Below are positions 1 through 64,000 of a DNA stretch of 64,000 bases, piece by piece. Below the pieces are notes generated by a model. It saw only the letters and a list, made by a program, of their open reading frames with translations. It had not been told where the DNA came from and ran no database searches. The stretch's first letter is position 1. Every line of letters starts with the position of its first letter. A program made the position numbers and the translations under genes. The stretch covers positions 1 to 64,000 of the forward strand of contig NZ_JAOEGB010000012.1 in NCBI RefSeq assembly GCF_025420585.1. The letters run 5' to 3'. The stretch is from Planotetraspora sp. A-T 1434 (GTDB taxonomy: Bacteria; Actinomycetota; Actinomycetes; Streptosporangiales; Streptosporangiaceae).

Positions 1-37
1 ACTGAGCAGCAACAGCGCGACGCTGAGCTACTCACGG

Positions 38-58
38 CCCCTGCCGAAGCGGCAGGGG
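38..58. terminator. Hairpin, probable terminator of an upstream gene
   Basis: CCCCTGCC and GGCAGGGG form a perfect 8-bp stem around a 5-nt loop. No gene starts before it in the window, so it may end a gene lying to the left. There is no T-tract, as is common in actinomycete terminators. Confidence 0.5.
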
Positions 59-306
59 CGTTGCTCCACCACGCTGTCGGCGCAGTCGGAGAACATCCAG
101 CGCAAGGCCAAGTCGGCCAGCCCACCCCGAGTCGCCGACCACGACCTGGACCGGGCGAGCCGTTACCCGAACCCCGAAGCCGAAAAGCGGAGACCACAAG
201 TCCTAAAACGAACGTGAATATTGTGTTACGCGTCGCGCGTCCCATGCCTTGTAGACCCTCTGACACGGAAAGCTATGGTCATCCCGGCTACAGGGGAGGA
301 TCTCCA

Positions 307-582
307 ATGCTCCGGCGCACGCGGCTTTTCGGACAGAAGACCCGAGTCACCTTCACGCTGCCCCTCGACGAGCCCTCCGGCGTCGTCAGCGTCGTCGGCG
401 ACTTCAACGACTGGCGACCCGGCCGTCATGAGCTGCTGCGCCGCCGGAACGGCACCCGCACGGTCTCGATCATCCTCCCGCCCGGCGTCCACCGTTTCCG
501 CTACCTGGCGACGGGTGGCCTCTGGTTCGACGACGAGACGGCCGACCACGTCGATCACCTCGGCAGCCTCGTGCACCTTTAG
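307..582 (+). CDS. Small CBM48/isoamylase-N-domain (glycogen-binding) protein
   Basis: A 91-residue protein that is essentially one early-set beta-sandwich of the CBM48/AMPK-beta type. The diagnostic stretch VVGDFNDW lies near residues 29-36 and the end of the fold near residues 57-75 (HRFRYLATGGLWFDDE). Family members bind alpha-glucans such as glycogen. This one has no catalytic domain, so a binding or regulatory role is inferred. The ATG at 307 is chosen because GGGGAGGA lies just upstream. An in-frame upstream extension is Pro/Arg-rich and unlike the family. Cytosolic: no signal peptide. Confidence 0.85.
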   Translation: MLRRTRLFGQKTRVTFTLPLDEPSGVVSVVGDFNDWRPGRHELLRRRNGTRTVSIILPPGVHRFRYLATGGLWFDDETADHVDHLGSLVHL

Positions 583-626
583 CGACCTCTGGCGACCTTT
601 AACAACCTTTCGCGACCTTTGGCGAA
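571..626. repeat. Five imperfect 10-bp tandem repeats (NGCGACCTTT-like)
   Basis: Five consecutive 10-bp units resembling GGCGACCTTT run from the last codons of the CBM48 gene into the gap before the convergent HxlR gene. The best units are at 591-600, 611-620 and 581-590. Confidence 0.7.
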
Positions 627-631
627 ACGAC

Positions 632-1282
632 CTAGCTGTCGAGGGACAGGATTCGGCGGACGTGGGCGACCTTGTCCGGGTCGCCCACGACGGTGAGCCG
701 CCCGGCCGTCTTCGCCTCCGCCGTCGTCGCCGGGTCGCGCGCGATCTCGGCCAGCGTCGCCGCGTCCGCGGTGATCACGACGTCGGGATGGTCGGCGGCT
801 CCCGGCCGCGTCATCAGGATGCCGTCGTCGATGACGGCGCACAGCGCGCCGTCATCGGTGTGGAACTGGACGGTCAGCGCGACGCCTCGGGCCCGGTCCG
901 CGCGGAAGCGGATCTGCAGCGGCAGCGCCAGCCAGTGCACGCGGAAGGTGTCTGAGGGATCCTGCGCGCGGAGGAGTCGCATACCGAAGCGCGCCAGTTC
1001 GGTCATGGCGGGCGCGAGGGCCCGCCCCTCGGCCGTCAGCTCGTAGACCTTCGAGGCAGCGGGAGGCGGCAGCGTGCGCCGGCTCACGAGCCCGGCGTTC
1101 TCCAGGTCGCGTAGCCGCGTCGCCAGCATGTCGGTCGAGACTCCCGGCAACCCGCCGAGCAGGTCCGTGTAGCGGCGGGGGCCGTCGAGCAACTCCCGGA
1201 CGATCAACAGCGCCCAGCGCTCCCCCACCACGTCCAGCGCCTTCGCGATCGCGCAGTGCTGGCCGTACGTACGTGCCCTCAT
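632..1282 (-). CDS. HxlR-family transcriptional regulator with C-terminal SCP2-like domain
   Basis: 216 residues. Residues about 8-100 form the HxlR winged helix-turn-helix (HCAIAKALDVVGERW, then the wing around residues 60-80). Residues about 115-215 resemble the SCP2 sterol-carrier/ligand-binding fold often fused to HxlR proteins in actinomycetes. Cys10 sits where thiol-sensing HxlR members such as YodB and HypR carry their redox cysteine; whether it senses thiol stress here is inference. It is divergent from a small membrane protein gene, and the shared intergenic region holds matching inverted repeats, which suggests autoregulation. The ATG at 1282 has no clear Shine-Dalgarno sequence and may be leaderless. 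Confidence 0.85.
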   Translation of the reverse strand: MRARTYGQHCAIAKALDVVGERWALLIVRELLDGPRRYTDLLGGLPGVSTDMLATRLRDLENAGLVSRRTLPPPAASKVYELTAEGRALAPAMTELARFGMRLLRAQDPSDTFRVHWLALPLQIRFRADRARGVALTVQFHTDDGALCAVIDDGILMTRPGAADHPDVVITADAATLAEIARDPATTAEAKTAGRLTVVGDPDKVAHVRRILSLDS

Positions 1283-1309
1283 GAACGTAGGCTACCTGTC
1301 CAGACCCGT

Positions 1310-1389
1310 TTCCAAGCACGGACTTGGAAGTTCCAAGCATAATCGCAACGAAAGGGGTAGTATCCAGGCCAGAACTTGGAAAATCCAAG
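1310..1389. promoter_or_regulatory. Operator cluster between HxlR gene and divergent small gene
   Basis: CTTGGAAGTTCCAAG at 1323-1337 is a perfect 7-1-7 palindrome. CTTGGAAAATCCAAG at 1375-1389 is a second 15-bp dyad with the same arms. A half site TTCCAAG lies at 1310-1316. They sit 28-107 bp upstream of the regulator start and end 16 bp before the small gene's start, as expected for binding sites of the adjacent HxlR protein. Confidence 0.75.
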
Positions 1390-1405
1390 GCGACTAGGAG
1401 TTGGG

Positions 1406-1591
1406 ATGATCGACACCACAGTCCTTCACACGGCGATCACGCTGCTGCTGGCCTTCACCGCCATGGTGGGCGTCGCGGGAGCCGCCGCGGTCGCGGTCGT
1501 CCGGTCGAAGACGCACCTCGAGCCCGCCCCCATCCACACGCACACGCAGCGGCGGGACACCCGCACCTCCGCCACCCTGGCAAGGCGGTAG
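1406..1591 (+). CDS. Small single-span membrane protein, likely target of the HxlR regulator
   Basis: 61 residues with one hydrophobic helix at about residues 8-33, followed by a basic, His/Thr-rich tail. The ATG at 1406 is preceded by AGGAG at 1396-1400. No family is recognised. The operator cluster directly upstream and the divergent HxlR gene make it the probable regulated gene. An alternative upstream start at 1376 would run through an operator site and is less likely. Confidence 0.6.
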   Translation: MIDTTVLHTAITLLLAFTAMVGVAGAAAVAVVRSKTHLEPAPIHTHTQRRDTRTSATLARR

Positions 1592-1607
1592 CCGTACCCG
1601 GATCTGG

Positions 1608-2456
1608 CTAGGCCCGCGCCTCCTCGGGAAGGGGCCCCGGCATGGCCGTCCGCCTCGTCCGGCCACGTACGGCGGAGCCGAGGAACGCCACACCGAAGAC
1701 GAGGCCGACCAGCAGGGCGATGGACGCTCCGGCCGCGACGTTCCACTGGGTCGAGATCCAGACCCCGGCCAGGGCGCAGCAGACGCCGATGGCGGCCGCG
1801 ACGGGAAAGAGCACGGCGAGCCGGTCACTGAGCAGCCGCGCGGTCGCGGCCGGGCCCACCAGCAGAGCCACCGTGAGGATCGCCCCCAGCGCGGGCACGG
1901 TCGCCACCACGGTCACCTCAATGATCGCCAGCAGAGCGAAGTCGAGAACGGCGGTGGGCAGGCCCAGGGCCGACGCCCCGGCGGGATCGAAGGCGGCGAG
2001 GAGCAGCTCCTTGCCGACCACGGCCAGGACCAGCGTCACCGCCACGGCGACGACGGCGGTTGTCACCAGATCGGCGGAGCTCACCGCCAGGACGTCGCCG
2101 ACCGTGTAGGCCGTCAGATCCTTGCTGAAGCCGTCCTGCGCCGAGATGAGCACGACGCCGAGCGCGAACCCGCCGGACAGCGCGATCCCGGTCGCGGCGG
2201 TGAAGTCCTGCCCCCGCGCCCGGGAGAAGAGCACCACGGCCAACACGACGAGCAGGCCGAAGACGCCTCCCCCGAGGTAGAGGTCGACCCCCAGCATCGC
2301 GGCGATGACGATCCCGGGGAAGGTCGCGTGGGTGAGGGCCATCGTGAAGAACGGCAGCCGCCGCACGATCACGAACACCCCGACCACGCCGCCGAGGGCG
2401 CCGACGAGGGCCGCCTCGATCATGGCCCGGTGCACGGTGGAGTCGAGCCAGCTCAT
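1608..2456 (-). CDS. Zinc ABC transporter permease, second copy (ABC-3 family)
   Basis: 282 residues with about 8-9 membrane helices of the ZnuB/TroC/MntB ABC-3 family (opening IEAALVGALGGVVGVFVIVRR, with the conserved FTMALTHATFPGIVIA segment near residues 38-53). Its ATG overlaps the stop of the preceding permease gene as ATGA, indicating translational coupling. It is the last gene of the operon solute-binding protein, ATPase, permease 1, permease 2. The two different permeases probably form a heterodimeric channel. The charged tail ends RTRRTAMPGPLPEEARA. Confidence 0.9.
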   Translation of the reverse strand: MSWLDSTVHRAMIEAALVGALGGVVGVFVIVRRLPFFTMALTHATFPGIVIAAMLGVDLYLGGGVFGLLVVLAVVLFSRARGQDFTAATGIALSGGFALGVVLISAQDGFSKDLTAYTVGDVLAVSSADLVTTAVVAVAVTLVLAVVGKELLLAAFDPAGASALGLPTAVLDFALLAIIEVTVVATVPALGAILTVALLVGPAATARLLSDRLAVLFPVAAAIGVCCALAGVWISTQWNVAAGASIALLVGLVFGVAFLGSAVRGRTRRTAMPGPLPEEARA

Positions 2457-3361
2457 CGGGCGGCCTCCAGCTCCGGCTCGTCCAGCCGCGCGCCTTCCTT
2501 GGCGCGGCCGCCCTGAAGGAGAGGCACCCGTCTCCGTACGGTCCCCGCGAGGGTCGCCAGGCCGTACATGACGACGAGGACGAGCACGATGGTGCCGCCC
2601 GAGGCGAGCCGCAGGCCGTAGTGAATGGACGCGTCGAAGCTCACGGCGAGCCCGAGCCACCCTCCGGCGGCGGCGATGAGACAGGCGAGGGGCACGATGA
2701 CCATCAGCCGGTCCGACAGGGCACGGGCGGCGGCGGCCGGGACGATCAGCAGCGCGATGACGAGGATCGTGCCGACCGCCCGCACCGCCGCCACGATCAC
2801 CAGGGCGATCGCGACGTTGAGCACCAGGTCGAGCAGGCTCACCCGGACGCCCGCCGCCGCGGCTCCCTCGGGGTCGAAGGCGCGCAGCATGAGCGGCCGT
2901 CGCAGCACGGCGAGCAGCCCCACGACCAGGACCGTCACGACGCCGGTCTGGACGAGCTGCTCCTGGGTCACCGTGAGCACCCGGCCGAACAGGAACGCCG
3001 TCAGATCGGAGGTGTAGCCGGTCTGCCGGGAGACGAGCACCACCCCGACGGCGAACAGTGAGGTCAGCAGCATGGCCAGGGCGGCGTCCTCGCTCACGCG
3101 GCGCCGGTGCGTGAACACCGTCAGCAGCACCGCCGTGACGATGCCGGCGGCGAGCGCGCCCCAGAAGATGCCGCCGTCCCCCCCGAGCAGATAGCCGATG
3201 ACGACGCCGGGGAACACGGTGTGGGTCAGGGTGTCGCTGGCGAACGCGAGGCGGCGCAGGAGGACCAGCACGCCGACCGTGCCGGCGAGCACTCCGAGGA
3301 TGACCAGCTCGGCCAGCGCGCGGGCCATGAACGGCAGGTGGAAGGGGTCGAACAGGCTCAT
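2453..3361 (-). CDS. Zinc ABC transporter permease, first copy (ABC-3 family)
   Basis: 302 residues with roughly 8-9 membrane helices. The conserved segment FASDTLTHTVFPGVVIG lies near residues 41-57. Both ends overlap neighbours by ATGA: it starts inside the ATPase stop and stops inside the second permease start. It belongs to the Zur-box-controlled operon and would carry the metal ion through the membrane. Its C-terminus is longer and more charged than in its partner. Confidence 0.9.
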   Translation of the reverse strand: MSLFDPFHLPFMARALAELVILGVLAGTVGVLVLLRRLAFASDTLTHTVFPGVVIGYLLGGDGGIFWGALAAGIVTAVLLTVFTHRRRVSEDAALAMLLTSLFAVGVVLVSRQTGYTSDLTAFLFGRVLTVTQEQLVQTGVVTVLVVGLLAVLRRPLMLRAFDPEGAAAAGVRVSLLDLVLNVAIALVIVAAVRAVGTILVIALLIVPAAAARALSDRLMVIVPLACLIAAAGGWLGLAVSFDASIHYGLRLASGGTIVLVLVVMYGLATLAGTVRRRVPLLQGGRAKEGARLDEPELEAAR

Positions 3362-4128
3362 GTCTGCGTCACGATCACTCGGTCTCCGCGCAGCTCCAGC
3401 GCGCGCCCGCCGTACGTCGCCCGAAGCCGCTCGGGCGTCAGGACCGTGCCGGTAGGCCCGAAGCCGAACTGCTGCCGGTTGAGCAGGCACACCTCCTCGC
3501 ACGCCAGATGCGCGATGGCGAGGTCGTGGGTGCTGACCACCACGGCGGCGCCCCGGGCCTTGAGCGCGGCTATCGCCTCCAGGAGGGAGTGCTGGCTGAC
3601 CGCGTCGACGCCGTTGAACGGCTCGTCGAGCAGCAGCATCCGGGGCTGGGCCGAGATCGCCCGCGCGAGCAGCACGCGCTGCCGCTGGCCGCCGGACAGC
3701 GTGCCGAACCGGTCGCGGGCGCGGCCGCTCAGGCCCACCTGCTCCAGCGCCTCGGCGACCTGGGCCCGGTCGGCAGCGGAGGGACGGCGCAGCCAGCCGA
3801 TCCTCCGGTAACGGCCCATCATCACCACCTGCTCGACCGACACGGGAAAGTCGGGATCGAGGGTGTCGGCCTGCGGCACGTATGCCACGTCGCGGCGCGC
3901 GTGCGCCGGAGCGACGCCGAGCACCTCGATCCTGCCGCGCACTGTGGGGACCAGGCCCAGGATGGCCTTGATCAGCGTGGACTTGCCCGCCCCGTTGGGG
4001 CCGATCAACGCCACGGCCTCGCCGGCGTAGACGGTGCCGTGCAGTTCCTCCAGCACCGGCACGTCCCCGTAGGCGACGCTGGCCCGGTCGAGCACCAGCG
4101 CGGCCGTACGGCCCGCCTGCCCGGTCAT
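3358..4128 (-). CDS. znuC: Zinc ABC transporter ATP-binding protein
   Basis: 256 residues. Walker A GPNGAGKST is at about 43-51, the ABC signature is LSGGQRQRVLLARA, and Walker B is RMLLLDEPF, followed by the His-switch segment VVVSTHDLAIAH. This is a complete nucleotide-binding subunit of the metal-importer subfamily. The ATG at 4128 overlaps the stop of the solute-binding protein gene. The zinc assignment rests on the operon context (Zur box, binding-protein ligands), not on this protein itself. Confidence 0.9.
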   Translation of the reverse strand: MTGQAGRTAALVLDRASVAYGDVPVLEELHGTVYAGEAVALIGPNGAGKSTLIKAILGLVPTVRGRIEVLGVAPAHARRDVAYVPQADTLDPDFPVSVEQVVMMGRYRRIGWLRRPSAADRAQVAEALEQVGLSGRARDRFGTLSGGQRQRVLLARAISAQPRMLLLDEPFNGVDAVSQHSLLEAIAALKARGAAVVVSTHDLAIAHLACEEVCLLNRQQFGFGPTGTVLTPERLRATYGGRALELRGDRVIVTQT

Positions 4129-5084
4129 GCCGCGACGCCCTTGAGAGCGCTGACGATGGTGTCGGTGTTGTGGGTCTCCATCTGGAGGTAGGTCGCGCCG
4201 GACGATCCCTCGGGGCCCAGCGTGTCGCCGTACAGCGAGTCCTCGCCCGCTTCGACCTTCACGCCGGCCTCGCGGCCGATGGCCTCCGCCGTCTTCGGCG
4301 GCAGGGAGGACTCGGAGAAGATCGCGGCGACGCCGGTCGCCTTGATCTTGGCGACGATGTCGGCGATCTGCTTTCCGGACAGCTCCGCCGAGGTGTCGAA
4401 GCTCGGGACGATGGAGCCGGCGAACGTCAGCTTGTAGCGCTCGATGTAGTAGCCGAAGGCGTCGTGGTTGGTCACCAGCTTCCGCCGATCGGCGGGGACA
4501 GAATCGATCTTCCTGGCGATCTCCGTGCCGAGCGCGTCGAGCTTGGCGTCGTAGGCCGCCAGGTTGGCCTCGTACGCCGCGGCGTCCGCGGCGTCCTTGG
4601 CGGCGAAGGCCTTCTCGATGTTCGCAGCCATGATCTTGACGTTCAGCGGGTTGTGCCAGATGTGCGGATCCCCCGCCGCTTCCTCCTTCGAGCCGTCCCC
4701 CTTGCGGAGGGCGACCCCCTGGCTCGCGTCCACCACCGTGCCGCTGAAACCGGCCGAGGCGATGACCGGGTCGAGCCACTTCTCCAGGCTCACGCCGTTC
4801 TTGACGACGACGTCGGCCTCGGCGATCGCCTGGATGTCCGCGGGGGACGGCTCGTAGTCGTGAGGATCGACGTTCGGCTTGAGTATCTGGTGGATCACCG
4901 CCTTGTCGCCGCCTATGTTGCGGGCGAAGTCGGCGACCTGGGTCGTGGTGGCGACGACCTTGAGGGCCTTGGTGCCAGCGCCGTCCGCCTGCGCGAACGA
5001 CGAGGTGTCCGTCCCGCCGCAGGCTCCCGCGAACAAGGCGGCGAGGGCGACGGCCGGCAGCGATCGGGCAAGGGGCGAGAGCAC
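4125..5084 (-). CDS. znuA: Zinc ABC transporter solute-binding lipoprotein (ZnuA/TroA-like)
   Basis: 319 residues. A signal peptide ends in lipobox FAGAC with Cys22 as the lipidated residue. The cluster A-I metal ligands are visible: His75 (DPHDYEPS), His141 (DPHIWHNP), His207 (VTNHDAFGYY), with Asp282 (EDSLYGDTLG) as the likely fourth. Three histidines rather than a Glu at the third position are more typical of zinc than of manganese receptors. A short acidic loop at about 126-139 replaces the long His-rich loop of some ZnuA proteins. First gene of the operon, 57 bp downstream of a Zur-box-like site. Confidence 0.92.
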   Translation of the reverse strand: MLSPLARSLPAVALAALFAGACGGTDTSSFAQADGAGTKALKVVATTTQVADFARNIGGDKAVIHQILKPNVDPHDYEPSPADIQAIAEADVVVKNGVSLEKWLDPVIASAGFSGTVVDASQGVALRKGDGSKEEAAGDPHIWHNPLNVKIMAANIEKAFAAKDAADAAAYEANLAAYDAKLDALGTEIARKIDSVPADRRKLVTNHDAFGYYIERYKLTFAGSIVPSFDTSAELSGKQIADIVAKIKATGVAAIFSESSLPPKTAEAIGREAGVKVEAGEDSLYGDTLGPEGSSGATYLQMETHNTDTIVSALKGVAA

Positions 5085-5141
5085 GAGGGCTCCTCTACGA
5101 GATAAGCGTAATGGGGGGAACCCTTCCGAATCTGCCGCAAA

Positions 5142-5156
5142 TGAAAATGATTGTCA
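5142..5156 (-). promoter_or_regulatory. Zur box upstream of the zinc uptake operon
   Basis: TGAAAATGATTGTCA matches the actinobacterial Zur consensus (TGAAAATGATTTTCA-like 7-1-7 dyad) with one arm mismatch. It lies 58-72 bp before the binding-protein start codon, a normal promoter position for zinc-dependent repression. Confidence 0.85.
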
Positions 5157-5177
5157 AGTTCGTTATGGGAGACCCGT

Positions 5178-5214
5178 CGCGCTCGACCTGATCTGTCCCA
5201 CCAGATCGAGCGCG
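5178..5214 (-). terminator. Terminator after the GDPD gene
   Basis: An outer stem CGCGCTC/GAGCGCG and inner stem GATCTG/CAGATC surround a 6-nt loop, with a 5-nt bulge on one side. It lies 29 bp past the GDPD stop and separates that gene from the Zur-controlled promoter. Confidence 0.7.
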
Positions 5215-5242
5215 GGGCCGGCCAGTCGAAACGGTCAGGTCG

Positions 5243-6352
5243 TCAGTGACGCCCGCGGGCGGCCAGCACGGCACGCGCCACGCCGGGATCGTCGGAGAAG
5301 ACGCCGTCGACGCCGAGGTCGTACAGCTTCGCCAGCCAGCCCGTCACATTGCCGGTGGCACGGGGATAGGCCGGGTTCGCCGGGTTGCCGAGCCGGAAGT
5401 CCACCGGGAGCTGCGAGTTCTCCGGCCGGATCGTCCAGGTGTGGACGTCGAGGTGGGCCCGGTGGGCGTCCTGGATCAGCGTCGTGGGCGGGAGCAGGCG
5501 GCCGTCGGCGCCGACCGGCACGATACGTGAGGTCGCCACGCCGACACCGTCGGCGTAGGTCGCCACATCCTTGAGCCCGGCCGGCGTGACCATCTGGTCG
5601 TACGTCAGCGGATCGCCCGCCGCCACCCGGTCGTACGGCGCGCCGGAGGCGTTGACGAGCTGGATCAGGTGCAGCCGGGTCTTGCCGCGCAGTTCCCGCA
5701 GGTTGGCGGTCTCGAACGACTGGATGAACACCGGGTCGCGCCTGCTCTGCCAGCCATGCCGGGCCAGGGTGTCCAGCAGCGGCTCCTCGAGCGAGAGGCC
5801 GATGGAGTCGAAGTAGGTGGGGTGCTTCGTCTCGGGGTAGACGCCCACGCCGTACCGCTGGGCCAGCTCGATGACCTCGTCGAACGTGGGGATCTGCGCC
5901 AGCCCGTTGAAGGCCGTGTTCTCCGGGCGCAGGTCCGGGATGCGCTCCTTGGCGCGCAGCGTGCGCAACTCCGCCAGCGTGAAGTCCTCGGTGAACCAGC
6001 CCGTGATCTGGACGCCGTCGACGGTCTTGGTGGTGCGCCGCGAGGCGAACTCGGGGTGGTCCGCGACGTCGGTCGTGCCGGAAATCTCGTTCTCGTGCCT
6101 GGCCACCAGCACGTGGTCCTTGGTGGAGACCAGATCGGGCTCGATGTAGTCGGCGCCCAGGGCGATGGCCGTCTCGTACGACAGCAAGGTGTGCTCGGGC
6201 CGGTAGGCGCTCGCGCCCCGATGGCCGATGACAATGGGCTCGCGGTCACGCCTGTCGGCGGTCGCCGGTCCGGGCTGAAGGAGCACAGCGGCCACCGTAC
6301 CGCCCGCGACGACGGCCAGCGCACCGGCCACAAATTTACGGATCATGGTCAT
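5243..6352 (-). CDS. Secreted glycerophosphodiester phosphodiesterase (GlpQ type)
   Basis: About 369 residues from the ATG at 6352 (6346 and 6364 are alternatives). A signal-peptide-like segment covers residues 3-32 (IRKFVAGALAVVAGGTVAAVLL, then ATA-D). Catalytic signatures of the TIM-barrel GDPD family are present: His44-Arg45 in GHRGASAYRPEHT, Glu71/Asp73 in YIEPDL and His86 in VARHE. It hydrolyses glycerophosphodiesters to sn-glycerol 3-phosphate and an alcohol outside the membrane. The insert between residues 100 and 200 is as in the longer GlpQ-like enzymes. It is monocistronic, with its own terminator. Teichoic-acid or phospholipid headgroup turnover is a reasonable but inferred role. 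Confidence 0.9.
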   Translation of the reverse strand: MTMIRKFVAGALAVVAGGTVAAVLLQPGPATADRRDREPIVIGHRGASAYRPEHTLLSYETAIALGADYIEPDLVSTKDHVLVARHENEISGTTDVADHPEFASRRTTKTVDGVQITGWFTEDFTLAELRTLRAKERIPDLRPENTAFNGLAQIPTFDEVIELAQRYGVGVYPETKHPTYFDSIGLSLEEPLLDTLARHGWQSRRDPVFIQSFETANLRELRGKTRLHLIQLVNASGAPYDRVAAGDPLTYDQMVTPAGLKDVATYADGVGVATSRIVPVGADGRLLPPTTLIQDAHRAHLDVHTWTIRPENSQLPVDFRLGNPANPAYPRATGNVTGWLAKLYDLGVDGVFSDDPGVARAVLAARGRH

Positions 6353-6585
6353 GGCCGGGACCATAGGGATCCCAGGCGTCTCCAACGTGACGACGCGATG
6401 CATACCGGGCGAAACCTCATCACACAAGCGTCGCCGGGGGCCGGTGCCTCCGCCGCCGCAGCCCCAGACCGTCGCAAACAGTCATCCGATGTATCGCGCG
6501 GAACGGACCCCCACCGCCGAGATCCACCAGGACAGACCCTAAGGTACCTGGTGGAATCAATCCGATGTATGAAGAGGCCTGCACC

Positions 6586-7929
6586 ATGACCAACCCCCAT
6601 CCCGTGTCCGACCGCCCAGTTCCCTCCTGGTTCACCGACGCCAAGTTCGGCATATTCATCCACTGGGGCGCGTACTCGGTGCCGGCCTGGGCCGAGCCCA
6701 CCGGTGAGCTGGGGGCCGTCGACCCAGAGGTGTGGTTCGCCCACAACCCGTACGCCGAGTGGTACTGGAACACCAGCCAGATCGAGGGCAGCCCCGCCCA
6801 TGAGCACCACCGCACCGTCCACGGCGGCCGCCCCTACGACGACTTCCTGGACGAGTGGAAGGCTGAGCTCTTCGACCCCGCGGACTGGGTGGACCTGTTC
6901 GCCCGCGCCGGCGCCCGCTACGTCGTCCCGACCACCAAGCATCACGACGGGATCGCCCTGTGGGACGCTCCCGGCACCCGCACCCGCAACACCGTCCACC
7001 GCGGCCCGCGCCGCGACCTGATCGCCGATCTCGCCACCGCCGTCCGGGCCAGAGGGCTACGTTTCGGCACGTACTACTCCGGCGGCCTCGACTGGTACGC
7101 CGGCCGCCGGGCCGTCATCCGCCATGAGGACCTGATCGACGACTACGGCCGCGCCAACGAGGCCGCCTACGCCGCCTACGCGCTGCGCCAGGTCCGCGAC
7201 CTGATCGACCGGTACGGGCCGGACGTGCTGTGGAACGACATCGGCTGGCCCGACCTGGGCATGGCCGACCTGCCGGGGCTGTTCGCCCACTACTACGCCA
7301 CCGTTCCGGAAGGCGTGGTCAACGACCGCTGGGACGGTGCCCACGCCGACTACCTGACCAGCGAATATCAGGCGGGCCGCGAGAACGAGACGGCGGCCTA
7401 CTGGGAGAACTGCCGGGGCGTCGGCCTCTCGTTCGGTTACAACAGCAACGAGGGCCCGGAGCACCTGCTGGACCCGGCGAGCGCCGTCCGCCTGCTGGTC
7501 GACGTCGTCTCGCGCGGCGGCAACCTGCTGCTCAACGTCGGCCCGAAGGCGGACGGCACCCTGCCGGGCGAGCAGCGCGCCGTCCTGGAGGGCATCGCGT
7601 CCTGGATGACCCACCACGCTTCCGCCGTACACGGGAGCAGGCCGCTGGAGCCCGGCGCCGCCGTGCCGCACGACGGCGGCCCGTGGATCCGCTGGACCCG
7701 CGACGACCGCCACGCCTACGCGTTCCTGGCCGACGTCCCGGCCTCTGGCCAGGTTCTTTTGAAGACCCGTCAGGGGCTGCTGGACCCCGGCACGGCGGCC
7801 CGCCTGGACGGCCGTGCCGTACGGGCCGAAGCCGTGCCGGACGGCGTGCTGGTCACCTCGGCCGAGCTCGGCGCACCGCTGCCCGCCGTGGTCCGATTCG
7901 CCCTGGCGACAGGCCCGTCCGCCGGCTGA
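6586..7929 (+). CDS. Alpha-L-fucosidase (GH29)
   Basis: 447 residues without a signal peptide, so cytosolic. The N-terminal barrel opens with WFTDAKFGIFIHWGAYSVPAW (residues 15-35), and TKHHDGIALWD at about 117-127 is the substrate-pocket motif. The likely nucleophile is Asp218 in VLWNDIGWPD. A short beta-sandwich follows residue 345. It removes alpha-linked L-fucose by a retaining mechanism. The acid/base residue varies within GH29 and cannot be assigned by eye. The ATG at 6586 is preceded by GAAGAGG. An upstream in-frame ATG at 6565 is possible. No transporter or other fucose gene is adjacent, so import must depend on something elsewhere. Confidence 0.9.
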   Translation: MTNPHPVSDRPVPSWFTDAKFGIFIHWGAYSVPAWAEPTGELGAVDPEVWFAHNPYAEWYWNTSQIEGSPAHEHHRTVHGGRPYDDFLDEWKAELFDPADWVDLFARAGARYVVPTTKHHDGIALWDAPGTRTRNTVHRGPRRDLIADLATAVRARGLRFGTYYSGGLDWYAGRRAVIRHEDLIDDYGRANEAAYAAYALRQVRDLIDRYGPDVLWNDIGWPDLGMADLPGLFAHYYATVPEGVVNDRWDGAHADYLTSEYQAGRENETAAYWENCRGVGLSFGYNSNEGPEHLLDPASAVRLLVDVVSRGGNLLLNVGPKADGTLPGEQRAVLEGIASWMTHHASAVHGSRPLEPGAAVPHDGGPWIRWTRDDRHAYAFLADVPASGQVLLKTRQGLLDPGTAARLDGRAVRAEAVPDGVLVTSAELGAPLPAVVRFALATGPSAG

Positions 7930-8086
7930 GGATCGCCACCACCGGCCGGAGCTCGCGGCTCACGAGCGCCGGCGCCGGCGGCCGCGGCACCGGCTGGAGA
8001 GGGGGACCGGGCGTGAAGTAGCGTCACCGTTCATGCGGGCCTGAGACGGCGGAGCCAGGCACCGGCAGTGCGAGCGAGAGGTTCCC

Positions 8087-8644
8087 ATGACCACCGATCA
8101 CGGCCACCGGCGGGCGTTTCCCGCCGCGGTCCATCTCACCGGCCACGGCGTCGTGCTGCGAGAATGGACCGACCGGGATCTGGTCGCGATGGTGGGCCTC
8201 TTCGACGACCCGGCCGTGGCCTACTGGACCCCGCTCGTCTCACCGTTCGATCTGGCCGCCGCCCGCGCCTACCTGCGAAGGGCGCGCCGCGCCCGCGCCG
8301 CCGACGAGCGCCTCCATCTGGCGATCACGACGGACGGCCACGAGCCCAGGGGCGAGGTGCTGCTCAGCCGGTGGGTGGGCGGCGAGGACGAGGCGAGCAT
8401 CGGCTACAGCGTCGGGGCCGCCCACCGAGGGCAGGGACTGGCGATCCGGGCGGTGAACGTGCTGGCGGAGTTCGCCCTGACGACGCTGGGCCTCGCCCGC
8501 GTGCTGCTGGAGATCGAGCCGGGAAACGCCGCCAGCGTCGCCGTCGCGCGGGGCGCCGGTTTCCATCTGACCGACACGCCACCGGTCGAGGAGATCGAGA
8601 AGGGACGCCCGATCACTCTTCTCACCTGGGCCCGCGATCACTAG
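8087..8644 (+). CDS. GNAT N-acetyltransferase (RimJ/RimL type)
   Basis: 185 residues. The opening VHLTGHGVVLREWTDRDLVAMV is typical of RimJ/RimL-like GNATs. The acetyl-CoA-binding segment is at about residues 104-123 (SIGYSVGAAHRGQGLAIRAV), and the C-terminal LEIEPGNAASVAVARGAGFH carries the usual motif-B Asn. It transfers acetyl from acetyl-CoA to an amine. The substrate could be a ribosomal protein N-terminus or a small molecule and cannot be told from sequence. It stands alone, with GAGAGG as ribosome-binding site. Confidence 0.85.
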   Translation: MTTDHGHRRAFPAAVHLTGHGVVLREWTDRDLVAMVGLFDDPAVAYWTPLVSPFDLAAARAYLRRARRARAADERLHLAITTDGHEPRGEVLLSRWVGGEDEASIGYSVGAAHRGQGLAIRAVNVLAEFALTTLGLARVLLEIEPGNAASVAVARGAGFHLTDTPPVEEIEKGRPITLLTWARDH

Positions 8645-8823
8645 CTGGACCCCCGGCTCTCCGGCTGCCGGATGTGGCTTGGCGGTTAGATCACCGTCAC
8701 CATCGTCGGCACTTCCCGGCGGTCGGCGGGCCGGCCGGGGACGGCCGTCGGCGAGCGTTGTCGTCGCTGCACAGGAACGAAATAGCGGCCTCCGGACGGA
8801 TCCCTCACCGGCACCTTTACTCA

Positions 8824-8888
8824 GCCCAGACAACTATTTTGACCGGACTTTGCTGAACAAAGCTTGATTTATCAGGATTTGTCTGGGC
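8824..8888. repeat. AT-rich 65-bp segment bounded by 10-bp inverted repeats
   Basis: GCCCAGACAA at 8824-8833 and TTGTCTGGGC at 8879-8888 are perfect inverted repeats. Between them lies an AT-rich stretch with a smaller CTTTG/CAAAG dyad. The segment ends 14 bp before the GT2 start codon, so it probably holds the promoter of the GT2-sortase operon. A miniature inverted-repeat insertion is another option. Confidence 0.55.
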
Positions 8889-8901
8889 ACTGCTCAGGCC
8901 C

Positions 8902-9954
8902 ATGTCCTCTTGTCGTCTAACTGTCCTCGTGCCGGCGCACAACGAGGAGGACCAGATCGCGGAGACGATCGGCTCCTTACGGGCGCAGGACCGGCAACCC
9001 GACGAGATCATCGTCGTGGCCGACAACTGCACGGACGCGACCGTCGATATCGCCACCTCGCTCGGCGTCCGCGTGATCGAGACGGAAGGCAACCGGCACC
9101 GCAAGGCGGGCGCGCTCAACCAGGTCCTCGACCGGCTCCTGCCCGGAACGGGAGAGCGCGACGTGGTCCTCGTGATGGACGCCGACTCCGCACTCGATCC
9201 GGGCTTCATCAGACATGGCCTGGACAAGCTGGCGAACGGGCGGCTCGCCGCGGTGGGAGGCACCTTCTCCGGCAAGCCCGGGGGCGGCCTCGTGGGCATG
9301 TTCCAGCGCAACGAGTACGCCCGGTATGCCCGCGACGTCAGGAGACTGCGCGGCAGGGCCCTCGTGCTGACGGGCACCGCGACGATGTTCCGCGCGAGCA
9401 CTCTCCAGAAGGTCGTGGCGGCCCGCCGCGACGGCACGCTGCCCGGCGGCGACCACGTCTACGACGTGCGGGTGCTCACCGAGGACAACGAGCTGACCCT
9501 CGCGATCCTCCACCTCGGCATGCGCATCCTCTGCCCGCCCGGGTGCACCCTGAAGACCGAGGTCATGCCCACCTGGCGCGAGCTCTTCCGGCAGCGCTTG
9601 CGGTGGAAGCGCGGTGCGCTGGAGAACCTCGCGGACTACGGCTGGACGCCGGTGACCCGCGCGTACTGGGGCCGCCAACTGCTGTCCTTCGTCGGCGTCA
9701 TCGTCCTCCTGCTGTACCTGACCAGCCTCGCCTGGTCGGTCATGGTCGTCGGCGCGGTGACCATCGCGCCGATCTGGATCGCCATCACGGCGATCTTCAT
9801 CGTCGAACGCATCGTCACGGTTCGCAGCCGCGGGCCGGCTCAGATGGCGATCGCCGCAACCTTGGTGATCGAGATGGTGTTCGACGTGTTCCTGCAGGCG
9901 GCCCAGGCCAAAGCGTTCTGGGACGCCTTCTCCCGCACAGAAAGGAAATGGTGA
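8902..9954 (+). CDS. Family 2 glycosyltransferase, membrane-associated, processive type
   Basis: 350 residues. The GT-A fold opens with TVLVPAHNEEDQIAETI. The metal/nucleotide-binding DxD is Asp93-Asp95 (VMDADSALD), the probable base is in TEDNEL (about 193-198), and the processivity motif QxxRW is Gln231-Trp235 in RQRLRWKRG. Three membrane helices follow at about 259-281, 284-303 and 314-334. This layout fits beta-glycan synthases of the NodC/PgaC/hyaluronan type, so it probably makes a surface polysaccharide. It overlaps the next small gene by one base (TGATG), and a sortase gene follows, which suggests a cell-surface module. The ribosome-binding site is weak. Confidence 0.88.
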   Translation: MSSCRLTVLVPAHNEEDQIAETIGSLRAQDRQPDEIIVVADNCTDATVDIATSLGVRVIETEGNRHRKAGALNQVLDRLLPGTGERDVVLVMDADSALDPGFIRHGLDKLANGRLAAVGGTFSGKPGGGLVGMFQRNEYARYARDVRRLRGRALVLTGTATMFRASTLQKVVAARRDGTLPGGDHVYDVRVLTEDNELTLAILHLGMRILCPPGCTLKTEVMPTWRELFRQRLRWKRGALENLADYGWTPVTRAYWGRQLLSFVGVIVLLLYLTSLAWSVMVVGAVTIAPIWIAITAIFIVERIVTVRSRGPAQMAIAATLVIEMVFDVFLQAAQAKAFWDAFSRTERKW

Positions 9955-10118
9955 TGTACAACACTCCTGTAGGTGGAGTGGCCGCCGGTTTCGGCGGGAC
10001 GGCCGCCGTGGCCTCGCCACTGTTCGGCATGAACGGCATCTGGCTGGCGCTGGCCCTCTTCGCAGTCGGGTCGGCGGTTCTCGCCGTCGTACGCATCCTC
10101 CCCAAGCGCGGATGCTGA
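9954..10118 (+). CDS. Mini membrane protein between GT2 and sortase genes
   Basis: 54 residues: a Gly/Ala-rich N-terminus (residues 1-25), one membrane helix (about 29-48) and a short basic tail ending RILPKRGC. AAAGGA lies 7-8 bp upstream of the ATG at 9954. It overlaps the upstream stop by one base and the downstream sortase start by 7 bp, so the three genes are almost certainly co-translated. The architecture resembles the end of a sortase substrate (spacer, hydrophobic helix, positive tail), but no LPXTG-like motif precedes the helix. It could be an accessory subunit or an unusual sortase partner. Confidence 0.65.
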   Translation: MYNTPVGGVAAGFGGTAAVASPLFGMNGIWLALALFAVGSAVLAVVRILPKRGC

Positions 10119-10765
10119 GAGGACGCCCGGTCGCGCTCGTCCTGGGCGGACTGGTGACGGCCTTGTCCGCCTGTGCCGGGGGCGCGGCCCCCGCAGGGCG
10201 GACAGCGGATGTCGCGACCGCCCGGCCCCCGGCTGAGGCGACGGCTCCGTCCTCGCCGGAACCGGCCGTGACCCCCGCCGCCACGGCGGCGGGGGTCGTG
10301 CCCCTGCCCGCGTCGATTCCGGTCAGGCTGACCATCGACAAGATCGGCGTCGAGACTCCACTGCTGAAGCTGGGGTTGAACCCGGACAGAACGCTGGAGA
10401 CACCGTCCATGGCGAACGTCATGAAGGCGGGCTGGTACACGGGCGGCCCGACCCCCGGCCAGAACGGCACGTCGGTCCTGGTCGGGCACGTCGATTCCAG
10501 GAACGGCCCGGCGGTCTTCTACCGCCTGCGCGACCTGAGACCGGGTGACGCCGTCAAGGTGACCAGGAAGGACGGCTCCACTGCGGTGTTCACGGTTTAC
10601 AAGCGGGAGCAGGTGCCGAAGAACCGGTTCCCCACCCAGCGCGTGTACCGCCAGGCCACACGTCCGGAGCTCAGGCTCATCACCTGCGGAGGCGGTTTCG
10701 ACAGGTCCATCGGCCACTACGTGGACAATCTGATCGTTTACGCGCGCCTAACCGGATCCGCCTGA
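10112..10765 (+). CDS. Class F-type sortase, lipoprotein-like
   Basis: 217 residues. The N-terminal signal ends in a lipobox-like ALSAC (Cys21). A Pro/Ala/Thr-rich linker follows to about residue 65, then the sortase beta-barrel. The catalytic triad is visible as His126 (VGHVDSR), Cys192 (LITCGGGF) and Arg198. Sortases cleave sorting signals and transfer the protein to a cell-surface amine. The short TCGGGF...GHYVDN ending is typical of actinobacterial class F/E-like enzymes. It is the last gene of the GT2-mini protein-sortase operon; its substrate is not evident in the window. Confidence 0.88.
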   Translation: MLRGRPVALVLGGLVTALSACAGGAAPAGRTADVATARPPAEATAPSSPEPAVTPAATAAGVVPLPASIPVRLTIDKIGVETPLLKLGLNPDRTLETPSMANVMKAGWYTGGPTPGQNGTSVLVGHVDSRNGPAVFYRLRDLRPGDAVKVTRKDGSTAVFTVYKREQVPKNRFPTQRVYRQATRPELRLITCGGGFDRSIGHYVDNLIVYARLTGSA

Positions 10766-10903
10766 CCGGGCGGGCCGTACACGCTCTTCAGGGAAGTCCA
10801 TGACCCTGCCGCGGGTCTCGGCCGCTGCGGGGCCGGGGCGGGTCGAACCCGGGGGCGCCGGACGGTGGCTTGCCGCCACCGGACGCTGCTCCTGAGGGAC
10901 CAT

Positions 10904-10963
10904 GGCGGCAGATTTGCTAGATGTTTGCGCAGGTGAGAGCCTTCGCGGGCGGCAATCTGCTAG
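10904..10963 (+). repeat. Direct repeat upstream of the STAS gene
   Basis: GGCGGCAGATTTGCTAG at 10904-10920 recurs as GGCGGCAATCTGCTAG at 10948-10963, 44 bp apart, within the 246-bp gap before the STAS gene. A duplicated regulator site is possible. Confidence 0.5.
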
Positions 10964-11011
10964 CAAGGTGACATTCCCAGCAGTTCCTTGAGCTGATCTC
11001 TGGAGGTTGGG

Positions 11012-11410
11012 ATGGAGTGGCTGAATGTCACCGTGGAAACCGCAAATCAGCAGGCCATAGCTCACCCGTGTGGCGAGATCGACATAGCGACCGCCGAGGA
11101 CCTCAAGAGAGCGCTCGAAGCCTCGATTCAGGGGGCCGCGATCTCCCGGCTTGAAGTGGACATGAGCCGTGTCTCCTTCATGGACTGTTCCGGGCTGCGC
11201 GTGCTCTTCGTGCTCAAGCGTCGGCTCCAGGAGGCAGGCGGCGCGTTCGCCCTGACCAACGTCACGCCGGCAGTCGATCGGCTGCTGTCCACCGCCGGCC
11301 TCGATCACTGGCTTGAGGACGCCATGTTCCCGATTGTCGACCCGGTACGGCGGGGCCGTTCCCCCACGCACCAGGTCGTCCGCGGATGGTTGGGCGCGAC
11401 CTCGAGATAG
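11012..11410 (+). CDS. Anti-sigma factor antagonist (STAS domain)
   Basis: 132 residues, of which about 1-108 form a STAS domain of the SpoIIAA/RsbV type. The phosphoacceptor loop MDCSGLRVL places the regulatory serine at residue 60 next to Asp58. Such proteins bind anti-sigma kinases when dephosphorylated and so free a sigma factor. No kinase or sigma gene is adjacent, so this is an orphan antagonist. A basic tail of about 25 residues follows the domain. CTGGAGG precedes the ATG. A strong hairpin follows 30 bp after the stop. Confidence 0.9.
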   Translation: MEWLNVTVETANQQAIAHPCGEIDIATAEDLKRALEASIQGAAISRLEVDMSRVSFMDCSGLRVLFVLKRRLQEAGGAFALTNVTPAVDRLLSTAGLDHWLEDAMFPIVDPVRRGRSPTHQVVRGWLGATSR

Positions 11411-11440
11411 CGTCCAAGTTCGCCTTACCGAGACGAGACG

Positions 11441-11485
11441 GCGGCCCGGGGAAGCGGTCCGACATCGGACTCCCGCCCGGGCCGC
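11441..11485 (+). terminator. Terminator after STAS gene
   Basis: GCGGCCCGGG and CCCGGGCCGC form a perfect 10-bp outer stem. Inside it GTCCG/CGGAC forms a second stem, giving a long nested hairpin 30 bp after the STAS stop. Confidence 0.75.
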
Positions 11486-11677
11486 TTCTCGGCATGACGC
11501 TGTCCAGGCCCGGTCCCGCCCCGGAGGTCAACGCGTCGGCCGCGACCCCCGTGGCGAAGGCATGGACCGCCTTGTACAGCAGATCGACGATCAACTCCTG
11601 GCGCGGCCACGTCCGCGGAGGCGCCCCGGTCGCGTTCTCCAGAATCCGATCGGTCACAGCGCGCAGCCCACAAAGCA

Positions 11678-11710
11678 GTACGGCTCCCGCCGGGGAGGCG
11701 GGAGCCGTAC
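11678..11710 (-). terminator. Strong terminator after glnII
   Basis: A perfect 14-bp stem (GTACGGCTCCCGCC with GGCGGGAGCCGTAC) surrounds a 5-nt loop, 22 bp past the glnII stop. It could also block transcription arriving from the opposite strand. Confidence 0.85.
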
Positions 11711-11732
11711 GGGATGGCTGAGGAGATCCGGG

Positions 11733-12746
11733 TCAGACCTGGCCGGCCTTCTCCAGGGCCGAGCAGCAGGTGTTGACGATCAGGCGCGTGACGACGTAGG
11801 GGTCGATGTTCGCGTTCGGGCGACGGTCCTCGATGTAGCCCTTCTTGTCGACCTCGACCTGCCACGGGATGCGGACCGACGCGCCGCGGTTGGACACGCC
11901 GTAGCTGAACTCGCTCCAGGGCGCGGTCTCGTGGTGGCCGGTGAGGCGCTGCTCGATGCCGAAGCCGTAGCCCTTGATGTGCTCCAGGGCCTTCTCGCCC
12001 AGGGCCTCGCAGGCGGTGATGATCGGCTCGTAGCCCTCGCGCATGGCCTTGGTCGAGAAGTTGGTGTGCGCGCCGGCGCCGTTCCAGTCGCCCTTGGCCG
12101 GCTTGGGGTCGAGGGTCGCGGAGACACCGAAGTCCTCGGCGATGCGGTAGAGCAGGTAGCGGGCCATCCACAGGTGGTCGGCGGCCTCCACGGGGCCGGC
12201 CGGGCCGATCTGGAACTCCCACTGGCCGGGCATGACCTCGGCGTTGATGCCGGAGATCTTGAGGCCGGCCTCGATGCAGGCGTCGAGGTGGGCCTCGACG
12301 ATGTCACGGCCGACGACCTCGTCCGCGCCGATGCCGCAGTAGTACGGGCCCTGCGGGCCGGGGAAGCCGCCGACCGGGAAGCCGTAGGGGCGGCCGTCCT
12401 TGAAGAAGGTGTACTCCTGCTCGATGCCGAACCAGGAGTCCTGCTCGGCGAACTGCTCGGCGATCGGGGTGAGGAGCGCGCGGGTGTTCGTCGAGTGCGG
12501 CGTCATGTCCGTGAGCAGGACCTCGCACAGCACGAGAACGTTGTCGCCACCGCGGATCGGGTCAGGACAGGAGAAGACCGGCTTGAGCACGCAGTCGGAC
12601 GCGTGACCCTCGGCCTGGTTGGTGCTGGACCCGTCGAACCCCCAGATCGGCAGCTCGGCGCCGTCGGCAAGGATCTTGGTCTTCGACCGGAGCTTCGCGG
12701 TGGGCTCCGTGCCGTCGATCCAGATGTACTCGGCCTTGTAGGTCAC
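11733..12746 (-). CDS. glnII: Glutamine synthetase type II (GSII)
   Basis: 337 residues, the length of the eukaryotic-like GSII family and much shorter than GlnA type I (about 470). Visible signatures are WGFDGSSTNQAEG (residues about 35-47), EQEYTFF (metal-binding Glu), NAEVMPGQWEFQIGP and GDWNGAGAHTNFST. It condenses ammonium and glutamate to glutamine using ATP. GSII has no adenylylation site and is controlled at transcription. In streptomycetes this gene is a GlnR target; here no clean GlnR site was found, but a dyad lies about 90-100 bp upstream. The gene is monocistronic with its own strong terminator. Confidence 0.95.
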   Translation of the reverse strand: MTYKAEYIWIDGTEPTAKLRSKTKILADGAELPIWGFDGSSTNQAEGHASDCVLKPVFSCPDPIRGGDNVLVLCEVLLTDMTPHSTNTRALLTPIAEQFAEQDSWFGIEQEYTFFKDGRPYGFPVGGFPGPQGPYYCGIGADEVVGRDIVEAHLDACIEAGLKISGINAEVMPGQWEFQIGPAGPVEAADHLWMARYLLYRIAEDFGVSATLDPKPAKGDWNGAGAHTNFSTKAMREGYEPIITACEALGEKALEHIKGYGFGIEQRLTGHHETAPWSEFSYGVSNRGASVRIPWQVEVDKKGYIEDRRPNANIDPYVVTRLIVNTCCSALEKAGQV

Positions 12747-12832
12747 GTCGATCCCTTCATAGAAGAGGCAGACTGGTGGTTATCCGCCACGCCGAGGTTG
12801 CCGTACAGCCGTTTCAAACCCTTTGCCCATCT

Positions 12833-12871
12833 GTGAACACAGTGTTAACCGCGAAACTTTGCCTTTCGCGG
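12833..12871. promoter_or_regulatory. Dyad and hairpin in the divergent glnII / LapA-like promoter region
   Basis: GTGAACACAGTGTTAAC at 12833-12849 is a near-perfect 17-bp palindrome (7 of 8 arm pairs). It is followed at once by CCGCGAAA/TTTCGCGG (12849-12871), an 8-bp hairpin. Both lie between the divergent starts at 12746 and 12986, so they could act on either gene. The GTnAC/GAAAC elements recall GlnR half sites, but the spacing does not fit. Confidence 0.5.
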
Positions 12872-12985
12872 GGTTTAAGGAGAGCGGCTCCCCAGACTCG
12901 TTCGGATCCTCGCACATGATCCGCGATTTCCCGGGCAGTCGGACTTCGCCCACGAATCAGCAACCGCAGCTTGGGGTGAGGTCAA

Positions 12986-13546
12986 ATGGTCTTGCTGGGC
13001 CTTCTTCTCATAGTGGTCGCGGCGGCGGCCATGATCGAGGTGTCGGTCAACGACGCCGCGAACACCACGCCCATCACGATATGGGAGCGCACGTTCAACC
13101 TGAGCCCGTTCGAGCTGTTCATCGCCGGTGCGGTCACGGCCGCGGTGTTCCTGATCGGCCTTCTCCTGGTCAGTGGCGGCATGCGCCGGGCGGCTGTGAA
13201 GCGCAAGCGGCTCCGCGAGGCACGGCTGGCCGAGCGCGACCGTGTCTCCCGGCTCGAGGCCGAGAAGCGCGACCTGGAGCGCCGTCTGGAGACGGAGAAC
13301 ACGACGACCGACGTGAGGGATGGTGTCGTCGACCGTGACCGGGACGGTGTGGACGATCGCGAGGAGACCGCGACCGGCCGGAACCTCCGTCCGGCAGCCG
13401 ATCGAGACGCGGACGGCGTCGACGACCGCGACGAGGCCACGACGCCCCCCGGGCGGCACCACGTGTCGGTCCCGGCTCAGCAGGCGTCCGACCAGCTCGT
13501 GGCCGGAGGCCGCCGCTCGTCCGAGAACCCCGCCAACCGCGCCTGA
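12986..13546 (+). CDS. LapA-like membrane protein with coiled coil and DxDxDG repeats
   Basis: 186 residues. Two membrane helices (about 1-18 and 43-65) enclose a short loop with INDAANTTP-like polar residues, as in LapA/YciS proteins. A charged coiled coil follows (about 66-108, rich in Arg/Glu/Leu). The tail then contains two copies of an acidic repeat, DRDRDGVDDREE and DRDADGVDDRDE, separated by about 15 residues. These match the DxDxDG pattern of calcium-binding loops of the thrombospondin-type-3 kind; calcium binding is inference. GGGGTGAGG precedes the ATG. Function unknown; envelope-associated. Confidence 0.75.
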   Translation: MVLLGLLLIVVAAAAMIEVSVNDAANTTPITIWERTFNLSPFELFIAGAVTAAVFLIGLLLVSGGMRRAAVKRKRLREARLAERDRVSRLEAEKRDLERRLETENTTTDVRDGVVDRDRDGVDDREETATGRNLRPAADRDADGVDDRDEATTPPGRHHVSVPAQQASDQLVAGGRRSSENPANRA

Positions 13547-13597
13547 ACCGGCGGGCCACCCATCCCGCCAGCCCGGCGGGCCGGCTCATGGGTCGAT

Positions 13598-13638
13598 CTC
13601 ACGGCGGTACGGCTCTCCCGGGGCCGTATCGCCGTGAG
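13598..13638. terminator. Bidirectional terminator between convergent genes
   Basis: CTCACGGCG/CGCCGTGAG plus TACGGC/GCCGTA, with one G-T step, make a 16-bp stem around a 9-nt loop. It lies between the LapA-like gene and the convergent DUF72 gene, so it can serve both. Confidence 0.85.
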
Positions 13639-13691
13639 CCATGTCTTCACCCGGGTAAACCCGGTAACCCGGGATGACCCGATCTCCGATG

Positions 13692-14465
13692 TCAGCCTGA
13701 TGTCGACACGGTCGTGAGCTCGTCGAGGGATCTGACCCGGCTCACGTGGCGACCGGCCTCGGCGGCAAGATCGGCGAACCTCATGGCGTTCCGTACGGCG
13801 GCGCCGCCCGGGTCGTTGTTGAAGTAGACGTAGGCGTCACCCACGTCACCCAGCCGGTCGATCCACGTCTTCAGCGACTGATCACCATAAGACGGCCACG
13901 GCTTGGCCCGGCCCTCGTGGAAGCGCAGATAGGCCCACTCCGCCGTCCGCCAGAGCGGGCTCGACGGCCGTCCCTGGCGGTCGGCCCAGCAGAGCGCCGC
14001 GTCGCGCTCGGCGAGCAACTCCCGGATCTCGTCCGTCCACCAGGAGGCGTGCCTCGGCTCGACGGCGACTCTGACCTTGGCCGGGAAACGGGCCAGGCAG
14101 CGGCGGAGCCGGTCGGCGTCCACCTCCAGCGTGGGCGGCAGCTGCAGCAGGATCGGGCCCAGCTTCGGGCCGAGCCCCTCGGCGACGCCCATCAGGCGCT
14201 CGACCGGCTCCTCGGGGTCCTTCAATCGCTTGATGTGAGTGAGGAACCGGCTCGCCTTGACGGCCATGACGAAGTCGCCGGGCGTCCGCTCCCGCCACGC
14301 CTCGAACGTCTCCCGTTTCGGCAGCCGGTAGAAGGCGTTGTTGTTCTCCACCGTGGCGAACGCCTCGCCGTACTTCTCCAGCCAGACCCGCTGGGGCAGG
14401 CCGGGATACAGCACGTCCCGCCAGTCGGCGTACTGCCAGCCGGAGGTTCCCACGAACATGGGCAT
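13692..14465 (-). CDS. DUF72 family protein (YecE-like TIM barrel)
   Basis: 257 residues, the whole DUF72 domain. It opens with MFVGTSGWQYADWRDVLYP, has the conserved FATVENNNAFYRLP near residues 36-49, FVMAVKASRFLTHIKRL (65-81), VAVEPRHASWW (about 133-143) and DAYVYFNNDPGGAAVRNA near the end. The fold is a TIM barrel with conserved acidic and aromatic residues in the pocket. The reaction is unknown. It is convergent with the LapA-like gene and divergent from a PfpI gene. Confidence 0.9.
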   Translation of the reverse strand: MPMFVGTSGWQYADWRDVLYPGLPQRVWLEKYGEAFATVENNNAFYRLPKRETFEAWRERTPGDFVMAVKASRFLTHIKRLKDPEEPVERLMGVAEGLGPKLGPILLQLPPTLEVDADRLRRCLARFPAKVRVAVEPRHASWWTDEIRELLAERDAALCWADRQGRPSSPLWRTAEWAYLRFHEGRAKPWPSYGDQSLKTWIDRLGDVGDAYVYFNNDPGGAAVRNAMRFADLAAEAGRHVSRVRSLDELTTVSTSG

Positions 14466-14561
14466 GTCATCCCCCTACCCCGCCAATGGAATAGATCGCA
14501 GATAGCTGGGCAGGCGATTTTTGGACTGACAACTGACCAATCGCAACGGAAGGGGCGAGTG

Positions 14562-15107
14562 ATGATCCAGGGAAAGACGATCGCGTTCCTGGTCGCTCCC
14601 GAGGGAGTCGAGCAGGTCGAGCTGACCGAGCCGTGGAAGGCCGTCGAGCAGGCGGGCGGCACGCCGCGTCTGATCTCCACCAAGCCGGGCCGGATCCAGG
14701 CGTACAACCACCTCGACAAGGCCGACACCTTCCCGGTCGACGCGACGGTAGACGACGTGTCCGCCGCGCAGTTCGACGGGCTGGTCCTTCCCGGTGGGGT
14801 GGCCAACCCGGACATACTCCGCATGCATCCGAAGGCGGTCGAGTTCGTCGGGGCGTTCTTCGACTCCGCCAAGCCGGTGGCGGCCATCTGCCACGGGCCG
14901 TGGACGTTGATCGAGGCGGACGCGGTGCGCGGCCGTACGCTGACGTCGTGGCCGAGCCTCAAGACCGACCTGCGCAACGCCGGGGCGAAGTGGGTCGACC
15001 AGGAGGTGATGGTCTGCACGGGCGGCGCCAACGTCATCGTCACCAGCCGCAAGCCTGACGACCTGAAGGCGTTCTGCCAGGCGGCGATCGACGCGTTCGG
15101 GTCCTGA
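14562..15107 (+). CDS. DJ-1/PfpI family protein (type 1 glutamine amidotransferase-like)
   Basis: 181 residues. The nucleophile elbow VAAICHGPW places Cys110 next to His111, and the Glu of VAPEGVEQVEL (about 15-18) is the usual partner that polarises the cysteine. Family members act as stress-linked proteases, glyoxalases or deglycases; which applies is not decidable. The start at 14562 is preceded by GGAAGGGG. A GTG three bases upstream is an alternative. Single gene divergent from DUF72. Confidence 0.9.
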   Translation: MIQGKTIAFLVAPEGVEQVELTEPWKAVEQAGGTPRLISTKPGRIQAYNHLDKADTFPVDATVDDVSAAQFDGLVLPGGVANPDILRMHPKAVEFVGAFFDSAKPVAAICHGPWTLIEADAVRGRTLTSWPSLKTDLRNAGAKWVDQEVMVCTGGANVIVTSRKPDDLKAFCQAAIDAFGS

Positions 15108-15222
15108 TCGGCATACGCCTTTCCCGGGCGGAACGACCTCTGCCATGCTTGCCCGCGTCGCGGATCGCCAAGGACCGATCACCAAGGACGGCCGGAGGCT
15201 GATCGGACGATCCCCGGAGAGC

Positions 15223-15269
15223 CGGTTCACTCAGAAACGGTTTGAGAAACGGTTCGCTCAGAAACGGCT
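15223..15269 (+). repeat. Direct repeats upstream of the PfkB-like gene
   Basis: CGGTTCACTCAGAAACGG (15223-15240) and CGGTTCGCTCAGAAACGG (15250-15267) are near-identical. The core AGAAACGGYT occurs three times, at 15233, 15245 and 15260. They end about 45 bp before the start codon, so they could be operator repeats. Confidence 0.65.
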
Positions 15270-15314
15270 CCCGGAGAGACGGCTCGTAAGAAACAGAGCG
15301 CGGAGAAGACTGGC

Positions 15315-16193
15315 ATGACCGAGGTGTTCACGCTCGGAGAGGCGCTGGGCGTCGTCTCGGCCGACCGGATCAGGCACGACATGACCGCGCGTCTCGACGT
15401 CGAGGGCGCCGAGCTCACGGTGGCGGTGGGGCTGGCGAGGCTCGGTCACACCGTCACCTGGCTCGGCCGGGTCAGCGTCGACGAGCTCGGCGTCCGGACG
15501 CTCACCGTGCTGCGGGGCGAGGGAGTCGACGTCTCCCATGTCCGGATCGACGAGACCGCGCCGACCGGCATCGTGATCCGCCAGCGCCGGATCGGCCGCC
15601 TGTCGCACGCGGTCCACTACCGGGAGGGCTCCGCGGGGTCGCGCCTTTCCACGGGCGACGTCCCCGCGGAGGCCATCCAGTCGGCGAGAGTTCTGCACGT
15701 CACCGGCATCACCCCGGCGCTCAGCGGATACGCCTGGAGCGCCGTCCACCACGCGGTCAAGCTGGCGACAGACGCCGGAGTGCTCGTCTCCGTGGACGTG
15801 AACCACCGCCCCCATCTGTGGGAGAGCGTGGAGGAGGCCCGGCAGGCACTGAGCGAGCTGGCCGTCTCGGCCGACATCCTCTTCGCCACCCAGGACGAGT
15901 TGCAGCTCGTGGACACGGCGCTTCCGGGGATCCCCGAGCTGGTCGTCACGCGTGGCGCCAAGGGCGCGAGCGCGACCGTCGACGGTCTGCGCTACGACAC
16001 CCAGGCCGCCCCCGTGACCGCGGTCGATCCCACCGGAGTCGGCGGCGCCTTCGTCGCCGGATATCTCAGCGCGCTCCTCGACGGCCTGCATCCCGCCGAC
16101 CGGCTGAAGCGCGGCATCTCGCTCGCCGCCTTTTCCGTGGCCGGTCCCAGCTCGTGGCAGGGCCTTCCCACCCGTGCCGAATTGCCGCCGTGA
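15315..16193 (+). CDS. PfkB-family carbohydrate kinase homologue, catalytic Asp replaced
   Basis: 292 residues. The fold is that of the ribokinase/PfkB family (2-keto-3-deoxygluconate kinase-like): EALGVVS opening, TVAVGLARLGHTVTWLGRVSVDELG (about 35-59) and VSVDVNHRP (about 157-165). The C-terminal signature normally reads DTxGAGDAF with the last Asp as catalytic base. Here it reads DPTGVGGAF (residues 238-246), so Gly244 replaces that Asp. Phosphotransfer is therefore doubtful; a regulatory or degenerate role is possible. It may originally have phosphorylated a sugar acid. Three AGAAACGGYT repeats lie just upstream. Its stop abuts the remnant of an oppositely oriented oxidoreductase. Confidence 0.8.
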   Translation: MTEVFTLGEALGVVSADRIRHDMTARLDVEGAELTVAVGLARLGHTVTWLGRVSVDELGVRTLTVLRGEGVDVSHVRIDETAPTGIVIRQRRIGRLSHAVHYREGSAGSRLSTGDVPAEAIQSARVLHVTGITPALSGYAWSAVHHAVKLATDAGVLVSVDVNHRPHLWESVEEARQALSELAVSADILFATQDELQLVDTALPGIPELVVTRGAKGASATVDGLRYDTQAAPVTAVDPTGVGGAFVAGYLSALLDGLHPADRLKRGISLAAFSVAGPSSWQGLPTRAELPP

Positions 16194-16525
16194 TCACGCG
16201 TTCCAGGGCTCGCTCCTGACGCGGGCGTTGCCGGGGTCGTAGAGAGGCTCGCGAACGATCTCCGCGCCGACCCCCCGTTGATCCCGATCTCCACGCGGGT
16301 GCCGGCCCCTGTGTCCATGGGCAGGTGCGCGTAGGCGATCGAGCCGCGGACGCGGTAGCCGTACCCGCCGCTGGTCACCCGGGAGACCGGCTGTCAGTCC
16401 AGCCAAGCCGGGCCAAGGGGTATGGCCACGCCGCATCCGGCCACACCCCCGCCGATCACCACTGCTTGGGCTTCCACGGAGAGTTGTGACGTTGGTACCG
16501 TCCCAGCTACCTGAGAAGTCGGCAT
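16194..16525 (-). pseudogene. Remnant of a FAD oxidoreductase fused to GcvT (dimethylglycine/sarcosine dehydrogenase-like)
   Basis: Reading from 16525, the N-terminus MPTSQ...AQAVVIGGGVAGCGVA is the FAD-binding start of a GcvT-fused oxidoreductase and ends after about 46 residues at a stop near 16388. Immediately downstream on the same strand comes the extreme C-terminus of the same family: VTSGGYGYRVRGSIAYAHLP...GTRVEI, then, after a frameshift, EIVREPLYDPGNARV and a stop at 16194. Full-length members have about 800 residues, so some 700 were deleted. The neighbouring permease may once have imported its substrate. Confidence 0.75.
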
Positions 16526-16570
16526 GAGGTTGCTTGTTTCTGTAACACCCGGCCCAGACAATCGGATCAA

Positions 16571-16588
16571 TGGTCTGAAGGTAGACCA
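16571..16588 (+). promoter_or_regulatory. GntR-type operator candidate before the small gene/permease operon
   Basis: TGGTCT at 16571-16576 and AGACCA at 16583-16588 form an inverted repeat with a 6-bp centre, just before AGGAG of the small gene. The TGGTnt/AnACCA form resembles GntR/FadR-family operators. No GntR gene is in the window. Confidence 0.5.
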
Positions 16589-16601
16589 AAAGGAGCCGGG
16601 C

Positions 16602-16937
16602 ATGCCAGATGCCGTCAATGACGCGCTGGATCTCGTCGCGGGCCGGGCCGGACGGCCGGTCACCTCGCGCTACGTGAACGACTTCTCCATCTTGATCATT
16701 TCCAACCTGGCGTGGACGCTCTGGTTCGCCGTCCACCAGCGGCTGGTCCGCGACCGGGCTCTTCCCCAGCGGCTGGTCCGCGACCGGGCTCTTCCCCAGC
16801 GGCTGGTCCGCGACCGGGCTCTTCCCGGCTTCGACCACAGCGCGGAGGCCGCGGACAAGTTCGCGCAGGCCGTTCGCGACATCGAGGATCCGAGCTTCGG
16901 CCATCTCATCGACGGCCGGATACCGCCCACGAACTAG
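16602..16937 (+). CDS. Small protein with three perfect 10-residue repeats, upstream of permease
   Basis: 111 residues. Residues 1-45 include a hydrophobic segment (YVNDFSILIISNLAWTLWFAV). A perfect triple repeat QRLVRDRALP follows (residues 46-75), then a C-terminal part SAEAADKFAQAVRDIEDPSF. AGGAG lies 6 bp before the ATG. The permease start is 10 bp after its stop, so the two are probably cotranscribed. No family recognised. The repeat looks like a recent in-frame expansion, because the DNA copies are identical. Confidence 0.65.
   Translation: MPDAVNDALDLVAGRAGRPVTSRYVNDFSILIISNLAWTLWFAVHQRLVRDRALPQRLVRDRALPQRLVRDRALPGFDHSAEAADKFAQAVRDIEDPSFGHLIDGRIPPTN
16737..16826 (+). repeat. Three perfect 30-bp tandem repeats inside a coding gene
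   Basis: Three identical 30-bp units at 16737-16766, 16767-16796 and 16797-16826 each begin CAGCGGCTGG and end GGGCTCTTCCC. Identity at third codon positions shows recent expansion. The unit length keeps the reading frame. Confidence 0.95.
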
Positions 16938-16947
16938 AGGAGGCCTG

Positions 16948-18498
16948 ATGGCGCAAGCCCTCGACGACGACGCCCAACGACTTGCCGAGCTCGGTTACAA
17001 GCAGGAGCTCTCCCGGACCTGGAGCGGGTTCTCCAATTTCGCGATCTCTTTCTCCATCATCTCGATCCTGGCCGGCTGCTTCACCACCTTCGGCCAGGCG
17101 TGGAACAACGGAGGGCCTCTCGCCATCTCCGTGGGCTGGCCGCTGATCTCGGCTTTCATCCTGATCATTGGTTTCTGCATGTCGGAGCTGGTCTCGGCAT
17201 ACCCGACCGCAGGCGGCATCTACTGGTGGGCGGCCAAGCTGGGCAGGCCGATCCACGGCTGGTTCACCGGCTGGCTCAACCTCGTGGGGCTGATCGCGGT
17301 CACCGCGTCCGTGGACTACGGCTGCGCCACGTTCCTCAACATCACGATCGGCCGGTTCAGCGACAGCTGGGCCAAGGGCGACGCGCTGCGGCAGACGTTC
17401 CTGCTGTTCGCGATCATCCTGGTGCTCCACGCGCTGATCAACATCTACAGCCACCGGCTGATCTCGGTGCTCCAGAACGTCTCCGTCTGGTGGCACGTGT
17501 TCGGAGCGGCGGCGGTCGTCCTCATCCTGATCTTCGGACCGTCGAAGCACCAGAGCGTCAGCTTCCTGTTCGAGCGGTTCAACAACTCGGGCTTCGGAGA
17601 CGGCACCACCTCAGGGCCGACGTTCTGGCTCTACGTCCTGCCGCTGGGCTTCCTGCTCACGCAGTACACGATCACCGGGTTCGACGCGTGCGCGCACGTG
17701 TCCGAGGAGACGCACGGCGCCGCCAAGACGGCCGCCAAGGGGCTGTGGCAGTCGATCTTCTACTCCGCGATCGGCGGCTGGATCCTCCTGCTGGCCTTCC
17801 TGTTCGCGGCCACGGACGTGGACGCGGTCAACAAGGAGTTCGGCTTCGTCGGGGCCATCTTCACGTCGTCGCTGTCGTCGAGCCTCGCCACGGTGATCTT
17901 CGGGATCTCGACCATCGGGCAGTTCTTCTGCGGCATGAGCTGCGTGACGTCGATGTCGCGGATGACCTACGCGTTCTCCCGTGACGGCGCGGTCCCCGGC
18001 TGGCGGCTGTGGTCGCGCGTGGACAAGAACCGGACCCCGGTCAACGCCATCATCGGCGGCTGCGCCGTGGCCCTGCTGATCACCCTGCCCGCGCTGTACG
18101 CGCCTCCCGGGAGCGCCACCCCCGTGGCGTTCCTCGCGGTGGTGTCCATCGCGGTCATCGGGCTCTACCTCGCGTTCCTCATCCCGATCTGGCTTCGGCT
18201 CCGCGCGGGAGACTCGTTCCAGCCGGGGCCGTGGACGCTGGGCGGCAAGTACAAGGTCCTCGGGTGGATCTCCGTGGTGGAGATCGCCATCATCTCGATC
18301 TACTTCATCCTGCCCATCGCACCGGCGGGCGTTCCGGGGAACAAGGGCTTCACCTGGACCTCCGTGAACTACGCGCCCATCGCCGTGGGCGCCGTGCTCA
18401 TCGGCATCGCCCTGTGGTGGGCGCTGTCCGCCAGGCACTGGTTCACCGGCCCGCGCCGCACCGTCGAGGACGCCGAGGCCGCCGAGCCCGTCGCCTGA
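16948..18498 (+). CDS. APC-family amino acid / choline-type permease
   Basis: 516 residues with about 12 membrane helices. The opening LAELGYKQELSRTWSGFSNFAISFSIISILAG matches the amino acid-choline transporter branch (GABA, choline or related amines) of the APC superfamily. GGIYWWAAKLG and FDACAHVSEETHGA are further family signatures. Probably a proton-coupled importer of an amine. The decayed FAD/GcvT oxidoreductase alongside points to methylated glycine or choline catabolism, but that is inference. GAGGAGG precedes the ATG. It shares a transcript with the repeat-bearing small gene. Confidence 0.9.
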   Translation: MAQALDDDAQRLAELGYKQELSRTWSGFSNFAISFSIISILAGCFTTFGQAWNNGGPLAISVGWPLISAFILIIGFCMSELVSAYPTAGGIYWWAAKLGRPIHGWFTGWLNLVGLIAVTASVDYGCATFLNITIGRFSDSWAKGDALRQTFLLFAIILVLHALINIYSHRLISVLQNVSVWWHVFGAAAVVLILIFGPSKHQSVSFLFERFNNSGFGDGTTSGPTFWLYVLPLGFLLTQYTITGFDACAHVSEETHGAAKTAAKGLWQSIFYSAIGGWILLLAFLFAATDVDAVNKEFGFVGAIFTSSLSSSLATVIFGISTIGQFFCGMSCVTSMSRMTYAFSRDGAVPGWRLWSRVDKNRTPVNAIIGGCAVALLITLPALYAPPGSATPVAFLAVVSIAVIGLYLAFLIPIWLRLRAGDSFQPGPWTLGGKYKVLGWISVVEIAIISIYFILPIAPAGVPGNKGFTWTSVNYAPIAVGAVLIGIALWWALSARHWFTGPRRTVEDAEAAEPVA

Positions 18499-18553
18499 CC
18501 CTCCCCGACCCGTCCCGGCTGTCCCTGTCTGTCCCTGTCTGTCCCCGACTGTC

Positions 18554-18589
18554 CCGTACGGCCCGCCCCGCCCGGAGCGGGCCGTACGG
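18554..18589. terminator. Terminator between permease and lipB
   Basis: CCGTACGGCCCGC and GCGGGCCGTACGG make a perfect 13-bp stem with a 10-nt loop, 55 bp after the permease stop and just before the convergent lipB stop. Three 10-bp units related to GTCCCTGTCT lie directly upstream (18521-18550). Confidence 0.85.
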
Positions 18590-18604
18590 CTGAGCGGGAA
18601 CGGA

Positions 18605-19246
18605 TCAGGAGGCTTCGAACGCGCGGGCGACGGTGACGCGGGTCTCGTCCATGGAGGCCTCGCCCAGCTCACGCGCCACGGAGGTCATGTCCACGTCGGG
18701 CATCCCGCAGGGGATGGCGAGGTCCCACGGCGTGAGGTCGCCGTCGACGTTGAGCGCGAAGCCGTGGCTGGTGACCGACCGGCTGGACCGCATGCCGATC
18801 GACACGATCTTGCGGGCCGTGTCGCGGGTCCAGACGCCGGTGAGCAGCTCCGACCCTGGCGGGGTGTCACGCCTCTCCGCCGGGACGCCCAGCTCGCCCA
18901 GCGCCTCGACAAGCCGCAACTCGACCTCGCGGATGTAGTCGACGACGCCTTCGCCGGCACGGAGCTTCACGATGAGGTAGCCCACGAGCTGCCCGGGGCC
19001 GTGGTAGGTGAGCTGCCCGCCCCGGCCGGTCGTGACGACCGGGATGCCGGCCGAGGGGTCGGGCAGGTGCGCCGCCAGCGTGCGCTTGCCGACGGTGAAG
19101 ACCGAGGGATGGCTGAGCAGCCAGAGCGTGTCCGGCCGCTCGTCGTCCTGCCGTTCCTGGACCAGCGCCTCCATACGTTCCATGGCCTTGTCGTAGTCGA
19201 CCAGCTCGTCCTGGATGAGTGCCAGCGGCCTTGCCTGCATATTCAT
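18605..19246 (-). CDS. lipB: Lipoyl(octanoyl) transferase LipB
   Basis: 213 residues. It moves octanoyl from acyl carrier protein to lipoyl domains, the first step of lipoate synthesis. The catalytic pair is present: Cys180 in IPCGMPDVDM and Lys146 in RKIVSIGMR. The conserved RGGQLTYHGPGQLVGY motif lies at about 75-90 and SHGFALNV at about 160-167. The ATG at 19246 has GGAAGAGG upstream; a second ATG two codons later is possible. In many actinomycetes lipA is adjacent; here it is not in the window. Confidence 0.93.
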   Translation of the reverse strand: MNMQARPLALIQDELVDYDKAMERMEALVQERQDDERPDTLWLLSHPSVFTVGKRTLAAHLPDPSAGIPVVTTGRGGQLTYHGPGQLVGYLIVKLRAGEGVVDYIREVELRLVEALGELGVPAERRDTPPGSELLTGVWTRDTARKIVSIGMRSSRSVTSHGFALNVDGDLTPWDLAIPCGMPDVDMTSVARELGEASMDETRVTVARAFEAS

Positions 19247-19297
19247 GTCACCTCTTCCTTTGCGAGCATAGAGCGCCGCTCCGGAACCCACGCGCCC

Positions 19298-19347
19298 GGC
19301 TCCGCCCAGACCCCGCCCCGAAGGCTCCGCCCAGACCCCGCCCCGAA
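19298..19347. repeat. Perfect 25-bp tandem duplication
   Basis: Two identical 25-bp units (19298-19322 and 19323-19347), each starting GGCTCCGCCCAGACC, lie between lipB and the PspC gene. A partial third unit follows. Noncoding. Confidence 0.9.
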
Positions 19348-19375
19348 GGCCCGGCTGGACGGCAGCCGGGCGGCC

Positions 19376-19567
19376 TCAGCGGTAGCCCGCTCCGACCGGG
19401 GCCTTGGGCACCGCGATCCACATGATGAGGTAGATGACGAACTGCGGGCCGGGCAGCAGGCAGGAGAGCAGGAACAGCAGCCTCACGGCGGTCGGCGTCA
19501 TGCCGTAGCGCTCCGCGATCCCTCCGCAGACACCGGCGATGATCTTGTGCTGTCTCGATCGGTACAT
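19376..19567 (-). CDS. PspC domain small membrane protein
   Basis: 63 residues, a single PspC domain. RSRQHKIIAGVCGGIAERYGM is the diagnostic N-terminal motif, followed by one amphipathic and one strongly hydrophobic helix ending MWIAVPKAP. Stand-alone PspC proteins sit in the inner face of the membrane and are linked to phage-shock-type envelope stress sensing. AAGGGGG lies upstream of the ATG at 19567. Confidence 0.88.
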   Translation of the reverse strand: MYRSRQHKIIAGVCGGIAERYGMTPTAVRLLFLLSCLLPGPQFVIYLIMWIAVPKAPVGAGYR

Positions 19568-19678
19568 CGGCGAACCCCCTTCGTCATGCGGTTCAACTGT
19601 CATACGGTTCAACGAACCGCTCAGGAGACCCCGTTCCGCAGGAGACCCTGAGAAAACCCTGACTCGGGATCAGGCGGC

Positions 19679-20704
19679 TCAGCGCCAGAGGTCGCAGGAG
19701 CTGTACGCGGCGGCGCAGGGATCCATGACCACGTTCCCGCGGATGAAGGCGATCCACAGCCGGTGCCCGGCGACGGCCAGGCGGGCGCGGAAGCCGTCGA
19801 GGAGCAGCAGCCAGGCCAGCCAGCCCGCCGCCAGGACCGCCCAGTAGGAGATCAGCCGGTAGAGGAGCACCACGGCCGCCGCCGCGCCGCCCGTGACTCC
19901 CGCCGCGATCAACGTGCCGGCCAGACCGAGCTCTGTGACGCCGAGCCCTCCGGGGATGAGGGCCGGAACCGCGGCGGCCTTCGCGGCGACGTAGGCGAGC
20001 AGCACCGTGTGCGGCCCGATCGTCACCCCGGCCGCCGCGCACACCGCCGCCAGGCACGCCACGTCCAGCAGCCAGTTGGCGAGCGCGAGGCCGATCAGCG
20101 CCAGCCGGTCGCGTCCGGCGAGCCTGATCGCGCCCCTGGCGGCCCGCAGTTGGTCGAACGTCCCGGGGCTGCGCCGTCGCAGCCAGTCACGCAGCCCCCG
20201 GGGGCGCAGCACGACGGCGGCCGAGGCGGTCACGGCGAGCGCGGCGAGGGCCAGCACGGTGGGCACCCTGGTGGAGGGCTGGCCCAGCAGGGCAATCAGG
20301 CAGAGCACGCAGAACGTGGCCGTCGAGTAGACGCCACTCAGCACGAGCGTGGCCGCGGTCAGCGGCTTCGCCGCCCCGAGCCGGGCGAACTGGCGCGTGG
20401 CGTAGGCGATCGACAGCACCGGCCCCGCCGGAAGCGAGTTGGACACGGCGTTGCGCGCGTAGGTGAGCGCCACGGCCCGATGAACCGTCAGGTGTGCTCC
20501 GCCCAGCGTGAGGAGGCGGCGGGTCAGCCGGGCGAAGGTCGCCATGGACATGGCCTCCGCCACCACGGCGACGCCGAGCCAGCCGGGGCGGAGGCCCGTC
20601 ATGGAACGCGAGAGCTCGTCGCCGTCGGGGATCTTGTCCTTGAGGACGAACAGCGCCAGCCCGGCCGCGCCGAGCACCAGTGCCCATCTCAACGGGCGAG
20701 ACAT
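19679..20704 (-). CDS. UPF0104 / lysylphosphatidylglycerol synthase-type integral membrane protein
   Basis: 341 residues with about 8 membrane helices. LTYARNAVSNSLPAGPVLSIAYATRQF and IPGGLGVTELGLAGTLIAAGV are the paired signatures of the flippase-like domain found in MprF and in glycosyl/dolichol-phosphate synthase neighbours. No aminoacyl-transferase half is present, so lipid flipping or transport is the likelier role. The ATG at 20704 has AAGGAG upstream. Monocistronic. Confidence 0.82.
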   Translation of the reverse strand: MSRPLRWALVLGAAGLALFVLKDKIPDGDELSRSMTGLRPGWLGVAVVAEAMSMATFARLTRRLLTLGGAHLTVHRAVALTYARNAVSNSLPAGPVLSIAYATRQFARLGAAKPLTAATLVLSGVYSTATFCVLCLIALLGQPSTRVPTVLALAALAVTASAAVVLRPRGLRDWLRRRSPGTFDQLRAARGAIRLAGRDRLALIGLALANWLLDVACLAAVCAAAGVTIGPHTVLLAYVAAKAAAVPALIPGGLGVTELGLAGTLIAAGVTGGAAAAVVLLYRLISYWAVLAAGWLAWLLLLDGFRARLAVAGHRLWIAFIRGNVVMDPCAAAYSSCDLWR

Positions 20705-20901
20705 GGGGACTCCTTGTCTTCTGTGCGGTCCCGCCGGTGGTGACCGGCCGGACCGCGTTCCACGGGAATGGTGACTCCCGAGGCGGGGGTGGGGCGATGC
20801 CGGATCTGCGGCAATTGCCCCATCCGAGATTGCCAGGTTCCGGAAATCGGCCGGCAAGCGCCCCCACCCTGGAACCTGATCTCCGCCTGCATCCGCGTAT
20901 A

Positions 20902-20917
20902 GGGTGTAATCACACCC
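20902..20917 (+). promoter_or_regulatory. Small dyad upstream of the LURP-one gene
   Basis: GGGTGT and ACACCC flank AATC and end 15 bp before the LURP-one start codon. Their position suggests an operator overlapping the transcript start. Confidence 0.4.
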
Positions 20918-20932
20918 CCTATGGAGATTCAC

Positions 20933-21511
20933 ATGGATATCTCGAACCTTCAGGCGCAGACTCGGCTCATCCTGCGTCAGAAGATCACCATGATGGTGAA
21001 CCGGTACGTCGTCCATGTGGCCCAGCCCGACGACTCGGAAGGGCCGACCGTCGCGTTCGCCGAGCAGAAGCGGCTGGCCTTCAAGGAGCAGGTGACGCTC
21101 TACACGGACGAGTCACGGCAGCAGGCACTCTCCGGGTTCAAGGCCCGCAAGGTCATCGACCTCGGGAGCGGGTACGACGTGGTGGACCACACCGGCGCGC
21201 CCATCGGCATGTTCCGCAAGGACTTCGGCCAGTCGCTGCTGCGCTCGACGTGGCACCTCCAGCAGCCCGGCCTGCCGACCCTGACCGGCCAGGAGCGCAA
21301 CTTCGCCGTCGCGCTGCTGCGCCGCTTCGCCGACTCGTTGTCGTGGCTGCCCTACCACTTCGACTTCAGTGTGGGCGCCTCCATCGCCTTCTCCGTGGAC
21401 CGCCGGTGGGGCCTGCGGGACCGGTACGTCATCGACATCCACGACCCCCGCCTCGACCGCCGGCTCGTCATCGCCATGGCCGTGGCCCTCGACGCCCTCC
21501 AATCCCGCTGA
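20933..21511 (+). CDS. LURP-one-related (tubby-like fold) protein
   Basis: 192 residues. It resembles LOR/scramblase-like proteins: RLILRQKITMMVNRYVV opening, LAFKEQVTLYTDESR, SGFKARKVIDLGSGYDVVDHTGAPIGMFRKDF (about 68-98) and a C-terminal segment RWGLRDRYVIDIHDP. The fold is a 12-strand barrel around a central helix. Biochemical function in bacteria is unknown. GGAG precedes the ATG at 20933. Expressed alone. Confidence 0.8.
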   Translation: MDISNLQAQTRLILRQKITMMVNRYVVHVAQPDDSEGPTVAFAEQKRLAFKEQVTLYTDESRQQALSGFKARKVIDLGSGYDVVDHTGAPIGMFRKDFGQSLLRSTWHLQQPGLPTLTGQERNFAVALLRRFADSLSWLPYHFDFSVGASIAFSVDRRWGLRDRYVIDIHDPRLDRRLVIAMAVALDALQSR

Positions 21512-21710
21512 CCTCGGCCGATGCCCATCTCCGTACGGCATGCCGTACGTCGGGGAATCGAGAGGGGACGCCCCCTGTTACAGTTGACGGAAGTCGCCGA
21601 TGCGAAGCAGTGGCCCATAGAGCCTATGGAGCGGCCTCGCGTCGTCTGTTACATTGACGATAGATCGCATGGTTCTGGCCCCATCTGCGGCCCATGCGCT
21701 CCCCCTCGGC

Positions 21711-21829
21711 GTGATCATGCACGAACTCCTGGAGTAGCCGTCTGAGCTGCTCACATGGTCGCCGTGATCTGGCACAAGTTCCTTGGTGCCGGCGTTGACC
21801 TGCGAAAGCCCCGTTCGTGATCACGCGCC
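21711..21829 (+). repeat. Array A of the GTGATCATGCAC element (3 units, 53-bp period)
   Basis: Unit starts at 21711 (GTGATCATGCAC), 21764 (GTGATCTGGCACAAGTTCC) and 21817 (GTGATCACGCGCC) are spaced exactly 53 bp. The tail of unit 2 (CCTGCGAAAGCC) resembles the tail of units in array B (CCTGCGCAAACCC). All are in the + orientation, in the 491-bp gap between the LURP-one and rho-like genes. The rest of the gap has no recognisable gene. Confidence 0.75.
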
Positions 21830-22002
21830 GCCCTCTCATCTGGCGGCTCCGGGAGCAACGCGTCGGACTCCTCCTCCATGTCGGCGCCCACCGCACCGCC
21901 GAGGAGGCTCCACGCGACCTACGTCGCGACACTCTCACGCCGCCGCCCGGTCGCCCCTCCCATGGAACCTGGGCCGGCATCCCAACTCAAAAGGAAACGA
22001 TC

Positions 22003-23154
22003 ATGACAACTACCCTCACCGCCGCTCCGCGGTCCCGCGTGGACGGCGGCAAAACCGGGTCCGGCCGTACGGCCGAGCGGCCCGCGAAACCCGTGTCCAG
22101 CACGGGCGTCCTCGACGTCACGGCGAAGAACGCCGTCCTCCGCGCCCGCGGATACCTGCCGGGGCCGAACGACGTCGTCGTCCCGCTCACTCTGGTGCGC
22201 GACCACGGCCTGCGCTCCGGCGATGTCGTCTACGGCACGTCCCAGGGAGGCAGGCTGACCGCTGTCGACACGGTGAACGGCCTCCCTCCGGGGCGGCCCC
22301 GTCCCGACTTCGCCGACCTCGTCCCCTTCCATCCCGACGAACGGCTCCGCCTCGAAACCTCGCCCGGAGTGCTCGCCACCCGCGTGATCGACCTGCTGGC
22401 GCCGATCGGGAAGGGGCAGCGCGGCCTGATCGTGGCGCCGCCCAAGGCAGGCAAGACCCTGCTCCTCAAGGCGATCGCCAACGCGATCACCACCAACCAC
22501 CCCGAATGCCATCTCATGGTCGTGCTCGTCGACGAGCGGCCCGAAGAGGTCACCGACATGCGGGAATCCGTCAAGGCCGAGGTCATCGCCTCGACGTTCG
22601 ACCGGCCCGCCCAGGAGCACATCGCCGCCACGGAGCTCGCCGTCGAGCGGGCCAAGCGCCTCGTCGAGCTCGGCTACGACGTGGTCATACTCATCGACTC
22701 GATCACCCGGCTCGCCCGCGCGTACAACATGGCCGCCCCCAACGGCGGGCGCATCCTGACCGGCGGCCTCGACGCGCGAGCCGTACACCCGCCGAAGCGC
22801 GTGCTGGGCGCGGCCCGCAACGTGCTGGACGGGGGCTCGCTCACGATTCTCGCGACCGCGCTCATCGACACCGGCTCGAAGATGGACGACTACCTCTTCG
22901 AGGAGTTCAAGAGCACCGGCAACATGGAGCTGCGGCTCAGCCGGAGCCTCGCCGAGAAGCGGGTCTTCCCCGCTGTCGACGTCACCGGATCGGGCACCCG
23001 GCGGGAGGAGCTCATGCTCGACGCCGCCGAGCTGCCCCTCGTCTGGAAGCTCCGCAAGGCGCTGCACAACCAGGAGTCGTTCGAGCCGTTCCTGGCCACG
23101 ATGAAGAACACCGGCTCGAACGCCGAGCTGCTCCTCACCCTTCGGAACGCCTGA
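22003..23154 (+). CDS. rho: Short Rho transcription termination factor paralogue
   Basis: 383 residues, against about 420 in E. coli and over 600 in primary actinobacterial Rho. It has the central and C-terminal parts: RNA-binding region (about 40-90: GYLPGPNDVVVPL...LRSGDVVYG), Walker A APPKAGKT at 145-152, Walker B VVILIDSITRLARAYN, and the Q/R-loop region GGLDARAVHPPKR. The N-terminal Rho_N helix bundle is missing; the first 30 residues are polar and disordered-looking. It is probably a second Rho, because the long primary gene usually sits beside prfA/atp genes. AAGGAAAC precedes the ATG at 22003. A GTGATCATGCAC array lies upstream and another about 320 bp downstream. Confidence 0.88.
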   Translation: MTTTLTAAPRSRVDGGKTGSGRTAERPAKPVSSTGVLDVTAKNAVLRARGYLPGPNDVVVPLTLVRDHGLRSGDVVYGTSQGGRLTAVDTVNGLPPGRPRPDFADLVPFHPDERLRLETSPGVLATRVIDLLAPIGKGQRGLIVAPPKAGKTLLLKAIANAITTNHPECHLMVVLVDERPEEVTDMRESVKAEVIASTFDRPAQEHIAATELAVERAKRLVELGYDVVILIDSITRLARAYNMAAPNGGRILTGGLDARAVHPPKRVLGAARNVLDGGSLTILATALIDTGSKMDDYLFEEFKSTGNMELRLSRSLAEKRVFPAVDVTGSGTRREELMLDAAELPLVWKLRKALHNQESFEPFLATMKNTGSNAELLLTLRNA

Positions 23155-23176
23155 GCTCCCTGGCATGATCGCCCCT

Positions 23177-23452
23177 ATGAGCCAGTGGCGCGTCCTCATC
23201 GAGGAGAACATCGGCATCGGGGACCGCAAGGAATGGCGGATCTCCGACATCTACGAGGTCAAGGGCGAGCGCGAAGAGGCGCGCTCCATCGCGAGGGAGC
23301 TGGCCGTTCGGCACACGCCCAAGCACCCGGCCCTCCCGCAGGAGCGGGCGGTGTACCGGATCAACGACGACATGTGGCTGACATTGATCATCGGTCTCAC
23401 GGCGCGCTCCCACTACCGCGTCACAGTCGCCGAGCTCCTCCTCCGCGACTGA
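23177..23452 (+). CDS. Conserved-looking small protein of unknown function
   Basis: 91 residues, acidic/basic mixed, no signal or membrane segment: SQWRVLIEENIGIGDRKEW, a central charged helix (EVKGEREEARSIARELAVRH), then YRINDDMWLTLIIGLTARSHYRVTVAELL. It reads like a compact alpha/beta domain. It starts 22 bp after the rho-like stop, so the two may be cotranscribed. No strong ribosome-binding site. Array B begins 24 bp after its stop. Family not recognised. Confidence 0.65.
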   Translation: MSQWRVLIEENIGIGDRKEWRISDIYEVKGEREEARSIARELAVRHTPKHPALPQERAVYRINDDMWLTLIIGLTARSHYRVTVAELLLRD

Positions 23453-23476
23453 CCCCCGCCCCCACCCACCTTCAGC

Positions 23477-23772
23477 GTGATCATGCACAAAGTCCCGATC
23501 ATAGCCGCCGGCCAGGGCCCACTCCTTCCGTGATCATGCACGGGTTCCCCGTCATGGCGGCGGCCTGCGGCAACGTCCGGGTGATCATGCAGTTCCGCAC
23601 CCCGCATGATCACGGGCGGCGTAAACCCAGGTAGCGAGGGACATGCCGGAACCTGCGCATGATCACGACGCGGGTTTGCGCAGGACACGCAGTCACGCGG
23701 GGAACCTGTGCATGATCACGACGCGGGTTTGCGCAGGTCAGGAAGGCCCCGCGGGAATCTGTGCATGATCAC
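23477..23772. repeat. Array B: seven GTGATCATGCAC elements, two convergent half-arrays
   Basis: Forward units start at 23477, 23530 and 23581 (spacing 53, 51). Reverse units have their first base at 23772, 23719, 23666 and 23613 (spacing 53 each). The core is GTGATCATGCACAGGTTCC. Reverse units also share a spacer containing CCTGCGCAAACCCGCGTC. The array fills the 325-bp gap between two convergent genes and contains no gene. A transcript through it could fold back on itself. Confidence 0.9.
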
Positions 23773-23777
23773 GGCGA

Positions 23778-24851
23778 CTAGGTGCCGATGGGGTGCCAGA
23801 CGGTTTTGGTTTCGAGGAATGCCGTCATGCGGCCGGTTCCCGGGTCCGCCAGCCAGTCGACCTTGGCCGCGGGCGGCCGGAGGACGCGCTTGAGGTTCTC
23901 GGCGGCGAGTTCCTCGCACGTGACCGCCAGCTCCGCGTCGGCGCCCGTGAGGTCGATCGCGTTGACGTCCATGTGGCCCGCCAGCCACGGGGCGATCTCC
24001 GCGGCCGAGCCGGTGAGGATGTTCACCACGCCGCCCGGCAGGTCGGACGTGGCGAGCACCTCGGCCAGCGTGATCGACGGCAGCGGCGCCCGCTCCGACG
24101 CGACCACCACGCACGTGTTGCCCGTGACGATCACGGGAGCGATCACGCTGACGAGCCCGAGCAGCGGGCCCATCGGCGGAGCGACGACGGCCACCACACC
24201 GGTCGGCTCGGGGCTCGAGAGGTTGAAGTACGGCCCGGCGACCGGGTTGGCTGAGCCCTGGATCGCGCCGATCTTGTCCGACCACCCGGCGTACCACACG
24301 AGCCGGTCGACGGCCGCGTCCACCAGCTCGGCCGCCTTCTTCGCCGAGACGCCGTCGGCGTCCACCACCTCGGCGACGAACTGGGCCCGGCGACCCTCCA
24401 GCATCTCCGCGACGCGGTAGAGGATCTGGCCCCTGTTGTACGCGGTGGCGCCCGACCAGCCCGGGAACGCCTTGCGGGCGGCGGACACGGCGTCCCTCGC
24501 GTCCTTGCGGGACGCCTTGGACGCGTTCGCCAGGAACTCACCCTTTGAGGAGGTCACCACATAGGACCTTCCGCTCTCCGATCGCGGGAACGCGCCGCCG
24601 ATGAACAGCTTGTACGTCTTCCGCACGGCCAGACGCTCCATTGCCTGGGCGGCCACACGCTCACTCATCGAAGGATCCAATCTGGAGTGGCCGGGCCGGC
24701 CGGTAGGTCTGGCCGCACCGGCAGACTCCGCCCCGGTGGGCGAACCAGCCATGCCGTACGGCGAAGCGCTTCGAACGCTGGGCACGCGTGTAGCCGTAAC
24801 CCGCGCCGGCCCTGGCCCGGCGGACGAGGCGACGGCGGCGTCTGTCGTCAC
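23778..24851 (-). CDS. Aldehyde dehydrogenase superfamily protein lacking the catalytic domain
   Basis: 357 residues from a GTG at 24851 that overlaps the preceding stop as GTGA. A conserved start at 24668 (MSERVAAQAMERLAV) is the main alternative. Homology to ALDH covers the NAD-binding half (YKLFIGGAFPRSESGRSY to PLPSITLAEVLATSDLPGGVVNILTG). Where active ALDHs have the catalytic Glu (LELGGK) and Cys, this protein reads AIDLTGADAELAV and then stops after about 55 residues. It is therefore probably non-catalytic. It follows a complete ALDH and deoC in one operon, so it may pair with the active enzyme. Confidence 0.8.
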   Translation of the reverse strand: MTTDAAVASSAGPGPARVTATRVPSVRSASPYGMAGSPTGAESAGAARPTGRPGHSRLDPSMSERVAAQAMERLAVRKTYKLFIGGAFPRSESGRSYVVTSSKGEFLANASKASRKDARDAVSAARKAFPGWSGATAYNRGQILYRVAEMLEGRRAQFVAEVVDADGVSAKKAAELVDAAVDRLVWYAGWSDKIGAIQGSANPVAGPYFNLSSPEPTGVVAVVAPPMGPLLGLVSVIAPVIVTGNTCVVVASERAPLPSITLAEVLATSDLPGGVVNILTGSAAEIAPWLAGHMDVNAIDLTGADAELAVTCEELAAENLKRVLRPPAAKVDWLADPGTGRMTAFLETKTVWHPIGT

Positions 24852-26275
24852 ACTGCAAGGTACGCCTCCAGACCGTGCCGCCCGCCCTCACGGCCATAGC
24901 CGGACTCCTTGTAGCCGCCGAAGGGCGACGTGGGGTCGAAGCGGTTGAACGTGTTGGACCAGACGACGCCGGCCCGGAGCCGGGACGCCATCCACAGCAT
25001 GCGCGACCCCTTCTCCGTCCAGACACCGGCCGACAGCCCGTACGGCGTGTTGTTGGCCTTCTCCACGGCCTCGGCGGGAGTGCGGAACGTCAGCACGGAC
25101 AGGACCGGGCCGAAGATCTCCTCCCTGGCGATGCGGTGCGACTGCGCGACACCGGTGAAGATGGTGGGCGGGAACCAGTACCCCTTGTCGGGGATCGGAC
25201 ACGCCGGAGACCACCGCTCGGCCCCCTCCGACACACCCGCCTCCGACAACTCGCGGATCTTGGCGAGCTGGGCGGCCGAGTTGATCGCGCCGATGTCGGT
25301 GTTCTTGTCCAGCGGGTCGCCGAGCCTCAGCGTGGAGAGCCGCCGCTTGAGCGCGTCCAGCAACTCCTCGGCGACCGACTCCTGGACGAGCAGCCGGGAG
25401 CCCGCGCAGCAGACGTGGCCCTGGTTGAAGAAGATGCCGTTGACGATGCCCTCGACCGCCTGGTCCAGGGCCGCGTCGTCGAAGACGATGTTCGCGGCCT
25501 TGCCGCCGAGCTCCAGGGTGACCTTCTTCCTGGATCCGGCGACGCTCCGGGCGATCTGGCGGCCGACCTCGGTGGAGCCGGTGAAGGCCACCTTGTCGAT
25601 GTCGGGGTGGCGGACGAGCGCCGCACCCGTCTCGCCCGCCCCAGTCACGATATTGACGACGCCGGGCGGCAAATCGGCCTGCTGGCAGATCTCCGCGAAC
25701 GCCAGCGCCGTCAGCGGCGTGGTCTCGGCGGGCTTCAGCACCACCGTGTTACCGCAGGCCAGCGCGGGAGCGATCTTCCAAGCCAGCATGAGCAGAGGGA
25801 AGTTCCACGGGATGACCTGCCCGGCGACGCCCAGCGGCTTGGGGTCGGGGCCGAACCCGGCGTAGGACAGCTTGTCCGCCCAGCCCGCGTAATAGAAAAA
25901 GTGCGCCGCGACCAGCGGCAGGTCCACGTCGCGCGACTCGCGGATCGGCTTGCCGTTGTCGAGCGACTCCAGGACGGCCAGCTCACGGGCACGTTCCTGG
26001 ATGATCCGGGCGATCCGGAAGATGTACTTGGCCCGCTCGGATCCCGGCATGACCGACCAGACGGCGAACGCCTTCCTGGCGGCCTGCACGGCCCGGTCCA
26101 CGTCGGCCTCGCCCGCCCAGGCGACCTCGGCCAGAGCCTCCTCGCTCGCCGGGTTGACGGTCTTGTGCCGCTCCTCGGCGAGCGGCTCGGCCCACTCGCC
26201 GTTGATGAACAGGCCGTACGACGGCTTGATGTCGACGATGTCCCGCGACTCCGGCGCGGGTGCGTACTCGAACAT
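24848..26275 (-). CDS. Aldehyde dehydrogenase (NAD-dependent), deoxyribose-linked
   Basis: 475 residues. Complete ALDH: PWNFPLLMLAWKIAPALACGNTVVLKPAE (cofactor site), TLELGGKAANIVFDD (general-base Glu) and FFNQGHVCCAGSRL (nucleophile Cys). It begins 10 bp after the deoC stop, with GAGG as ribosome-binding site. DeoC cleaves 2-deoxyribose 5-phosphate to acetaldehyde and glyceraldehyde 3-phosphate, so oxidation of acetaldehyde to acetate is the likely job. The assignment of substrate is from context. Confidence 0.9.
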   Translation of the reverse strand: MFEYAPAPESRDIVDIKPSYGLFINGEWAEPLAEERHKTVNPASEEALAEVAWAGEADVDRAVQAARKAFAVWSVMPGSERAKYIFRIARIIQERARELAVLESLDNGKPIRESRDVDLPLVAAHFFYYAGWADKLSYAGFGPDPKPLGVAGQVIPWNFPLLMLAWKIAPALACGNTVVLKPAETTPLTALAFAEICQQADLPPGVVNIVTGAGETGAALVRHPDIDKVAFTGSTEVGRQIARSVAGSRKKVTLELGGKAANIVFDDAALDQAVEGIVNGIFFNQGHVCCAGSRLLVQESVAEELLDALKRRLSTLRLGDPLDKNTDIGAINSAAQLAKIRELSEAGVSEGAERWSPACPIPDKGYWFPPTIFTGVAQSHRIAREEIFGPVLSVLTFRTPAEAVEKANNTPYGLSAGVWTEKGSRMLWMASRLRAGVVWSNTFNRFDPTSPFGGYKESGYGREGGRHGLEAYLAV

Positions 26276-26285
26276 GGTCGCCGCC

Positions 26286-27224
26286 TCAGTCCAGGGTGAA
26301 GTAGTCGGGACCGGCATACCGGCCGGTGGCCATCTTCTGGCGCTGCATCAGCAGGTCGTTGAGGAGCGACGACGCGCCGAGCCTGAACCAGTCCGGGTCG
26401 AGCCAGTCGGGCCCGGCCGTCTCGTTGACCAGCACCAGATACTTGATCGCGTCCTTGGTCGTCCGGATGCCGCCCGCCGGCTTCACCCCGACCTTCCGGC
26501 CCGTGGCCGACAGGAAGTCGCGGACGGCCTCCAGCATGATCAGCGTCACGGGTAGCGTCGCGGCCGGCGACACCTTGCCGGTCGAGGTCTTGATGAAGTC
26601 GGCTCCCGCGATCATCGCCAGCCAGGACGCCCGGCGCACGTTGTCGTACGTCGCCAGCTCGCCCGTCTCCAGGATCACCTTCAGATGCGACTGCCCACAG
26701 GCGGCCTTGACCGCCGCGATCTCCTCGAAGACCTTGACGTGGTCACCGGCGAGGAACGCGCCGCGGTCGATCACCATGTCGATCTCGGCCGCCCCGGCGG
26801 CCACCGCGAGCGCGGTCTCGGTGACCTTCACCTCCAGCGACGAGCGGCCGCTCGGGAAGGCCGTGGCCACCGACGCCACCTTCACCCCCGAACCAGCAAG
26901 GGCCTGTACGGCTGTCGCGACCAGGTCGGGGTACACGCAGACCGCCGCTACGGCGGGGACGGAGGGGTCCATGGGGTCTGGCTGCATGGCCTTGGCGCAC
27001 ATCGCCCGGACCTTGCCGGGGGTGTCCGCGCCTTCGAGCGTCGTGAGGTCCACCATGCTGATGGCCAGGTCGATGGCCTGTTTCTTGGCCGTGGTCTTGA
27101 TGGATCGCGTCGCCAGCATCGCGGCTCTGGCGTCCGCGCCGACCCGGTCCACGCCGGGAAGGCCATGCAGGAACGCCCGTAGCGTCGAGGCGGAAGAGGC
27201 GACCTCCGCAAGCGGAGTAGTCAT
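26286..27224 (-). CDS. deoC: Deoxyribose-phosphate aldolase
   Basis: 312 residues, of the longer DeoC subgroup. The TIM barrel carries the Schiff-base lysine in ADFIKTSTGK, a second active-site lysine in VGVKPAGGIRT, and the conserved VCVYPDLVATAV and EIDMVIDRGAFLAGD segments. It catalyses the reversible aldol cleavage in nucleoside catabolism. The ATG at 27224 gives the family-typical start (TTPLAEVASSA); upstream in-frame sequence is not conserved-looking. First gene of deoC-ALDH-ALDH-like. Confidence 0.93.
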   Translation of the reverse strand: MTTPLAEVASSASTLRAFLHGLPGVDRVGADARAAMLATRSIKTTAKKQAIDLAISMVDLTTLEGADTPGKVRAMCAKAMQPDPMDPSVPAVAAVCVYPDLVATAVQALAGSGVKVASVATAFPSGRSSLEVKVTETALAVAAGAAEIDMVIDRGAFLAGDHVKVFEEIAAVKAACGQSHLKVILETGELATYDNVRRASWLAMIAGADFIKTSTGKVSPAATLPVTLIMLEAVRDFLSATGRKVGVKPAGGIRTTKDAIKYLVLVNETAGPDWLDPDWFRLGASSLLNDLLMQRQKMATGRYAGPDYFTLD

Positions 27225-27476
27225 AGTTGACACCGGTCCAGCATCGCTGACCGGTCCGATTGATTCCAAACTGGCCGCAGCCGAGGTGCTGCCGCTTTCT
27301 TTGGCAGTTCTGCCCGAAGCGATGGCCGCCACCCCATCTAAGGCGGCCATACGCACGTCTTAGGCGACCTACGCCCAAGGTTCCGCCGGAGATAAGGCAT
27401 CCGCCCGATGTGTCGGCAGGGGTCTTAGACCGAACCTTGAGTGTGTAAGGGAAGGGACGAACGAGGAGACACCGAA

Positions 27477-27641
27477 ATGGGTCCCGAACTGCACTACCAG
27501 ATCGTCATCAACCGCGCCGCCGAGCTTCAGGAGGAGGCCGCCAGCCACCGCCGGGCCCGCGAGGCCGTAGCCGGCCGGAAGGCTCACCGCACCGGGCAGC
27601 GGCGGCTGCGCGCGGTGTTCGGCAAGCCCCGCACCTCATGA
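27477..27641 (+). CDS. Small charged protein of unknown function
   Basis: 54 residues: MGPELHYQIVINRAAELQEEA, then an Arg/His-rich helix and a basic tail. GAGGAGAC lies upstream of the ATG at 27477. It resembles the short Arg-rich helical proteins found beside regulators in actinomycetes, but no family is recognised. Its stop is followed by an inverted repeat (CGGCCGGAGCCTCC..) and then by 20-bp tandem repeats. Confidence 0.6.
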   Translation: MGPELHYQIVINRAAELQEEAASHRRAREAVAGRKAHRTGQRRLRAVFGKPRTS

Positions 27642-27770
27642 AGCGCGTTCGAATGCCCGGCCGGAGCCTCCCTCCCGGCCGGGCTTTCCAGCCGCCCTGA
27701 CCGCAGCCCTGACCCGCCGGCCCCACGATCGGCCCTCACCCCGCCGCTCCGCAGGCCGTACCAGCCGCCC

Positions 27771-27850
27771 ATGCCGGCACACGCGAGCCCGGGCCGGCAC
27801 ACGCGAGCCCATGCCGGGACATGCGAGCCCATGCCGGCACACGCGAGCCC
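27771..27850 (+). repeat. Four 20-bp tandem repeats upstream of the LuxR regulator
   Basis: Units at 27771, 27791, 27811 and 27831 follow ATGCCGGCACACGCGAGCCC. Units 1 and 4 are identical, 2 and 3 differ by two or three bases, and a degenerate fifth begins at 27851. They lie within the 350-bp gene-free stretch before the regulator start at 27992. The rest of that stretch holds nothing recognisable. Confidence 0.92.
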
Positions 27851-27991
27851 GGCCGGACACGCCGCGACGTCCATTCGGGGGCACGTCGCGCGCCGTGTTC
27901 ACGGCAGGCACAACCTCCCGCGATACCGGCACAATCCCGACACACCGTTCACCGACCGATAAATCACGCGAAGCCATACAGAGGGCATGAC

Positions 27992-30892
27992 ATGCTTTAC
28001 GACATGACGCGCCGGGCTGTGAGCCCCGTCTTCGTCGGGCGGGATGCGGAACTGGAGACTTTGGACGAGGCGTTCGGCCAGGCCCGCAAGCAGGCAGCGG
28101 CGGCGGTGCTGGTCGGCGGCGAGGCGGGGGTCGGCAAGACCCGGCTGACGAGCCGGTTCGCCGAGCGGGCGAACCAGGACGGCGCTCACGTGCTCATCGG
28201 AGGGTGCGTCGAGCTTTCCACCGAGGGCCTGGCCTACGCCCCCTTCACGGCGGCGCTGCGCCAGCTCGTCAGGGAGACGAGCGCCGTGCAGGTGGCCGCC
28301 CTCCTCCCCGAGGGCGCCGCCCGCGAGCTCGCCCGGCTGCTTCCCGAGTTCGGCGAGCCCAGTGGCGACGGCGAGACCGAGTCCGCCCGCGCCCGGCTGT
28401 TCGAGCTGATCCTCGCCCTGCTGGAACGGCTGGCCGAGCGGCGGCCCGTGGTCCTCGTCATCGAGGACATCCACTGGGCCGACCGGTCGAGCCGCGACCT
28501 CATCGCCTTCCTGAGCCGCAATCTCAGGACCGCTCCCGTGCTCATGGTCATGACCTACCGGTCCGACGAACTGCACCGCACCCACCCCCTCCGGCCGGTG
28601 CTGGCCGAGCTGAGCCGGGTGGACGGCGTCATCCGGCTTGATCTGCCCCGGTTCACCCAGGAGGAGGTCGCCGCGCAGATGGCCGGCATCCTGGGCGTCA
28701 CGCCGGAGTTCGCCCGGGTCGACAAGGTCTTCGAGCGCAGCGGCGGCATCCCGCTGTTCGTCGAGGCGCTGCTCGACTGCGGGAACGACGGCTCGTTCCC
28801 CGAGTCACTCCACGACCTCATCATCGGCTCGGTCGAGCGGCTGCCCGAGGAGACCCAGCGGGCGCTGCGCACCGCCGCCGCGGGAGGGGTCAGGGTCGGG
28901 CACGACCTGCTCGCGGCGGTCAGCGGCCTGTCGGACGTCGATCTCGAAGACGCGTTGCGGCCCGCCATCGCGACGAACGTCCTCCAGGTGGCCGACGGCC
29001 GGGCCTACGCGTTCCGGCACGCTCTGATCCGCGAGGCCGTACACGACGAGCTGTTGCCGGGCGAGCACGCGCGGATGCACGCGCGCTACGCGGAGGAGAT
29101 CGACCGGGACCGGACGCTCGTCCCGCCCGGCCGGGCGGCCATAGAGATAGCGCACCACTGGCACTCGGCGCGCAACGACCTGTGGGCGCTCATCTCGGCC
29201 TGGGAGGCGGCGGAGAAGGCGGTCCACGCGTACGCCTACACCGAGCAGATCCAGCTCCTCGAACGCGTGCTGACCCTGTGGAACAAGGTCCCCGACGCTG
29301 CCGAGCGCATCGGCGTGGACCACGTCACGGTCCTGGAGCGTGCCTCCGAGGCGGCGTACGTCACCGACGAGATGGACCGCAGCATGAAGTTCGTGAAGGG
29401 CGCGCTGGCCGAACTCGACGAGACCACCTCGCCCGAGCGCGTGGCCGCGCTCATGGTGCGGATGGCCAACATCAAGGTCCAGAAGGGCAAGCCGGGCGCC
29501 CTCGACGACCTCCGGCACGCCGAGCGGCTCGTCCCCACGCCCAGCGACACGCGGGCCCTCGTGCTCGGGCGGCTCGGCACGCTGCTGATGGTGGCCGACC
29601 ACGTGATCGAGGGGACCGCGGTGACCCAGGAGGCGCTGCGCATCGCCCGCGAGAGGGGCGACGAGTGCCAGGAGGCCGATCTGCTTATCAACCTGGCGCT
29701 CGGGCACTCCATATCGGGAGACCTGGAGCGGACGTTCTCCACGAACGAGCGCGCTCTGGCGATCGGCACCCGCCTGAAGTCCGCCCGGGTCGTCCTCCGG
29801 GCGCTGGCGAACAACGTCGACTCGCTCGACAACCTGGGCCGCTCCGAGGAGGCGGTGGCGCTCGCCATCGAGGGCGAGAAGCTCGCACGGGAATACGGCA
29901 GGTACCGCCATCAGGGAGTCTTCATCGCCAACAACCGGGCGGAGGCGCTGGAGTCCCTGGGCCGCTGGGACGAGGCGATCGAGGTCGTCCAGCGTGCCAT
30001 GAGCATGGGTCCGTCCCTGCGGAACCGGTGGCATCTCCTGCGGGTCAGGGGCGACATCGCCATCGCGAGGGGCGAGGAGGACGTCGCCCAGGACATCCTC
30101 GCCGAGGTGGGCGCCTTCGCCCGCCAGCCCGAGGAGTGGGCCCAGGAGTGGACGAGCAACACCCGGCTCCTCCTGGCCTGGCATCTCCTCCGGGGCGAGC
30201 CGCTGAAGTCGCTCGAGGTGGCCGAAGGGGCGCTGACCAACCCCCCGCTGTCGAAGAAGGCCATGCTGGGCTGGCGGCTGCTCGCCGCGATCCGGATGGC
30301 CTGTGACGCCGCCGCGTCCATCGAGCCCGACAGGGTCGCCACCCTGCGGGCCAGGGGTGACGCACTCGCGGTCGACATGTACGGCGGCGGACCGGTGAGC
30401 GAGGCCTTCCGCCTCGTCTACGAGGGCGACTTCGACGCGGCGGCCGAGCGGTGGAAGGCGCTCGGGCGTCCCTACGTCCATAGCAAGGCGTTGCTGCACG
30501 CGGCCACCTCCGCCGCCGCGTCCGGCGACCGCGACGGCGTGGCCGTACGGCTCCGCGAGGCGTATCCGCTCGCCGTCGATCTCCGGGCGGTCCCTCTGGC
30601 CACCCAGATCGAGACCCTGGCCCGCCGCGTCGGCATCGCCCTCTCCGGTTCCGTACGGCACTCCCATTCCGTACGGCACGGCGCCCTGGACGAGCATGCC
30701 GCGCTGACCCCGCGTGAGCTTGAGGTGCTGCGGCTCGTGGCGGCCGGGCTGAGCAACCGGGACATCGCGGGCGAGCTGTTCATCTCGGCCAAGACGGTGA
30801 GCGTCCACGTGTCGAACATCCTGCCCAAGCTGGGCGTCTCCACCCGAGGGGAAGCGGCGGCCGCCGCGCACCGCCTCGCCCTCCTCGGCTAG
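27992..30892 (+). CDS. Large LuxR-family regulator with AAA/NTPase domain (LAL/MalT-like)
   Basis: 966 residues. Order: AAA_16-type NTPase (about 12-330) with Walker A GGEAGVGKTR at 43-51 and Walker B VLVIEDIHWAD; a TPR-like helical region (about 400-850); and a C-terminal LuxR helix-turn-helix (about 905-960: LTPRELEVLRLVAAGLSNRDIAGELFIS). Such proteins are ATP-controlled activators of pathway genes, including secondary-metabolite clusters. The target is not evident. GAGGG lies 6 bp before the ATG at 27992. Its stop is 1 bp from the convergent GDT1 gene's stop region. Confidence 0.9.
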   Translation: MLYDMTRRAVSPVFVGRDAELETLDEAFGQARKQAAAAVLVGGEAGVGKTRLTSRFAERANQDGAHVLIGGCVELSTEGLAYAPFTAALRQLVRETSAVQVAALLPEGAARELARLLPEFGEPSGDGETESARARLFELILALLERLAERRPVVLVIEDIHWADRSSRDLIAFLSRNLRTAPVLMVMTYRSDELHRTHPLRPVLAELSRVDGVIRLDLPRFTQEEVAAQMAGILGVTPEFARVDKVFERSGGIPLFVEALLDCGNDGSFPESLHDLIIGSVERLPEETQRALRTAAAGGVRVGHDLLAAVSGLSDVDLEDALRPAIATNVLQVADGRAYAFRHALIREAVHDELLPGEHARMHARYAEEIDRDRTLVPPGRAAIEIAHHWHSARNDLWALISAWEAAEKAVHAYAYTEQIQLLERVLTLWNKVPDAAERIGVDHVTVLERASEAAYVTDEMDRSMKFVKGALAELDETTSPERVAALMVRMANIKVQKGKPGALDDLRHAERLVPTPSDTRALVLGRLGTLLMVADHVIEGTAVTQEALRIARERGDECQEADLLINLALGHSISGDLERTFSTNERALAIGTRLKSARVVLRALANNVDSLDNLGRSEEAVALAIEGEKLAREYGRYRHQGVFIANNRAEALESLGRWDEAIEVVQRAMSMGPSLRNRWHLLRVRGDIAIARGEEDVAQDILAEVGAFARQPEEWAQEWTSNTRLLLAWHLLRGEPLKSLEVAEGALTNPPLSKKAMLGWRLLAAIRMACDAAASIEPDRVATLRARGDALAVDMYGGGPVSEAFRLVYEGDFDAAAERWKALGRPYVHSKALLHAATSAAASGDRDGVAVRLREAYPLAVDLRAVPLATQIETLARRVGIALSGSVRHSHSVRHGALDEHAALTPRELEVLRLVAAGLSNRDIAGELFISAKTVSVHVSNILPKLGVSTRGEAAAAAHRLALLG

Positions 30893-30893
30893 C

Positions 30894-31463
30894 TCATCTG
30901 AGCAACGGCTCGGCCAGCAGGAGGACGCCGAAGACGGCGAACGCGGCGGCCGCGCCGTACCTGATCCACTTCTCGGGCAGGTGCGCGCCGAGCAGGCGGC
31001 CGACGAGGATGGCGAGGGCGTCGGCGGCGACCATGCCCACCGTCGAGCCGATCCACGTGCCGAACCAGCCGTGCTGGGTGGCCAGCGTGATCGTCGCCAG
31101 CATGGTCTTGTCGCCGAGCTCGCTGAGGAAGAACGCGACCGTGACGGCGACGAACGCGTTGCGCGTCGTCCTGGCCGCCTTGCCAGACTCCTCGTCGCTC
31201 AGCTCGTCGCCGCGGAGCGTCCACGCGGCGAAGCCGAGGAACGCGATTCCCGCGGCGATCGAGATCGCGGTGGTGGGGAGGGCGTCGCCGATGAGGCCGC
31301 CGAGCCCCACGCTCACGAGGTGGACGACCGCCGTCGCGAGCGTGATCCCGGTGAGCACGGGTAACGGCTTGAACCGGGTCGCGAAGGTCATGGCCATGAG
31401 CTGGCTCTTGTCGCCGAGCTCGGCTACGAAGATCACGGCAAGGGATATCCAGAACGCCTGCAC
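30894..31463 (-). CDS. TMEM165/GDT1 family manganese (Ca/Mn) exporter
   Basis: 189 residues, six helices in two inverted halves. The twin signatures are VAELGDKSQLMAM (residues 13-25) and LSELGDKTMLATI, the cation/proton exchange motifs of UPF0016. The GTG at 31463 is chosen because GGAAAGG lies 7 bp upstream and the protein begins with the first helix. The upstream leader carries a manganese riboswitch, which is strong support for a role in Mn export. Confidence 0.92.
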   Translation of the reverse strand: MQAFWISLAVIFVAELGDKSQLMAMTFATRFKPLPVLTGITLATAVVHLVSVGLGGLIGDALPTTAISIAAGIAFLGFAAWTLRGDELSDEESGKAARTTRNAFVAVTVAFFLSELGDKTMLATITLATQHGWFGTWIGSTVGMVAADALAILVGRLLGAHLPEKWIRYGAAAAFAVFGVLLLAEPLLR

Positions 31464-31557
31464 GGGGTCGCCTTTCCTGGTGCGCGCGACCGGGCCGCCG
31501 TTCCGCACCCGGGGAGCTCGGGCACGACCTCGGCCCGGCAGCATGAATCGCATGCCT

Positions 31558-31669
31558 GTCGGGCCGAAGGTCTCGTCCGCCACGAGGGCCCCACGACCGG
31601 GCCTTGAGGAGCCAGGAAAGGCTCAGGCCAGTATGTCGATCAGTGGATTTTGGACTACTCCCCTTCGGG
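31558..31669 (-). promoter_or_regulatory. yybP-ykoY manganese riboswitch
   Basis: On the minus strand the leader reads GGGGAGTAG (31663-31655), then ATCGACATACTGGCCT with the conserved ATACTGG loop, paired arms CCTTTCCTGG..., and GACGAGACCTTCGGCCC (about 31576-31560). These are the conserved joining regions of the Mn-sensing yybP-ykoY aptamer. It ends about 95 bases before the GDT1 start codon, so control is likely at translation or a nearby terminator. The exact 3' boundary is approximate. Confidence 0.85.
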
Positions 31670-31715
31670 TGTTTCCGTCACAGTCTAACGGCCCCCACCC
31701 CGCCCCCCATTCCCC

Positions 31716-32075
31716 GTGATCATGCACAGGTTCCCGTATAGCGCTCCGACGTGCCCAAACACCGACCGTGATCATGCGCGGCTTCCGGCATGGCGCCCCC
31801 GACGTGCCCAAACACCGACCGTGATCATGCGCGAGTTCCCTGAGCAGTGGTCCAGCCTGCGGAAACGCCAATAATGATCATGCAATTCGCGTCGAATACC
31901 TACCGCCGCGCATGATCAGGGCAAGGCTCCGGCGGGGCGGCCTGGATTTCAGGGAAGGCGTGCACGATCGCGACCGGCGGTTGCGCTGGCAGCTCAGGAG
32001 TCAGGGAAGGTATGCATGATCACGACCGGCGGTTGCGCTGGGAGCTCAGGAGTCGGGGAAGGTATGCATGATCAC
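31716..32075. repeat. Array C: eight GTGATCATGCAC elements, two convergent half-arrays
   Basis: Forward units start at 31716, 31768, 31821 and 31874 (52, 53, 53 bp). Reverse units have first bases at 32075, 32023, 31971 and 31919 (52 bp each). Unit 1 is GTGATCATGCACAGGTTCCC. The reverse copies share a near-identical spacer (CCAGCGCAACCGCCGG), and forward copies 2 and 3 share CGTGCCCAAACACCG. The array lies between murB and the riboswitch, and its edge is 14 bp past the murB stop. Confidence 0.9.
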
Positions 32076-32089
32076 GCGGGGTTTGGGGG

Positions 32090-33139
32090 TCAGAGGGAGA
32101 TCCCCACCATGATCGGCTCGTTCACGAGCAGCACGCCGAACTTCTTCTCGACCCCGTCGCGGACCTCCCGCGCCAGCGCCAGCAACTCGGTGGCGCTCGC
32201 CTCGCCCGAGGGGTTGGTCAGGGCCAGCGTGTGCTTGGTGGAGATCCGCACCGCGCCCCGCTCGTAGCCCTTCGGGAAGCCGGCGTTCTCGATCAGCCAG
32301 GCCGCCGGCACCTTGACCGAGCCGCCGGGCATGTCCCACCGGGGGTACGCCGGCGCCCGCAGCTCCAGACCGGCGGCCTCCTCGGCGCTCAGGATCGGGT
32401 TCGTGAAGAACGACCCCGCGCTGCGGGTGTCCGGATCGTCCGGGTCGAGGACCATGCCCTTGCCCCGCCGCAGCTCCAGCACGGCCTCCCGCACGTCGCC
32501 CAGCGGCGCCCGCTCCCCTAGCTCCACACCCAGCGCGGCGGCCAACTCCTTGTACGCGACGGGACCCGACAGCTCCGACCGCTCCAACTCATAGGACACC
32601 GCCAGCACCACGTGGCGGCCCGGGTCCTCCTTGAACGCGCTGTTCCGGTAGGCGAACCCGCACTCGGCGGCCGTGAGGTCGCTGGTCTCCCCGGTCATGC
32701 GGTCGTAGACGCGGACCCCCGTGATCGTCTGCGAGACGTCCTGCCCGTACGCGCCGACGTTCTGGATGGGCGTGGACCCCACGAGCCCTGGGATGCCCGA
32801 CAGGCACTCGACCCCCGACCAGCCCTCGGCCACGCACCGGGCGACCAGGGCGTCCCAGTCCTCCCCCGCCTGGGCGGTCACCACCACACGGCCGTCCTCG
32901 CCGGAGACCTCGACTCCCGGGCTGGAGACGTGGACCACCAAGCCGTCGAAGCCGTCGTCGGACACCACGAGGTTGCTGCCGCCGCCGAGGACCAGGACCG
33001 GCTCCCCGTCGCGATCCGCCTCCGCGACGATCTCGACGAGCTCACCCTGCGAACGGGCTTCGGCGAAGGCGCGGGCCGGGCCGCCCAGCCGCAACGTCGT
33101 GTACGGCCCGAGCCGTACTTCTGACAACCGGTCAGCCAT
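32090..33139 (-). CDS. murB: UDP-N-acetylmuramate dehydrogenase
   Basis: 349 residues, type I MurB. FAD-binding is shown by LGGGSNLVVSDDGFDG (about 51-66) and SGIPGLVGSTPIQNVGAYGQ (about 113-132). The proton-donor serine is in AGSFFTNPIL, the active-site Arg in FAYRNSAFK, and the C-terminal Glu in LVNEPIMVG. It reduces the enolpyruvyl group to make UDP-MurNAc for peptidoglycan. It stands at the end of the rpmG-MaoC-MaoC-GT-murB block. ATG at 33139. Array C begins just past its stop. Confidence 0.95.
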   Translation of the reverse strand: MADRLSEVRLGPYTTLRLGGPARAFAEARSQGELVEIVAEADRDGEPVLVLGGGSNLVVSDDGFDGLVVHVSSPGVEVSGEDGRVVVTAQAGEDWDALVARCVAEGWSGVECLSGIPGLVGSTPIQNVGAYGQDVSQTITGVRVYDRMTGETSDLTAAECGFAYRNSAFKEDPGRHVVLAVSYELERSELSGPVAYKELAAALGVELGERAPLGDVREAVLELRRGKGMVLDPDDPDTRSAGSFFTNPILSAEEAAGLELRAPAYPRWDMPGGSVKVPAAWLIENAGFPKGYERGAVRISTKHTLALTNPSGEASATELLALAREVRDGVEKKFGVLLVNEPIMVGISL

Positions 33140-33333
33140 GCGTTTCCTCAGCGACTTCCTCAGCGAGACGGGAACCCACCGGGCCGCGGCCGGCGCGGCA
33201 ACCAGGACGGGACGCCGAGGCGGATCCCACGGCGGATGCCCAGCTTACGATCTCAAGGAGCGCGGCCGGCCCAGCTGGATCTTCAGCAGGACGTCCCGCG
33301 CTCAGGATACGCATCCGGGCTGTGCGGGACCGC

Positions 33334-34971
33334 TCAAGCGGACCCGGCGGACCCGGCGGACCCAGGCGACTCTCCGGACCTGGCGGACCCATCGGACTCT
33401 CCGGACCCGGCGGACCCCGTGGAGCGGAGGCGATCGAGGACGCGGGCGTACGTCCGGCGGGACTCGGCCTCCCGGTAGTCCGCGTCCACATCGTGGTAGC
33501 CCCGGTGCCGCTCCTGGTGGACCGGCAGCTCCTTGTCGGGCACCACGAGTGTCCCCGGCAGGGCGAGCGAGAACTCCAGGTCGGCGTTCCGGTAGAAGCG
33601 CGCCTTCTCCGGGAACCCGCCCACATCCAGCGCCGCGGACCTCTTAACCGCGAACAGGTAGCCGAGCAGGGCCGTGACCTTCCCGGGCCCCGCGTCCTCC
33701 CAGTCGCGTCCGCCCGGCGCCGGCTCGGCTCCGCGCCATCCCGCCGCGACCGCGCCGCCGTCGATCGCCTGGACCAGCGGCGTGATCGCGTCGCCGTCGA
33801 GGATCGTCGAGGTCTCCATCACCACGTGCACGTCGCCGTCGTCGAGCCGCAGCAGTTTGGTACGGCTCTCGCCCCATCCGGCCGAGCCTCCGGCCCAGTG
33901 GGGCCTCTCGGCGACATGCCATTCCTGGATCCGGTCCGGATGGCGCTCGGCCAGCTCGTGGAGGGCGACCCCGGCCCCGTCCACATCGCCCAAGTCCAGC
34001 GCGAGGATCTTGGCGTCCGTGTGCTCGATCAGAGCCTCCACGCATCGCCGTACGTCATCGGGCCAGCCATCGACCAGCAACCCCACGGTCACCGCCGTCG
34101 TCGTCCCCGCGCCTGCCGTACCGGTCTCGACTGCCGTGTCGGGGGCGGCGGTCGTGGGCCCCCGATCCGCCTCCGTCGTTGGATCGGCGGCGACCCTGGC
34201 CTCCGGGTTGGCCCGGGCGATCGACTGGTCGATCCGCGACGTTGCCGAGCTGCCGTCCCACAGGAGCTGCGACGCGACCATCGACGCGGTGCCCGACGGC
34301 GTCAGGCCGGTCTCGATGGTGCCGCCGGGCGCGATGTCCTGCTTGACCTCGTGACGTGCGGCGTCGTCGGTCGCGTCGGTGGCTTCCCGGGCGTTCTCGG
34401 CCAGAGGCTGCGGCATGGCCGAACCGGTCGCGTCACCGGCGTGCTCGGGCGCCTGGGTCTGCTTCGCCGTCCCGGTGCGGGGATCGTCGTCACTCCCCCT
34501 TTGCGAGGTCGCAGGGTCGGAGATCCTGGGCCGCTCGGAGCCACGACCGCCCGTTCGCTCAGAGGCGACACCGCGCCCGGACGTCCCGCCATCGCCGGCG
34601 TCCGTCCCGGTGCCGGTCACAGCCTCGGTGCCGGACGGCCTGACGCCGGTCACAGTCCCGTGCGGGGACGGCCCGGCATCGCCTGCCGTACCCAGATCGG
34701 TCACGGCGAAGACCGGCAGGGACCGCACGGTCGGCCACACGTCGAACGGGGGCCGCGGGGTCAGCTCGAAGCCGCCCTCGGTGTCCCGGACGTCCCAGCC
34801 GTGACCTGCGATCTCGTCGCGCAGGGCGTCGGCGCCGCCGAAATCCCGGCCGGCCCGGGCCTGGGCCCGCCGCTGCGCCAGCTCGATCACGTGATGCGGC
34901 GGCTCACTGGTCTGGGGGGTCTGGCAGGTCTGGGTCGCCGGTCCGTTCGATTCACTGATTCGCTCGCTCAC
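33334..34971 (-). CDS. Glycosyltransferase-like protein with N-terminal CysS-type helical segment
   Basis: 545 residues from a GTG at 34971; a TTG at 35004 is an alternative. Residues about 20-65 (HHVIELAQRRAQARAGRDFGGADALRDEI) match the C-terminal anticodon-side region of cysteinyl-tRNA synthetase. Residues about 80-300 are a low-complexity Gly/Thr/Ser/Asp/Pro linker. From about 300 a GT-A/GT2-like domain follows (VGLLVDGWPDDVRRCVEAL, DGDVHVVMETSTILDGDAI, YLFAVKRSAALDVGGFPEKARFYRNADLEFS). The tail is Gly/Ser-rich repeats. The family occurs next to murB in other actinomycetes. A cell-wall sugar role is inferred; the CysS-like part may bind RNA or protein. Confidence 0.78.
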   Translation of the reverse strand: MSERISESNGPATQTCQTPQTSEPPHHVIELAQRRAQARAGRDFGGADALRDEIAGHGWDVRDTEGGFELTPRPPFDVWPTVRSLPVFAVTDLGTAGDAGPSPHGTVTGVRPSGTEAVTGTGTDAGDGGTSGRGVASERTGGRGSERPRISDPATSQRGSDDDPRTGTAKQTQAPEHAGDATGSAMPQPLAENAREATDATDDAARHEVKQDIAPGGTIETGLTPSGTASMVASQLLWDGSSATSRIDQSIARANPEARVAADPTTEADRGPTTAAPDTAVETGTAGAGTTTAVTVGLLVDGWPDDVRRCVEALIEHTDAKILALDLGDVDGAGVALHELAERHPDRIQEWHVAERPHWAGGSAGWGESRTKLLRLDDGDVHVVMETSTILDGDAITPLVQAIDGGAVAAGWRGAEPAPGGRDWEDAGPGKVTALLGYLFAVKRSAALDVGGFPEKARFYRNADLEFSLALPGTLVVPDKELPVHQERHRGYHDVDADYREAESRRTYARVLDRLRSTGSAGSGESDGSARSGESPGSAGSAGSA

Positions 34972-35033
34972 GAATCGGACGCTACCCAGAGCCGATCCAG
35001 CCAATCACCGGCCGATCACCGGCCGATCAGCCG

Positions 35034-35462
35034 TCAGGAGAGCTGGACGACGGCCCGCGCTTTCGACAGGACCCTGGAGTCACCGGACCTCGCGTTCACC
35101 ACGACGACGATCCGCTTGTCCTCCAACTTCTCCTCGATGAGGCCGCTGATCGTGATCGTCGCGCCGTTGTCGTCGTCCGGCACGACCACCATGGACGAGA
35201 AGCGGACGCCGTAGTCGATGACCGCGGCCGGGTCACCCGCCCAGTCCGTGACGAACCGGCCGCCCTGGGCCATCGTGTACATGCCGTGCGCGATGACGTC
35301 CGGCAAGCCGACGGACTTGGCGAAGCGCTCGTTCCAGTGGATGGGGTTGAAGTCGCCGGAGGCTCCCGCGTACTTGACCAGGTTGACCCGCCGGACCTGG
35401 TAGTCGACGGCCGGGATCTCCTGGCCCACCTCGACCTCGTCGTACTTGACCGTCGCAGCCAT
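35034..35462 (-). CDS. MaoC-like dehydratase (HadB-like)
   Basis: 142 residues, a single hot-dog fold. YAGASGDFNPIHWNERFAKSVGLPDVIAHGMYTMA (about 31-65) is the hydratase-2 motif with catalytic Asp (DFNPIH) and His. By similarity to mycobacterial HadB it is the catalytic subunit of a (3R)-hydroxyacyl-ACP dehydratase and pairs with the next gene upstream. The start is 2 bp after the partner's stop. In mycobacteria hadABC sits at the same place (after thrT, metT, rpmG). Confidence 0.88.
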   Translation of the reverse strand: MAATVKYDEVEVGQEIPAVDYQVRRVNLVKYAGASGDFNPIHWNERFAKSVGLPDVIAHGMYTMAQGGRFVTDWAGDPAAVIDYGVRFSSMVVVPDDDNGATITISGLIEEKLEDKRIVVVVNARSGDSRVLSKARAVVQLS

Positions 35463-35464
35463 GG

Positions 35465-35914
35465 TTACGCCGCCCCTCCGCGCTCGACGATGGTGTTGTA
35501 GGTGCGGCAGACCAGCTCGCCCGTGGTGCTGGTGACGTCGCTGCGCAGGGTCAGGAACTCGTTGCGGCCGGCATCGCGGATCTCGGTGATGGTCGAGGTG
35601 CAGAGCAGCTCGTCACCGGGGTAGACGGGACGCTGGTACTCGAACCGCTGCTCACCGTGGACGACCATGGCGTAGTTGAGCCCCAGATCGGGATCAGACA
35701 GCGCCTCGCTCGCGCCCGACAGGCTGAAGACGATGGGGAAGGTCGGCGGGGCGACCACGTCCGGATGTCCGGCCGCGACTGCGGCCTCCTTGTCGTGATA
35801 GATCGGGTTGTCGTCGCCGATCGCGTCGGCGAACTCCTTGATCTTCACACGACAGACCTCGTAGGTGGCGGACGCCTCGTAGGTCCGCCCGACGAAATCA
35901 CGGTTCAAAGCCAT
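35465..35914 (-). CDS. MaoC-like dehydratase partner subunit (HadA/HadC-like)
   Basis: 149 residues with a hot-dog fold: VGRTYEASATYEVCRVKIKEFADAIGDDNPIYHDKEAAVAAGHPDVVAPPTFP. It has the Asp (DDNPIYH) but a less complete hydratase motif, as in the non-catalytic HadA/HadC subunits. Likely forms a heterodimer with the adjacent HadB-like protein. The gene follows rpmG, separated by 468 bp that hold a tandem duplication of the rpmG 3' end and hairpin CCGGCGT/ACGCCGG at 36096-36121. Confidence 0.87.
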   Translation of the reverse strand: MALNRDFVGRTYEASATYEVCRVKIKEFADAIGDDNPIYHDKEAAVAAGHPDVVAPPTFPIVFSLSGASEALSDPDLGLNYAMVVHGEQRFEYQRPVYPGDELLCTSTITEIRDAGRNEFLTLRSDVTSTTGELVCRTYNTIVERGGAA

Positions 35915-36197
35915 CAGGCCCGTGCTCCTTCGTGGCTGCAGAGCTGTTGAGGCCGACGGTAACAGAACAAGGTTCGGCTGTCGTGGATCGGCTTACGCCC
36001 TCCGCCGGCGGAACAACCGTAGCGACCCCGGTGAGCGGACCATCTGTCGTCCGAGGCCAACGAATACCCGTGTCGTCCTGTGCGGACACGACAAACCGGC
36101 GTCCCACGAATGGAACGCCGGTCGTACGTATGAAGTGTCGCTGAAGAGCGCACCCGCCCAAGGGAACGCCGCCACAAACTCACGACAGGACTGTGCC

Positions 36198-36420
36198 GGG
36201 TCTCGCGGTGCGCCTGGTGGCACTTGCCCCGTTTGAGAGGGCACAGCGGGCAGTACTTCACAAGTGCCGCCCAGCCGGAGACGCGGCTTAGCGGGTCTCG
36301 CGGTGCGCCTGGTGGCACTTGCCCCGTTTGAGAGGGCACAGCGGGCAGTACTTCAGAAGTGCCGCCCAGCCGGAGACGCGGCTTAGCGGGTCTCGCGGTG
36401 CGCCTGGTGGCACTTGCAGT
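36198..36420 (-). repeat. 95-bp tandem duplication of the rpmG 3' end
   Basis: The stretch GGGTCTCGCGGTGCGCC..GGCACTTG begins at 36198, 36293 and 36388, exactly 95 bp apart. The last copy is the real rpmG 3' end. The two outer copies encode a variant tail [21 protein letters not shown] instead of [16 protein letters not shown], keeping the CxxC pair and stop. Copies 1 and 2 are nearly identical to each other. They lie downstream of rpmG on its strand. Confidence 0.88.
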
Positions 36421-36547
36421 TCGGGCAGTACTTCTTCAGCTCAAGCCGATCCGGGTCGTTGCGCCGGTTCTTCCGCGTGATGTAGTTGCGGTGCTTGCAC
36501 TCCTGGCAGGCCAGCGTGATCTTCGGCCTAACGTCTGTGGCAGCCAC
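36383..36547 (-). CDS. rpmG: 50S ribosomal protein L33 (zinc-ribbon, C+ form)
   Basis: 54 residues: [53 protein letters not shown] split as two CxxC pairs (Cys14/17 and Cys41/44), so it is the zinc-binding form. GTG start at 36547 with AAAGG upstream. It follows tRNA-Met and precedes the MaoC pair, the classic actinobacterial order. Confidence 0.96.
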
Positions 36548-36626
36548 GTGGGAGTGCCTTTCTACGTCTGGGACTACTGGACAACCCAGGCCCGGTCGCC
36601 TACGAGGAGAGACCTGGCAAGGGTAG

Positions 36627-36700
36627 TAGCGGAGGCCGGACTTGAACCGGCGACACAGCGATTATGAGCCGCTTGCTCTGCCTGACTGAGCTACTCCGCC
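36627..36700 (-). tRNA. tRNA-Met (CAT)
   Basis: 74 nt, 7-bp acceptor GGCGGAG/CTCCGCT with one G-U pair, anticodon CAT in loop CTCATAA, T-arm CCGGTTCAAGTCCGG. CCA is not encoded. It precedes rpmG by about 80 bp. An elongator Met tRNA is likelier than Ile(CAT) by position. Confidence 0.93.
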
Positions 36701-36957
36701 TGGACCGGAAAAACAGGGACCGGCCACGCAAGGATACCCGACCTGTACGGCTCTCGCGCACACGCGCGAAGCCATGATCGGGCTCGGGTATCGCGGTGAG
36801 GAAACCCCACCACACCGAAAGCCCCACCCGAACGGCTCGGACAGGACTTTCCTCGCTTCATCGTAACGCAGGGCGATCCATGCTCTCACCGTGATTTCCG
36901 TACGCCAGGACGGGCAGCACGGCATGGAGGATGAGACGAAGGCGGCATGCCCGGGAT

Positions 36958-37395
36958 CTAGGAACAGGGCACACCCAGCACCAAGCCGAACCCGAGCTGG
37001 CTGTACAGCTCCAACTGATCGAAGTACTCCCGGTGCGTGACGATCTTGTCCTTGGCGACATGGGCGGCACATGAGGCCCGGACTGTGACCCGGCGGCCGG
37101 TTCCCTCCAGCGTGCGTCCGTCAGGTAGGAGGAAGGGTCCCGTATGGGTACCGGTGATCGTCCATTCCGTGATCGCGGGTTGGTCGCAGTCGACCTCGAA
37201 CCAAGGCGTCTGGCGGTAGTCCGGGAAGCCCTTGAAGAGATGCGAGTAGAACCAGGCGATCTGCTCATGTCCCTCTCCTATGCCTGCCGGCGTTACGAGG
37301 ACGGCCTCCGGGCTGTAGCACTCGAGCACCCGGTGCAGGTCGTGAGCATTGACCGCGTCGCACAGCCGGTGTTTGACTTCCCAGGAAGTAGACAT
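36958..37395 (-). CDS. SnoaL-like / NTF2-like protein
   Basis: 145 residues, one NTF2-like cone fold: LCDAVNAHDLHRVLECYSPEAVLVTPAGIGEGHEQIAWFYSHLFKGFPDYR, TEWTITGTHTGPFLLPDGRTLEGTGR and DKIVTHREYFDQLELYSQLG. Such proteins act as polyketide cyclases, dehydratases or unknown enzymes. Here it is alone between tRNA-Met and a MerR gene. It lies inside an insertion separating the two tRNAs that are normally adjacent. Confidence 0.82.
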   Translation of the reverse strand: MSTSWEVKHRLCDAVNAHDLHRVLECYSPEAVLVTPAGIGEGHEQIAWFYSHLFKGFPDYRQTPWFEVDCDQPAITEWTITGTHTGPFLLPDGRTLEGTGRRVTVRASCAAHVAKDKIVTHREYFDQLELYSQLGFGLVLGVPCS

Positions 37396-37587
37396 GACGG
37401 TGGCCTTCGCTCATGCGGGACGAGCCTTTGTCCGCCCGCCGAGGCCCGCTGCCTCGACGGCATCGAAACGACGTTACCAACCCGATCCAGGCGTGGAAAA
37501 CCCCTGTGCTCGTGATCTGCCCAGCTCAGGTGGCCGAGAGCGATGTCACCCTGAGGGGGTCGATGCGGTCACGCGGATGCGGCTTGA

Positions 37588-37606
37588 GCCTCCAGTAGGG
37601 GGAGGC
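37588..37606 (+). promoter_or_regulatory. MerR-type operator in the MerR gene promoter
   Basis: GCCTCC and GGAGGC flank a 7-bp centre (AGTAGGG), directly after TTGAG, and end 14 bp before the start codon. MerR proteins bind such CTCC..GGAG dyads between -35 and -10 elements. Autoregulation is likely. Confidence 0.65.
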
Positions 37607-37620
37607 GCGAGGGTGGGGGC

Positions 37621-38580
37621 ATGGACGGCGACGCGCTCTACTCGATCGGCGATCTGGCCCGGCGGACCGGGCTGACGGTCAAGACCGTCCGGTTCTACTC
37701 CGATCGCGGGATCGTGCCGCCCACTGACCGCAGCCCGGCCGGCTACCGCCTCTACGACATCGACGCCGTCGCACGCCTGGACCTTGTGCGGACGCTGCGC
37801 GACCTCGGACTCGACCTTCCCACGATCCGGAAGGTCGTGGACCGGGAGATCTCGTTCCCCGAGGTCGCCGCGGCGCACGCGGAAGCACTGGCGACGCAGA
37901 TCCGGATGCTGCGCCTGCGGCGCGCTGTGCTGACGGCGGTGGCAAGGCGCGGGTCCACCCCTGAGGAGTTGGATCTCATGCACAAGCTGGCCAAGCTGTC
38001 CGAGGACGAACGGCGACGCCTGATCGGCGACTTCCTCGACACCGCCTTCGGCGGCCTCGACCCCACCGCCGGATTCGCAGGCATCAGGCGCTCGATGACC
38101 CCCGAACTGCCCGACAACCCCGAGACGGAGCAGGTCGAGGCGTGGGTGGAGTTGGCCGAGCTGTCCCAAGACCCGGATTTTCGCGCCGCCATGCGCCGTA
38201 CGGCTGAGCAGCACGCGGCCGAGCGCGCCCAAGGCGGGGCCGAGGGGCTGCGCCGCGACGCGGCCGCGATCGTCCGTGACCTGGCCGGCCCGGCCCTGGT
38301 GGGCGGCATCGACCGGGTCTCGGCCCAGGCCGATCCCGTCGTCGCGGCTGTCACGGCTCAATACGCGGACCTCTCCGGCCGCCCCGACGACGCCGGCCTT
38401 CGGCGTCGGCTGCTGAGCATCCTGGAGACCGCGAACGATCCTCGCCGGGAGCGATACCTCAAGCTGCTCGCGGTGATCAACGACTGGCCGGCGCCGGAAA
38501 GCCTGGCGCCGGTGTTCGACTGGTTCATCCAGGCATTGCGCGCCCGAATCCCAGGGACGGCCTACTGCGGTGACCAATAA
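37621..38580 (+). CDS. MerR-family transcriptional regulator
   Basis: 319 residues. The N-terminal MerR winged helix is clear (YSIGDLARRTGLTVKTVRFYSDRGIVPPTDRSPAGYRLYD, about 7-46), followed by a dimerisation coiled coil (about 80-115). The C-terminal 200 residues are helical and charged, without the cysteines of metal sensors or a known drug-binding domain. The effector is unknown. It lies between tRNA-Met and tRNA-Thr, with a matching dyad in its own promoter. Start ATG at 37621. Confidence 0.9.
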   Translation: MDGDALYSIGDLARRTGLTVKTVRFYSDRGIVPPTDRSPAGYRLYDIDAVARLDLVRTLRDLGLDLPTIRKVVDREISFPEVAAAHAEALATQIRMLRLRRAVLTAVARRGSTPEELDLMHKLAKLSEDERRRLIGDFLDTAFGGLDPTAGFAGIRRSMTPELPDNPETEQVEAWVELAELSQDPDFRAAMRRTAEQHAAERAQGGAEGLRRDAAAIVRDLAGPALVGGIDRVSAQADPVVAAVTAQYADLSGRPDDAGLRRRLLSILETANDPRRERYLKLLAVINDWPAPESLAPVFDWFIQALRARIPGTAYCGDQ

Positions 38581-38785
38581 TGGTCACCGGTTGTTTCCGC
38601 CTCATGTGGCAGGGGGTGGCCGGACAAGGTCGCCGATCAGACCTGCCCGGGCCCACGAACCGCCGTGCTTCGGCCTGATCCATGCCGCACTTGTACCATC
38701 ACGACGCCTCTCGGGTGGCCAAGCCCCAGACACCAAAAAGGCCGCCTCCGGTGGTCCGGTAGCGGCCTGTTCGCGCTGTTCAGAG

Positions 38786-38861
38786 TGGAGCCCCCAAACG
38801 GAATCGAACCGTTGACCTTCTCCTTACCATGGAGACGCTCTGCCGACTGAGCTATAGGGGC
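38786..38861 (-). tRNA. tRNA-Thr (GGT)
   Basis: 76 nt including encoded CCA. Acceptor GCCCCTA/TGGGGGC, anticodon GGT in loop ATGGTAA between TCTCC/GGAGA, T-arm AACGGTTCGATTCCGTT. The standard order tRNA-Thr, tRNA-Met, rpmG is preserved on this strand. Confidence 0.95.
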
Positions 38862-38946
38862 GCGCCCGCCTGCGCTCTCGCGTCGCGGACAGGTGTAACC
38901 ATACACGTCCACGACGACCGATGCGAAATCAATCGCGCCGCTCTTT

Positions 38947-38978
38947 CCGAGCCGCCGCCGTGGGTCACGGCGGCTCGG
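38947..38978 (-). terminator. Terminator overlapping the end of the small lipoprotein gene
   Basis: CCGAGCCGCCG and CGGCGGCTCGG form a perfect 11-bp stem with a 10-nt loop that contains the stop codon at 38965-38967 of the lipoprotein gene. Confidence 0.8.
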
Positions 38979-39429
38979 AAGGGGTCGGCAGAGTGCCCGA
39001 CAAATCGGCTTTGCCCTTCTCCCCTGGGGGGAGCTTCGCCGTGATCTCATATCGGGCGAAATACCCCTTGCCCTTGACCGGGACGATGCTGCTCAGCGTC
39101 ACGGTCGCGGCGTACGGCTTGTCCAGGCAGTGCGGCAGGCACCAGGTCCCGCTCAGGTTGCCGGCCCCCGAGGCCCGGGTGGGCCCCCACGTCCGCCAGG
39201 TCACCTTGTTGAGCGTGCTGAACTCGGAGAGCACCAGATCAGCGGGCCTCTGGTCGGCCCTGCCCTGCTCCGCGCCGTAGAAGTTCAGCACATACACCTC
39301 GGTCGCGGTGGCGACAGCCGTACCGGACGAGCCGCAGGCGGTCGCGCCGAGGCCGAGCGCGCACAGGCCGGAGACGGACAGAAAGACGACCGGCAGGCGC
39401 GCCCTGCCGGGCGTGGTAGGCAGGCGCAT
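38965..39429 (-). CDS. Small lipoprotein of unknown function
   Basis: 154 residues. The signal ends in lipobox LGATAC (Cys32). The mature part has YVLNFYGAEQGRADQRPADLVLSEFSTLNKVTWRTWG and a Cys pair in WCLPHCLDKPY, then an Ig-like-looking beta segment (ATVTLSSIVPVKGKGYFARYEITAKLP). This layout, with TWRTWG before a CLPHC-like turn, is common among actinomycete secreted proteins of unknown function. Envelope location is well supported; its role is not. Confidence 0.75.
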   Translation of the reverse strand: MRLPTTPGRARLPVVFLSVSGLCALGLGATACGSSGTAVATATEVYVLNFYGAEQGRADQRPADLVLSEFSTLNKVTWRTWGPTRASGAGNLSGTWCLPHCLDKPYAATVTLSSIVPVKGKGYFARYEITAKLPPGEKGKADLSGTLPTPSEPP

Positions 39430-39488
39430 CGGTTCCCCCTCAGGGGTCTGTTTCCCTGACGACGCGGGGGTTACGCCTGTTGTTCCGG

Positions 39489-39698
39489 CTACCGAACGGC
39501 CGTCCGCAGGCCGCCGCCCTCGCGCGGGAACGGAATGACCTCACATAGATCGGCAAGGTCGACGAACCGGGCGACTTCCTCGACCGAGAGGCAGTCGGCG
39601 ACGAGCCAGCCGTTCCGCCGGACACGGAGCACCTGACGGCCGCAGCGATGCGCCGGCACGATCTCGTATCCCCTCGGTCCCACCCACCGCCTGCTCAT
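39489..39698 (-). CDS. Small hypothetical protein (Arg-rich, cytosolic)
   Basis: 69 residues: SRRWVGPRGYEIVPAHRCGRQVLRVRRNGWLVADCLSVEEVARFVDLADLCEVIPFPREGG. The start at 39698 is chosen because an upstream extension is unlike coding sequence. It looks like a compact domain often seen alone in actinomycete genomes near integrated DNA; no function is known. Confidence 0.65.
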   Translation of the reverse strand: MSRRWVGPRGYEIVPAHRCGRQVLRVRRNGWLVADCLSVEEVARFVDLADLCEVIPFPREGGGLRTAVR

Positions 39699-39852
39699 AG
39701 GTGAACAACCTATCGAATTTCCCCATCCATTTCTTGGATTGACACAGGCCCCAGAGGGACGCCGGTTAAGTCCCGGCCTAACGAACACCAAGTGGTCCGG
39801 CGCACATTGGGCGTGACCTTCAGGAACGAGACATCACGATCGAGGAGGAACG

Positions 39853-40557
39853 ATGTCCGCCGACCGGCCTCAGACCCGGCCCCAGCAGGAGTCTCCGCAG
39901 GAGTCCCAGTCCCCGCCGCAGTCCGACTCCCCGCAGGAGTCCCAGTCCCCCAACTTGCTGGGCATCCGCATCACCCACCGAGCCATGCGCGCGGACGCGC
40001 GCCGCCTCGCCGAAGCCGCCAACGCGATCGCCGATGGCCGCAGGCCCTGCGACGGGCGGCGCGCCGAGGCCATCCGCGGGTTCGTCGTCCAGTTCTGCGA
40101 TGGCATCCACCATCACCACACAGTGGAGGATGAGGTGCTCTGGCCCATCATCGTCCGGTCGGCGGGCGCCGAGGTGGATTTGAGCGACCTCACCGAGGAC
40201 CATTCCGAGCTGGACCCGCTTCTCAACGAGATCCGGGCCGCCGCGAAGACGCCGGCCGACCTCGCCGTGCCGCTGACCCGACTCGCGGACCTGCTCGACG
40301 AGCACATCGAGGAGGAGGAGCGGCTCATCTTCCCGATCATCGAGCGACACGTGTCCGTGGAGGATTGGGAGCACGTGGAGAACGCGGCCCGCGAGGGTGG
40401 CAACATCAGGTTCGACCTGCCGAGGATCGAGCAGTACGCGAAGCCGGCGGAGCTGGTGGAGCTGCGCAAGCTGGCGGGTCCCGTGCTGATCGTTTTCCTG
40501 GCGCTGCTCCGCCCCGGACACCGCCGCCGCCAGCGCCTCATCTTCGGCTCCGCCTGA
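39853..40557 (+). CDS. Hemerythrin HHE domain protein
   Basis: 234 residues. An N-terminal Gln/Ser/Pro/Glu-rich segment (about 1-33, with QESQSP twice) is followed by a four-helix hemerythrin domain. Iron ligands are visible: His in THRAMRADARRL, HHHHTVEDEVLWP, EDHSELDPLL and DEHIEEEERLIFP. It binds oxygen or senses oxygen/NO/iron state. A C-terminal hydrophobic stretch (GPVLIVFLALLRPG) may touch the membrane. CGAGGAGG precedes the ATG. Confidence 0.88.
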   Translation: MSADRPQTRPQQESPQESQSPPQSDSPQESQSPNLLGIRITHRAMRADARRLAEAANAIADGRRPCDGRRAEAIRGFVVQFCDGIHHHHTVEDEVLWPIIVRSAGAEVDLSDLTEDHSELDPLLNEIRAAAKTPADLAVPLTRLADLLDEHIEEEERLIFPIIERHVSVEDWEHVENAAREGGNIRFDLPRIEQYAKPAELVELRKLAGPVLIVFLALLRPGHRRRQRLIFGSA

Positions 40558-40611
40558 ACCGTTGCCCGCGGCCCCAAACCGGCCTGGGGCCTGGTGGGCG
40601 GCTCGCCGGGC

Positions 40612-43600
40612 TCAGCTTCCGGTGGCAGAGGCCCGGGCACGGTCGGCCGTCGCCTCCCAGTGCGGTGAGCCCACCTGCCGGGCGACCTCCGCGGCGCGCT
40701 CGTAGTGACCGGCCGCCGCCTCCGGCCTGCCGAGGAACATGGCGAGATCGCCCAGCGTGTGAGCGATCGGGCCGAGCGTGACCGATCCGGTGCTGAACCC
40801 GGCCAGCTCTTCATCCGCGGGGAGGAGCAGCCGATAGCACTCCCCGGCCGCCTCGCGGGCGCCCAGCGCGATCGCGTTGTCGGACCGCATCGCCATCGCG
40901 AGCAGCCAGTAGTAGTCCCGGCGCGGGAGCTCGTCGGCCGGCCAGACGGCCCGGGCGTCCTCCAGACGGCCGGCGGCGACGAGGGCCCGCGCGTAGTACT
41001 CCGCGATCTGAGGGAGGCGTTCCCATACGGGACGGACCTCATCCACCGACTCGTGGGCGCGCCCGCACGCCAGCCGCACCGTGAACCTCGCCAGCGCGCC
41101 CATGATGGCGCCGTTCAGGCCACCCGTCTGGGCCATCCGCTCCGCCAGCGCCGTGTAGACCCTCTCGGCCCGCTCGAACTCCCCCTTCACCACCAGATGG
41201 AGGGCGTCGAGAAAGGCGAGGATCCCCAGCGCGTGACCGAGCTGGCCGCTGGTGGAGTGCTCCGCGGCCTTGTCGGCGTGCTTGCGGGCGGTGGCCCAGT
41301 CGTTGCGGCCCAGCGCGACCATGCACAGGGAGAAGTGGCCGAGCGTCTGATATCCGAGCAGCCCGGCGGACGCCGACACCTCCAGCAGGTCGTGGCCCAG
41401 CGCCTCCAACTGGGCCCGCTTGCCCGGCTCGAAACAGGCCCAGTACGCGGCGTTGAGCGCCATGCAGAGCAGACGGGGGTCGCCGGTGCTCCGTGCGAGC
41501 TCCAGCGCCTCCGCGCTCGCGGTCTCGATGCGGTCCTGGTCGTATCCCTCGATCAGGTGGCACAACATGACCAGCATGCGGCAGCGGAGCTCCCCCGGCT
41601 CGGCCGGCATCGAGTCCTCCACGATCCGGACCAGCTCGCGATCGAGCAGGCCATCCGGCTGGATCGTCCAGATGACGGGCGCGTCGAACGACACCACTGC
41701 CCACGCCATGGCCTCCCGGTCGCCGATCCTCCGCGCGACGGACAGCGCCGCGGTCCTGTTCGCCAGCGCCGCCTCGACGTCTCCGGCGTGGGCCTGCGCG
41801 GAGACGAGGCCGCACAGCAGGTCGAGCCGGGTCGTCTCGGGCGGGTCACTCGCGAGTTCCAGCGCGCCGAGCGCTCCCTCCAGCAGCGCGGCGGCCTCCC
41901 GGTGCGCGTACAGGCCGGACGTCTGGCGGGCCGCGCGCGCCGCGTACTCGGCGGCGGTGAGCGCGGTCGCCGTCGTCGCGGCCGCTAGGGCGTGGTGGGC
42001 CAGTGCGCCGACGTCGCCGGGCCGCACCTGCTCCAGCGCCGAGAGGACCTTGCCGTGCATCCTCGTACGGCGGAGCCGGGGGATGTCCTCGTACAGGGTC
42101 TCCCGTACGAGCACGTGGGCGAAGCGGACATGCCCCGGGCGCGGCTCCTCCAGCAGCCCGGACAGCACACCGGCCTCCAGGCCGTCGAGCACCGTGTCCT
42201 CATCGGCTCCCGGCATGGCGATCAGCACGTCGGCGTCGGCCTCCCTGCCGAGGATCGCCGCGTTCCGCAAGGTCGTCTGCGCCGTCCCGGGCAGGCGGGC
42301 GACGCGGCGGCGGATCAGGTCGCGGACACCGGGCGGCAGGGCACGGGCGGCCGACGGCCCGTCGATGGCGAGCAACCGCGCGGTCTCGGTGACGAACAGG
42401 GGGTTGCCTCCGGTCCGCTCGGTCACGGTCCGGACGGTGGCCGGGTCCACCTCCATCCCCGATCGTCCCAGGAGCAGCCGCGCCACGTCGTCCTCTCCGA
42501 GGCCGCCGAGCGTCACGTTCTCCGCAGCCTGTACGGCGAGCGCGGCGCCGGTGGCCATCAGGTCGAGACCGGCTTCCGAAGGACGGTGGGTCAACACCAC
42601 GAGGACGGAGGTGTTCGCCAGCCGTACGGCAAGGTGGCGGAGCAGTTGCAGGGTCTCCTCGTCGGCCCGGTGCACGTCCTCCAGCACGATCAGCAGCGGG
42701 CCCGGCACGCCTTCCAGGTAGTCGCCGACGGCCCTGGCCAGCCAGAACTGGCCGACGGGGGCCGCGCCGTCGGTCAGCAGCGGGGCCAGCCGTACGGCGA
42801 TCTCGGGAGACGGGGCGACGGTGGCGGACAGGTGACGCAGGACCTCGCTCCACGCCCAGGCGGGCGGCACGCCGCCGACGGTTTCGGGGCATCGCCCCAC
42901 CACGGTCTGCCAGCCGTCTCCGGACAGGTGCCGGACGAGGGCGCCGGCCAGCGTGCTCTTGCCGGATCCGGCGTCGCCGCCGAGCCACGCCACCCGGAAG
43001 CCCTGCCTGGCCTGATCGGCGGCGGCGACCAGCCGGGCGAGCTCCGCCGTACGGCCGATCATCTCCGCGTGCGGGGGCGACGCCGAGCGGGCGGGCCGCG
43101 CGGGCGCGGGGGTGGGGGCCGGGGTGGGCGGGGGCACGTGAAGGGAGGGGGCCTGCGCGAGGATGTCCGCCTCCAGGGCCCGCAGCGGCGGGCCGGGATC
43201 GACACCGAGCTCGTCGGCCAGCAGTTCGCGGGTCCGGCGCAGCGCCGCCAGGGCGTCCCCCTGCCGCCCAGCCCGGTAGTAGGCCAGGGCGAGCAGCCGC
43301 ACCGCGTTCTCGCGCAGCGGATGGGCCTTGACGTGGCGCTCCAGCTCCGGAACCACCTCGGCGTGACGGCCGAGCGCGAGCCCGGCTTCGGCGCGATATT
43401 CGACGGCGGCCGTCCGCAGCTCTTCGAGGTGGACGGCCTCGGGGACGGCCCATTCCTCGTCGGCGAACTCGGCGTACGCCCGGCCGGTCCACAGCCGGAG
43501 CGCCACGTCGGCCGTCTCCAGGGCCTTCGCGGGCTGTCCTTCGGCGAGCGCGGCCGCCGCGGCGTCGACCAGCCTCGGGAACCGCCAGGCGTCGACGACC

Positions 43601-43902
43601 TCCACGTCGAGGTCCAGCCGGTAGCCGGGGGGCGCGCTGACCAGCACGCGGGCCGCGGTCCGGGGAGCGCGGCCCGGCTCCAGGATGCGGCGCAGGTTGG
43701 AGACGTAGACCTGCAGAGCGCCGAGGGCTCGCGGCGGGGGCTGCCCATTCCACAGGTCCTCGATGAACCGGTCGGTCGACACCACCTGTCCCTGCGCGCA
43801 GACCAGCCTCGCCAGGACCGCCCGCTGGAGCGACGAGCCGAGGTCGACGGGTTGACCGGCGACGTCAGCCTCGATGCGCCCTAATATCCGCACTCGCACC
43901 AT
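40612..43902 (-). CDS. BTAD (SARP/AfsR-like) transcriptional regulator with ATPase domain
   Basis: 1096 residues. N-terminal OmpR-type DNA-binding domain (about 1-90: RVRILGRIEADVAGQPVDLGSS...RFIEDLWNG), bacterial transcriptional activator domain (about 93-235), AAA_16 NTPase with Walker A GGDAGSGKST (about 317-326), and a helical TPR-like tail to the end. Family members act as activators of secondary-metabolite or developmental genes. The start MVRVRILG at 43902 is family-typical; an in-frame ATG lies 10 codons upstream. Its stop is 54 bp from the convergent hemerythrin stop. Confidence 0.9.
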   Translation of the reverse strand: MVRVRILGRIEADVAGQPVDLGSSLQRAVLARLVCAQGQVVSTDRFIEDLWNGQPPPRALGALQVYVSNLRRILEPGRAPRTAARVLVSAPPGYRLDLDVEVVDAWRFPRLVDAAAAALAEGQPAKALETADVALRLWTGRAYAEFADEEWAVPEAVHLEELRTAAVEYRAEAGLALGRHAEVVPELERHVKAHPLRENAVRLLALAYYRAGRQGDALAALRRTRELLADELGVDPGPPLRALEADILAQAPSLHVPPPTPAPTPAPARPARSASPPHAEMIGRTAELARLVAAADQARQGFRVAWLGGDAGSGKSTLAGALVRHLSGDGWQTVVGRCPETVGGVPPAWAWSEVLRHLSATVAPSPEIAVRLAPLLTDGAAPVGQFWLARAVGDYLEGVPGPLLIVLEDVHRADEETLQLLRHLAVRLANTSVLVVLTHRPSEAGLDLMATGAALAVQAAENVTLGGLGEDDVARLLLGRSGMEVDPATVRTVTERTGGNPLFVTETARLLAIDGPSAARALPPGVRDLIRRRVARLPGTAQTTLRNAAILGREADADVLIAMPGADEDTVLDGLEAGVLSGLLEEPRPGHVRFAHVLVRETLYEDIPRLRRTRMHGKVLSALEQVRPGDVGALAHHALAAATTATALTAAEYAARAARQTSGLYAHREAAALLEGALGALELASDPPETTRLDLLCGLVSAQAHAGDVEAALANRTAALSVARRIGDREAMAWAVVSFDAPVIWTIQPDGLLDRELVRIVEDSMPAEPGELRCRMLVMLCHLIEGYDQDRIETASAEALELARSTGDPRLLCMALNAAYWACFEPGKRAQLEALGHDLLEVSASAGLLGYQTLGHFSLCMVALGRNDWATARKHADKAAEHSTSGQLGHALGILAFLDALHLVVKGEFERAERVYTALAERMAQTGGLNGAIMGALARFTVRLACGRAHESVDEVRPVWERLPQIAEYYARALVAAGRLEDARAVWPADELPRRDYYWLLAMAMRSDNAIALGAREAAGECYRLLLPADEELAGFSTGSVTLGPIAHTLGDLAMFLGRPEAAAGHYERAAEVARQVGSPHWEATADRARASATGS

Positions 43903-43958
43903 AACGGGAGAAGCATAGGACGGGGATGACATGAAAACGGCTTATCGCACAACCCGCT

Positions 43959-44474
43959 TTAAGCCGGATAGTGGTAGTAACCGACAAGGTCCTTCAGCAC
44001 GGTGACGTCGTCCATCCGGATTCGCGTGCCCGTCGCGAAAGCATTGATCATCTTTCCGCCGCCGACATAGACGCCGACGTGATGCGTCTTGTTGTCCGTG
44101 CCGTAGAAGACGAGGTCGCCGGCCTGGGGAACCTCGACGCGGCGAAGCCTCCGGATATGGTCGTCGGTGTTTCCCCTGCCGAGGACGTCGTCGCCGAAGG
44201 CCTGGCGGTAGACCCAGCGGGTGAAGCCGGAGCAGTCGAGCCCGCGCGTCTTCTCGGCGGGGCAGGGCCGTACCGCGCCGTGATAGCCCCGGCACGTCCC
44301 CCGCGAAGGCCCAGGCAGCGCCCCGTGACCGCCCCCCCAGGAGTACGGCACGGCGCCCTGGGTGGCGTACGCGACCGTCACGGCTTTGCTGAGCTCGTCA
44401 TTGAGCGGCGCCGACGCGGCGGCCAGCGCCAGCACGGCGACGCCAAGAGTGAGCCACCCCCTGACCGACCCCAT
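43959..44474 (-). CDS. Secreted NlpC/P60 peptidase
   Basis: 171 residues. A membrane/signal segment (GWLTLGVAVLALAAASA, about 6-22) precedes a compact NlpC/P60 domain with nucleophile Cys81 (GLDCSGF), His132 (THHVGVYVGGG) and a third polar residue near HIRRL or IN. It cleaves peptidoglycan peptide stems. Two extra Cys (61, 71) in the GTCRGYHGAVRPCP insert may form a disulfide. An ATG at 44474 is used; a TTG 4 codons earlier is possible. Confidence 0.87.
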   Translation of the reverse strand: MGSVRGWLTLGVAVLALAAASAPLNDELSKAVTVAYATQGAVPYSWGGGHGALPGPSRGTCRGYHGAVRPCPAEKTRGLDCSGFTRWVYRQAFGDDVLGRGNTDDHIRRLRRVEVPQAGDLVFYGTDNKTHHVGVYVGGGKMINAFATGTRIRMDDVTVLKDLVGYYHYPA

Positions 44475-44767
44475 GAAACGTGACAATAGCCGCTGAACCG
44501 CTTTTGTGTGGCGATGGGAATCCAGGGCCCTCTACTTACGGCGATCGGCGCTGCGACAACCTACTGTTACTCTCGGTAATTGAATGGCCATGCAGGCGTC
44601 TCCGTGGCGCCGTTGGTCCGGAAATACGTCCACGGCGACGAACACCTCAGATGCCGGCGGAAAGGGATACCACCGTGGAGACGTGGGGGGAACGATCCCT
44701 CGCCCGGTGGGCGGTGGTGAGTTGCGCGGGGAGCTCGATCTCCACGCCGCCGGTCAGGCGCTTGTGG

Positions 44768-45880
44768 TCAGGTGAGGGGCCGGGTGAACGTCCAGCCCGC
44801 TTCCAGCAGCGCGTCGACCGCCCGTACGGCTGCCGCGAGCCGGTCGTCCGGGGAGCCGGTGACCACCACATGGGGAAGCCCCCTGTCCGTGAGCTCCTGG
44901 CGGAACCGCCGGTCCATGCCATGGCGGATGTGCTCGCCGTCGCGCCAGCCGTCCTGCTCGAACGGCACCTCCTCGGCGGACGTGTGGATCCACAGGTCAT
45001 GCCGCGCCCGCTCGTGCATCCGGAGGACTTCCCCGGACACTGTGCCGAGATAGCGCTCGTGCCACAGGGACGTGGCGAGGGCGTCGGTGTCGCAGACGAG
45101 GAGCGGTGAGCCGGCACGGGCCGCCGCGTCCTCCCAGACGAGCTGCCGCTCCGCGATGACGGTGAACTCCCCGGAGTCCCATCGGAGGTCGTCGAGCCAC
45201 GGCTCCGGCCGGCCGCTCTCCTTGGCCGCCCGCCGGGCCGACGCCAGTTTCTCCTCGCAGTAGGTCCTGCCGTACTCGGGAACCCAGCGGGTGGCGGCCC
45301 AGACGCCGCCGCGCGCGGCGAAGCGGGCGGCCAGCGCCCGGGCGAGGGTCGTCGTCCCGCTCGACTCGGCTCCCACGACCACGACTCGCCGGGCGAGATG
45401 GGCGCGCACAGCCGGCCGGAGCCACGGCCAGGCGGCCACGGGGTCCTCCCGCACGAGGGTGCCACTGACCGGGAAGCGCTCGCGCGCCGGGTCGACACCG
45501 ACGTGGGCGGCGGCGAACCTGCGGGCCAGCTCGGGCCCGTAGGGCTCGGACGAGAACACCGCGTCGATCGCCGGAGCCGAGCCGTGCGCCAGTGCCAGCG
45601 CGTGGCGGAACACCTCCACATGCGCCGACCAGATCTCGGGATCGTCATAGTCGATCTCGACGTCGTCGACCACGGGCGCGATGACGACATGCGGTTGCGG
45701 ATGGGCCTCCCGCAGCCACGCCGTACGGCACGCGAGCGGGATGCTCTCCACGCTGGAGGCGGCGACGACGACGGTGACCTGGGCGCAGCGCTCCGCCGCG
45801 GTGTCGATGAGGTGATGGTGGCCGGCGTGCGGCGGATAGAACTTCCCGATCACGAGCCCGTGGGAGAAGGCGGCCGTCAT
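44768..45880 (-). CDS. nadR: NadR-like bifunctional NMN adenylyltransferase / ribosylnicotinamide kinase
   Basis: 370 residues. NMN adenylyltransferase domain (about 8-170) with GKFYPPHAGHHHLI (residues 12-25), and a C-terminal kinase-type domain with GAESSGTTTLARAL. The last differs from a canonical GxxxxGK[ST] Walker A, having Thr in place of Lys. It would turn imported nicotinamide riboside to NMN and NAD. There is no N-terminal helix-turn-helix, unlike enteric NadR, so it is not a repressor. It overlaps pnuC by ATGA. Confidence 0.88.
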   Translation of the reverse strand: MTAAFSHGLVIGKFYPPHAGHHHLIDTAAERCAQVTVVVAASSVESIPLACRTAWLREAHPQPHVVIAPVVDDVEIDYDDPEIWSAHVEVFRHALALAHGSAPAIDAVFSSEPYGPELARRFAAAHVGVDPARERFPVSGTLVREDPVAAWPWLRPAVRAHLARRVVVVGAESSGTTTLARALAARFAARGGVWAATRWVPEYGRTYCEEKLASARRAAKESGRPEPWLDDLRWDSGEFTVIAERQLVWEDAAARAGSPLLVCDTDALATSLWHERYLGTVSGEVLRMHERARHDLWIHTSAEEVPFEQDGWRDGEHIRHGMDRRFRQELTDRGLPHVVVTGSPDDRLAAAVRAVDALLEAGWTFTRPLT

Positions 45881-46542
45881 GCCGTTGTCCCCGCCGCGCC
45901 CGTCGCGGCGACCGGCAGGGAACGGGCGGCCAGCTCCCGCCGCCAGGAAACCAGCCCCGCGACGCAGAGCCCGAGGAAGAGCACGTAGAGGGCACTGGTG
46001 AGGTAGAGCGCCTTGTACGCGTAGAGCGGGATGTAAATCAGATCGGCTGTGATCCACAACCACCACGACTCCACCAGCTTGCGGCACTGGCCGTACGTCG
46101 CCATGAGGGACAGCGCGGTGGTCAGCGCGTCCCAGAACGGCACAGCGGAGTTGGTCCACGTGGCCAGGACGGCCGTCAGGAGGACGGTCACCGCGCCGCC
46201 GGAGACGATCAGCCACAGCCACTCCACCGGGCGGGTCACGGAGATGGCGAGCCTGCTCCGGCCGGCTCCGCCGTACAGCCACTCCCACCAGCCGTAGAGG
46301 CCGAGCACGATGTAGACGATCTGCAGGGCCGCGTCCGCGTACAGGCCGACGGCGAGGAAGACGAGGCCCAGAAAGACCACGTTGGCGATGCCGATCGGCC
46401 AGTTCGCCATGTGCTGGCGCACCACCAGCCAGACGGTGAGCACCCCGGTCGCGAAGCCGAGCAACTCGGCCCAGCTCGTGGACGCGCCCATGAACGTGAA
46501 GGCGGGCTCCAGTAACGGCCCCAGCAGATCGGTCAGCGCCAC
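45877..46542 (-). CDS. pnuC: Nicotinamide riboside transporter PnuC
   Basis: 221 residues, seven or eight helices: NWPIGIANVVFLGLVFLAVGLYADAALQIVYIVLGLYGWWEWLYGG has the WxxW-type binding motif of PnuC. Facilitated import coupled to phosphorylation by the adjacent NadR-like enzyme. GTG start at 46542 with AAGGAGG upstream. The ribosome-binding site adjoins a perfect palindromic operator. Confidence 0.92.
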   Translation of the reverse strand: MALTDLLGPLLEPAFTFMGASTSWAELLGFATGVLTVWLVVRQHMANWPIGIANVVFLGLVFLAVGLYADAALQIVYIVLGLYGWWEWLYGGAGRSRLAISVTRPVEWLWLIVSGGAVTVLLTAVLATWTNSAVPFWDALTTALSLMATYGQCRKLVESWWLWITADLIYIPLYAYKALYLTSALYVLFLGLCVAGLVSWRRELAARSLPVAATGAAGTTA

Positions 46543-46556
46543 CCACGACCTCCTTA

Positions 46557-46573
46557 ATCGTCACAGTGACGAT
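46557..46573. promoter_or_regulatory. Perfect palindromic operator before pnuC-nadR
   Basis: ATCGTCACAGTGACGAT is a perfect 8-1-8 palindrome 15 bp before the pnuC start codon and adjoining its Shine-Dalgarno sequence. It is probably the operator of a NAD-metabolism repressor (NiaR-, NadQ- or NrtR-like); the regulator gene is not in the window. Confidence 0.8.
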
Positions 46574-46721
46574 AACAAACGATCAGCGAGCGGGGAACGC
46601 CTTTTCGTGGGCGGTCGAGTTTTCCGTGTACGCCCCCGCGGCCTGGCGAGACTTCCGAACGCGCGCCAAACGATCTTGCCGTGGCTCCGCCACTGCCGGA
46701 GGCACCTGACAGGCTGTCGCC

Positions 46722-47264
46722 ATGACGCACCAGGACGCACCAACCTTCATTCAGGTCAGCGGCCCGCAGGCGATGTCTCCTGAGCTGAGGCGGGAGCTGA
46801 TCGACTGCTGGGTCGTGGTGAGCAACGCAGGTGGCGCGGCGGGCTTTCCTTTCCCTCCGGTCACTTTCGACGAGGTGGCACCGGTCGCCGATCAGCTGAT
46901 CGGCGGTCTCGACCCACAGCGCAGCCGGCTCCTCCTGGCCTTGGCCGGTGGGACGGTCGCCGGCTGGCTGAATGTGCGCCGGGACATCAATCCGCTGATC
47001 GCACACTGGGGGACGGTGCACCATGTCCAGACACATACCGGCCACCGCGGGACGGGGATCGGCGCCGAGTTGATGCGCCGCGTGCGTGACGTGGCACGTG
47101 AGCAGATGGGCCTGGAGCAACTTCACCTCGCCGCGCGGAGCGGCATGGGGCTCGAGGATTTCTACGGCCGGCTGGGCTGGAAGGAGATCGGCCGGTGGCC
47201 CGGCGCCCTGCGGCTCGCTCCCGGCGACGACCGAGACGAGATCCTCATGGCGCTCAAGCTCTAA
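46722..47264 (+). CDS. GNAT N-acetyltransferase
   Basis: 180 residues: acetyl-CoA loop GHRGTGIGAELMRRVRDVAREQMGLEQLHLAARSGMGLEDFYGRLGWKEIGRW (about 107-158). N-terminal half includes VVVSNAGGAAGFPFPPVTFDE. Substrate unknown. Divergent from pnuC. In the same frame, after its stop, follows a fragment of another GNAT. Confidence 0.85.
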   Translation: MTHQDAPTFIQVSGPQAMSPELRRELIDCWVVVSNAGGAAGFPFPPVTFDEVAPVADQLIGGLDPQRSRLLLALAGGTVAGWLNVRRDINPLIAHWGTVHHVQTHTGHRGTGIGAELMRRVRDVAREQMGLEQLHLAARSGMGLEDFYGRLGWKEIGRWPGALRLAPGDDRDEILMALKL

Positions 47265-47267
47265 CCG

Positions 47268-47447
47268 CCCGGTGCGGGGCTGCCCTGGAAGCGAGCGACT
47301 TCCGAGGGCAGCGCCGCCGCGATCCACGTTTATAAAAAGATCGGGTTCGTCGAGGAGGGACGGGCACGCGAGTCCTTCCGTCGCGACGGCAAGTGGTACG
47401 ACATGATCATGATGGGCCTTCTTGAGCACGAGCTCGTCGGCCTCTGA
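47268..47447 (+). pseudogene. C-terminal fragment of a second GNAT acetyltransferase
   Basis: No start codon: the readable frame encodes EGSAAAIHVYKKIGFVEEG, then RRDGKWYDMIMMGLLEHELVGL and a stop at 47445-47447. This is the last third of a GNAT (motif B and C-terminus) in the frame that follows the intact GNAT stop at 47264. It may be the leftover of a duplicated or replaced gene. Confidence 0.7.
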
Positions 47448-47521
47448 GCTTGAACGCCCGCGTGCCCGGCGGCCGGCGCTGTGGCAACATGGCCGCCCCC
47501 CGTCGGCAGGTGAAAAGGGCG

Positions 47522-47854
47522 CTAGCCGCGAGGCGCGTACATGATGATCAGGACGCCCAGTATGCAGACGATCGCCCCGATCGCATCCCATCGATCAGGG
47601 CGAAAGCCGTCCACCACCATGCCCCACACCAGCGAGCCCGCCACGAACACTCCCCCATAGGCGGCGAGGATCCGGCCGAAGTTGCCATCCGGCTGAAAGG
47701 TCGCCACCAGCCCATACAGGCCGAGGATGACGAACCCGGCCCCGGCCCACAACAGCCCGCGCTGCTCCCTCACCCCCTGCCATACCAGCCAGGCCCCGCC
47801 GATCTCGGCGAGCGCGGCCAGCAGGAACAAGACCAGGGAACGGGCGACGGTCAC
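47522..47854 (-). CDS. UPF0060 (YnfA-family) small membrane protein
   Basis: 110 residues, four helices: [84 protein letters not shown] is a near-complete YnfA signature. Members resemble small multidrug resistance exporters. GTG start at 47854; no strong ribosome-binding site seen. Confidence 0.92.
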
Positions 47855-47958
47855 GGATGCGACTGTAAAGGAGCGCCCACCGCGCCCTTACGCCGCCAAG
47901 GCAACGCGAGCAGGTCCCAGTGCCGGCCGTACCCCGTCATACGACGGCCGCCCCGCAC

Positions 47959-49407
47959 TCAAGACTTGAGGGCCATCGTGGCGAGGTGGCGGGCGATGCC
48001 GTTCGTATCGGTGTCCTGCACGTTGCTGAGCACGACTACTTCGATGTCGTCATCGGGCAGGTACATGTTGCTCGCCGCGTAGCCCTGGAGAAGACCCGGA
48101 TGGTACCGGAGCCGGTGCCCCTGGAGCCGGTCGACGAGCCAGCCGAAGGCGTACGCGCTCGACGGCAGGTTGAGGCAGCCGTTGGAGGGGCACGGCGCCT
48201 GGGGCGTGAACGCCTGCTTGACGGTGGCGGGTGGCGCGACCAGGTGCGCGCCGAACGCGCGGTCCCAGCGCGCGATGTCGTCGGCGGTGGAGTAGATGCC
48301 GGTCGCGGAGAACGCCTCGGAGCCGTTGATGGGCGGGGCCGCTGATCCGAGCGTGAAGTAGCCCTTCGCGTACCCGTCGGGCGGATTCCCCCTGCTGTAG
48401 CCGGTGTGCCGAAGCTTCAGCGGGCCGGTGATCAGCTTGTGCAGCACGGTGCCGTACGGCTTGTGCGTCACCGACTGGATGATCGCGCCGGCCAGGATGA
48501 AGCCGGAACTGCTGTACTTCCAACTGGTCCCGGGCGCGAAGTCCAGTGGCAGGTTCACGAACCGCTGGATGAGCTCCCGGGTCGTGGTCGGTTGCGACAG
48601 CTTCTCGAAGAAGCCGGGCAGCCCCTGGATGTCGGGGATGCCCGAGGTGTGCGTGAGAATCTCGCGGATCGTGATGGGCCGCCACGCCGTCGGGCAGGCG
48701 TTGATGTATGCCGGGACGAGATACGGACAGACCGGATCGTCCAGGTCGAGCAGCCCACGGTCGCGCAGCTTGAGCACGAGCATCGCGGTGAACTGCTTGG
48801 TGACCGAGGCGAGCCGGAAAACCGTGTCCGGCCGGTTGGGGATGTGCTTCTCCTCGTCGGCCTCGCCTGCGGCGAAACGCGCCAGCACCTCGCCACGACA
48901 GACGACCAGGGCCGAGCCGGTGAACTTCTTCTTCGCGGCCAGATCCCGCAGGTACGCCCGCATCGCCGGAGCGGTCCCATCACACTGCCGTGCCGGTGAG
49001 GTGACCGCGTGCGACTCCTGGGTGGGGTGGCTCGTGGCGTCCGACACGCTGTCCTGATGGTTGTAGGAGTTCGCGCTCGTGTCCGCCTTCTGCCAGTTGT
49101 ACGGCAGAGCCCGCGAATCCGTCTCGCCCTTCTGGGCCGGCGTCACGACAAGCGTGATATCGCGGAGCAGGTGCTGACGTTGCCGCTGCCGCTCGCGCTC
49201 CAACTGCCGCTGCTTGTTGCGTTGCTTGGCGGGATGGGGCTCATGGGCTCGGGCATAGTTACGAGGGGCCGGGTGATCGACGCCGAGGCCGGTCACGACG
49301 GTGCCCCCGGCGGATGCCGCGATGGCAGGAGTGCCCAAGGGTATGGCCCCACTCGTTAGTGCGGCGCTGATCGCAAGGCACGCGACAACTTTAGGACACT
49401 TGGGCAT
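47959..49407 (-). CDS. Secreted serine hydrolase of the beta-lactamase / D-Ala-D-Ala carboxypeptidase fold
   Basis: 482 residues. A signal peptide (KVVACLAISAALTSGAIPLGTPAIAA, about 6-31) is followed by a Lys/Arg/Gln-rich segment (about 60-80), an Asn/Ser/Thr linker and then the class C-like domain (about 150-480). The active-site SxxK is Ser201-Lys204 (ASVTKQF), the tyrosine motif is in WKYSSSGF, and a third His/Gly segment HPGLLQGYAASN lies late. Peptidase, esterase or resistance activity is undecided. AAGGGGAG precedes the ATG at 49407. It is the last robust gene before an AT-richer, gene-poor stretch. Confidence 0.87.
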   Translation of the reverse strand: MPKCPKVVACLAISAALTSGAIPLGTPAIAASAGGTVVTGLGVDHPAPRNYARAHEPHPAKQRNKQRQLERERQRQRQHLLRDITLVVTPAQKGETDSRALPYNWQKADTSANSYNHQDSVSDATSHPTQESHAVTSPARQCDGTAPAMRAYLRDLAAKKKFTGSALVVCRGEVLARFAAGEADEEKHIPNRPDTVFRLASVTKQFTAMLVLKLRDRGLLDLDDPVCPYLVPAYINACPTAWRPITIREILTHTSGIPDIQGLPGFFEKLSQPTTTRELIQRFVNLPLDFAPGTSWKYSSSGFILAGAIIQSVTHKPYGTVLHKLITGPLKLRHTGYSRGNPPDGYAKGYFTLGSAAPPINGSEAFSATGIYSTADDIARWDRAFGAHLVAPPATVKQAFTPQAPCPSNGCLNLPSSAYAFGWLVDRLQGHRLRYHPGLLQGYAASNMYLPDDDIEVVVLSNVQDTDTNGIARHLATMALKS

Positions 49408-50279
49408 TTTCTCCCCTTGAACGTACCACTGTCCCGAAAACTTCCGACATTTCTCCGAATCGGGTGGGCCCCGTTCGAGAACACCCGGCGGACCATTCTT
49501 CTGGGGGCCTTGCTTTCCGTTCACTGGAGTCACAAACGGCGATCGACGCCTTTTTCCTTCCGCATATCTCTTTGTTAACGCTACTCGATGGTCACTGGCC
49601 GCCTCAGCCGAAAATGTCAGTTATTTCCGGACCCGATCGGCAACCGACCTGAATTACACGCCACGAAAGGCGCTACAGAAGGACATTGCGACTATAGGCG
49701 GGCCTACCAGGGCCTACAAGGGAAGGACGTGCATACCGACTATATGATCTTAGGGCGACGTTCGAGGAGGTGGCGGACGCCCCGCCATACAAAGGTGGTC
49801 CTCCGAGAGCGTGATGGCGGCGTCGTTCCCTGAGTCTGTGATTACAGCCCCATCCCGGTCCACAAGCCCAGACCGGCAGCCCCTCGAGATGAGCAAACCA
49901 TCGAAGCACCGCTTCCTTCGTCGCGGAAATGGTGGAATTTAATCCCGTACGCCCCGGGCGGCGAATACAGTACACCTCGGGGCGGCAAATCTCGTATGCC
50001 TCCGATGGCGAATCGCGATCACCATCTTTCCCTGAGGCGTGAGGGACTGTTGCAGTACTCGTTGCAGGAGTAATGGCACGCGAGTCGTCGCGGTGGACGG
50101 GACAGGAACCCAAACCGCATTAGCGGCGCCATCCTTGACCGGCTCCTACATCACTGAGTGGTCCTCGCGATCAACAGACCCAGCTACCACCTTAAGAACC
50201 ACTGGCCGCCGTCGATACCCACATCACTACCGCCGGCTAGCTACAAGCTCCTGTGAGAGTTGGCAGAACGGGACCGTAA
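49408..50279. other. Gene-poor, AT-richer stretch with an IstB-like fragment
   Basis: About 870 bp without a convincing complete gene and with base composition visibly lower in GC than the neighbours. At 50128-50202 the + strand reads AILDRLLHH, stop, then VVLAINRPSYHLKNH, resembling the C-terminus of an IS21-type IstB ATP-binding helper. The rest gives no recognisable similarity. Confidence 0.5.
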
Positions 50280-50921
50280 TCATCGCAGGCCAAAGTGTGG
50301 CAGGCATGGCTGCAGGCCGTGAATCTCCACCGGGACCGGATTGGTGAAACTGTCTCGATCGAGGCGCAGGCGCTGCTGAACGGCCCGCTGGCCGCGCACC
50401 TGGTGCACCGACAGGCCGTCGGGCTGGTAGCCGAGCTTGCCGGAGACGGCCAGCGAAGCTGGGTTATCCAGAAAGGCGCTGGACGCCGCCGTCTGCGCAC
50501 CGAGCCCAGCGAAGGCCAAATGCAGTACAGCGGCACGCATCTCGGTGCCAAGACCGTGGCCCTGATGAGCGCGGCCCAGCCACGAGCCGGTATGCACCTC
50601 ACGGGTAACCAGAAAGTCGGAGGCGGATACGTCCTGAGTACCGACAACGCGTCCCTTATGAACGACGACGAAGTTGCAGCACCAATGCTCCGGTCGCCAC
50701 CGCGAGATAACGCCGAGATGAAACCGGACGATGTTGCCTGGTAGCTCGTCTACGGGGGCGTCGGTCCAGGGGATGCCAAAAGGCATCAAATCCGGGTCGT
50801 GGATGCCCTCCAGGGCTCGGTCAGCCAGTTCGTCGAGATCGTCCAGAGTTGGCAGTCGCAGTTCAAGCCGAGGCGTGGTCAATCGCAGGTTAAGCAGGGG
50901 CCAATGGCGCATACTGTCCAT
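50280..50921 (-). CDS. GNAT N-acetyltransferase
   Basis: 213 residues from the ATG at 50921. The start MDSMRHWPLLNLRLTTPRLELRLPTLDDLDEL is typical of RimJ-like GNATs, and WLGRAHQGHGLGTEMRAAVLHLAFAGLGAQTAASSAFLDNPASLAVSGKLGYQ contains the acetyl-CoA and motif-B regions. Substrate unknown. GGGGAAG lies about 9 bp upstream. It lies intact among remnants. Confidence 0.82.
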   Translation of the reverse strand: MDSMRHWPLLNLRLTTPRLELRLPTLDDLDELADRALEGIHDPDLMPFGIPWTDAPVDELPGNIVRFHLGVISRWRPEHWCCNFVVVHKGRVVGTQDVSASDFLVTREVHTGSWLGRAHQGHGLGTEMRAAVLHLAFAGLGAQTAASSAFLDNPASLAVSGKLGYQPDGLSVHQVRGQRAVQQRLRLDRDSFTNPVPVEIHGLQPCLPHFGLR

Positions 50922-51050
50922 TGTTCCGATCTTCCCCGATGCGGTCATTCGAATTACTGGCGTCTGGACGACCTGGCCGTGGCCGGCCATGGCGGTGAGC
51001 CGTCTCGACAACGGAGACGAGCCGCCAACCCCGCACTCAGAACACGCATA

Positions 51051-51097
51051 GCCGGCGCCCGGGGGTCGAACCCTGAACCTATGGATTACAAAGAAGT
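51051..51097 (-). other. tRNA-like 3' fragment (Thr-like), possible old attachment site
   Basis: On the minus strand TTTGTAATCC, then AGGTTCAGGGTTCGACCCC and GGCGCCGGC resemble the anticodon-loop-to-acceptor half of a tRNA with anticodon TGT. The 5' half is missing and the stems carry mismatches, so it is a relic. Such fragments mark sites where integrative elements once inserted. Confidence 0.35.
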
Positions 51098-51270
51098 CGG
51101 CACAGCGACGCACCACGCGACCGATCCCGCTTCACCACACCGTGCCCGAAGCCTGTGCGCGGCTGGCGCCCGGTCAACCCCCCGAAGGCCACCGACAGGG
51201 CGATGGAGGCGGCGCTCGCCAGGGCCCGGAAGCTTCCCGGGTACGCGGGCAGTTGGCTGGACCAGAGCTC

Positions 51271-51633
51271 GCCGGAAGATCGGGCGCGCCTCGTCCTCGG
51301 TCTTTCCGTACGGGGCATGGAAACCGTCCTTGCCGAAGTTCATGGTGCCCAGTGACAGGCGGCTGACCCGGAGCCCCGCGCGGCAGCGCTGCCCGTGGAT
51401 CTGCTCGGCGATCACGACGTCGCCGTTCACGGCCTGATGGACGATCTCAAACTTCACCTGCTCGAAGCTGGCACCCCCTTCCACAGGCGCACGACCGCCT
51501 CGCGGCCGTGGACCTCGTCGCCGTAGCCGTGGAAGACGACGCCGGGGTGGAGGCAGGGGGCGAGCTCGTCGGCGTTCTTGGTGTTGAAGGCCGCCAGGAA
51601 ACGGCGTGCCAGAGTGTCGTTGTCGTGGCTCAT
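51271..51633 (-). pseudogene. Fused remnants: limonene-epoxide-hydrolase/SnoaL-like N-terminus and aldo/keto reductase N-terminus
   Basis: From 51633 a NTF2/SnoaL-like protein starts (MSHDNDTLARRFLAAFN, FHGYGDEVHGREAVVRLWKG). It is frameshifted near 51475 and resumes FEQVKFEIVHQAVNGDVVIAEQIHG. It then runs into LRVSRLSLGTMNFGKDGFHAP (about 51378 down), the N-terminus of an aldo/keto reductase, which is broken after about 36 residues. Two decayed genes are joined with most of both deleted. Confidence 0.65.
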
Positions 51634-51846
51634 GGAGTCGGGATGGAAAAAATTGGACCCGCAAGTACAGAAAACCGCCCTGGAGTCGGCACCGATCGAG
51701 CGGGACGGTGACCGGGCCGGGCTCCAGCCCGCGGCCGAGGCCGTCCGGGAACTGGTGCACCGGCACCTGGAGCACGAGGAGCCACTGCTGTGCGCTCAGC
51801 ACTTGTCGTAGTCTGACGGCTGCCGACGAGAGTTGGAGGAGCACGA

Positions 51847-52782
51847 GTGGATCACCTCGGCACGACCACCTGGTCCACTTCGGACGTCGCACCCCGGGAG
51901 GCCACCGAGTACTGGCGCGATCTCGTGTGCGCGACCTTCGTGCAGGTTCGGGTCGATCCGCTGGGGGCCACCGATCTGACGGGGACCGTGAGCCACTCCC
52001 AAATCGGCCGGATGGGCGTTTCGCGGTTGACCGCCGGTGCACAGAGCGTGCACCGGGACAGGTCAGTCATCGCCAGCGGCGACGACGAGTACCTGCTCGT
52101 CAACATCCAGCTCGACGGGCGCGGTCTGGTGGGCCAGCACGGACGGGATGCCGTCCTCTCGCCTCGTTCGCTGGTGTTCGTCGACAGCAGCCAGCCTTAC
52201 TCGATGAAGTTCACGGACACCTTCGCGCAGCTGGTGATCCGGATTCCGCAGTCACTGGTGCCCAGGCGCGATCTGCGCGCGGCCACGGCGGTGGAGCTGC
52301 CGGGCACCGGGCCGGCCGGGGTGGTCACGACCTTCCTCGCCGGCATCGGCGGGCTCGAACCGTCGCAAGCCCATGAGCTCGTGCCCCACGCACTGGGCCT
52401 CATCGACACTGCTCTCGGCTGGGCGGCTCGCACCACGTCCGGTGAGGACGCCGGTCCTGCCTACGTGAGGGAACGGATCCACCAGTTCCTGCGCCTGCAC
52501 GCCGCGGACCCGGAGCTCGACGCCGACCTTGTGGCGGCGGCGTGCGGGGTCTCCCGGCGCACGCTCTTCCGGGCGCTGACGGGCGGGGAATCGTTCGGCA
52601 GGCAGCTGCGCCGGCTGCGGGTCAGCATGGCCCAGGATCTGCTGCGCGGCAAGCCGTCCTGCCCGCTGGACGTCGTGGCGGGGAAGTGCGGGTTCAAAGG
52701 CGCGGCCCAGTTGCACCGCGCTTTCAAGGCGGTCACGGGCCTCACACCGGGGGAGTACCGCGAGGCTACCTGGCACTCGTAG
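51847..52782 (+). CDS. AraC-family transcriptional regulator
   Basis: 311 residues. N-terminal AraC-binding-like domain (about 20-180), then the C-terminal double helix-turn-helix (about 203-307: DADLVAAACGVSRRTLFRALTGGESFGRQLRRLRV...KCGFKGAAQLHRAFKAVTGLTPGEYR). GTG start with TTGGAGGAG upstream. It probably controls the flavoprotein gene that follows 60 bp later, or the operon around it. Confidence 0.9.
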   Translation: MDHLGTTTWSTSDVAPREATEYWRDLVCATFVQVRVDPLGATDLTGTVSHSQIGRMGVSRLTAGAQSVHRDRSVIASGDDEYLLVNIQLDGRGLVGQHGRDAVLSPRSLVFVDSSQPYSMKFTDTFAQLVIRIPQSLVPRRDLRAATAVELPGTGPAGVVTTFLAGIGGLEPSQAHELVPHALGLIDTALGWAARTTSGEDAGPAYVRERIHQFLRLHAADPELDADLVAAACGVSRRTLFRALTGGESFGRQLRRLRVSMAQDLLRGKPSCPLDVVAGKCGFKGAAQLHRAFKAVTGLTPGEYREATWHS

Positions 52783-52842
52783 TCACACGTCCGGGCACGG
52801 ATCGTCAGATCACCAGGGATGCATCCGGTGATACTCGGGGAC

Positions 52843-53412
52843 ATGTCCGAGAATTCGTCCACTTTCGACGGTCGGCTGCTGATCGGCGCCAGCGGATCGG
52901 CCGCCGTCGCCCTGTTGCCGATGTTCGTTTCCGCGCTGCGCGGCTCCTTCACCGGAACCATCACGGTGCTCATGACCTACACCGCCACGAGGTTCATTCC
53001 GGCGTCGACGGTCGCCTTGTTCGCCGACAAAGTCGTCACCGGTGACGATCCGGCCACCTTTGCAAGGGAGAACCACCAGAGCCTGACGGCGGAGAACGAC
53101 CTGCTGGTTGTGCTTCCGGCGACCGCGAACCTGCTGTCGGCGGCCGCGGCCGGGGCCGCGCCCAACCTGCTGACCGCCGCGATCACAGCAGCACCCGCGC
53201 CCGTGGTGTTCTTCCCGGTGATGTCATCGGAAATGTGGGCGAACCGCGCGGTGCGGCGCAACGTCACGCAGTTGCGTGAGGACGGGCACGTCGTCGTCGA
53301 CCCGGCCATGGCTCCCCGCTACGACGTGGCGGCCGGGGCGTTCGTGGAGAGCCCCGCACCGCCGGCACCGCCGCGATTCGTCGAGCTCGTCCGGGAGCAC
53401 CTCGAGCCGTGA
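52843..53412 (+). CDS. Flavoprotein of the HFCD family
   Basis: About 189 residues from the ATG at 52843 (52819 is an alternative). DGRLLIGASGSAAVALLP is the phosphate-binding opening, VVLPATANLLSAAAAGAAPNLLTAAI the family PxTAN motif, and PVVFFPVMSSEMWANRAVRRNVTQLREDGHVVVDP the C-terminal signature. HFCD proteins are FMN-dependent decarboxylases of thiol peptides or pantothenoyl-cysteine. It is not the full CoaBC, so a specialised decarboxylation or oxidation is likelier. Cotranscription with the AraC gene is plausible. Confidence 0.82.
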   Translation: MSENSSTFDGRLLIGASGSAAVALLPMFVSALRGSFTGTITVLMTYTATRFIPASTVALFADKVVTGDDPATFARENHQSLTAENDLLVVLPATANLLSAAAAGAAPNLLTAAITAAPAPVVFFPVMSSEMWANRAVRRNVTQLREDGHVVVDPAMAPRYDVAAGAFVESPAPPAPPRFVELVREHLEP

Positions 53413-53531
53413 CCGAAGATCGTCGGCGGTCCGAATACGCCTGACGTCCAGCTCGGGTGTATTGAAACGAAATGCACGTGATTTTGTGCTTGTGAGTCCA
53501 TTTCCTGGGGTCTACCGTTCCGTTGGCGTAG

Positions 53532-53699
53532 GACGCCGGCGCCGACGACGTTCTGGTGTCCAGTGGGGGTGGTTTCGCGGACCAGGTGCGGGAGTTGACC
53601 AGCGGCGAGGGCGCGCACGTGGTGTACGACGGCATGGTTAGAAGGGCACTCTTCCCCGCCTGGGACCTGACTTGGCTCACGTTTCAAGATCATCGTTGA
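53532..53699 (+). pseudogene. Fragment of a quinone oxidoreductase / zinc-type dehydrogenase
   Basis: The frame encodes DAGADDVLVSSGGGFADQV, RELTSGEGAHVVYDG and then an unrelated tail to a stop. This is a central slice of the MDR/quinone reductase NAD domain. No start, no catalytic domain; embedded in a 364-bp stretch without intact genes. Confidence 0.6.
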
Positions 53700-53776
53700 G
53701 TGCAAGGCGCTGACCTCGCGGTTTCCAGTCGGGAACGGCGAAAAGTGCGCACTAAGTCGATCACATCTCTACTCTG

Positions 53777-54125
53777 GTGGGCGTGTCTCCGTGCGTGCGG
53801 ACGGTGAAGACGGCCTCAGGCGCCCGGGCGGTGCAGGTCGTCCACTCCTCCCGCCGCGGGTCCGGCCAGATCGAGCACATCGGGTCGGCGCACGACGACA
53901 CCGAGCTGGAGACGCTCAAGGCGGTGGCGCGTCAGCGACTGGCCGCCGGCCAGCACGAGCTGGACTTGGGGCTCGACGACGGGCCGGCGGCGGGCGGGCC
54001 GCTGGAGATCGTCAGCTCGCGGATGGAACGGATCGAAGGGTTCATGGCGGCCCACGATCTGCCGGACGTCACGATCGTGGCCGACGCCGGGATGATCTCC
54101 GAGGCGAACAAGCAGATGGGGACTG
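53777..54125 (+). mobile_element. Truncated IS1634-type (IS4 superfamily) transposase
   Basis: CVRTVKTASGARAVQVVHSS and GQIEHIGSAHDDTELETLK are the N-terminus of the IS1634-group transposase. Near 54030 the reading jumps to RIEGFMAAHDLPDVTIVADAGMISEANKQM, from the RNase-H-like catalytic region, so there is an internal deletion, and the catalytic C-terminus is missing. No inverted repeats were found. Confidence 0.7.
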
Positions 54126-54356
54126 GTTGCAGCCCTCGCGGGGTGATGCGGAGCCGAACACGACTGACGATCCAGGCGGCCCATGAATGCCAGGATGCCT
54201 AATAACCGTTACGCCGCCCTGACTTGCGAAAACGCCACCAAGGTCATTGCACGGATATTGGTGGACCGGCGACACATGATCGCTCGAGGCGGCCTACGGC
54301 TGCAAAGGCCGGAGAAACAGAAGAGGCCCCGTAGGGCCTCTGAGCTGTGGTTCTGC

Positions 54357-54409
54357 TGGTGGCAGGTGCAAGGTTCCAACTTGCGTAGGCTGAGCCGACG
54401 GTTTTACAG
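54357..54409 (-). repeat. Orphan att copy: 3' half of tRNA-Tyr
   Basis: 53 bp equal to the last 53 nt of tRNA-Tyr except one base in the T loop (TTCGAAC read as TTGGAAC). The AGAGGCCC/GGGCCTCT terminator that follows the intact tRNA is also repeated, at 54322-54341. Confidence 0.85.
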
Positions 54410-54479
54410 CGCGTGACCATTCCCGGTTCCTCGATGCTCTTGACCTGCGTCGGAGCCCGCTCGTTCGGCCCTGTCCGGC

Positions 54480-54505
54480 AAGATCATTGCACATATATTG
54501 CACGG
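54480..54505. repeat. Candidate arm-type sites ATTGCRC..ATTGCRC
   Basis: AAGATCATTGCACATATATTGCACGG at 54480-54505 contains two ATTGCAC separated by ATAT. Related copies lie at 54241-54262 and 56093-56117. They flank both att copies, as integrase or excisionase arm sites would. Confidence 0.45.
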
Positions 54506-54785
54506 CTAACGCCCCCTCGACCTCTGCCTCCCACGTTCGCCAACAAGCAGGTTGATCACCGGTGCCACCTCACGATCTGCCCTGAGGCGCATACCGAGAA
54601 TAAGTTTGTGGGTCTACATCAGCGGAGGATCTTGCGATCGAGCCCACGAGAATAAGTCCTCACGGGCCGCCGAAGGAAATCGGGCATCGGCATCAGAAGA
54701 CCTCCGGGCCCTTCTATATTTCACTTGCGGCAATGCCTAGCCTGGTCGCAAGCTCTGATGCAATATGGTCGCTCACACCGGCTTG

Positions 54786-55499
54786 CTAGGGAGTTATAGA
54801 GACCTTGGGGGCCGGCGATTTCTTTGGATCAGTGCCACAACAAGTGACGTTAGGAGTCTCGATGAAGTCGACGAGCCTTGACTCGTCGTGATCTATGGTG
54901 AGAATTTTATCGTTCGCATACAACTTTACCCTGACCCGATACTTCGTACCAACCGAAGGATTATGCAGCCAACAGCGAAACGTAAGGCCGGCCGCCCTAA
55001 ATGTGGCCATCTTCACATCGCAGGTCGATACAAGCAACGATTCCTTTTCCTCATCGTAGGGATACGACGAATCCGAGCTGGCTTCCAACACCTCGGCTGT
55101 AGCCGAGTAGAGGCTATCGCTCATCCCGCGGACGTCAGCCTTTACTATTACAACAATCCCCTTCTCGTCAAACGGAGGCTGCGGGAAGTGGGCGTCGCCA
55201 TTCCTAAGGATGCCGACCTGTTGACCCCCATACCCGGCCTTCCTTGGGAGAAAGTCATTGTAAGTAATGCCTTGCTGAATGGCGATCCGCTCCAGGATTA
55301 CCGACATCTCATCCACAGGACGCGAGTTAGGGTCAACCGCGTACAGAACATCCACCGACGAAGCGGCTACCGCAACGATCGCCGCAATCACTGTCACTAC
55401 GGCTGTTGTAGCGGACCCGAACCTATGCCACCAACTCTCACCCTTGTCGTTCTCCTTGGAGATACTCCTGACAGCAGATGCTTCCGCCGCATCGACCAT
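54786..55499 (-). CDS. Element-encoded single-span membrane protein, unknown function
   Basis: 237 residues from the ATG at 55499 (55595 is an alternative). A short cytosolic start with AEASAVRSISKENDKGESWWHRFG is followed by one helix (about 29-53: TAVVTVIAAIVAVAASSVDVLY) and an extracytoplasmic, mixed beta/alpha part ending GTKYRVRVKLYANDKILTIDHDESRLV...CCGTDPKKS. Base composition is clearly lower in GC than the core genes, and codon choice is less GC-biased. Only intact gene within the tRNA-Tyr element; no family recognised. Confidence 0.6.
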   Translation of the reverse strand: MVDAAEASAVRSISKENDKGESWWHRFGSATTAVVTVIAAIVAVAASSVDVLYAVDPNSRPVDEMSVILERIAIQQGITYNDFLPRKAGYGGQQVGILRNGDAHFPQPPFDEKGIVVIVKADVRGMSDSLYSATAEVLEASSDSSYPYDEEKESLLVSTCDVKMATFRAAGLTFRCWLHNPSVGTKYRVRVKLYANDKILTIDHDESRLVDFIETPNVTCCGTDPKKSPAPKVSITP

Positions 55500-55639
55500 C
55501 TCTAGCCACCCGTCTCGACACAAGCGTCCTGTGTGGCTGAACGAGCCGCTGAGGCAAAAGGTTTCAAGCACGTCTTCTGCGACAATTGTTGCCATGCCGG
55601 AGGTGCATGAGGCATGACATGCATGCCCAAATGAGAAAT

Positions 55640-55940
55640 TTCGGCCGTGTGTCACCTCGCAGTAGGCTCGCCTGCCATTGGCGCGGGCGGTGAGCACGGG
55701 GAGAACTCCTGTGGCCCTCGCCGTTGCTGGTGTAGAGGATCACGGGCCTGGGGTCCGTATAGACGCCGACCAAGCCGGTGATCTCGCACAGCACGCCGGT
55801 ATCTTCGCGGGTTTCTCTCACCGCGGCTTGCGGAGGGACTCGTCAAGGTCGACCGCGCCACCGGGGACGGCCAAGGTGCCGTTGTCGCTACGGCGCGTCA
55901 TGAGATCGGTCTCGTGGGTCACGACGACGTTTAGAAGTCG
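55640..55940 (-). pseudogene. NUDIX hydrolase remnant with frameshifts
   Basis: Frame pieces MTRRSDNGTLAVPGGAVDLDESL, RETREDTGVLCEITGLVGVYTDPRPVILYTSNGE and EFSPC..MAGEPT together match a NUDIX hydrolase. The Nudix box GxxxxxExxxxxREVREETG should join them, but frame changes near 55830 and 55715 break it. The gene is not expressible as one protein. Confidence 0.7.
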
Positions 55941-56173
55941 ATCCGTCGCGCCATGGTCACGACACTACTGATGCAGGCGCCACCCGACCGCTCATGCTGT
56001 CCACGTAGACGCTGGTCGCGTCCCCGCTGGCTCATCCGTAAGCCTGGCGCATACTCTCGGCGGAACAGCCCGCGACCTGCGGAAACGCCGCCAAGATCAT
56101 TGCGCGTATATTGCGCGACCCGCGACAGACGGCCGCTCAGGATGGCGTATGGCTGCACAGGCGGGAAAGCAGA

Positions 56174-56193
56174 AGAGGCCCCGGAGGGCCTCT
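56174..56193 (-). terminator. Terminator of tRNA-Tyr
   Basis: AGAGGCCC CGGA GGGCCTCT: perfect 8-bp stem, 17 bp after the tRNA CCA. A diverged duplicate lies at 54322-54341. Confidence 0.75.
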
Positions 56194-56209
56194 GAGCTGG
56201 GAAAATCCC

Positions 56210-56294
56210 TGGTGGCAGGTGCAAGGTTCGAACTTGCGTAGGCTGAGCCGACGGTTTTACAGACCGCTCCCTTTGGCCACTCGGGCAACCTGCC
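56210..56294 (-). tRNA. tRNA-Tyr (GTA)
   Basis: 85 nt with encoded CCA. Acceptor GGCAGGT/ACCTGCC, anticodon GTA in loop CTGTAAA between CGGT/ACCG, long variable arm (TCGGCTCAGCCTAC region), T-arm CTTGCACC and GCAAGTTCGAAC. A class II tRNA, as expected for Tyr. Its 3' half is duplicated at 54357-54409. Confidence 0.95.
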
Positions 56295-56433
56295 GTGTCT
56301 TCCGCTTACCGCGGCGACAGGTAGAAGAATAGCGGACTTCCACGGTGTCTGTGACACCGGTTTGTCCTGGGACGGCTACGCGGCCGGGAGGCCGTCTCCC
56401 TCGGCTGTCGGACCTACAGGTCATAGTGGAACG

Positions 56434-56910
56434 GTGATCCGATGGGCCGAGGCCGACGACCTGACGGCGCTGGCGAAGATCGAGCTGGCGGCTGACGAGA
56501 TGTTCGCTCCACTGGGCATCGTCTTTCCTCCGGGCACGACCATGATCGAGGAGTGCGGCGATCCCACACGGGTGATCGTCGCGGGCCGGCCACCGGTGGG
56601 GTTCGCTCTGCTTGGGTTCGTCGACGGGGAGGTGCATCTCGAGCAGCTCGCCGTACATCCCGATCACGGCGGCCGGGGCATCGGGACCGGGCTGCTCAAC
56701 GCCGTGTGCGATACGGCGGCCGCGCAAGCGAAGGCGGTCACGCTGACGACGTTTCGCCACGTCCCCTGGAACGCCCCCTGGTATGCGCGCCGCGGCTTCG
56801 CCGTACTGCCTCCTGAGGAGCGGGGGCCGGAACTGGCCGCGCTGGCGGAACATGAGCGGGCTCTCGGCATCGAGTTGGCACCCCGTGTTGTCATGCGCAA
56901 AGACCCCTGA
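56434..56910 (+). CDS. GNAT N-acetyltransferase
   Basis: 158 residues from the GTG at 56434; a TTG 24 codons upstream gives a non-conserved extension. [16 protein letters not shown] opens the fold, [30 protein letters not shown] holds the acetyl-CoA loop, and [15 protein letters not shown] is motif B. Substrate unknown. It lies between tRNA-Tyr and yajQ. Confidence 0.83.
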
Positions 56911-56962
56911 TCACGCGCGGGCCACTAATCTCGGAGTCAACAAGGAGAGGACACGGACACCG

Positions 56963-57454
56963 ATGGCCGACAGCAGTTTTGACGTGGTCAGCAAGATCGA
57001 CCGGCAGGAGGTCGACAACGCCCTGAATCAGACGGTCAAAGAGGTCGGGCACCGCTTCGACTTCAAGGGCACCGGGGCGGCGATCTCCTGGTCGGGCCAG
57101 AACGACATCGAGATCAAGGCGAACAGCGAGGAGCGGACGGAAGCCGTCCTCGACGTTTTCAAGGAGAAGCTGGTCAGGCGCGGCCTCTCGCTGAAGGTCC
57201 TCGACGCGAGTGAGCCGAAGCTGTCCGGCAAGGAATATCGGCTGATGATCTCCCTCAAGGAGGGCATCGACCAGGACAACGCGAAGAAGATCTCCAAGCT
57301 CATCCGCGACGAGGGGCCGAAGGGCGTCAAGGCGCAGATCCAGGGCGACGAGCTCAGGGTCAGCTCCAAGAAGAAGGACGACCTCCAGGAGGTCATCTCC
57401 CTGCTGAAGGGGAAGGACCTCGACATCGCCCTTCAGTTCACGAACTACCGATAA
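56963..57454 (+). CDS. YajQ-family nucleotide-binding protein
   Basis: 163 residues: [34 protein letters not shown] opening, a double ferredoxin-like fold with [31 protein letters not shown] and [31 protein letters not shown]. YajQ proteins bind RNA and, in some bacteria, cyclic di-GMP. ATG at 56963; AAGGAGAGG lies about 15 bp upstream. In streptomycetes a YajQ gene also flanks tRNA-Tyr, from memory. Confidence 0.9.
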
Positions 57455-57822
57455 CGGGCGGCCCCACCTGCCGTATGGGGCACGCCTGAGGCGCATCCGG
57501 GGCACACGGCCGAGGGCGCCCGCCCTGTGCGCCGGTGCCTCGGGGCCACTTTTTGCCCCCATGCGGCATCTGCCCCGCAGTCAGGGGCATGCGCCCCAGG
57601 CCACAGCCCGCACACCGCCATGGCTGAGCCCGCCATAACCGCCCGAAATGGGCGCGGCTCCGGGACAAGACGCGATGTGACCGATATGTCCGCTGTGTTC
57701 CCTGTTTCATGCGAGACATACGACCGACAAAGATCTTTACTCGCGGAAACAAAAGTCTCTCAATGTGGCTCTAAACTCGCGTACCAAGACGTACGGCTAG
57801 GCACCACATTGAGGAGGCCCGC
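57455..57822. other. Long intergenic region before the amino-acid ABC operon
   Basis: 368 bp with repeated GGGGCA/TGCCCC words (for example around 57478, 57500, 57543, 57555, 57585) and no gene. Near 57703-57718 TGTTTCATGCGAGACA is a degenerate palindrome. The promoter of the downstream operon is expected in the last 100 bp. Confidence 0.5.
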
Positions 57823-58662
57823 GTGGCTCCCTGGTCCACTTATCGGCAAGCAGCCGCCATCGGCGCGACGGCGCTTGCCACGGCGCTCATGGTCTCGGCC
57901 TGCGGTGGGGGGTCCACCGGCACGACGTCGGCCGCCCCGAACGCGGCCGGCGGAGTCCAGCTCGTCAACGCGGGCAAGCTCACGACCTGCACCAACATCC
58001 CTTACGAGCCCTTCCAGTTCAACAAGGACGGCAAGGTCGTCGGCTTCGACGTGGACATCGTCGATCTCGTCGCCAAGAAGCTGGGCGTGACGCAGGACAT
58101 CGTCGATATCGACTTCGCGGCCATCAAGAGCGGCGCGGCGCTCAACGCCCGCAAGTGCGACGTCGCAGCGGCCGGCATGACGATCACCGACGAGCGCAAG
58201 CAGCACATCGACTTCTCCGAGCCCTACTTCAACGCCACCCAGGCGCTCATGACAAAGAAGGGCAGCGGGGTCACCTCGCTCGACGACGTCAAGGCCAAGA
58301 ACCTCAAGCTGGGCGCCCAGGCGTCCACGACCGGTCTCGACTACGTCAAGAGCAAGGGCCTGAGCCCCGTCGAGTTCGCCGACTCGCCGAAGGAGCTGCT
58401 CGGCCTCCAGACCGGCCAGGTGGACGTGATCGTGCAGGACCTTCCGGTCGTGCTGACCTGGCTGAAGAAGCCGGAGATCGGCGCGAAGTTCGAGGAGGCG
58501 GCCAGCCTGGAGACCGGTGAGCAGTACGGAATCGGCATGAAGAAGGGCAACACCGCGCTGGCCAAGGTGATCAATGAGGTGATCACGGCCGCGAAGTCGG
58601 ATGGCGCCTACAACGCCATCTACAAGAAGTGGTTCGGCGTGGAGCCGAGCCCGGCCTCGTGA
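57823..58662 (+). CDS. Polar amino-acid ABC transporter solute-binding lipoprotein
   Basis: 279 residues. Lipobox MVSAC (Cys27) after a signal peptide, then the SBP_bac_3 fold: LTTCTNIPYEPFQFNKDGKVVGFDVDIVDLVAKKLG (about 53-88), CDVAAAGMTITDERKQHIDFSEPYF (about 112-136). Binds a polar amino acid such as glutamine or glutamate; the exact ligand is unclear. GTG start with GAGGAGG. First gene of a three-gene operon. Confidence 0.9.
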   Translation: MAPWSTYRQAAAIGATALATALMVSACGGGSTGTTSAAPNAAGGVQLVNAGKLTTCTNIPYEPFQFNKDGKVVGFDVDIVDLVAKKLGVTQDIVDIDFAAIKSGAALNARKCDVAAAGMTITDERKQHIDFSEPYFNATQALMTKKGSGVTSLDDVKAKNLKLGAQASTTGLDYVKSKGLSPVEFADSPKELLGLQTGQVDVIVQDLPVVLTWLKKPEIGAKFEEAASLETGEQYGIGMKKGNTALAKVINEVITAAKSDGAYNAIYKKWFGVEPSPAS

Positions 58663-59492
58663 CCTCCGTGTCGGACCAGCAGACCGCCCTCCCCAGCCGG
58701 GGAGGGCTCAGCCCTCGCAAGAGGCAGCGGATCAGTCGCGGCATTCAGTACGGCCTGCTGCTCGTCATCGTGGTCGTGCTGGCCTCGCTGGCCGACTGGG
58801 GAGCGATCCGCGAGTCGTTCCTCAACGCCACTGTGGCGGGCAAGAGCCTGCCCACGCTGTTCACCGTGGCGCTGAGGAACACGGTGATCTACACGCTCAC
58901 CGGATATGTCCTCGGCTTCGCCGTCGGCATGCTGCTGGCGCTGATGCGGCAGTCGTCCGTGGCTCCCTACAGGTGGATCGCCGCCGGCTATGTCGAGGTG
59001 TTCCGCGGGCTTCCCGCGCTGGTCATCTTCCTCATGATCGGAAGCCTGCCGCTGGCGTTCCCGGGGCTCCAAGTTCCCGGTCAGGTGTACGGCCAGGCGG
59101 CGCTGGGGCTCGGCCTCGTCTCGGCCGCGTACATGGCCGAGACCTTCCGGGCGGGTCTGCAGGCCGTTCCCAAGGGTCAGATGGAGGCGGCACGATCGCT
59201 GGGCATGCCGTACATGCGGGCGATGGTGTCGATCGTCATCCCGCAGGCCGTCCGCATCGTCATCCCGCCGCTCACGAACGAGCTCGTGCTCCTTTTCAAG
59301 GACTCGTCGCTGGTGCTGTTCCTCGGCGTCACCGCAGAGCAGGTTGAGCTGGCGAAATTCGGCAACGACCAGTCGTCGACCTTCGCCAACCCCACCCCCA
59401 TCCTCGTGTCCGGCCTGACCTACCTGCTCATCACGATCCCGCTGGGATACGCGGCGCGGCGGCTGGAAGCCCGTCAGGGAGCGGCCAGATGA
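58659..59492 (+). CDS. Amino-acid ABC transporter permease (HisM/GlnP type)
   Basis: 277 residues from a GTG overlapping the previous stop as GTGA. Five helices; the inner-membrane coupling loop [26 protein letters not shown] carries the EAA motif. The C-terminus includes [18 protein letters not shown], typical of the family. The gene stop overlaps the next start by ATGA. Confidence 0.9.
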
Positions 59493-60229
59493 GCACTGTC
59501 GAGATCAGGAAGCTGCACAAGTCGTTCGGGAAGCTCGAAGTGCTCAAGGGCATCGACTTCACCGTGGAGAGCGGCCAGGTCGTCTGCGTGATCGGGCCGT
59601 CCGGGTCCGGCAAGTCGACGCTCCTGCGGTGCGTGAACCTCCTGGAGCAGCCGACCTCGGGACAGGTCATCGTCGACGGAACCGAGCTCACCGACCCCGA
59701 CGTGGACATCGACGCCGCGAGGCGACGGCTCGGCATGGTGTTCCAGCAGTTCAACCTGTTCCCGCATCTCACCGTGCTGCGCAACGTCACGATCGCGCAG
59801 GAGCGGGTGCTGAAGCGGGGCCGGGCGGAAGCCGTACGGGTCGCCCGGGAGAACCTGGAAAGGGTCGGCCTCATCGAGAAGGCGGACTCCTACCCGGCGC
59901 AGCTTTCCGGCGGCCAGCAGCAGCGCGTGGCGATCGCCCGCGCCCTGGCCATGAACCCGTCGCTGATGCTCTTCGACGAGCCGACTTCGGCGCTGGACCC
60001 GGAGCTCGTCGGAGACGTGCTGTCCGTCATGCGGCAGCTCGCCGAGGACGGCATGACCATGCTGGTCGTCACTCACGAGATGAGCTTCGCCCGCGAGGTG
60101 GCGGACCGGGTGGTGTTCATGGACAAGGGCGTCATCGTGGAGGACGGCCCGCCCGAGCAGGTCATCGCGGATCCGCAGCACAACCGGACACGGGAGTTTC
60201 TGCATCGGGTGCTGCATCCCGGGGTCTGA
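59489..60229 (+). CDS. Amino-acid ABC transporter ATP-binding protein
   Basis: 246 residues. Walker [10 protein letters not shown] (about 36-44), Q-loop FQQFNLFPH, signature [16 protein letters not shown], Walker [14 protein letters not shown]-switch VVTHEMSFA. Belongs to the polar amino-acid importer subfamily (GlnQ/HisP). ATG overlaps the permease stop. A hairpin follows the stop. Confidence 0.93.
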
Positions 60230-60244
60230 TCTAATGCCGCATTT

Positions 60245-60271
60245 CGCGGGGCCGGACTCAGCCGGACCGCG
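60245..60271 (+). terminator. Probable terminator of the amino-acid ABC operon
   Basis: CGCGG/CCGCG and CCGG/CCGG arms pair around ACTCAG with small bulges, 15 bp after the ATPase stop. Confidence 0.5.
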
Positions 60272-60358
60272 TGAATTCGGCAGGTCCTGTCGTGGCCTAT
60301 TCGTAATGCAACCTTTCGTCAAGGCGCCGCATCTATCCAGGTGACGAAAGGAAATGAT

Positions 60359-61396
60359 ATGAAGAAGCTCGCCATTCTGGCCCTGGCGGCAGCGGCCACT
60401 ACCGCGTTCGCGGGCGCCGGGCAGGCCGAGGCGCGGACGGGAGCCGCCTCGGCCACCACGAAGACCGGGACCGCCACCGCCGCCTCCACGGCCCAGGTGC
60501 GGTACGCCTGGGTGAAGTCCTGCCGCAAGAAGGACTACACCGTTCCCTGCGGGCCGTGGATCCTGTCCCTCGGGAGCGGCAAGACCCTCGCGCTCACCGA
60601 CGCCCGGGTCTTCCCGGTGACCTACGAGGGCAAGGTCGACAAGGAGTCGGCCACGTCGATCGCCGTCAGCGGCAACGGGCGGAAAGTGGCCTACTTCCGC
60701 AAGTCGGACGGCAGGCTGGTCGTCCGGGATCTCGCGTCCGGCAAGGTCAACGCGCTGCCGGGTAAGGCCGCGAGGCTGCCCAAGGGCGTGGGGATGAGCG
60801 ACCTCGATATCTTCCTGTCCCCTGCCGGCGACGCCGCGGTGATCGACTACTTCGACCAGGACGCGAAGGCGCCCTCCCTCATCGTCGACCTGAAGAGCGG
60901 GAAGATCCGCAAGCTCGCGGCGCACTCCGTCGTGCAGGGCTTCAGCCCGGACGGCACGCGCGTGCTGGTCACCGACGCCACCGCCGAGAACACGACCGAG
61001 TTCGCGGTCTACGACGAGACCGGGCACAAGACGAACAGCCAGATCGTCCCGCAGGTCGTGGCCAACAACACGCCCATCGCGCTGGGTGACGACGGGACGT
61101 CAGTGGCGCTGATCATCACGACTCCGGCGGGCAAGCAGCGGCTCCGCGTCTACGATCTGGCGAGCGACACGGTCGGCGACGCGGTGAACGTCAAGGTGCC
61201 CGCGAGCGAGACCGCGAACCGGCTCGAATGGGCCTCCAACGACAGCCTGACGCTCTGGGAGTTGCGGAACGACTCCGATGGCAACGCGGTCGGCGCGACC
61301 GCCCGGCATCTGGACCCAAGCTCCGGCAGCACCTCGAAAATCGACTCTTTCAAGATCAAGTCCAAGGCTTGGGCGTGGTGGTTGCCCGGCGAGTGA
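60359..61396 (+). CDS. Secreted WD40/TolB-like beta-propeller protein
   Basis: 345 residues with a signal peptide (KKLAILALAAAATTAFAGAGQAEA, about 2-25). The mature part repeats blade-like segments with SATSIAVSGNGRKVAYFRKSDGRLVVRDLASG, HSVVQGFSPDGTRVLVTDA and ALGDDGTSVALIITTPAG, matching the TolB/WD40-like propeller style. A disulfide may join Cys in VKSCRKKDYTVPCGPW. Function unknown. AAAGGA precedes the ATG at 60359. Confidence 0.82.
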   Translation: MKKLAILALAAAATTAFAGAGQAEARTGAASATTKTGTATAASTAQVRYAWVKSCRKKDYTVPCGPWILSLGSGKTLALTDARVFPVTYEGKVDKESATSIAVSGNGRKVAYFRKSDGRLVVRDLASGKVNALPGKAARLPKGVGMSDLDIFLSPAGDAAVIDYFDQDAKAPSLIVDLKSGKIRKLAAHSVVQGFSPDGTRVLVTDATAENTTEFAVYDETGHKTNSQIVPQVVANNTPIALGDDGTSVALIITTPAGKQRLRVYDLASDTVGDAVNVKVPASETANRLEWASNDSLTLWELRNDSDGNAVGATARHLDPSSGSTSKIDSFKIKSKAWAWWLPGE

Positions 61397-61415
61397 CCCG
61401 GGAAATGTTCAGGAT

Positions 61416-61991
61416 ATGGGCAAGGTTTATGAAAGGCTCACGGACCGGTTGCGCGAGTTCATTTCCGCGCAGCCGGTCTATTTCATCGCAACGGCCCCGG
61501 AGCACGGTGGCCATGTCAACGTCTCCCCCAAGGGATACGCCGACACGTTCGCCGTCATCGACGACACCACGGTCGCCTATCTCGATCTCGATGGAAGCGG
61601 CGTCGAGACCATCTCCCACATCCGCGACAACGGCCGCGTGACCTTGATGTTCGTCGCCTTCGGCGGTCCGCCCAACATCGTCCGCCTGTACGGCACCGGC
61701 CGCGTGGTCACTCCTCACGATCCCGGCTTCGATAACCTGATCACGCTGTTCGGACCGCACCCCGGGGTGCGCTCGATCATCGTCGTGAGCTGTGACCGGA
61801 TCTCCGACTCGTGTGGTTTCGGAGTGCCGTTCATGTCGTTCGACCGGGACAGGCCGCTTCTCGACGAGTGGGCCGGCCGGAAGGACGTCCAGGAGAAGCG
61901 CGCCTACCGGGCCAAGAACAACCGCGAAAGCATCGACGGCCTCCCGGCCCTGAGAGCCAACGAGACGGATCCCGCCACACACCATTCGTGA
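61416..61991 (+). CDS. Pyridoxamine 5'-phosphate oxidase family protein
   Basis: 191 residues: LREFISAQPVYFIATAPEHGGHVNVSPKG (about 10-38), VAYLDLDGSGVETISHIRDNGRVTLMFVAFGG and IVRLYGTGRVV are the split-barrel FMN/F420-binding family signature. A C-terminal CGFGVPFMSFDRDRPLLDEW segment is characteristic of one PNPOx-like group. The cofactor (FMN, heme or F420) is not decided. Short weak ribosome-binding site; the ATG at 61416 gives the family start. Confidence 0.87.
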   Translation: MGKVYERLTDRLREFISAQPVYFIATAPEHGGHVNVSPKGYADTFAVIDDTTVAYLDLDGSGVETISHIRDNGRVTLMFVAFGGPPNIVRLYGTGRVVTPHDPGFDNLITLFGPHPGVRSIIVVSCDRISDSCGFGVPFMSFDRDRPLLDEWAGRKDVQEKRAYRAKNNRESIDGLPALRANETDPATHHS

Positions 61992-62046
61992 CCGCCGGCT
62001 CGTGACCGCCCGCTCGTGGATGGCCCGCTCGTGATGGCCGGCGACG

Positions 62047-62895
62047 TCAGCGGCGGTAGCCGGCCATCCGCTCCAGGCGTGAGATCCGCTCGGCGATCGG
62101 CGGGTGCGTGGAGAACAGTTTGCCTATCCCCGCGCCCCGGAACGGGTTGGCGATCATCATGTGGCTCGCCGAGGCCAGCCGCCCGTTCTCCATGAGCGGC
62201 AACTGCCGGACGCCCATCTCGATCTTCCGTAGGGCCGAGGCCAGCGCAAGGGGGTCCCCGGTCAGCCGGGCACCCGTCTCGTCCGCGGCGAACTCGCGCG
62301 AGCGGGAGATCGCCATCTGGATCATCGACGCGGCGACCGGTCCGAGGATCATGACGAGAAGAGCGCTGAGGAACCCTGGCCCCTCGTCGTCATCCGACCC
62401 GAAGAACAACCCGATGTACCCGAAATAGGTGATCATCGTGGCCAGGGCTCCGGCGATCGAGGAGATCAGGATGTCGCGGTTGTAGACGTGCGCCAACTCG
62501 TGCCCGATCACGCCCTTGAGCTCGCGCTCGTCGAGCAGACCGAGGGTGCCGTGGGTCACGCAGACGGCCGCGTTGCGGGGGTTGCGTCCCGTGGCGAACG
62601 CGTTGGGCTGCATGGTCGGCGACACGTAGAGCCGGGGCATCGGCTGGCGGGCGTCGTAGGACAGTTCCCGCACGATCCGATAAAGAACCGGCTGCTCCAC
62701 CTCGGCGACGGGCCGCGCCCGCATGGCCGAAAGCGCGATCCGATCGGAGAAGAAGTAGGAGACCCCACTCGTCGCCAGCGCGATCACAAAAGCGATCCGC
62801 AGCCCCGAGCCACCCCCGAGCCAGGCCCCCACCACCAGGATGAATGCGGAAAGAGCCCCCAGAAGGATCGCGGTTCGCAGACCGTTGTGGTGCAC
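62047..62895 (-). CDS. htpX: Membrane zinc metalloprotease HtpX (M48)
   Basis: 282 residues. Two N-terminal helices (about 8-24, 33-50), protease motif HELAH at 132-136 (zinc ligands His132, His136; Glu133 base), two further helices (about 145-190), and the downstream ligand Glu in SREFAADETGARLTG. Degrades misfolded membrane proteins. GTG start at 62895 with GAGGAGGAGG. Followed upstream by nuoN. Confidence 0.93.
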   Translation of the reverse strand: MHHNGLRTAILLGALSAFILVVGAWLGGGSGLRIAFVIALATSGVSYFFSDRIALSAMRARPVAEVEQPVLYRIVRELSYDARQPMPRLYVSPTMQPNAFATGRNPRNAAVCVTHGTLGLLDERELKGVIGHELAHVYNRDILISSIAGALATMITYFGYIGLFFGSDDDEGPGFLSALLVMILGPVAASMIQMAISRSREFAADETGARLTGDPLALASALRKIEMGVRQLPLMENGRLASASHMMIANPFRGAGIGKLFSTHPPIAERISRLERMAGYRR

Positions 62896-62979
62896 GCCTC
62901 CTCCTCACGGTTGGGTTCGCTCAGCCTTACCAACGCATATGGCCTGGTCGAACGTTCCCCGGCGTAGGAAGGCACCGGC

Positions 62980-64000
62980 TCAGCCCACGGCGGACAGCAC
63001 CACCTGCGGAGCGACGGAGAAGACGACGGTGATCAGGATCGCCACACCGATGGCCACCACGACAGGCCCTGATCTCGTACGGCTCTCGCCCCCGGGTAAA
63101 GGAGTGAACAGCTTGGCCGTCCAGGCGATGTAGTAATAGAGCCCGATGACGGTGTTGACCGCCATCACGACGGCGAGCCAGCCGAGCCCTCCATCGACGA
63201 TCTCCCGGAAGACCACGACCTTCGCGAAGAGCCCGGAGAGCCCGGGCGGGAGCCCCGCCAGGCAGATGAGCGAGAAGGCCAGGGCCAGCGCCGCACCCGG
63301 ACTCCGGAACGCCAGCCCTCGGTAGTCGTCCACCTCGTTCCGCTGCCGCTCCCGCGAGATCAGCATGACGACGGCGAACGCCGCGAGGTTCATCGCCGCG
63401 TAGAAGACGAGATACGCGATGGACGCGTTGGCGACGGGGCCGATCGCCACCCCGGCTGTCCGGGAAAGCTCGACGTTCGTCGCCCTCACCAAGGGCCCGG
63501 CGTCGGCGGGGAGCAGTGAGACCGCCGGTCGGGCGACAGACCGCGAGACGTTCAGGACCGCTTCGCGAGCCGTCTCAACCTGGTGCTCGACCACCACGCG
63601 GGCGTGTGCCCGCTGGACCACGTTGGCGAAGACGGCCAGAGGGGCGAGGATGTAGCCGGACTGGGCGACGGACGACCAGGCGAGCAGCCGTACTGCGTTG
63701 CGTTGCCGCATCGCGAGGACGTTGCCGACGGTCATGGTCAGCGCCGCGATGACGGCGACGACAGGGGCCCACACACCGGCCTGACTCGGCAACGCCGTCG
63801 TAAGGATCAGGATGAGCCCAGCGAAGCCCGCCGCCTTCGAGATCACCGACAGCAGCGCCGCCACCGGTATGGGCGCGCCCTGGTAGACGTCACCCGCCCA
63901 GAAGTGGAACGGCACCGCAGCGATCTTGAAGGCGAAGCCGGCCAGCACGAGCACGACGGCGACGGTCGTGACGGCCGATCCGGGCGACGAGGCCGCGCCG
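62980..64000 (-). CDS. nuoN: NADH-quinone oxidoreductase subunit N, 5' end beyond the window
   Basis: The 3' part (at least 340 residues); the reading frame is open to the window edge. FAFKIAAVPFHFWAGDVYQGAPIPVAALLSVISKAAGF is the highly conserved proton-channel helix region with functional Lys. Between about residues 125 and 190 from the window edge there is a polar insertion (QRAHARVVVEHQVETAREAVLN...). Membrane arm of complex I. The stop is 84 bp from the htpX start. Confidence 0.92.
   Translation of the reverse strand, partial: GAASSPGSAVTTVAVVLVLAGFAFKIAAVPFHFWAGDVYQGAPIPVAALLSVISKAAGFAGLILILTTALPSQAGVWAPVVAVIAALTMTVGNVLAMRQRNAVRLLAWSSVAQSGYILAPLAVFANVVQRAHARVVVEHQVETAREAVLNVSRSVARPAVSLLPADAGPLVRATNVELSRTAGVAIGPVANASIAYLVFYAAMNLAAFAVVMLISRERQRNEVDDYRGLAFRSPGAALALAFSLICLAGLPPGLSGLFAKVVVFREIVDGGLGWLAVVMAVNTVIGLYYYIAWTAKLFTPLPGGESRTRSGPVVVAIGVAILITVVFSVAPQVVLSAVG

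Follow-up and report, generated by a model that had tools for sequence, protein, structure and literature searches.

The ends of Mu- and Tn7-type transposons each carry several inward-facing transposase sites, and the DNA-uptake sequences of Neisseria come in dialects. Among extragenic repeats, the REP motif is given, in the accessible part of its description, as a palindrome with a GTAG or CGTC tag at one end (PMC3733652), and REPIN or BIME elements appear, in the accessible parts of three papers, as short, high-copy extragenic motifs in hairpin-forming inverted doublets that persist for long times (PMC3116915, PMC2817692, PMC3733652).

The arrays described here were met in a 64-kb window, the whole stretch of Planotetraspora sp. 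A-T 1434 DNA that was analysed (64,000 nucleotides), and resemble each of these systems in part. With REPIN and BIME elements, as far as those partial descriptions go, they share high copy number, extragenic place, inverted pairs, hairpin potential and long persistence; however, they are runs of two to six sites at a fixed 53-bp step, not tagged palindromes, and no RAYT (Y1) transposase was found in A-T 1434. Like bacterial MITEs they are non-coding, have inverted ends and are dispersed as full-length copies, which occupy many loci and face either way, but their ends are runs of phased sites, target duplication was not seen and a parent transposase was not found. They share with Mu and Tn7 several inward sites per end, three being commonest, whereas they carry no cargo and Mu-transpos_C was not found in A-T 1434. 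Their lineage dialects of a short motif and inverted pairs after genes recall DNA-uptake sequences, although array sites are confined to phased intergenic arrays. We do not class the family as REP, MITE or Mu/Tn7, since for each of these a defining feature is lacking or open. The earlier note knew of no named family for this structure, and no Rfam family was found for the array element; among the literature matches listed, as far as their accessible text goes, no paper dealt with the motif or with Planotetraspora repeats. We propose, as a reading with about an even chance of being right, that the arrays are a dispersed non-coding DNA element with two inward multi-site ends, of miniature mobile type and bound by a putative protein, most likely a trans-acting recombinase.

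Array B and its neighbours

The earlier note had described array B as three forward (F) units facing four reverse (R) units at a period of 53 bp, with one step of 51, each half lying directly 3' of a stop codon in the sense of that gene. All seven units were recovered where claimed (Table 1), the steps are 53 and 51 bp on the F side and 53, 53 and 53 bp on the R side, and the placement behind the stops is correct for this locus. Across the window, 26 core matches with at most two mismatches compare with a mean of 4.38 and a largest value of 10 in 100 shuffles. At array C no stop codon precedes the F half. At 382 aa, the rho-like protein beside array A (window 21996-23154) is a short paralogue, to which Planotetraspora genomes have one 77-80% and one 65-66% match, the latter in a longer frame. 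A phage or plasmid origin was considered and rejected, as the number of viral contigs with the tandem pattern was 0; array B had no match among the plasmids searched, and array C none among the phages searched.

Table 1. Arrays, cores and flanking frames in the window (+ and - in array formulas denote F and R sites).
Feature	Position	Strand	Remark
F core 1, GTGATCATGCAC	23477..23488	+	0 mismatches
F core 2	23530..23541	+	0 mismatches
F core 3	23581..23592	+	1 mismatch
Array B apex (F core 3, short loop, R core 1)	23581..23613	.	21-bp step
R core 1	23602..23613	-	2 mismatches
R core 2	23655..23666	-	1 mismatch
R core 3	23708..23719	-	0 mismatches
R core 4	23761..23772	-	0 mismatches
Flanking ORF, 95 aa	23165..23452	+	stop 24 nt before F core 1 of array B
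Flanking ORF, aldehyde-dehydrogenase-like (by eye)	23778..24656, longest frame to 24851	-	end 5 nt from R core 4
Second array (array A), F only (+++)	21711..21828	+	upstream of rho-like gene
Third array (array C), ++++----	31716..32075	.	between two - strand genes

Census and anatomy of the repeat unit

The exact 12-mer core occurs 552 times (271 + 281) in the 7.78-Mb genome of A-T 1434, against 0 for the reversed pattern, which bears out the genome-wide excess that the earlier note had proposed to look for. Exact cores are unevenly spread, with 132 on contig C1 (L031-L069) where an even spread would give 54.6. For the census we used C1 (768,793 bp, 769 kb) and 400 kb of a second genome, G022, scoring sites by a position matrix and genes by a simple ORF scorer (659 on C1, with gene starts only approximate). 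Matches to the matrix number 373 on C1, compared with 7 when the sequence is reversed. Once near-palindrome overlaps were removed, 348 matches remained, and two peaks that these overlaps had produced, F-R at 49 bp and R-F at 4 bp, were gone. Arrays of at least two sites number 67 and contain 297 of the 348 sites: 36 are F-then-R, 15 F only, 14 R only and 2 include an R-then-F step, and the commonest forms are +++--- (11 of 67), +++ (8) and --- (7). The 400 kb of G022 hold 13 arrays, six F-then-R, two F only, three R only and two with an R-then-F step.

Tandem unit lengths on C1 and in the window (51 bp, 5; 52 bp, 34; 53 bp, 85; 54 bp, 3) confirm that the 52-53 bp spacing recurs in other copies, and the matches establish the anatomy of the unit, namely the core GTGATCATGC, a TTC at positions 17-19 and, at positions 34-39, a second block close to GACCTG. 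Successive blocks are 33 bp and then 20 bp apart, about three plus two helical turns, so that by arithmetic, at 10.5 bp per turn, the sites would lie on one face of the helix. In 13 of the 36 apices of A-T 1434 there is a 39-40 bp step with a common inner sequence. An inner sequence near GACGAGGGTGCGCCCGACGGACGGACAC occurs, in both orientations, in about a third of A-T 1434 apices (C1 79147, 352182, 454799, 580312 and others). A hairpin within the unit, pairing block 1 with block 2, looked plausible in A-T 1434 and Planotetraspora and was rejected because, by eye, block 2 stays near GACCTG in the g71 and g35 genomes, where block 1 has a changed second half.

Position and orientation relative to genes

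Five of the 67 C1 arrays lie inside predicted genes, and of the 62 intergenic ones 21 are in convergent, 38 in tandem and 3 in divergent gaps. Arrays are thus enriched in convergent gaps (P about 1e-4) and depleted in divergent ones (P 0.014 by gap number, 0.0002 by bases), and the enrichment at gene 3' ends that the earlier note had put forward as a check is present. Its observation that each half reads in the same sense as its gene does not extend to a general rule: one-sided arrays in tandem gaps run 10 in the sense of the genes and 7 opposite (P 0.63). In convergent gaps a count of 17 vs 14 adds nothing, because a one-sided array there necessarily agrees in sense with one of its two neighbouring genes and runs against the other, and the same-sense pattern of convergent gaps follows from the fixed F-then-R order. 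In A-T 1434, G022 and the window, the gene ends on the TGA of the core itself at 10 of 81 same-sense borders, the next highest offset reaching 5.

Conservation between species

Between P. silvatica and P. mira, 235 kb aligned at 95.8%. Ten P. silvatica arrays with at least two cores were followed, and cores stand at the same place for nine in P. mira, nine in G237 and eight in G239; for the tenth, P. mira has other DNA at that place. This demonstrates stable inheritance among Planotetraspora species. In G239 the eight shared arrays have fewer units, one being a single core in a 4.4-kb segment. MAFFT alignments of the nine arrays shared by silvatica and mira give 7/450 substitutions in the cores, a rate lowered, perhaps by half, since the search pattern requires intact silvatica cores, against 194/1263 with 0 gap columns in array bodies and 143/2149 with 154 gap columns in the flanks. 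The corresponding values for silvatica and G237 are 15/417 with 34 gap columns, 339/1121 with 146 and 280/2024 with 336, and many of the array gaps are absent whole units. Positions 17-19 and 36-40, which are free of the pattern constraint but were picked after the table was seen, differ at 4/200 sites vs 64/350 at positions 20-33 (25 unit pairs).

In BLAST alignments, gap columns amount to 6 per 1800 sites in arrays and 374 per 21,238 in other intergenic DNA. Bodies change by 15.4% (MAFFT) vs 4.3% in intergenic DNA and 4.6% (62/1347) in array-free convergent gaps (both BLAST); candidate causes of this fast change are that copies exchange sequence, that bodies are a hot spot, or that constraint acts elsewhere. 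As read from these alignments, what is conserved is the DNA sequence (the core with the TTC, and the GACCTG block) and its spacing, not a fold, while the DNA between drifts.

Dispersal: paralogues, filled and empty sites

Whole-element paralogues are demonstrated for 18 of 70 arrays (67 on C1 plus three in the window), in groups of 12, 4 and 2; the group of two joins array B to an array at C1 651045. The element of the group of 12, about 262 bp long in the 3+3 form, is found at different loci and in both orientations; homology runs past its tips by 4 and 6 bp (medians) and never by more than 46. Filled and empty orthologous sites are demonstrated after rdgB, where the array of A-T 1434 occupies a 384-bp gap and the gaps of four Planotetraspora genomes measure 46, 46, 46 and 85 bp, those of G108 and G128 being 47 and 36 bp. 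At a further locus, site 22, A-T 1434 has ++--, three Planotetraspora genomes have +++ and one has a single core; G118 has +++---, its core being GTGATCTTGCAC, with relatives on both sides, and G108 and G128 are without an array. At the loci examined, among which there is no close filled and empty pair, no target-site duplication was seen, and the gaps examined held no autonomous element sharing the array ends.

Distribution and lineage dialects

Tandem cores at 51-54 bp occur in 19 of 341 family genomes, with 0 in the reversed control. A-T 1434 has 521, and all five g23 (Planotetraspora) genomes have 140-741. In g71 (inferred Microbispora) they are present in 5 of 15 genomes at 4-115 each, and both g35 genomes have them (40 and 193); G128 has 2, and five further genomes have one or two, which is chance-like. 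Two g60 genomes contain the exact 12-mer 28 and 31 times without any tandem pair. Among the matches listed, the named genomes are those of all five Planotetraspora species and a single Microbispora bryophytorum. In 394 genomes of the class, the tandem pattern was found in 16 and F-R pairs in 13; outside the family, the convincing cases of the tandem pattern are G373 (9) and G432 (10).

The tip GTGATCWTGC is also found in distant Actinomycetes, with a lineage-specific second half and other rhythms. GTGATCWTGCR is present 417 times in G373, 343 in G432, 98 in G491, 458 in G243 and 169 in G034, the reversed control giving 0 except for 1 in G373. After GTGATCWTGC the second half reads ACAGRTTCCC in A-T 1434, ACAGGTTCGG in Planotetraspora, AGTTTGTCGCA in g71, AATCCCGCCACCC in G373, AGATCCTGGG in G432 and ACGTTCGCCCC in G491. 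Same-strand neighbours less than 200 bp apart number 23 in 400 kb of G373; their steps span 32-172 bp, with 37 bp the most frequent (6 of 23), and an R-then-F step under 200 bp is absent. Some R-F pairs are present in G491. Five genomes (G399, G414, G080, G145 and G153) have palindromes of 57-60 bp in which the tips GTGATCWTGC are constant and the arms vary but, by eye, stay complementary; they are seen at L322, L323, L328, L332 and L333, and no direct flanking repeat was seen beside them.

We tentatively suggest an Actinomycetes-wide site system, a possibility we think somewhat unlikely, in which one protein lineage would recognise the constant half-site GTGATCWTGC together with a lineage-specific half in phased inward arrays at gene ends, and would form a complex that structures the chromosome or recombines in trans, a system different from REP, MITE or known nucleoid sites. 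The dialects offer a co-variation handle for finding the binding protein, and the split within g71 offers a clean genetic comparison.

A proposed miniature element with two multi-site ends

In the mobile-element reading, the element would consist of two inward-facing runs of binding sites, in A-T 1434 mostly three and three, joined by a short apex. A putative sequence-specific protein, most likely a recombinase supplied in trans, would act on these sites as on multi-site transposon ends; copies would insert mainly at gene 3' ends, sometimes with the core TGA as stop codon, and one-sided arrays may be lone remaining ends. Several observations argue for this: the fixed inward order, with R-then-F steps in only 2 of 67 arrays; the 52-53 bp spacing, with cores and positions 17-19 and 36-40 held while bodies drift; whole-element paralogues whose homology fades near the tips; the filled and empty sites after rdgB; stop codons supplied by the core; and the lineage-specific second halves.

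Other observations count against it. Neither Y1_Tnp nor Mu-transpos_C was found in A-T 1434, target-site duplication was not seen, and host genes lie between separated F and R runs. Movement is slow, since nine of the ten P. silvatica arrays have a counterpart at that position in P. mira, and the motifs kept at old sites suggest a local role, of which a dead copy would have no need. Array bodies of silvatica and G237 are gapped, largely by missing whole units, and, within C1 and the window, a whole-element partner is known for only 18 of 70 arrays. For the candidate partners, Y1_Tnp (PF01797) had 0 matches in A-T 1434 (a 98% complete draft) and was positive in 14 of 37 genomes, carriers and non-carriers alike. 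Mu-transpos_C, with 0 matches in A-T 1434, is present in 6 of 38 genomes, namely 6 of 22 carriers vs 0 of 16 non-carriers (P 0.03 without kinship correction); a Mu-like partner may exist in some lineages. As regards origin, the data favour a miniature element with two multi-site ends over a host-kept array, and for present use a host-kept array is possible.

Hundreds of equal, phased, inward sites per chromosome would imply a dedicated DNA-binding protein not seen before. If mobile, the arrays would add a class of high-copy bacterial miniature elements without RAYT; if host-kept, they would be a candidate chromosome-organising site system.

Host-maintained arrays and other alternatives

According to the strongest rival, which we consider possible but rather doubtful, the phased sites are coated by an abundant DNA-binding protein, which organises the DNA at gene ends or insulates it, mobility belonging to the past and arrays being kept for their local effect. 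The core, second block and spacing are indeed kept at old orthologous sites while bodies drift, array positions are common to Planotetraspora, orientation is independent of gene strand, and exact cores are concentrated on C1. However, tandem cores are missing in 10 of 15 g71 genomes and in most of the family, and the array system is therefore dispensable; the occurrence of full-length paralogues in either orientation speaks for copying, and strong units have been freely lost in G239.

An RNA-level element, in which transcripts through the F and R halves form a long hairpin and so act as a bidirectional terminator, ending or protecting messages that come from either side, appears improbable. 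The earlier note had suggested that an RNA from either side can fold onto the other half, and a long fold is indeed predicted for array B, better than shuffles (z -6.0 and -4.5); arrays are enriched in convergent gaps, and the distant 57-60 bp palindromes have arms that, by eye, vary yet remain complementary. The fold does not appear as a conserved RNA, however. In 44 arrays of A-T 1434, the window and G022, the F and R cores show no covariation (apex z 1.8, P 0.06; outermost z -0.65), and the compensating changes expected of such a hairpin were not found. F/R agreement in the outermost post-core stretch is above shuffled (z 2.75, P 0.0025) in a test confounded by the pooling of A-T 1434 and Planotetraspora dialects. 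Moreover, 29 of 67 arrays have a single orientation only and their sequence and spacing are conserved too; bodies lack indels between sister species, which RNA loops would tolerate; and at site 22 in Planotetraspora a separate hairpin, by eye, adjoins the array. The unbiased orientation of one-sided arrays and the missing F/R covariation thus indicate that a folded RNA is not what is conserved, and with the gap pattern also against it, we rejected an RNA hairpin as the conserved entity or main function.

REP or REPIN repeats driven by a RAYT (Y1) transposase are a very remote prospect: the high copy number, extragenic place, inverted pairs and, in several lineages, hairpin capacity fit, but Y1_Tnp was not found in A-T 1434, four of five Planotetraspora genomes, G118, G113, G128, G373, G432 or G491, it occurs in eight genomes without tandem cores, and the array unit is not itself palindromic and lacks a GTAG or CGTC tag. 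DNA-uptake signals with species dialects, which would account for constant and lineage-specific halves and hundreds of copies with inverted pairs near gene ends, are hardly credible given that 297 of 348 C1 sites are in arrays, only 5 of 67 arrays lie in a predicted gene, and the rhythm is a rigid 53 bp, for which we know of no role in DNA uptake.

Separated runs and intervening genes

F and R runs were also considered as ends of a gene-carrying transposon, a candidate rejected as the intervening genes, in the gaps examined, are host genes. Separated pairs at 250-3000 bp are F..R in 15 cases vs R..F in 11 (P 0.28), or 9 vs 4 for runs of at least two (P 0.13); below 1 kb, a cut-off chosen post hoc, the pairs listed for A-T 1434, G022 C13, G022 C2 and G373 are 7 F..R vs 0 R..F. 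A UbiA/MenA-like gene (by eye) is flanked by arrays in two distant genomes, at L321:41-913 in G373 and L139:2389-3241 in P. silvatica, possibly by chance. A TypA-like gene (by eye) lies between separate F and R runs in at least one Planotetraspora species (L129 2808-5087), and spacing like that of this locus is also seen elsewhere in Planotetraspora (L136, L158).
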